Both the position numbers and the translations under genes were made by a program. Shown here piece after piece: positions 1 to 17,567 of a stretch of DNA of 17,567 bases; within the stretch, counting starts at the first letter, position 1, and each line of letters opens with the position of its first letter. Location: assembly GCA_020722945.1 (NCBI GenBank), contig DYJV01000024.1:1-17567 (forward strand). Direction: 5' to 3'. The DNA comes from Candidatus Methylomirabilis sp. GTDB lineage: Bacteria > DYJV01. Under the pieces are notes generated by a model, which was given only the letters and a program-made list of their open reading frames with translations, had not been told where the DNA came from and did not search any database.

Positions 1-175
1 ATCTGGCTAATTGATAATGATGAATTATGAATGTTGAATGTTGAATGTTGAATGATGAATTAAGAATTTATTTTTTTTAAAAAAATAATTCAATACTCAC
101 AATTCAACATTATCCATTATTGATTGTCAATTTACAATTCATAATTTTTATAAAATGAGTTCAAGTTTGCCAGAT
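1..175. repeat. Imperfect long palindrome with heptamer repeats (intergenic element)
   Basis: The segment starts with ATCTGGC (1-7) and ends with its reverse complement GCCAGAT (169-175). Inside the left half are four tandem heptamers, ATGTTGA three times and ATGATGA once (31-58). The right half carries complementary runs such as TTCAACAT. A near-perfect hairpin, GAATTTATTTTTTT against AAAAAAATAATTC, lies at 64-91 with one bulged base. No coding potential is apparent. It could be a MITE-like or other intergenic repeat. The left end touches the window edge, so the true boundary is unknown. Confidence 0.5.
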
Positions 176-269
176 TGATACTTCTATAACTTTTAATATT
201 GAAATTATATGAGAGATGTTGTCATAAAATTGTTGAAAAAAAGTTTATTTGAAATAGGCAGTTTAAGAT

Positions 270-1574
270 ATGAGAATCAAAAAGATACTCCTTATCAATC
301 CACCTATTTACGATTTTTCAGCTTATTCGTTATGGGCAAAGCCTGTAGGATTGCTCAAAATAGCTTCAGCACTAAAAAGTTTGGGCGTTGAGTTCTATTT
401 TCTTGATACACTTGATATATCAGTATTGACTAAAGATGAGCGTAATAAGTATAAAATATTTGTGAAGGGAGATGGCACTCACAATTATATAAAAGAGAAA
501 GCTCTTTTATATCAACCCCTTGTAAATATAAAGAGAGAGTTTTATAGGTTTGGGCTTCAAGAGCTTGATATACGATTAAAACTTAGAGATTTTAAAGGTG
601 TAGAGTATGTTTTGATTACTTCAATTATGAGTTATTGGTATTTTGGAGTCAGTGAGGTGATCAAAATAGTAAGAGAGGAGCTACCTTGTTCAAAGATAGT
701 TTTAGGTGGAATATATGTAAATTTATGCATGGAGCATGCAAGTAAGCTTGGTGCTGATTACCTTATCTCATCAATAGAAGATCTATTGGCAATTTTATCA
801 TTAAAAACCATAAAATTTACAGATTTCCCTCTACCTCTTGATTTATACCGGGAGAATTTTTTTGCACCTATTTATACATCTTTTGGATGTCCTTTCTCCT
901 GCATATATTGTGCAAACAAGTTTCTTAACAGAGATTTTAAAATAAGGGGGATAACCAAAGTTTTTTCAGAAATATTACACTATATAGATAAATTTGGAGT
1001 AACAAATTTTGCTTTTTACGATGATGCTTTACTTATTGATAAAGAGAATAATTTTATTCCACTTATGGAACATATTATAAAAGAGAATCTTAGTGTCAAA
1101 TTTTACTCCCCCAACGGAGTTCATATATCTCAAATTGATGAAAAACTTTCAGAGCTTATGTTTGCTGTAGGTTTTAAAGATATAAGGCTTAGCCTTGAAA
1201 CTGCAAATCCTTTATTACAGCGGAGATTAGGTTATAAGACAAATTCAGATCAGTTTGTAAAAGCATTTAATAATTTAAAGGGAGTTGGTTTTAGAGGTGA
1301 GAATTTATCTGTATATCTTCTTGTAGGGCTTCCTTATCAAACTATTGATGCTATTACTGAATCTATTAATTTTGTGAAAAATTTTGATATAAAGATCAAA
1401 CTTGCAGAGTATTCACCTATTCCACACACTTTACTTTGGAATGAAGCTTTAAAGAGTGCAAGATATGATATAAAAGATGAACCTTTCTTTCAAAATAGCA
1501 AACTTCTACCTGTTGCACACCCTGAGTTGACTTTGGATGAACTAAATAAGATCAAGGGTTATATAAAGAGATAG
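270..1574 (+). CDS. Radical SAM protein with N-terminal B12-binding-like region
   Basis: This is a 434-residue radical SAM enzyme of the B12-binding (BchE/MiaB-like) architecture. The N-terminal part (about 1-170) has the Rossmann-like pattern of that family: KKILLINPP at 4-12, then VLITSIMSYWYF and KIVLGGIYV near 114-150. The radical SAM core follows, with the 4Fe-4S motif CPFSCIYC (Cys207, Cys211, Cys214). Later strands read FAFYDDALL (248-256), IRLSLET (305-311) and VYLLVGLP (348-355). The DxHxxG cobalamin His motif is absent from the N-terminal part, so cobalamin may not bind in the usual base-off/His-on way. The substrate cannot be read from sequence. The gene stands alone, has only a weak Shine-Dalgarno, and converges on trpB2 across a shared terminator. 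The ATG at 270 is chosen because the homologous region begins directly at MRIKKILLINPP. Confidence 0.85.
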   Translation: MRIKKILLINPPIYDFSAYSLWAKPVGLLKIASALKSLGVEFYFLDTLDISVLTKDERNKYKIFVKGDGTHNYIKEKALLYQPLVNIKREFYRFGLQELDIRLKLRDFKGVEYVLITSIMSYWYFGVSEVIKIVREELPCSKIVLGGIYVNLCMEHASKLGADYLISSIEDLLAILSLKTIKFTDFPLPLDLYRENFFAPIYTSFGCPFSCIYCANKFLNRDFKIRGITKVFSEILHYIDKFGVTNFAFYDDALLIDKENNFIPLMEHIIKENLSVKFYSPNGVHISQIDEKLSELMFAVGFKDIRLSLETANPLLQRRLGYKTNSDQFVKAFNNLKGVGFRGENLSVYLLVGLPYQTIDAITESINFVKNFDIKIKLAEYSPIPHTLLWNEALKSARYDIKDEPFFQNSKLLPVAHPELTLDELNKIKGYIKR

Positions 1575-1598
1575 TTTGATATTAATTAAAGGGTATAT

Positions 1599-1627
1599 AA
1601 AGATGGGATCTTGAAGATCCCATCTTT
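1599..1627. terminator. Bidirectional intrinsic terminator
   Basis: A perfect 13-bp inverted repeat (1599-1611 and 1615-1627, core AGATGGGATCT) with a 3-nt loop lies between the convergent radical SAM and trpB2 genes. T-rich sequence follows it on the plus strand. On the minus strand it starts 2 nt after the trpB2 stop codon. Confidence 0.8.
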
Positions 1628-1629
1628 TA

Positions 1630-2985
1630 TTAATTTTTGTTAGTTAGGGGCAGATGTTCTAATGCTTTCTTGATCTCTTCACCTGCAAGGTGAAAATCGG
1701 ATAGTTGACCTGTATTGAATTTGTCGTAAGATACAAGGTCAAAATAACCATGTCCACTAAGATTAAATAGGATAGTTTTTGGATTTTTCTCCTCTTTTGA
1801 TTTTAATGCCTCATCAATAGCAGCTTTGACTGCGTGAGATGATTCAGGAGCTACAATTAACCCTTCAGTTTTTGCAAAGTCGGAAGCAGCTTTAAAAACT
1901 TCTGTCTGAGTATATGCTCTTGCAGATATAAGACCTTTTTTAGCAAAGTAGCTTACAAGTGGAGCCATTCCGTGATATCTCAATCCACCTGCATGTATAG
2001 ATGGAGGCATAAATTTATGACCAAGAGTATACATCATTATTATAGGAGTGAGTCCTGCAATATCTCCATAATCGTAAGCGTAAAGACCTTTTGTCATTGT
2101 AGGGCATGCAGAAGGTTCTACAGCTATTATATCTATCTTCTTCCCATTCATCTTCTCTCTTATGTAAGGGAATGATATCCCGGCAAAGTTACTCCCTCCG
2201 CCAACACATCCGATAACTACATCAGGATAATCATTTATTATCTGAAATTGTTTGATAGCTTCTTCACCTATGATTGTTTGGTGCAGACATACATGGTTGA
2301 GCACACTTCCAAGAGCATAATTTGTGTCTTTTCTTGAAAGAGCATCCTCCACAGCTTCACTTATTGCGAGTCCCAAAGAACCGTTGGTATTTGGGTCCTC
2401 TTCAAGCATTTTCCTACCTATCTGAGTAAGAGGGCTTGGGCTTGGAACAACTTTCCCACCCCATGTTTCTATCATAAATTTTCTGTAAGGTTTCTGATCG
2501 TAGCTGACCTTAACCATATAAACCATAATTTCAATTCCGAAGTATGCACCTGCAAGGGATAATGCACTTCCCCACTGGCCTGCACCTGTCTCTGTAGCCA
2601 ATCTTTTTATACCTGCTTTTTTGTTGTAATAAGCTTGAGGAACAGCAGTATTAGGCTTGTGGCTCCCCGCAGGACTTACCCCTTCATATTTATAGTATAT
2701 TTTTGCTGGTGTTTGCAAAAACTCCTCTAATTTTTTTGCTCTCATAAGGGGGCTTGGTCTCCATATTTTGTAAATGTTAAGGATCTCTTCAGGAATATCG
2801 ATAAATCTCTCGGTAGATACTTCTTGCTTTATAAGTTCATCAGGGAATATTGCTTGTAAGTCTTCAAGCCTGACAGGCTCTTTTGTCCCGGGGTGAATAG
2901 GTGGTGCGAGAGGCTCACTCATATCAGCCTGAATATTATACCATTTCCTCGGCATATCTTTTTGAGGTAAATCAACTCTAATCAT
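1630..2985 (-). CDS. trpB2: Tryptophan synthase beta-like protein TrpB2
   Basis: This is a PLP enzyme of the TrpB2 branch, which joins indole to serine (or, in some archaeal members, O-phosphoserine) to make tryptophan. The 451-residue protein carries the N-terminal TrpB2 stretch PRKWYNIQAD. The PLP lysine lies in SPAGSHKPNTA (Lys110). The cofactor-phosphate loop GGGSN is at about 262-266. Length and motifs match TrpB2, which is longer than TrpB1. The start at 2985 is set by AGGAGG five bases upstream (2991-2996). An upstream in-frame GTG at 3069 is rejected because translation would run through the leader terminator hairpin. No trpA or other trp gene is adjacent, so the enzyme may act alone or as an indole-salvage enzyme. 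The leader carries a Trp-codon attenuator, which supports control by tryptophan availability. Confidence 0.92.
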   Translation of the reverse strand: MIRVDLPQKDMPRKWYNIQADMSEPLAPPIHPGTKEPVRLEDLQAIFPDELIKQEVSTERFIDIPEEILNIYKIWRPSPLMRAKKLEEFLQTPAKIYYKYEGVSPAGSHKPNTAVPQAYYNKKAGIKRLATETGAGQWGSALSLAGAYFGIEIMVYMVKVSYDQKPYRKFMIETWGGKVVPSPSPLTQIGRKMLEEDPNTNGSLGLAISEAVEDALSRKDTNYALGSVLNHVCLHQTIIGEEAIKQFQIINDYPDVVIGCVGGGSNFAGISFPYIREKMNGKKIDIIAVEPSACPTMTKGLYAYDYGDIAGLTPIIMMYTLGHKFMPPSIHAGGLRYHGMAPLVSYFAKKGLISARAYTQTEVFKAASDFAKTEGLIVAPESSHAVKAAIDEALKSKEEKNPKTILFNLSGHGYFDLVSYDKFNTGQLSDFHLAGEEIKKALEHLPLTNKN

Positions 2986-3027
2986 TACTATCCTCCTTTT
3001 ATTTTGTGTAAATTTTACTTTTAATAT

Positions 3028-3061
3028 AAAAAAAAAGCCGCTGTGGAAAACCAGCGGCTTT
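3028..3061 (-). terminator. Attenuator terminator hairpin in the trpB2 leader
   Basis: On the minus strand AAAGCCGCTG (3061-3052) pairs perfectly with CAGCGGCTTT (3043-3034), and the T run continues to 3028. This is a strong intrinsic terminator between the leader peptide and the trpB2 Shine-Dalgarno. Upstream, GGTG..GCACA (3102-3092) can pair with TGTGCTACC (3070-3062). The alternative pairing TGTG/CACA plus ACCA/TGGT (3070-3061 with 3053-3042) would use both terminator arms and act as an antiterminator. It is also the first terminator met after the htrA stop codon. Confidence 0.8.
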
Positions 3062-3088
3062 GGTAGCACACTAATTCCCTATTAAAAA

Positions 3089-3136
3089 TTATGTGCACCA
3101 CCAAATATTTAAAGAGATATTAACATTTATAAACAT
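3089..3136 (-). CDS. Putative tryptophan leader peptide (tandem Trp codons)
   Basis: A short reading frame codes for MFINVNISLNIWWCT and stops with TAA, 28 nt before the attenuator terminator stem. Two adjacent TGG codons (3103-3098) sit in the first arm of a leader hairpin, where a ribosome stalled for lack of Trp-tRNA would free the downstream segment for antitermination. This is the arrangement of classical trp attenuators. An in-frame ATG at 3151 would add five residues. Neither start has a recognisable Shine-Dalgarno, and with the predicted promoter the 3136 start would be almost leaderless. That is the main weakness of the call. Confidence 0.65.
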   Translation of the reverse strand: MFINVNISLNIWWCT

Positions 3137-3141
3137 ACAAA

Positions 3142-3170
3142 AATCTAACATTAATTTTAAATAATGTCAA
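3142..3170 (-). promoter_or_regulatory. Candidate sigma70 promoter for the trpB2 leader
   Basis: On the minus strand a perfect TTGACA (3170-3165), starting at the base after the htrA stop codon, is followed by a 17-bp spacer and TAGATT (3147-3142, four of six consensus matches). Transcription would begin near 3136, at or next to the leader-peptide ATG. Confidence 0.5.
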
Positions 3171-4580
3171 TTACTTAATTTTTAAAACAAAGAAAATTCT
3201 CCCTTGTCCTCTCTGGATATCTATCAACATCTTGTTTTTATTGAGGTTGTTTGATATCTGTCTATATTCATCAATGTTATTAATAACTTGGTATTCAATT
3301 GATTTTATAATATCCCCTCTTGCAATACCCGATTTTTCAGCTATACTCCCCTCTTGAATGTCGAGTACTATAACTCCTTGAGAGGCTTTAAGATCATATC
3401 TATGCTTTATCTCCTCTGTAATATTTGAAACATATAATCCGAGTTTATCAAATTTAGCTGTTGGTGAGATGCCGGTGCTTGCTACTTCATCCTTTTGCTT
3501 CTCTATTTTTACTGTAAAATACTCTTTATGCTCTTTTCTCATAACAGCAATTTTGACCTCTTTCCCGATAGGCGTATTACCAACCAAAGTAGGGAGTGTA
3601 TTTGGATCTTCGATATTTTTACCATCATATTCAATTATTATATCACCCCTTTTTATACCTGCTTTATCTGCAGGACTTTTCTCTATAACATTAGAAACCA
3701 TTGCCCCGTATGGAGATTTCATATTGAAGTATTCAGCCATATCATCTGTGACTTTTTGGATGTAAACTCCAAGCCATCCTCTTTCTACTTTACCTTTACT
3801 CTTTAATTGATTAATAATATCTTTTGCCATATTTATAGGGATTGCAAAGCCAATTCCTTGTGCTCCTGCGATTATAGCAGTATTGATACCGACAACTTCA
3901 CCTTTTGTATTTAGAAGTGGTCCTCCACTATTTCCAGGGTTGATAGCAGCATCTGTCTGGATGAATGAATCGTAAGGCCCTTCACCTATTACTCTACCTT
4001 TTGCACTTACTATCCCAGCAGTCATTGTATTTGAGTATCCAAAAGGGTTACCTATTGCAAGCACCCACTCACCTATTTCAAGTTTGTCTGAATCTCCAAG
4101 ATTGACTATTTTTAAATCTTCACCCTTTGGGTCTATTTTTATTAGTGCTATGTCTGTTTTGGGATCAGTGCCTATTATTTTGGCGGTAAATGTGTGTTTG
4201 TTTGAGAGAGAGACATTTATCTCATCTGAATTTTCTATTACATGGTTGTTTGTGAGTATGTAACCATCTTTTGATATTATAAAACCTGATCCGAGGCTCT
4301 GTTGTTTAAATTTTCTTTCAGGAATATTCCCAAAGAATTTGTTAAAAAAATCTTCAAAAGGGTCATTTTCAGAAAATGGAGTTCTGAAATTATGAAAAGG
4401 GTTTGAAAAATTTTTCTTTAAGGTCTTGGTTGTATTAATATTGACAACTGCTGGTTGAAACTCTTTTGATATTTCAACAAAAGATGGTAATTGATTTTGA
4501 GAATTCCCAAAATTAAAAGCAAACATCTGAACTGATAAAAAGATAAGAAAAAATTTTGTTAGAAGCAATTTCTTTAACAT
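3171..4580 (-). CDS. degQ: Periplasmic serine protease of the HtrA/DegP/DegQ family
   Basis: This is an ATP-independent protease/chaperone for misfolded envelope proteins. An N-terminal export signal is visible: positive MLKKLLLTK, then a hydrophobic stretch to about residue 22. A trypsin-like domain (about 35-260) holds His113 (TNNHVIEN), Asp143 (TDIALIKI) and Ser218 (NPGNSGGP), a complete catalytic triad. Two PDZ domains follow, at about 268-360 (GWLGVYIQ...SPADKAGIKRGDII) and 378-468 (KLGLYVSN...SIAEKSGIARGDII). The length of 469 residues is normal for two-PDZ Deg proteases. A clear Shine-Dalgarno (AAGGAGGG) precedes the ATG. A weak promoter with TTGACT on the minus strand (4639-4634) is possible; no heat-shock-type or CIRCE element was seen. 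No terminator separates it from the trpB2 leader downstream. DegP and DegQ cannot be told apart here. Confidence 0.93.
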   Translation of the reverse strand: MLKKLLLTKFFLIFLSVQMFAFNFGNSQNQLPSFVEISKEFQPAVVNINTTKTLKKNFSNPFHNFRTPFSENDPFEDFFNKFFGNIPERKFKQQSLGSGFIISKDGYILTNNHVIENSDEINVSLSNKHTFTAKIIGTDPKTDIALIKIDPKGEDLKIVNLGDSDKLEIGEWVLAIGNPFGYSNTMTAGIVSAKGRVIGEGPYDSFIQTDAAINPGNSGGPLLNTKGEVVGINTAIIAGAQGIGFAIPINMAKDIINQLKSKGKVERGWLGVYIQKVTDDMAEYFNMKSPYGAMVSNVIEKSPADKAGIKRGDIIIEYDGKNIEDPNTLPTLVGNTPIGKEVKIAVMRKEHKEYFTVKIEKQKDEVASTGISPTAKFDKLGLYVSNITEEIKHRYDLKASQGVIVLDIQEGSIAEKSGIARGDIIKSIEYQVINNIDEYRQISNNLNKNKMLIDIQRGQGRIFFVLKIK

Positions 4581-5127
4581 TTATAACCCTCCTTAAAATT
4601 TTGATACCCTTAAATTAACAATTTATCTCTTTTAGTCAAATTAAATATTCTTAATTCTCTAATATTTAAAGATATTTAATCAATATTATATTCTTTACCA
4701 AATAAATATTTAACAGAAATAATCTCTTTCACTACTCAAAATATGTATAAACTTTAAAAGAGTGGAGGGGAACTCTTTGTTTGCCTTGTTTACCTCCAAA
4801 TACGAGTATTAATACTCCAAATTTGACTTAAATTCTTATCAACCTTCATCTTCTTTAAAAGAGCTGCTACTAATTTATCTTAATGTTGAATACTATTTTT
4901 GGTGTAATTAAGAATTTTTGGAAATGGCTGGTATATAATTTATCTCTCATTATTTTGAAAAGTTTAAATAAATATATTTTTTAAATTTTTTTATAAAAAT
5001 TTTGATAAAATTGTGTGGAATTACTACTGTTGAAATACTCTTTTAAATATTTTGATAAAATTACATACAAATATATGTAATGATAGACTGATTTATATAA
5101 TTTTTCCCTTTACAATCCATCAGAACA
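4581..5127. other. AT-rich intergenic region with several dyads
   Basis: No coding frame is supported. It holds a hairpin AAAGAGT/ACTCTTT (4757-4763, 4772-4778) with a purine loop GGAGGGGA, an overlapping inverted pair TGGAGG/CCTCCA (4763-4768, 4793-4798), and a perfect 14-bp palindrome GAGTATTAATACTC (4804-4817). A 14-bp direct repeat ATTTTGATAAAATT (4999-5012 and 5049-5062), itself dyad-like, comes next, followed by the inverted repeat TTACATA/TATGTAA (5061-5067, 5074-5080). Promoters for htrA (minus) and the small downstream gene (plus) must lie here. Confidence 0.5.
5049..5080. promoter_or_regulatory. Candidate operator/promoter region of the small CxxC gene
   Basis: The second copy of the direct repeat ATTTTGATAAAATT (5049-5062) abuts an inverted repeat with 7-bp arms TTACATA and TATGTAA and a 6-nt spacer (5061-5080). 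A TTGATA -35-like box (5052-5057) is embedded in it. The dyads lie 50-80 bp upstream of the GTG at 5128, where a regulator binding site would be expected. Confidence 0.35.
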
Positions 5128-5373
5128 GTGAAACACTATTTTATAAAAACTGAGCCAAACAGAAGCTCTTTTAGTTTCAAATTTATAAAAGAGGGTTCAA
5201 AAGAGGAGGCAGAGAAAAACTCTGAAGTTTTTAAAATTCTTTATAGATGCACAGTTTGTAATGGTTTTATATTTGATGGGAAGTTGATGGATATAGAAAA
5301 CATAAATATTGGTAATGATAAAAATATTATTATTGAGGATACAGTGTGTAGTTATTGCATTGCTAAAGTATAA
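5128..5373 (+). CDS. Small hypothetical protein with two CxxC pairs
   Basis: This 81-residue protein has an unrecognised family. It has a Cys pair in YRCTVCNGFIFDG (Cys41, Cys44) and a second in VCSYCIAKV at the extreme C terminus (Cys74, Cys77). Two CxxC knuckles about 30 residues apart suggest a single zinc- or iron-binding ribbon. The first 40 residues are charged, and no signal peptide or membrane segment is seen. The start is a GTG with a poor Shine-Dalgarno, and no upstream ATG exists in frame. A strong terminator follows 19 bases after the stop codon, which together with the Cys spacing supports a real gene. Possible roles as a regulator or rubredoxin-like partner are speculation. Confidence 0.55.
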   Translation: MKHYFIKTEPNRSSFSFKFIKEGSKEEAEKNSEVFKILYRCTVCNGFIFDGKLMDIENINIGNDKNIIIEDTVCSYCIAKV

Positions 5374-5392
5374 ATGATAGTAATTTGATATT

Positions 5393-5418
5393 GCAACAAG
5401 GGGTAAGACCCTTGTTGC
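5393..5418. terminator. Terminator between convergent genes
   Basis: The 10-bp perfect stem GCAACAAGGG/CCCTTGTTGC with a 6-nt loop lies between the small CxxC gene and the flavodoxin gene. The downstream T tract is modest on both strands. It probably serves both convergent transcripts. Confidence 0.7.
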
Positions 5419-5438
5419 TGCTCTTTATGATAAGGTTA

Positions 5439-5879
5439 TTATAATATAGTCGCTAATGATTTGACATAGTCGTGGCAAGATTTTATATATTCAGGTTTGT
5501 CAATGTCGGCCTCTTTTATATTAAGAGACCCAAGATTAACTACCTTCATCTTGAAAACATGTTCGAGTGTATCAAAAATTATTTTTGGTGCATCACCTGA
5601 ATGTGTGTATGAACCGAAAGCTCCACCTGCTTTCCCTTCTAAATTTGCATCTTTTACCATAAATAAGAATGTCTTGAAATTTTGTGTCATATCTCTATGA
5701 TATGTAGGACACCCAAAAAGATAACCATCATAACCTTTCAAATCTTCAACACTCTTTATCTCTGAAATTTTTTTTAATACAGGTTCATTTCCGCTAATCC
5801 TTACACCTTCAGCCATATACTCAGCAATTTTTAGTGTATGTCCCTTTACACTTACATAAGCTATTAGAACTTTCTTCAT
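5439..5879 (-). CDS. Flavodoxin-family protein (FMN-binding)
   Basis: This is a single-domain flavodoxin-fold electron carrier of about 146 residues. The FMN phosphate loop reads YVSVKGHTLKIAEYMAEG near residues 9-26. The isoalloxazine-contacting loops are FGCPTYHRDMTQNF (about 57-70) and GGAFGSYTHSGDA (about 86-98). The layout resembles short flavodoxins related to the C-terminal domain of A-type flavoproteins more than long-chain flavodoxins. Two ATGs are adjacent: GGGAGG lies 2 nt before the one at 5882 and 5 nt before the one at 5879, so the second is preferred. The gene is monocistronic and faces away from the acyl-CoA cluster. Its redox partner is not evident from context. Confidence 0.85.
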   Translation of the reverse strand: MKKVLIAYVSVKGHTLKIAEYMAEGVRISGNEPVLKKISEIKSVEDLKGYDGYLFGCPTYHRDMTQNFKTFLFMVKDANLEGKAGGAFGSYTHSGDAPKIIFDTLEHVFKMKVVNLGSLNIKEADIDKPEYIKSCHDYVKSLATIL

Positions 5880-6171
5880 CATTTCCTCCCTTTTGAATTA
5901 ATATTTTATAATTTTATTATTAATAATTAATATTAATAAATTTTTTATTGAAAGTCAACCAAATTAAAATAAGTTAATTTCAAGAAGAGGGAATCTAATA
6001 ATATCTTTAAATATTTATCTAAATAACTTTATCTTTAATAGAAATACTTCTTTTTATTAATTAGAATTAAAACTTTAACAGCCTGTAATCAATTAATATT
6101 TTGAAATATAAATTTTTTACATCAGTATAATATTTTTTGAAAAAAATTGTATATTGTATTTTATTTTCTTC

Positions 6172-6200
6172 TTGACATTCCTTTATATTTTTATTACAGG
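6172..6200 (+). promoter_or_regulatory. Candidate promoter of the acyl-CoA cluster
   Basis: A perfect TTGACA (6172-6177) is followed, 17 bp later, by the weak -10 TACAGG (6195-6200). The weak -10 box leaves the exact promoter uncertain. Confidence 0.35.
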
Positions 6201-6208
6201 TAGGAGTC

Positions 6209-6222
6209 TAACGTAAACGTTA
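6209..6222. promoter_or_regulatory. Candidate MerR/LiuR-type operator
   Basis: TAACGTAAACGTTA is an inverted repeat with 6-bp arms and a 2-nt centre, flanked by a looser outer pair GTCTA/TAGAC (6207-6230 area). The ACGT-xx-ACGT arrangement resembles, from memory, the sites of LiuR-type MerR regulators of branched-chain amino acid catabolism. It lies 30 nt upstream of the first gene of a cluster that encodes such a regulator. It is the only such motif I noticed in the window. Confidence 0.5.
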
Positions 6223-6252
6223 ATTATAGACCAATTTTTGAAAAGGGTTAAA

Positions 6253-7428
6253 ATGAAAAATTTACCATTAAATGGAGTGAAGATTTTAGACCTTTCCAGA
6301 CTGCTACCTGGACCATACTGCTCGATGATACTTGCTGATATGGGTGCAGAAGTTATTAAGATAGAGGATACTCAAGCAGGTGATTACTTCAGAGATTGGG
6401 AGCCTAAAAAAGATAAAAATAGTGTATTCTTCATTGGAGTCAATAGAAATAAGAAGAGTCTTACCCTTGATCTAAAAAAAGATAAGGGCAGAGAGATACT
6501 TTATAGATTAGTTAAGAATGCTGATGTTGTAATTGAAAGTTTTAGACCAGGAGTCACAAAAAAGCTCCAAGTTGATTTTGATACCCTCAAAAAATATAAT
6601 AGCAGAATAATTTACTCCTCAATAACTGGTTATGGGCAGAATACCTCCCTCAGAAATAAAGCTGGACACGACCTCAACTATCTTGCTCTGTCAGGGATAT
6701 TGAGTTTTTCAGGGACAAGGGATGGTAATCTTCCAGTTCTTGGGATACAGATAGCCGATATGGCTGGCGGGATATTTGGGATAATATCTATACTGCTTGC
6801 TCTTTTGAGAAGGGATAAGATTAATGAAGCACAATATATAGACACTGCTATGATGGATGGTCTCTTCTCTTTTCTAAGTATGGTAAGTGGAAAATATTTT
6901 TTTGATAAAAATATACCTTACCCTGCTTCAAATCTTTTTACGGGGAAATTTGCTTGTTACAATGTCTACAAAACAAAGGATGGCAGATTTTTTACTGTTG
7001 GAGCTATTGAAGATAAATTTTGGGATAGATTTTGTGAGGTGATAGGTAAGCCTGAATGGAGAGGGAAAAATAATCTTGAAGAGATTCAGGCTAATCTTGT
7101 AAATGAGCTTTCAGCTATCTTTGAATCTAAAGACTTTTCTGAGTGGATAGATATTTTTAAAAATGAGGATATTTGTGTTGAACCAGCACTCAATTTAGAG
7201 GAAGCATTAGAATCTGACTATGCAAAAGAGAGGGGGACTCTTTTAAAAATAGATGACAAAATAGATGGAGAAAATACCCTTATCGCTTCACCTATTTTTA
7301 TCTCCCCTGATATGAAAATTCCTCGAAAATCCCATCCTCAAAAGGGCCAAAATAGAGAAGATATTCTTATTGAGAATGGTTTTTCAAAAGATGAGATAGA
7401 CCAATTCATAAAGGACCAAGTTATCTAA
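6253..7428 (+). CDS. CaiB/BaiF-family CoA transferase or alpha-methylacyl-CoA racemase
   Basis: This 391-residue protein belongs to the class III CoA transferase superfamily. The N-terminal signature LPLNGVKILDLSRLLPGPYCSM and ADMGAEVIKIE are family hallmarks. Residues typical of the racemase branch are present: His139 in AGHDLNYLALSG and Asp169 in IADMAGG. The region YIDTAMMDGLFS also supplies Asp202 where CoA transferases carry the catalytic aspartate. Family membership is sure, but the reaction (CoA transfer to a free acid or epimerisation of a 2-methylacyl-CoA) is not. As first gene of the cluster it could make or isomerise the acyl-CoA substrate of the dehydrogenases. The ATG at 6253 (preceded by AAAAGGG) is preferred over an in-frame TTG at 6238. 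Its stop overlaps the merR start by one base (TAATG). Confidence 0.85.
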   Translation: MKNLPLNGVKILDLSRLLPGPYCSMILADMGAEVIKIEDTQAGDYFRDWEPKKDKNSVFFIGVNRNKKSLTLDLKKDKGREILYRLVKNADVVIESFRPGVTKKLQVDFDTLKKYNSRIIYSSITGYGQNTSLRNKAGHDLNYLALSGILSFSGTRDGNLPVLGIQIADMAGGIFGIISILLALLRRDKINEAQYIDTAMMDGLFSFLSMVSGKYFFDKNIPYPASNLFTGKFACYNVYKTKDGRFFTVGAIEDKFWDRFCEVIGKPEWRGKNNLEEIQANLVNELSAIFESKDFSEWIDIFKNEDICVEPALNLEEALESDYAKERGTLLKIDDKIDGENTLIASPIFISPDMKIPRKSHPQKGQNREDILIENGFSKDEIDQFIKDQVI

Positions 7429-7817
7429 TGCCACAAAACAAAGATTACTATCATATAGGTGAAATTGCGAAGAAACTAAAAGTAAGCCAGAGGACAATCA
7501 GGTATTACGAAGAGATAGGTTTGCTCAAAGAAGCAAAAAGAATGGGGAGTAATTTCAGAATATATGACGACGAAGACCTCATGCGGATAAAGTTTATTCA
7601 GAAGCTGAAGCTACTTGGACTTAAACTTTCTCAGATACAGGAGCTTGAGAAGCTTTACAGAGGTTACAATGCAAATAAAAAATTTATACCAAGATTAATA
7701 GAGATGTTTGATGATAAAACAAGTGAAATAGATGAAAAGATAGGTAACTTGCAAAATTTAAGAGAAGAGATTTTAAGTTACAAAAAAAAATTATTAGAGA
7801 AGCTTTTAGAAGATTAA
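7428..7817 (+). CDS. MerR-family regulator, LiuR-like
   Basis: This is a 129-residue transcription factor. The winged-helix DNA-binding domain spans about 7-75 (YHIGEIAKKLKVSQRTIRYYEEIGLL, then NFRIYDDEDLMRIKFIQKLKLLGLKLSQI). A dimerising coiled coil follows, with many Lys/Glu heptad positions to the C terminus. There are no cysteines, so metal or thiol sensing of the MerR/SoxR type is unlikely. The length and location inside an acyl-CoA oxidation operon match LiuR-type regulators of branched-chain amino acid and fatty acid catabolism. It is translationally coupled to the preceding gene and probably controls the cluster through the dyad at 6209-6222. An acyl-CoA ligand is expected, but that is inference. 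Confidence 0.85.
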   Translation: MPQNKDYYHIGEIAKKLKVSQRTIRYYEEIGLLKEAKRMGSNFRIYDDEDLMRIKFIQKLKLLGLKLSQIQELEKLYRGYNANKKFIPRLIEMFDDKTSEIDEKIGNLQNLREEILSYKKKLLEKLLED

Positions 7818-7830
7818 TTAGGGGGTAGTT

Positions 7831-9009
7831 ATGAGTGTAGTGATTGTTTCAGCTTGTAGAACAGCTATAGGTAATTTTCAGGGAGCTCTTTCACCTTTTA
7901 CAGCCACTCAGCTTGGTGCTATGGCAATAGAAGAGGCAGTTAGAAGAGCAGGTATAGATAAGAAAATGGTTGATGAAGTTATTATGGGTAATGTTTTGCC
8001 GTGTGGTCTTGGGCAGAATCCTGCAAGACAAGCTATGATAAAATCTGGTCTTCCGATGGAGGGTGGAGCTATCACCGTAAACAAGGTATGTGGTTCTGGT
8101 CTTAAAACTATTATGCTTGCTGAACAGGCTATCAAGTGTAACGATGCTGATATAATAGTTGCAGGTGGTATGGAGAGTATGACCAATGCACCTTTTTATC
8201 TTGAAAAGGCAAGGAGTGGTTATCGTATGGGACAAGGTAAGATAGATGACCACATGGTTCATGATGGTTTGTGGGATGTTGTTAACGATTTTCATATGGG
8301 TTATACTGCTGAGTTGATGAAAGATAAATTTAATATCTCCACAGAAGAGATGAACGATTTTTCTGTCCAATCTAACGAAAAAGCTGTTAATTCAATAGAG
8401 AAAGGTCTATTTGACAACGAAATTTTTCCTGTTTCAATTCCTCAAAAAAAGGGTGAACCTACTATTTTTAAAAGAGATGAGGGACCACGGAGAACATCAG
8501 TAGAAACTATTGCCAAATTAAATCCTGCTTTTAAAAAGGGTGGGACTGTTAATGCTGGGAATGCTTCAAAGATAAGTGATGGAGCAGCAGCAGTTGTAGT
8601 TATGAAAGAGGAGAAAGCTCGTGAGCTTGGATTGAAACCTCTTGTTAAGATTGTTGCACAAGGAGCAGCAGGTAGAGTGCTTGAAGAGGTATTGGTTGCA
8701 CCTATCAGCTCTATTCCAAAAGTTTGTAAAAAAGCTGGATTAAAAATTTCTGATATAGATTTACACGAAATAAATGAAGCTTTTGCTGTAACATCAATTG
8801 CAATAATTAAAGAGCTCGGAATAGACCCTAATAGAGTAAATATTTATGGTGGAGCAGTTGCACTTGGACATCCAATAGGAGCAAGTGGAGCAAGAGTTTT
8901 GGTTACACTTATTTCAGCTTTAAAAGAGAGAAATCTTAGGTATGGAATGGCTTCACTCTGTCTTGGCGGGGCTGAGGCTGTATCAATGATAGTAGAGAAT
9001 TGCTATTAA
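7831..9009 (+). CDS. Acetyl-CoA acetyltransferase (thiolase), copy 1
   Basis: This thiolase makes or cleaves a 3-ketoacyl-CoA with CoA; in a degradative cluster it would release acetyl-CoA. The 392-residue length is standard for the biosynthetic-type (PhaA/AtoB) subfamily. Active-site residues are all present: nucleophile Cys87 in NKVCGSGLK, His347 in GGAVALGHPIGASGAR, and Cys377 in ASLCLGGAEA. NEAFAV at 315-320 is also conserved. The start follows the G-rich ribosome-binding site AGGGGG, 13 nt after merR. A second thiolase follows 18 nt later. The two differ enough that separate chain-length or branching preferences are likely, for example acetoacetyl-CoA against 2-methylacetoacetyl-CoA. Which is which cannot be read here. 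Confidence 0.93.
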   Translation: MSVVIVSACRTAIGNFQGALSPFTATQLGAMAIEEAVRRAGIDKKMVDEVIMGNVLPCGLGQNPARQAMIKSGLPMEGGAITVNKVCGSGLKTIMLAEQAIKCNDADIIVAGGMESMTNAPFYLEKARSGYRMGQGKIDDHMVHDGLWDVVNDFHMGYTAELMKDKFNISTEEMNDFSVQSNEKAVNSIEKGLFDNEIFPVSIPQKKGEPTIFKRDEGPRRTSVETIAKLNPAFKKGGTVNAGNASKISDGAAAVVVMKEEKARELGLKPLVKIVAQGAAGRVLEEVLVAPISSIPKVCKKAGLKISDIDLHEINEAFAVTSIAIIKELGIDPNRVNIYGGAVALGHPIGASGARVLVTLISALKERNLRYGMASLCLGGAEAVSMIVENCY

Positions 9010-9027
9010 AATATAAGGGGGATTTTT

Positions 9028-10305
9028 ATGAGAGAAGTTGTTGTTGTTTCAGCATGCAGAACCGCAATAGGGACTTTTGGTGCATCTTTAAAAGATGTCT
9101 CTGTTGTAGAACTTGGTAGTAATGTAATAAGAAAAGTTTTAGAAAAAGTTAAGCTCAAACCTGTTTCTTCTCAATCTGTCAAAAATTTTGGACCTGAATC
9201 TCTTAAAAATGATAAATGTCCTGTTGAAGAGCAGAATTACAAATGGGATGAATCTTTCAAACCTATTCAAATTGATGAAGTTATTATGGGTAATGTTGTT
9301 GCTGCTGCTCAAGGTCAAAATACCACAAGACAGGCACTTATTAAAGCAGGTATCCCAAAGGAAGTTGGTGGATTTACGGTAAACAAAGTTTGTGCTTCAG
9401 GATTAAAATCTGTTGCTCTTGCTTTCCAGTCAATTCAATCAGGGGAAGCTGATGTAATAATTGCAGGTGGTATGGAAAATATGAGCCAGATCCCTTATGC
9501 TATGCCTTCTGCAAGATGGGGAGCAAGGATGAATAATACTCAAATGCTTGACCTTCTTGTGTATGATGGGCTTTGGGAGATATTTTACGGTTATCATATG
9601 GGTATTACTGCTGAGAATATTGCAGCCAAATATGGGATATCAAGGGTAGAGCAGGATGAACTTTCTTTTGAAAGTCATCAAAGAGCATTAAAAGCTATTG
9701 AGACAGGGGTTTTCAAGGATGAGATAGTGGATGTTGTTATCCCACAGAAAAAGAAAGACCCTATTATATTCAATATTGATGAAAGACCTATGAAAACATC
9801 TCTTGAAAAGATGGCTCAGCTCCCTACTGCTTTCAAAAAAGATGGGACAGTCACAGCTGGTAATGCTTCAGGTATCAACGATGCAGCAGCAGCAATCTTG
9901 CTTATGTCAAAAGAGAAAGCTCAGGAGCTTGGACTTGAAATTCTTGCAACAATCAAAGGTTACTCTTATGGGGCAATAGATCCTGCATATATGGGTCTTG
10001 GTCCTATCCCAGCAATCAACAAGCTATTCAAAAAACTCAATCTTAAAATGTCAGATATAGACCTTATAGAGCTCAATGAGGCTTTTGCAGCTCAGGTTAT
10101 TGGTTGTATAAGAGAGTTAAAATGTGATTTAAACAAAACAAATATCTATGGTAGTGGAATATCACTTGGTCACCCTATTGGAGCTTCAGGTGCAAGGATA
10201 CTTGTAACACTTATTCATGGGCTCAAGAGAAATAATCTAAAAAGAGGCCTTGCTTCTCTCTGTATTGGTGGTGGACAGGGTGCTGCAATGGTTATAGAAA
10301 GATAA
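9028..10305 (+). CDS. Acetyl-CoA acetyltransferase (thiolase), copy 2, with N-terminal insertion
   Basis: This is a second thiolase of 425 residues with a complete active site: Cys122 in NKVCASGLK, His382 in GISLGHPIGASGAR and Cys412 in ASLCIGGGQG. Compared with copy 1 it carries about 35 extra residues (45-79) between the first helix and IDEVIMGNV. This segment is polar, has one Cys and one Trp, and is in frame without stops. Everything before and after aligns with normal thiolases, so the insertion is a local addition and not a wrong start. It falls where other thiolases have only a short turn. Gene spacing of 18 nt and the AAGGGGG site indicate co-transcription with copy 1. Confidence 0.92.
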   Translation: MREVVVVSACRTAIGTFGASLKDVSVVELGSNVIRKVLEKVKLKPVSSQSVKNFGPESLKNDKCPVEEQNYKWDESFKPIQIDEVIMGNVVAAAQGQNTTRQALIKAGIPKEVGGFTVNKVCASGLKSVALAFQSIQSGEADVIIAGGMENMSQIPYAMPSARWGARMNNTQMLDLLVYDGLWEIFYGYHMGITAENIAAKYGISRVEQDELSFESHQRALKAIETGVFKDEIVDVVIPQKKKDPIIFNIDERPMKTSLEKMAQLPTAFKKDGTVTAGNASGINDAAAAILLMSKEKAQELGLEILATIKGYSYGAIDPAYMGLGPIPAINKLFKKLNLKMSDIDLIELNEAFAAQVIGCIRELKCDLNKTNIYGSGISLGHPIGASGARILVTLIHGLKRNNLKRGLASLCIGGGQGAAMVIER

Positions 10306-10368
10306 CAAACTGCTTTTTATTTTACATTTTTAATAGATTATAGTTAAAAAATATTAAGGAGGCTGATT

Positions 10369-11220
10369 ATGGAAGTAAAAGTTTTTGGTGTTGTAGGTGC
10401 AGGTCAGATGGGCAATGGTATTGCTCAGGTTGCTGCTGAAGCTGGAATGAATGTTATTATGAGAGATATTAAGGATGAATTTGTTCAAAGAGGGCTTGAT
10501 ACAATCAAGAAAAATTTTGAAAGAGCTGTAAGTAAAGGTAAAATGAGTGATGATCAGATGAAAACTGTTCTTTCAAGAATAAAAGGCACTACTGATATAG
10601 GTGATTTCAAAAATGCAGATTTTGTTGTTGAGGCTGCTGTTGAGAGAGAAGACCTTAAACTACAAATTTTCAAAGAATTAGACCAAATTACAAAGAGTGA
10701 TGTAATTCTTGCATCAAATACAAGCTCTATTTCAATTACAAAGATTGCTTCTGCTACAAAGAGAGCAGAGAGGGTTATCGGCATGCATTTTATGAACCCT
10801 GTTCCTGTAATGAAATTAGTTGAGATAATAAGAGGTCTTGCAACTACTGATGAAACCTACAAAGTAACAAAAGCATTATCTGAAAAAATGGGTAAAACTT
10901 GTGCAGAAGCTCAAGATTTTCCCGGTTTTATTGCAAACAGAATTCTTTTACCGATGCTTAATGAAGCTATCTATTGTCTTTATGAAGGTGTAGGGACACC
11001 TGAAAGCATAGATACTGTTATGAAACTTGGGATGAATCATCCTATGGGACCATTGGCATTAGCTGATCTCATAGGTCTTGACACATGTCTTGCTATTATG
11101 AATGTTCTTCACCAAGGTCTCGGTGATTCCAAATACAGACCTTGCCCACTCTTGAAAAAATATGTTGATGCAGGATATCTTGGCAAAAAAGTTGGAAGAG
11201 GTTTTTACAATTATAATTAA
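10369..11220 (+). CDS. hbd: 3-hydroxyacyl-CoA (3-hydroxybutyryl-CoA) dehydrogenase
   Basis: This NAD(P)-dependent enzyme oxidises 3-hydroxyacyl-CoA to 3-ketoacyl-CoA, the step before the thiolases. The 283-residue length matches stand-alone Hbd/PaaH proteins without a hydratase domain. The nucleotide-binding loop is [12 protein letters not shown] (8-19), with Asp33 in MRDIKDE near the adenosine ribose, which favours NAD. Catalytic residues: His140 in [17 protein letters not shown], Glu152, Asn190 in GFIANR, and Ser119 or Ser120 in SNTSSIS. The C-terminal dimerisation part ends [20 protein letters not shown] precedes the ATG. The 63-nt gap from the preceding thiolase shows no terminator. Confidence 0.93.
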
Positions 11221-11242
11221 ATAAAAATTTAAGGAGTTCAAA

Positions 11243-12385
11243 ATGGAGTTTCAACTGACAGAAGAGCAGAAAATGATTCAGGATATGGTTCGTAATTTTG
11301 CCTCTAAAGAGTTAAAACCATTAGCTGAGAAGATAGACAAAGAGCACTACTTTCCTAAAGAGATAGTGGCAAAACTTGGAGATCTTGGATTAATGGGTGT
11401 TGCAATCCCGGATCAGTATGGTGGAGCTGGTATGGATAATATCTGCTATTCAATCGCTATTGAGGAGATAAGCAGATATTGTGCGTCTACAGGTGTAATA
11501 ATGTCTGTAAACAATTCACTTGCTTGTGATCCTGTTTACAGATTTGGTAATGAAGAGCAGAAAAAGAAGTATCTTACACCAATGGCAAGTGGAAAGAAGT
11601 TAGGTTGTCTTGGTCTTACAGAACCAAATGCGGGGAGTGATGCTTCAAATATTTCAACAACAGCAAAACTTGTTGGCGATGAGTGGATAGTTAATGGAGC
11701 AAAACTTTTTATTACAAATGGTGGTGAGGCAAATACTGGTGTTATTATTGTTCAAACAGACAAAACATTAAAAACTAAAGGTTTGGCTGCATTGATAGTT
11801 GATTTTGACAATACACCCGGTTTTAAAGTTGGTAAACTTGAAAGTAAACTTGGGATCAGAGGTTCTTCAACTGCAGAGCTGATATTTGAGGATGCGAGAG
11901 TTCCAAAAGAGAATTTGCTTGGGAATGTTGGTGATGGATTTAAAGTTGCATTGTCAACTCTTGATGGCGGCAGGATAGGTATTGCTTCACAGGCTCTTGG
12001 AATTGCAAGGGGAGCACTCGAAGAGTCAATCGAATTTGCTAAAAATAGAGTTCAATTTGGTAAGCCTATTGCAGATTTGCAAGCTATTCAGTGGATGATA
12101 GCTGATATGGCTACAAGAATTGATGCTTCGAGACTTCTGATTTGGAGAGCTGCATACCTAAAAGATAAAAAACAGCCTTACTCTTCAGAGTCTGCAATGG
12201 CAAAACTTTACGCTTCAGAGACAGCTATGTGGGTTACAACAAAGGCTATTCAAGTTCATGGTGGATATGGATATACTACTGAATACCCTGTTGAAAGATA
12301 CTTCAGAGATGCTAAGATTACAGAGATATATGAAGGGACATCTGAGGTAATGAGAATAGTAATTTCAAGAAACTATTTAAAATAA
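11243..12385 (+). CDS. Acyl-CoA dehydrogenase, short-chain type (first copy)
   Basis: This FAD enzyme forms the 2,3-double bond of an acyl-CoA and hands electrons to ETF. The 380 residues are typical for short- and branched-chain members. FAD/substrate motifs: LGLTEPNAGSD (123-133), FITNGG (156-161), RVQFGKPI (269-276), HGGYGYTTEYPVER (339-352). The catalytic base is Glu364 in IYEGTSE, the position used by short-chain and butyryl-CoA dehydrogenases, so it is not of the isovaleryl-CoA type whose base lies elsewhere. It is directly followed by etfB and etfA, as in butyryl-CoA dehydrogenase/ETF clusters. Whether it oxidises butyryl-, 2-methylbutyryl- or another acyl-CoA is open. Confidence 0.92.
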   Translation: MEFQLTEEQKMIQDMVRNFASKELKPLAEKIDKEHYFPKEIVAKLGDLGLMGVAIPDQYGGAGMDNICYSIAIEEISRYCASTGVIMSVNNSLACDPVYRFGNEEQKKKYLTPMASGKKLGCLGLTEPNAGSDASNISTTAKLVGDEWIVNGAKLFITNGGEANTGVIIVQTDKTLKTKGLAALIVDFDNTPGFKVGKLESKLGIRGSSTAELIFEDARVPKENLLGNVGDGFKVALSTLDGGRIGIASQALGIARGALEESIEFAKNRVQFGKPIADLQAIQWMIADMATRIDASRLLIWRAAYLKDKKQPYSSESAMAKLYASETAMWVTTKAIQVHGGYGYTTEYPVERYFRDAKITEIYEGTSEVMRIVISRNYLK

Positions 12386-12410
12386 TCATTATAAAAAAGA
12401 GGAGGTAAAA

Positions 12411-13193
12411 GTGAAAACTATTGTTTGTATTAAACAGACCTTTGACACAGAAGCTAAAATAGCTATTGAAGGTGGTAAAATCTCTAATAAGGGTGTAAAA
12501 CTTATAACAAATCCTTACGATGAGTTTGCAGTTGAGGAAGCTATCAGATTAAAAGAGAAAAATGGAAGTGAAGTTGTTCTTGTTTGCCTTGGGGAGGATT
12601 CAGCCCAAGAAACTATAAGATATTGTCTTGCAATGGGTGCAGACAGAGCTATTCACCTTTCTGACCCTGCATTTCTCAATGGTGATGAAAAAAGTATTGC
12701 TGAAGGAGTTGCAGCAGCTATTAAAGCAGAGGGAGATTTTAATCTTGTTCTATGTGGTCAGGTTGATGTTGATTCTGGTTCATGCCAAGTTCCTCAGAGA
12801 ATAGCAGAGATACTTGATATTCCTCAGGTTACGATTGTTACAAAAATAGAGTTTAATGGTGACAAAGCTACTGTTACAAGAGAAGCTGATGGTGGTAATG
12901 AAGTTTGGGATGTTCAGTTGCCAGCAGTTATTTCAGCTCAAAAAGGTTTAAATGAAGCAAGATTCCCATCACTTCCAAATATAATGAAAGCTAAGAAGAA
13001 AGAGATTAAAGTTATGACCCCTTCAGAGATAGATGCAGATGAGTCAAATCTTGGGAATGAAGGTGCAGGCACAGAAGTTATTGAATATTCATTCCCACCA
13101 AAGAGAGAGAAGGGGAAATTGTTTACTGGTGAACCTGAAGATTGTGCAGCTCAGTTGGTAAAAGCATTAAAAGAAGAAGCAAAATTAATCTAA
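12411..13193 (+). CDS. etfB: Electron transfer flavoprotein beta subunit
   Basis: EtfB is the AMP-binding half of the ETF heterodimer that accepts electrons from acyl-CoA dehydrogenases. The 260 residues begin with the typical MKTIVCIKQT. ITNPYDEFAVEEAIRLKE and LCGQVDVDSGSCQVPQRIAE (114-133) follow, and the family signature LPAVISAQKGLNEARFPSLP is at 170-189. The start codon is GTG with AGGAGG seven bases upstream. It follows the dehydrogenase by 25 nt and precedes etfA by 21 nt. Sequence reading alone does not tell whether this ETF is a bifurcating type. Confidence 0.95.
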   Translation: MKTIVCIKQTFDTEAKIAIEGGKISNKGVKLITNPYDEFAVEEAIRLKEKNGSEVVLVCLGEDSAQETIRYCLAMGADRAIHLSDPAFLNGDEKSIAEGVAAAIKAEGDFNLVLCGQVDVDSGSCQVPQRIAEILDIPQVTIVTKIEFNGDKATVTREADGGNEVWDVQLPAVISAQKGLNEARFPSLPNIMKAKKKEIKVMTPSEIDADESNLGNEGAGTEVIEYSFPPKREKGKLFTGEPEDCAAQLVKALKEEAKLI

Positions 13194-13214
13194 AAAAAAG
13201 GGAGGTTTAAATAG

Positions 13215-14189
13215 ATGAGTATTTTAGTTTATTGTGATACCTTTGAAGGTAAATTAAGAAAAGTTTCTCTAGAGCTTTTGAGTGAAGCTGCAAAAATTGC
13301 AGATAAGAGTGGCGATACTGTTGAAGCTATTGTTTTGGGCAGTGGAGCAAAAGCTCTTGCAGGGGAGACAGGTAAATATGGTGTTAAAAAAGCATACTAC
13401 TGCGAAGATGCTTCTTTGGAGAAATATTCTACTGAAGGTTATGTAGATGTTGCAAAGCAAGCTTTTGATAAAAGCTCTCCAAAGCTTTTTTTAGCAGGTC
13501 ATAATTCGAGAGGTAGAGATTTTGCTCCAAGATTAGCTCAGAAGTTAGATCTTGGGATGGTGTCTGATGTTATCGCAATTGAGGCTAATGGTGATGACTT
13601 TACTTTTACAAAACCTATCTATGCAGGTAAATGTATTACAAAACAGAAATGTAAAACTTCACCAGCATTTGTTACAGTGAGACCAAATGTAATGAGTGTT
13701 GCCACTAAAGATTTAGGTGCTCCTGAGCTTGTTGAACTTAAGCCAGAAGTGAGCCTAAGTGATATTAGAGCAATAGTTAAAGAGATATTACTCCAAAAAT
13801 CAGAGAGACCAGAGCTTACAGAAGCAAGAGTAATAGTAAGTGGAGGAAGAGGTTTGGGTAAAGCTGATGGTTTTAAATTGATAGAAGAGCTTGCAGATGC
13901 ACTTGGTGCTGCTGTTGGTGCAAGTAGAGCTGCTGTTGATTCAGGGTGGATAGGGCACTCTGTTCAGGTAGGTCAGACAGGTAAAGTTGTTGCTCCGACC
14001 TTATATGTTGCTTGTGGAATTTCTGGTGCTATTCAACATTTGGCTGGAATGAGCTCATCTAAATTTATAGTTGCTATCAATAAAGATTCTGAAGCTCCTA
14101 TTTTTAATATAGCAAGTTATGGAATAGTAGGGGATCTATACAAAGTTATCCCTGTTATGATTGCAGAGTTAAAGAAAGTAATGGCTTAA
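13215..14189 (+). CDS. etfA: Electron transfer flavoprotein alpha subunit
   Basis: EtfA binds the redox-active FAD of the heterodimer. It has 324 residues with a divergent N-terminal domain (1-195) and the conserved FAD domain (about 200-320): VSGGRGLG (208-215), GASRAAVDSGWI (235-246), QVGQTGKVVAPTLY (251-264), GISGAIQHLAGM (268-279), IVAINKD (285-291) and FNIASYGIVGDLY (297-309). All expected FAD contacts are there, so the protein should be functional. No ferredoxin domain is fused to the N terminus. GGAGG lies upstream of the ATG. It is the last gene before a strong terminator. Confidence 0.95.
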   Translation: MSILVYCDTFEGKLRKVSLELLSEAAKIADKSGDTVEAIVLGSGAKALAGETGKYGVKKAYYCEDASLEKYSTEGYVDVAKQAFDKSSPKLFLAGHNSRGRDFAPRLAQKLDLGMVSDVIAIEANGDDFTFTKPIYAGKCITKQKCKTSPAFVTVRPNVMSVATKDLGAPELVELKPEVSLSDIRAIVKEILLQKSERPELTEARVIVSGGRGLGKADGFKLIEELADALGAAVGASRAAVDSGWIGHSVQVGQTGKVVAPTLYVACGISGAIQHLAGMSSSKFIVAINKDSEAPIFNIASYGIVGDLYKVIPVMIAELKKVMA

Positions 14190-14201
14190 TTTTTTAATAT
14201 T

Positions 14202-14233
14202 TGGGCGGAGTTTACAGCTCCGCTCATATTTTT
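14202..14233 (+). terminator. Intrinsic terminator after etfA
   Basis: TGGGCGGAG (14202-14210) pairs with CTCCGCTCA (14218-14226), including one G-U, with a 7-nt loop, followed by TATTTTT. It separates the eight-gene cluster from the second acyl-CoA dehydrogenase. Confidence 0.75.
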
Positions 14234-14282
14234 ATAAAATTTAAGGGGTTGCTATATTAATTTCTTAAATTTTATAAAAATA
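14227..14282. repeat. 19-bp perfect inverted repeat upstream of the second acyl-CoA dehydrogenase
   Basis: The arms TATTTTTATAAAATTTAAG (14227-14245) and its exact reverse complement (14264-14282) flank an 18-nt centre. The left arm shares the T tract of the etfA terminator. The right arm ends 5 nt before the AGGAGG of the next gene and contains a TATAAA box. It may be an operator, a transcript hairpin, or both. Confidence 0.6.
14249..14278 (+). promoter_or_regulatory. Candidate promoter of the second acyl-CoA dehydrogenase
   Basis: TTGCTA (14249-14254) and TATAAA (14273-14278) are separated by 18 bp, after the etfA terminator. The -10 box lies inside the right arm of the 19-bp inverted repeat, so a factor binding the repeat would block it. 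Confidence 0.4.
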
Positions 14283-14298
14283 AAATCAGGAGGATCAA

Positions 14299-15441
14299 AT
14301 GGAGTTTTTTTTAACAGAGCAGCAGAAAATGATCAGAGATATGGTAAGAGATTTCGCAGAGAAAGAGATAAAACCTATTGCTGGAGAAACAGACGCAAAA
14401 CATCTATTCCCTGCAAATAACATAAAAAAAATGGCTGAATTAGGGCTTATGGGTATGAATATCCCTGAAGAGTATGGTGGTGCAAGTGTTGGTGTTGTTC
14501 CTTACAGTCTTGCATTAATGGAAGTTGGACAAAAATGTGCATCAACAGGTGTTACAATGAGTGTTACAAATATGGTTAATGAAGTTATATATGCTTTTGG
14601 TAAAGAGGAGCAGAAGAGAAAATATATATCAAGGATATGTAGTGGAGAGTATCTTGCAGGAGCATTTGGACTTACAGAGCCCCATGCTGGATCTGACCCT
14701 GCAAGTATGAAGACAAAAGCAGAGAAAGATGGAGATTACTATATCCTTAATGGGAACAAAATATGGATAACAAGTGCAGAAATTTCAGGAGTTATAATAA
14801 TATGGGCAATCACTGATAAAGATGCTCCCAAAAATAGAAGATTAAGTGCTTTTATTGTTGAAAAAGAAACTCCGGGTCTTATCGTAGGGAAAGCAGAATT
14901 AAAACTTGGTCAGAAAGGTTCTCCTACTAATCCACTTACTCTTGAAGATGTAAGAGTTCATAAAGATAATCTATTAGGAAAAGAGGGTGATGGATTGAAA
15001 ATTGCCCTTATGGCACTTGATGGTGGGAGAATTGGAATAGGTTCAATGGCTTGCGGTATAGGGACAGGAGCTATTGACATAGCTATCAATTATGCAAAGG
15101 AGCGGACTCAATTTGGTCAGTCTATATCAAATTTTCAGGCAATTCAGTGGAAGATAGCTGATTCAATGGCAGAGCTTGAAGCTGCAAAACTTTTATGCCT
15201 CCGTGCTGCTTGGATGAAAGAGAACAAAGTTCCTTTCTCAAAAGAGGCTTCTATGGCAAAAGTTTACAGCACAGAAGCGGCAAACAGAGTTTGTTATGAA
15301 GCGATTCAGATACTTGGTGGTTATGGTTATGCTGAAGAGTATAATGTCGAAAGATATTACAGAGATGCAAGAGCAACCACACTTTATGAGGGGACATCAG
15401 AGATACAGAGACTTGTCATCGCAAGAAATATACTACAATAG
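14299..15441 (+). CDS. Acyl-CoA dehydrogenase (second copy)
   Basis: This is another FAD acyl-CoA dehydrogenase of 380 residues, colinear with the first copy but clearly diverged, so not a recent duplication. Motifs: FGLTEPHAGSDPA (123-135), KIWITSAEISG (154-164), RTQFGQSI (269-276), LGGYGYAEEYNVERYYRDAR (339-358), and the catalytic base Glu364 in LYEGTSEIQR. Preserved motifs with a changed substrate-side region (for example ACGIGTGAIDIAINYAKERT) suggest a different acyl chain. It has a good AGGAGG site, its own possible promoter, and terminators on both sides, so it can be expressed apart from the main cluster while sharing its ETF. Confidence 0.92.
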   Translation: MEFFLTEQQKMIRDMVRDFAEKEIKPIAGETDAKHLFPANNIKKMAELGLMGMNIPEEYGGASVGVVPYSLALMEVGQKCASTGVTMSVTNMVNEVIYAFGKEEQKRKYISRICSGEYLAGAFGLTEPHAGSDPASMKTKAEKDGDYYILNGNKIWITSAEISGVIIIWAITDKDAPKNRRLSAFIVEKETPGLIVGKAELKLGQKGSPTNPLTLEDVRVHKDNLLGKEGDGLKIALMALDGGRIGIGSMACGIGTGAIDIAINYAKERTQFGQSISNFQAIQWKIADSMAELEAAKLLCLRAAWMKENKVPFSKEASMAKVYSTEAANRVCYEAIQILGGYGYAEEYNVERYYRDARATTLYEGTSEIQRLVIARNILQ

Positions 15442-15464
15442 TAAAATTTTGTTAAAATTTTTCA

Positions 15465-15516
15465 AAATGAGGAGAAGCTGGTTGTTAAACTTTGTTTCTC
15501 CTCATTTATTTTTTAA
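15465..15516 (+). terminator. Intrinsic terminator after the second acyl-CoA dehydrogenase
   Basis: AAATGAGGAGAA (15465-15476) and TTCTCCTCATTT (15496-15507) form a perfect 12-bp stem with a 19-nt loop, followed by ATTTTTTAAA. It starts 23 nt after the stop codon. Confidence 0.75.
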
Positions 15517-15634
15517 AGAATCTTTTTCACTTTTCATTTCAAATTATCTGATAATACTCAGATATCATCTTCATCTTTATGAAACTAAAAATTCTTCTTA
15601 TAGGTGAATCTTGATTTCTTTATTTTTATCGCTG

Positions 15635-15974
15635 TTTATTTTTCTATTTTTAATTTTTGTTTTTATATTTCTCTCAGAACTTCAGCCTTCCTGCCTTTTC
15701 AGGCACATATCTGCGTGCGATACATAGGTAGACAGCATACAGATAGCCTGCTCCTGAGATTTATCCTAACTTTGTTTGCCAAAAAGACAAGAGTGTAATT
15801 TAGTTATAATTTAAATTTTCAACTTTGAAATTATATTTTCCCGCTCTAATTCCCCTCTTTGAAGGGGTGGCACCTTCAGGTGACGGCCAATTCCCCTCTA
15901 CTCAAGGGGTGGACAGCGAAGCTGGACGGGGTGGTTCTTATTTTTATTTTTCTATTTTTAATTTTTGTTTTTAT
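15635..15974. repeat. 32-bp perfect direct repeat flanking a 276-bp segment
   Basis: The same 32-bp T-rich sequence occurs at 15635-15666 and 15943-15974 (core CTATTTTTAATTTTTG). Both copies are followed by related CTTCAGCCT/CCTGC sequence. The pair brackets the GC-rich repeats. This could be a duplicated relic or a mobile/intergenic repeat unit. Confidence 0.6.
15848..15934. repeat. Two adjacent GC-rich intergenic repeat copies
   Basis: Copy one (15848-15886) begins AATTCCCCTCTTTGAAGGGG and continues GTGGCACCTTCAGGTGACGG. Copy two (15889-15934) begins AATTCCCCTCTACTCAAGGGG and continues with GTGGACAGCGAAGCTGGACG. Each has a CCCCT..AGGGG hairpin, then a second dyad (CACCTTCAGGTG; CAGCGAAGCTG). 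The plan AATTCCCCTC-hairpin-GGGGTGG resembles dispersed intergenic repeats known from several bacterial genomes. Confidence 0.55.
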
Positions 15975-15997
15975 CTTCAACCTTCAGCCTGCTCATA

Positions 15998-16768
15998 TTA
16001 TTTACAATAAACTAACAGAAACAGCACACCTAATATTATCCTATAATACCCAAAATGTTTAAAACCATAAATATCAACTATCTTTAAAAATACCTTGACT
16101 GCTGCCCATGCACTTATAAATGCAACAAATAGTCCCACTGCAAGGATTTGTATTTGATTGATATCAAAGATAACTTCTGTTTTCATAATATCGTATCCTG
16201 TTGCCGCAAACATAGTAGGGACGGCTAATAGGAAAGAAAACTCTGTTGCCTGCTTCTTATCTAATCTGTTAAATACTCCCCCGATTATTGTTGCTGCTGC
16301 TCTTGATGTGCCCGGAACCATTGATAAACACTGTATTAGACCAATAAAAAAAGCATTTTTGTATGGAATTTTTTCTATATCTTCAAATTCACTTTTTTTA
16401 TTAATTAATTTTTTGTCAACCCAGATGATTAAAAGCCCACCTACTATCAAAGATATTGATACAACAAGTGGGGTGAATAAGTAGCTCTTTATAATTTTGT
16501 AAGCTAAAAAACCTGTTACTGCTGTAGGTAAAAAGGCAATAGATAATTTGAGATAGATTTCTATACCTTTTAGAAATTTTTTTATATACATTAATGCAAT
16601 TGCAAGTATAGCACCGAGCTGTATTACGATCTCGAAAGTTTTTAGAAATTCTTGATCATCTATATTCATTAACGAGGACGCAAGGATCATGTGGCCTGTT
16701 GATGATATGGGTAAAAACTCTGTTACCCCTTCTATGATGGCTATAATGATTGTTTCGGTAAAATTCAT
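15998..16768 (-). CDS. uppP: Undecaprenyl-diphosphate phosphatase (UppP/BacA)
   Basis: This integral membrane enzyme recycles undecaprenyl pyrophosphate to the monophosphate for peptidoglycan and other envelope polymers. It has 256 residues with about eight hydrophobic segments. The two signature motifs are present: EGVTEFLPISSTGH (13-26) with Glu13 and Glu17, and PGTSRAAAT (152-160) with Arg156. The length is close to the usual 255-275. No convincing Shine-Dalgarno precedes the ATG (upstream reads AAGATAAAAAT). It lies 104 nt downstream of the TonB/TolA-like gene on the same strand without an obvious strong terminator between, so co-transcription is possible. Confidence 0.92.
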   Translation of the reverse strand: MNFTETIIIAIIEGVTEFLPISSTGHMILASSLMNIDDQEFLKTFEIVIQLGAILAIALMYIKKFLKGIEIYLKLSIAFLPTAVTGFLAYKIIKSYLFTPLVVSISLIVGGLLIIWVDKKLINKKSEFEDIEKIPYKNAFFIGLIQCLSMVPGTSRAAATIIGGVFNRLDKKQATEFSFLLAVPTMFAATGYDIMKTEVIFDINQIQILAVGLFVAFISAWAAVKVFLKIVDIYGFKHFGYYRIILGVLFLLVYCK

Positions 16769-16872
16769 ATTTTTATCTTATTAGACCTTTTAATAAATAA
16801 GTAATTGAAAATGTAGCGTTAAAAAATTCGATGTATTAAAATTTGAAATTTTTAAAAGCTCTGTAATAGATA

Positions 16873-17567
16873 TTAATCATTCGGTGGAGTAAGAGTAATA
16901 GTTAGGTCCATATAATTGTCTCTTATTATATCAGGTAAAGGGATGTTGTAATTGTTTAGTTTCTCTATTGCTCTTAATGCTGAATCGTTGAAAATTTCGT
17001 TCCCAGATTTGTCTATAACAACAGGGGTGCCAATTATCTTCCCATTTTTGCTTATTTTAAGCTTAACTACTATTTTTAGATTTGATAGCTCGGAGTCTTT
17101 TATTATATCAGGGAAAACCCATAATGACTGTATAAGACCTACGATCTTGTTGCTATAAAAAGCTGCTGCCTCTTTCTCCATCTCTACCCTTTTTGCCATC
17201 TCGTTTTCAAGTTTTTTTTGAATTTCCTGCTTTTTTGACTCCATTTTCTTCATAATTTCTATTTTCTTTTTAAGAGATTCTTTGATCGTCTTCTCTTCAG
17301 CCTTAGGATCAACCTTCTTCTCAACTTTTTTAGGTTCTTTTGGAGTTGGAGCAACCTTTACATCTTTCTTAACTTCAGGTTTTGGCTCCTCTTTTTTTGG
17401 TTCAGGTTTTTTAACTTCAGGTTTTGGCTCCTCTTTTTTTGGTTCAGGTTTTTTAACTTCAGGTTTTGGCTCCTCTTTCTTTGGTTCAGGTTTTTTAACT
17501 TCAGGTTTTGGCTCCTCTTTAACTATAGGTTTTGGTTCCTCTTTCTTCTCTTCAACTTTGGGCTCCT
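16873..17567 (-). CDS. TonB/TolA-like energy-transducing protein (partial, 5' end outside window)
   Basis: The frame is open from the stop at 16873 to the window edge, giving about 230 residues without a start; the internal Met at 17253 is not taken as the start. The upstream part is a Pro/Lys/Glu-rich spacer with a 14-residue unit (KEEPKPEVKKPEPK), followed by a charged helical stretch (EKKVDPKAEEKTIK to KLENEMAKRVEMEKEA). The C-terminal domain (last ~95 residues) has the TonB/TolA pattern: FYSNKIVGLIQSLWVFP, VVKLKISKNGKI, then NEIFNDSALRAIEKL and IPLPD. Such proteins span the periplasm from an inner-membrane anchor, which must be encoded beyond the window. TonB and TolA cannot be separated on this fragment; the long Lys/Glu helix leans slightly to TolA. 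Confidence 0.82.
   Translation of the reverse strand, partial: EPKVEEKKEEPKPIVKEEPKPEVKKPEPKKEEPKPEVKKPEPKKEEPKPEVKKPEPKKEEPKPEVKKDVKVAPTPKEPKKVEKKVDPKAEEKTIKESLKKKIEIMKKMESKKQEIQKKLENEMAKRVEMEKEAAAFYSNKIVGLIQSLWVFPDIIKDSELSNLKIVVKLKISKNGKIIGTPVVIDKSGNEIFNDSALRAIEKLNNYNIPLPDIIRDNYMDLTITLTPPND
17371..17520 (-). repeat. 42-bp tandem repeat, about 3.6 copies, in the TonB/TolA-like gene
   Basis: Copies begin at 17371, 17413, 17455 and 17497 (last one 24 bp) and are almost identical. The period of 42 bp keeps frame and codes for a 14-residue Pro/Lys/Glu unit in the periplasmic spacer. Near identity at DNA level indicates recent expansion or ongoing copy-number change. Confidence 0.85.

Follow-up and report, generated by a model that had tools for sequence, protein, structure and literature searches.

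The 3170-2985 region (minus strand) of the window, by which we mean the whole 17,567-nucleotide stretch that was analysed, very probably (about 0.88) acts as a ribosome-mediated attenuator of transcription, sensing charged tRNA-Trp and governing a lone trpB2 gene. Judged from its sequence, the switch would probably let transcription into trpB2 only under tryptophan scarcity. The region separates htrA/degP (4580-3171) from trpB2 (2985-1630) in a window of 34% GC (source contig C20; assembly of 2.5 Mb). No 16S rRNA turned up in this assembly. The observed part of the case consists of the sequence elements, their predicted folds, a sister leader on the genome's own trp operon and the recurrence of such leaders at trpB2 elsewhere. 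The elements in and around the region are:

3142-3170, minus strand: sigma-70-type promoter TTGACA-17-TAGATT with an extended -10 (TGtTAGATT), 10 of 12 consensus positions
3089-3136, minus strand: leader peptide frame of 15 codons, MFINVNISLNIWWCT and a stop, from ATG 3136 to TAA 3089 (predicted translation)
3061-3103, minus strand: hairpin 1:2, with the two Trp codons in its 5' arm; -19.9 kcal/mol, z -5.6
3045-3079, minus strand: antiterminator 2:3, 3079-3066 with 3059-3045; -13.9 kcal/mol, z -2.6
3028-3061, minus strand: intrinsic terminator 3:4; -17.2 kcal/mol, z -4.7
Immediately 5' of the ATG at 2985, minus strand: trpB2 Shine-Dalgarno AAGGAGG
1630-2985, minus strand: trpB2, a TrpB-like PLP enzyme (stand-alone beta subunit) of 451 aa
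1599-1627, no strand assigned: terminator-like hairpin between the convergent trpB2 and radical-SAM gene (270-1574)

The gene behind the leader encodes a clear TrpB2-type protein, which scored 737 bits against NF009057 (cut-off 366) and 653 bits against TIGR01415 (cut-off 519) and matched the solved chain 4qys ('Tryptophan synthase beta chain 2') at 1e-119. trpB2 appears monocistronic because its neighbour is convergent and the terminator-like hairpin at 1599-1627 lies between them. The protein type, a location outside operons and a true trpB1 in the genome's trp operon fit the lone trpB2 class (TrpB2_o), an assignment made on protein type and gene context. Elsewhere in the window, a plus-strand cluster at 6238-15441, annotated partly by eye, contains genes for a CoA-transferase-like protein, a MerR-type regulator, two thiolases, a 3-hydroxyacyl-CoA dehydrogenase, two acyl-CoA dehydrogenases and two electron-transfer flavoprotein subunits; it has the appearance of an operon for breaking down fatty acids or amino acids.

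The promoter (TTGACA at 3170-3165, a 17-nt spacer and the -10 hexamer at 3147-3142) directly follows the htrA stop codon (3173-3171). Codons 12 and 13 of the leader frame are tandem Trp codons (TGG TGG at 3103-3098), followed by Cys and Thr; a longer frame from ATG 3151 was rejected, this ATG lying upstream of the -10 hexamer. The terminator comprises a stem at 3061-3034 and nine T residues at 3036-3028. An earlier sequence-only reading had described the promoter, the Trp-Trp frame, the first hairpin, the T-run terminator and trpB2; all are present where it placed them, and the folding energies listed above bear out its first hairpin and strong terminator. When the window was searched on both strands by a mechanical rule (a frame of 8-40 codons that contains WW and is followed, no more than 160 nt on, by an intrinsic terminator), the trpB2 leader was the single match.

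The whole leader was predicted to fold at -36.8 kcal/mol, compared with a shuffled mean of -19.1 (z -6.1). Without a ribosome, or once the ribosome is released, 1:2 and 3:4 form together in the predicted fold. The alternative 2:3 pairing, GGGAAUUAGUGUGC (3079-3066) with AGCCGCUGGUUUUCC (3059-3045), is incompatible with both of these hairpins. Masking of the Trp codons and the ribosome footprint made 2:3 the most stable predicted fold for transcript ends 3053 to 3038; in the masked growing RNA, 2:3 has its full -13.9 kcal/mol once the transcript end is at 3044, the terminator being favoured only from about 3035. Statistically the antiterminator is modest, its z of -2.6 being significant but not dramatic. 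The sequence-only reading erred in detail on the competing pairing: TGTG/CACA with ACCA/TGGT, although it can form, is weak at -4.7 kcal/mol and was set aside for the better 2:3 pairing.

A simpler account, in which the hairpin is only the htrA terminator and the Trp-Trp frame is coincidental, seems improbable. The htrA stop lies 110 nt upstream and nothing else in between resembles a terminator, which fits such an account. However, a strong promoter starts right past this stop, hairpin 1:2 (z -5.6) covers the Trp codons, and the same layout is found on this genome's trpE and before trpB2 elsewhere. Moreover, no promoter-like site was found between the terminator and trpB2, so that a plain htrA terminator would leave trpB2 nearly silent; for a leader serving trpB2, the same observation means that expression probably depends on readthrough.

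Among the Rfam models, RF00230 (T-box) did not match the window even with E values as high as 1 allowed, and RF00513 (Trp_leader) reached 24.3 bits at the trpB2 leader, under its gathering cut-off of 41. We rejected the latter match as support, given that ordinary terminators in G001, a genome of the same order, reach 31.5 bits; those after psrC- and metF-like genes score at least as high as the trpB2 leader. Such sub-threshold RF00513 matches, at L117 1501-1589 and L119 1180-1251, fall on plain terminators of an AT-rich genome and constitute an annotation trap.

The leader frame has no Shine-Dalgarno, as the sequence-only reading had pointed out as its weak point. The probable answer is a leaderless message: because the leader ATG lies only 5 nt past the -10 hexamer, transcription likely starts at the ATG or a few bases from it. 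The corresponding distance is 6 nt in the trpE leader of the same genome, 7-10 nt in all six trpB2 leaders from the order of genome G014, which have strong promoters, and 6 nt at the trpB2 leader L148 (TTGACA-17-TAAAAT). The short distance is no rule, since other trpB2 leaders, for example L047 and L192, have longer ones; the trpE leader of G001, by contrast, reads AAAGGAGATAAT-ATG. A leaderless Trp leader is established for Sinorhizobium meliloti trpL (PMC7298713).

From these elements we infer a start site, translation, stalling, termination and a response to Trp along the following lines. The transcript would begin at the leader ATG or only a few bases away, and the ribosome would load on this 5' end with no Shine-Dalgarno to guide it. 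Where Trp is sufficient, the ribosome would complete MFINVNISLNIWWCT and leave, 1:2 and 3:4 would form, and RNA polymerase would stop near 3028. With Trp short, the ribosome would stall at codons 12-13 and cover arm 1; 3079-3066 would then pair with 3059-3045 before arm 4 is made, blocking the terminator and allowing trpB2 to be transcribed. The model requires that the ribosome be released and that 1:2 refold, because a ribosome at the stop codon does not clearly cover arm 2. Control of trpB2 would then parallel that of the genome's own trpEGDCFBA operon, itself behind a Trp leader:

L115 (G000:C150), 1437-1598: Trp leader ahead of the canonical trpEGDCFBA operon, with the frame MMTNINTLTTNWWWNSKMI and a stop, a hairpin over the Trp codons and a terminator

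This leader carries three Trp codons starting from codon 12, as in the trpB2 leader, and is probably leaderless as well; its antiterminator has a z of only -0.5. The trpB1 of the operon scored 568 bits (cut-off 392). The genome thus appears, from these sequences, to place the trp operon with trpB1 and the separate trpB2 each behind a Trp leader. Homology between the two leaders is only suggestive (16 of 30 positions identical before the Trp codons; null mean 10.6, p 0.03) and was not adopted. The trpE of G001 also has a Trp leader, with WCWWW; trpB2 is absent from G001, the sole same-phylum genome in the comparison set.

The TrpB2 relatives came from 290 genomes and, among the matches listed, from a scan of genome contigs; no same-phylum member was recognisable among those listed matches. 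A Trp-Trp frame followed by a terminator occurred upstream of trpB2 in 15 of 188 regions among the matches listed, our own included. On the same 188 regions, the antisense control gave 0 and ten Markov shuffles gave 0 each; other amino-acid doublets gave 0 to 10, as raw counts in which many codons are commoner than TGG. Contig loci among the matches listed contained 5 such elements per 37.5 kb upstream of trpB2 versus 3 per 992 kb elsewhere. Carriers include Caldithrix (L047), Neomarinimicrobiota (L059), an Acidobacteria MAG (L076) and Smithella (L099). A full trpB1 was present in 11 of the 15 carrier genomes and a trpB1 fragment in one, the other three showing only trpB2. Trp-Trp frames at L008 and L009 were left out of account, since they probably belong to the ends of longer genes.

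Conservation was seen in two orders. Of nine upstream regions that could be read in the order of G216, seven have a Trp-rich leader and a terminator; the eighth keeps the stems with single Trp codons and the ninth is without them. In segments joined by hand, every cell of this alignment pairs and one position is changed in both partners; the alignment has 5 distinct rows, and its pair counts did not clearly beat shuffles. In the order of G014 (L228-L233), W(M/S/A)WW leaders precede trpB2 in six of six cases. No trpB1 was found in G014 itself, and trpB2 may be its only beta subunit.

Other trpB2 genes carry a different kind of sensor. T-boxes above the Rfam cut-off precede four of them:

L018, 1168-1433: T-box before trpB2
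L039, 2660-2943: T-box before trpB2
L042, 2645-2938: T-box before trpB2
L105, 334-585: T-box before trpB2

All four have UGG at the position read as the specifier and seem to read the Trp codon; three further trpB2 genes have a T-box motif only. The L039 contig also contains a guanidine-I riboswitch at 834-728 (minus strand).

The sister leader, the recurrence with its controls and the conservation in two orders support Trp-codon stalling upstream of a lone trpB2, as the sequence-only reading had proposed, as the best reading of the locus. It is very improbable that the Trp leader mainly yields a trans-acting small RNA or peptide, like rnTrpL/peTrpL of S. meliloti, with control of trpB2 secondary: termination would yield a leaderless RNA some 110 nt long, which is comparable with the S. 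meliloti RNA (PMC7298713), but it has no known target, and the repeated association with trpB2 in other lineages speaks for regulation in cis. Just as slight is the chance that the leader answers general translation slowing, or Cys or Thr at its last codons, instead of Trp, for although it has only two Trp codons before Cys and Thr, other trpB2 leaders have three or four and differ elsewhere, and the T-boxes at other trpB2 genes seem to read UGG.

The lone trpB2 class and its disputed role have been described (PMC1854888). Tryptophan synthesis, indole salvage and serine deamination have been argued from phyletic patterns and kinetics (PMC1854888, PMC11535334); for T. maritima TrpB2 the Km for indole is sub-micromolar, and a relative contributes to the use of cross-fed indole (PMC11535334). 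The wider pattern described here favours a role in tryptophan supply, because other lineages also put Trp sensors before trpB2. A Trp sensor at this gene in distant lineages, and of two types, constitutes independent evidence that TrpB2 is wanted when tryptophan is short, and it turns the question of its role into a testable one. We lean towards the view that control of lone trpB2 by Trp shortage occurs widely among bacteria and has evolved on repeated occasions through different sensors (leader-peptide attenuators, many of them leaderless or nearly so, and Trp T-boxes), and that trpB2 encodes a Trp-supply enzyme, turned on under Trp shortage and probably recapturing indole, and not primarily a serine deaminase.

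The trpB2 leader resembles the Escherichia coli trpL type (RF00513) in its tandem Trp codons in the first arm, its 1:2, 2:3 and 3:4 pairings and its U-tract terminator ahead of a tryptophan gene; it differs in controlling a lone trpB2 instead of a trp operon, in lacking a Shine-Dalgarno and in falling below the Rfam cut-off. With rnTrpL/trpL of S. meliloti (PMC7298713) it probably shares a leaderless Trp leader message, the 5' end here being predicted, whereas the S. meliloti leader governs trpE(G) and also gives rise to products that work in trans. The T-boxes before trpB2 (L018, L039, L042 and L105) are likewise premature-termination sensors, apparently of Trp, at the same gene, but sense uncharged tRNA directly, without a leader peptide. 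In the literature searched, which leaves many subscription papers outside, the only attenuator tied to a 'trpB2' was the candidate before trpB2A of Corynebacterium diphtheriae (PMC1262725); this is also a Trp attenuator before a gene called trpB2, which there is in an operon with trpA and here stands alone. Leader-peptide systems were known by 2010 in Proteobacteria, Actinobacteria and then Firmicutes (PMC2965389). The trpB2 leader lies outside these groups and extends leader-peptide attenuation into a poorly sampled phylum. On the sequence tests applied, it is very probably a genuine device of a known kind, the classical ribosome-mediated Trp attenuator, at a gene where this is almost unreported within the literature searched.
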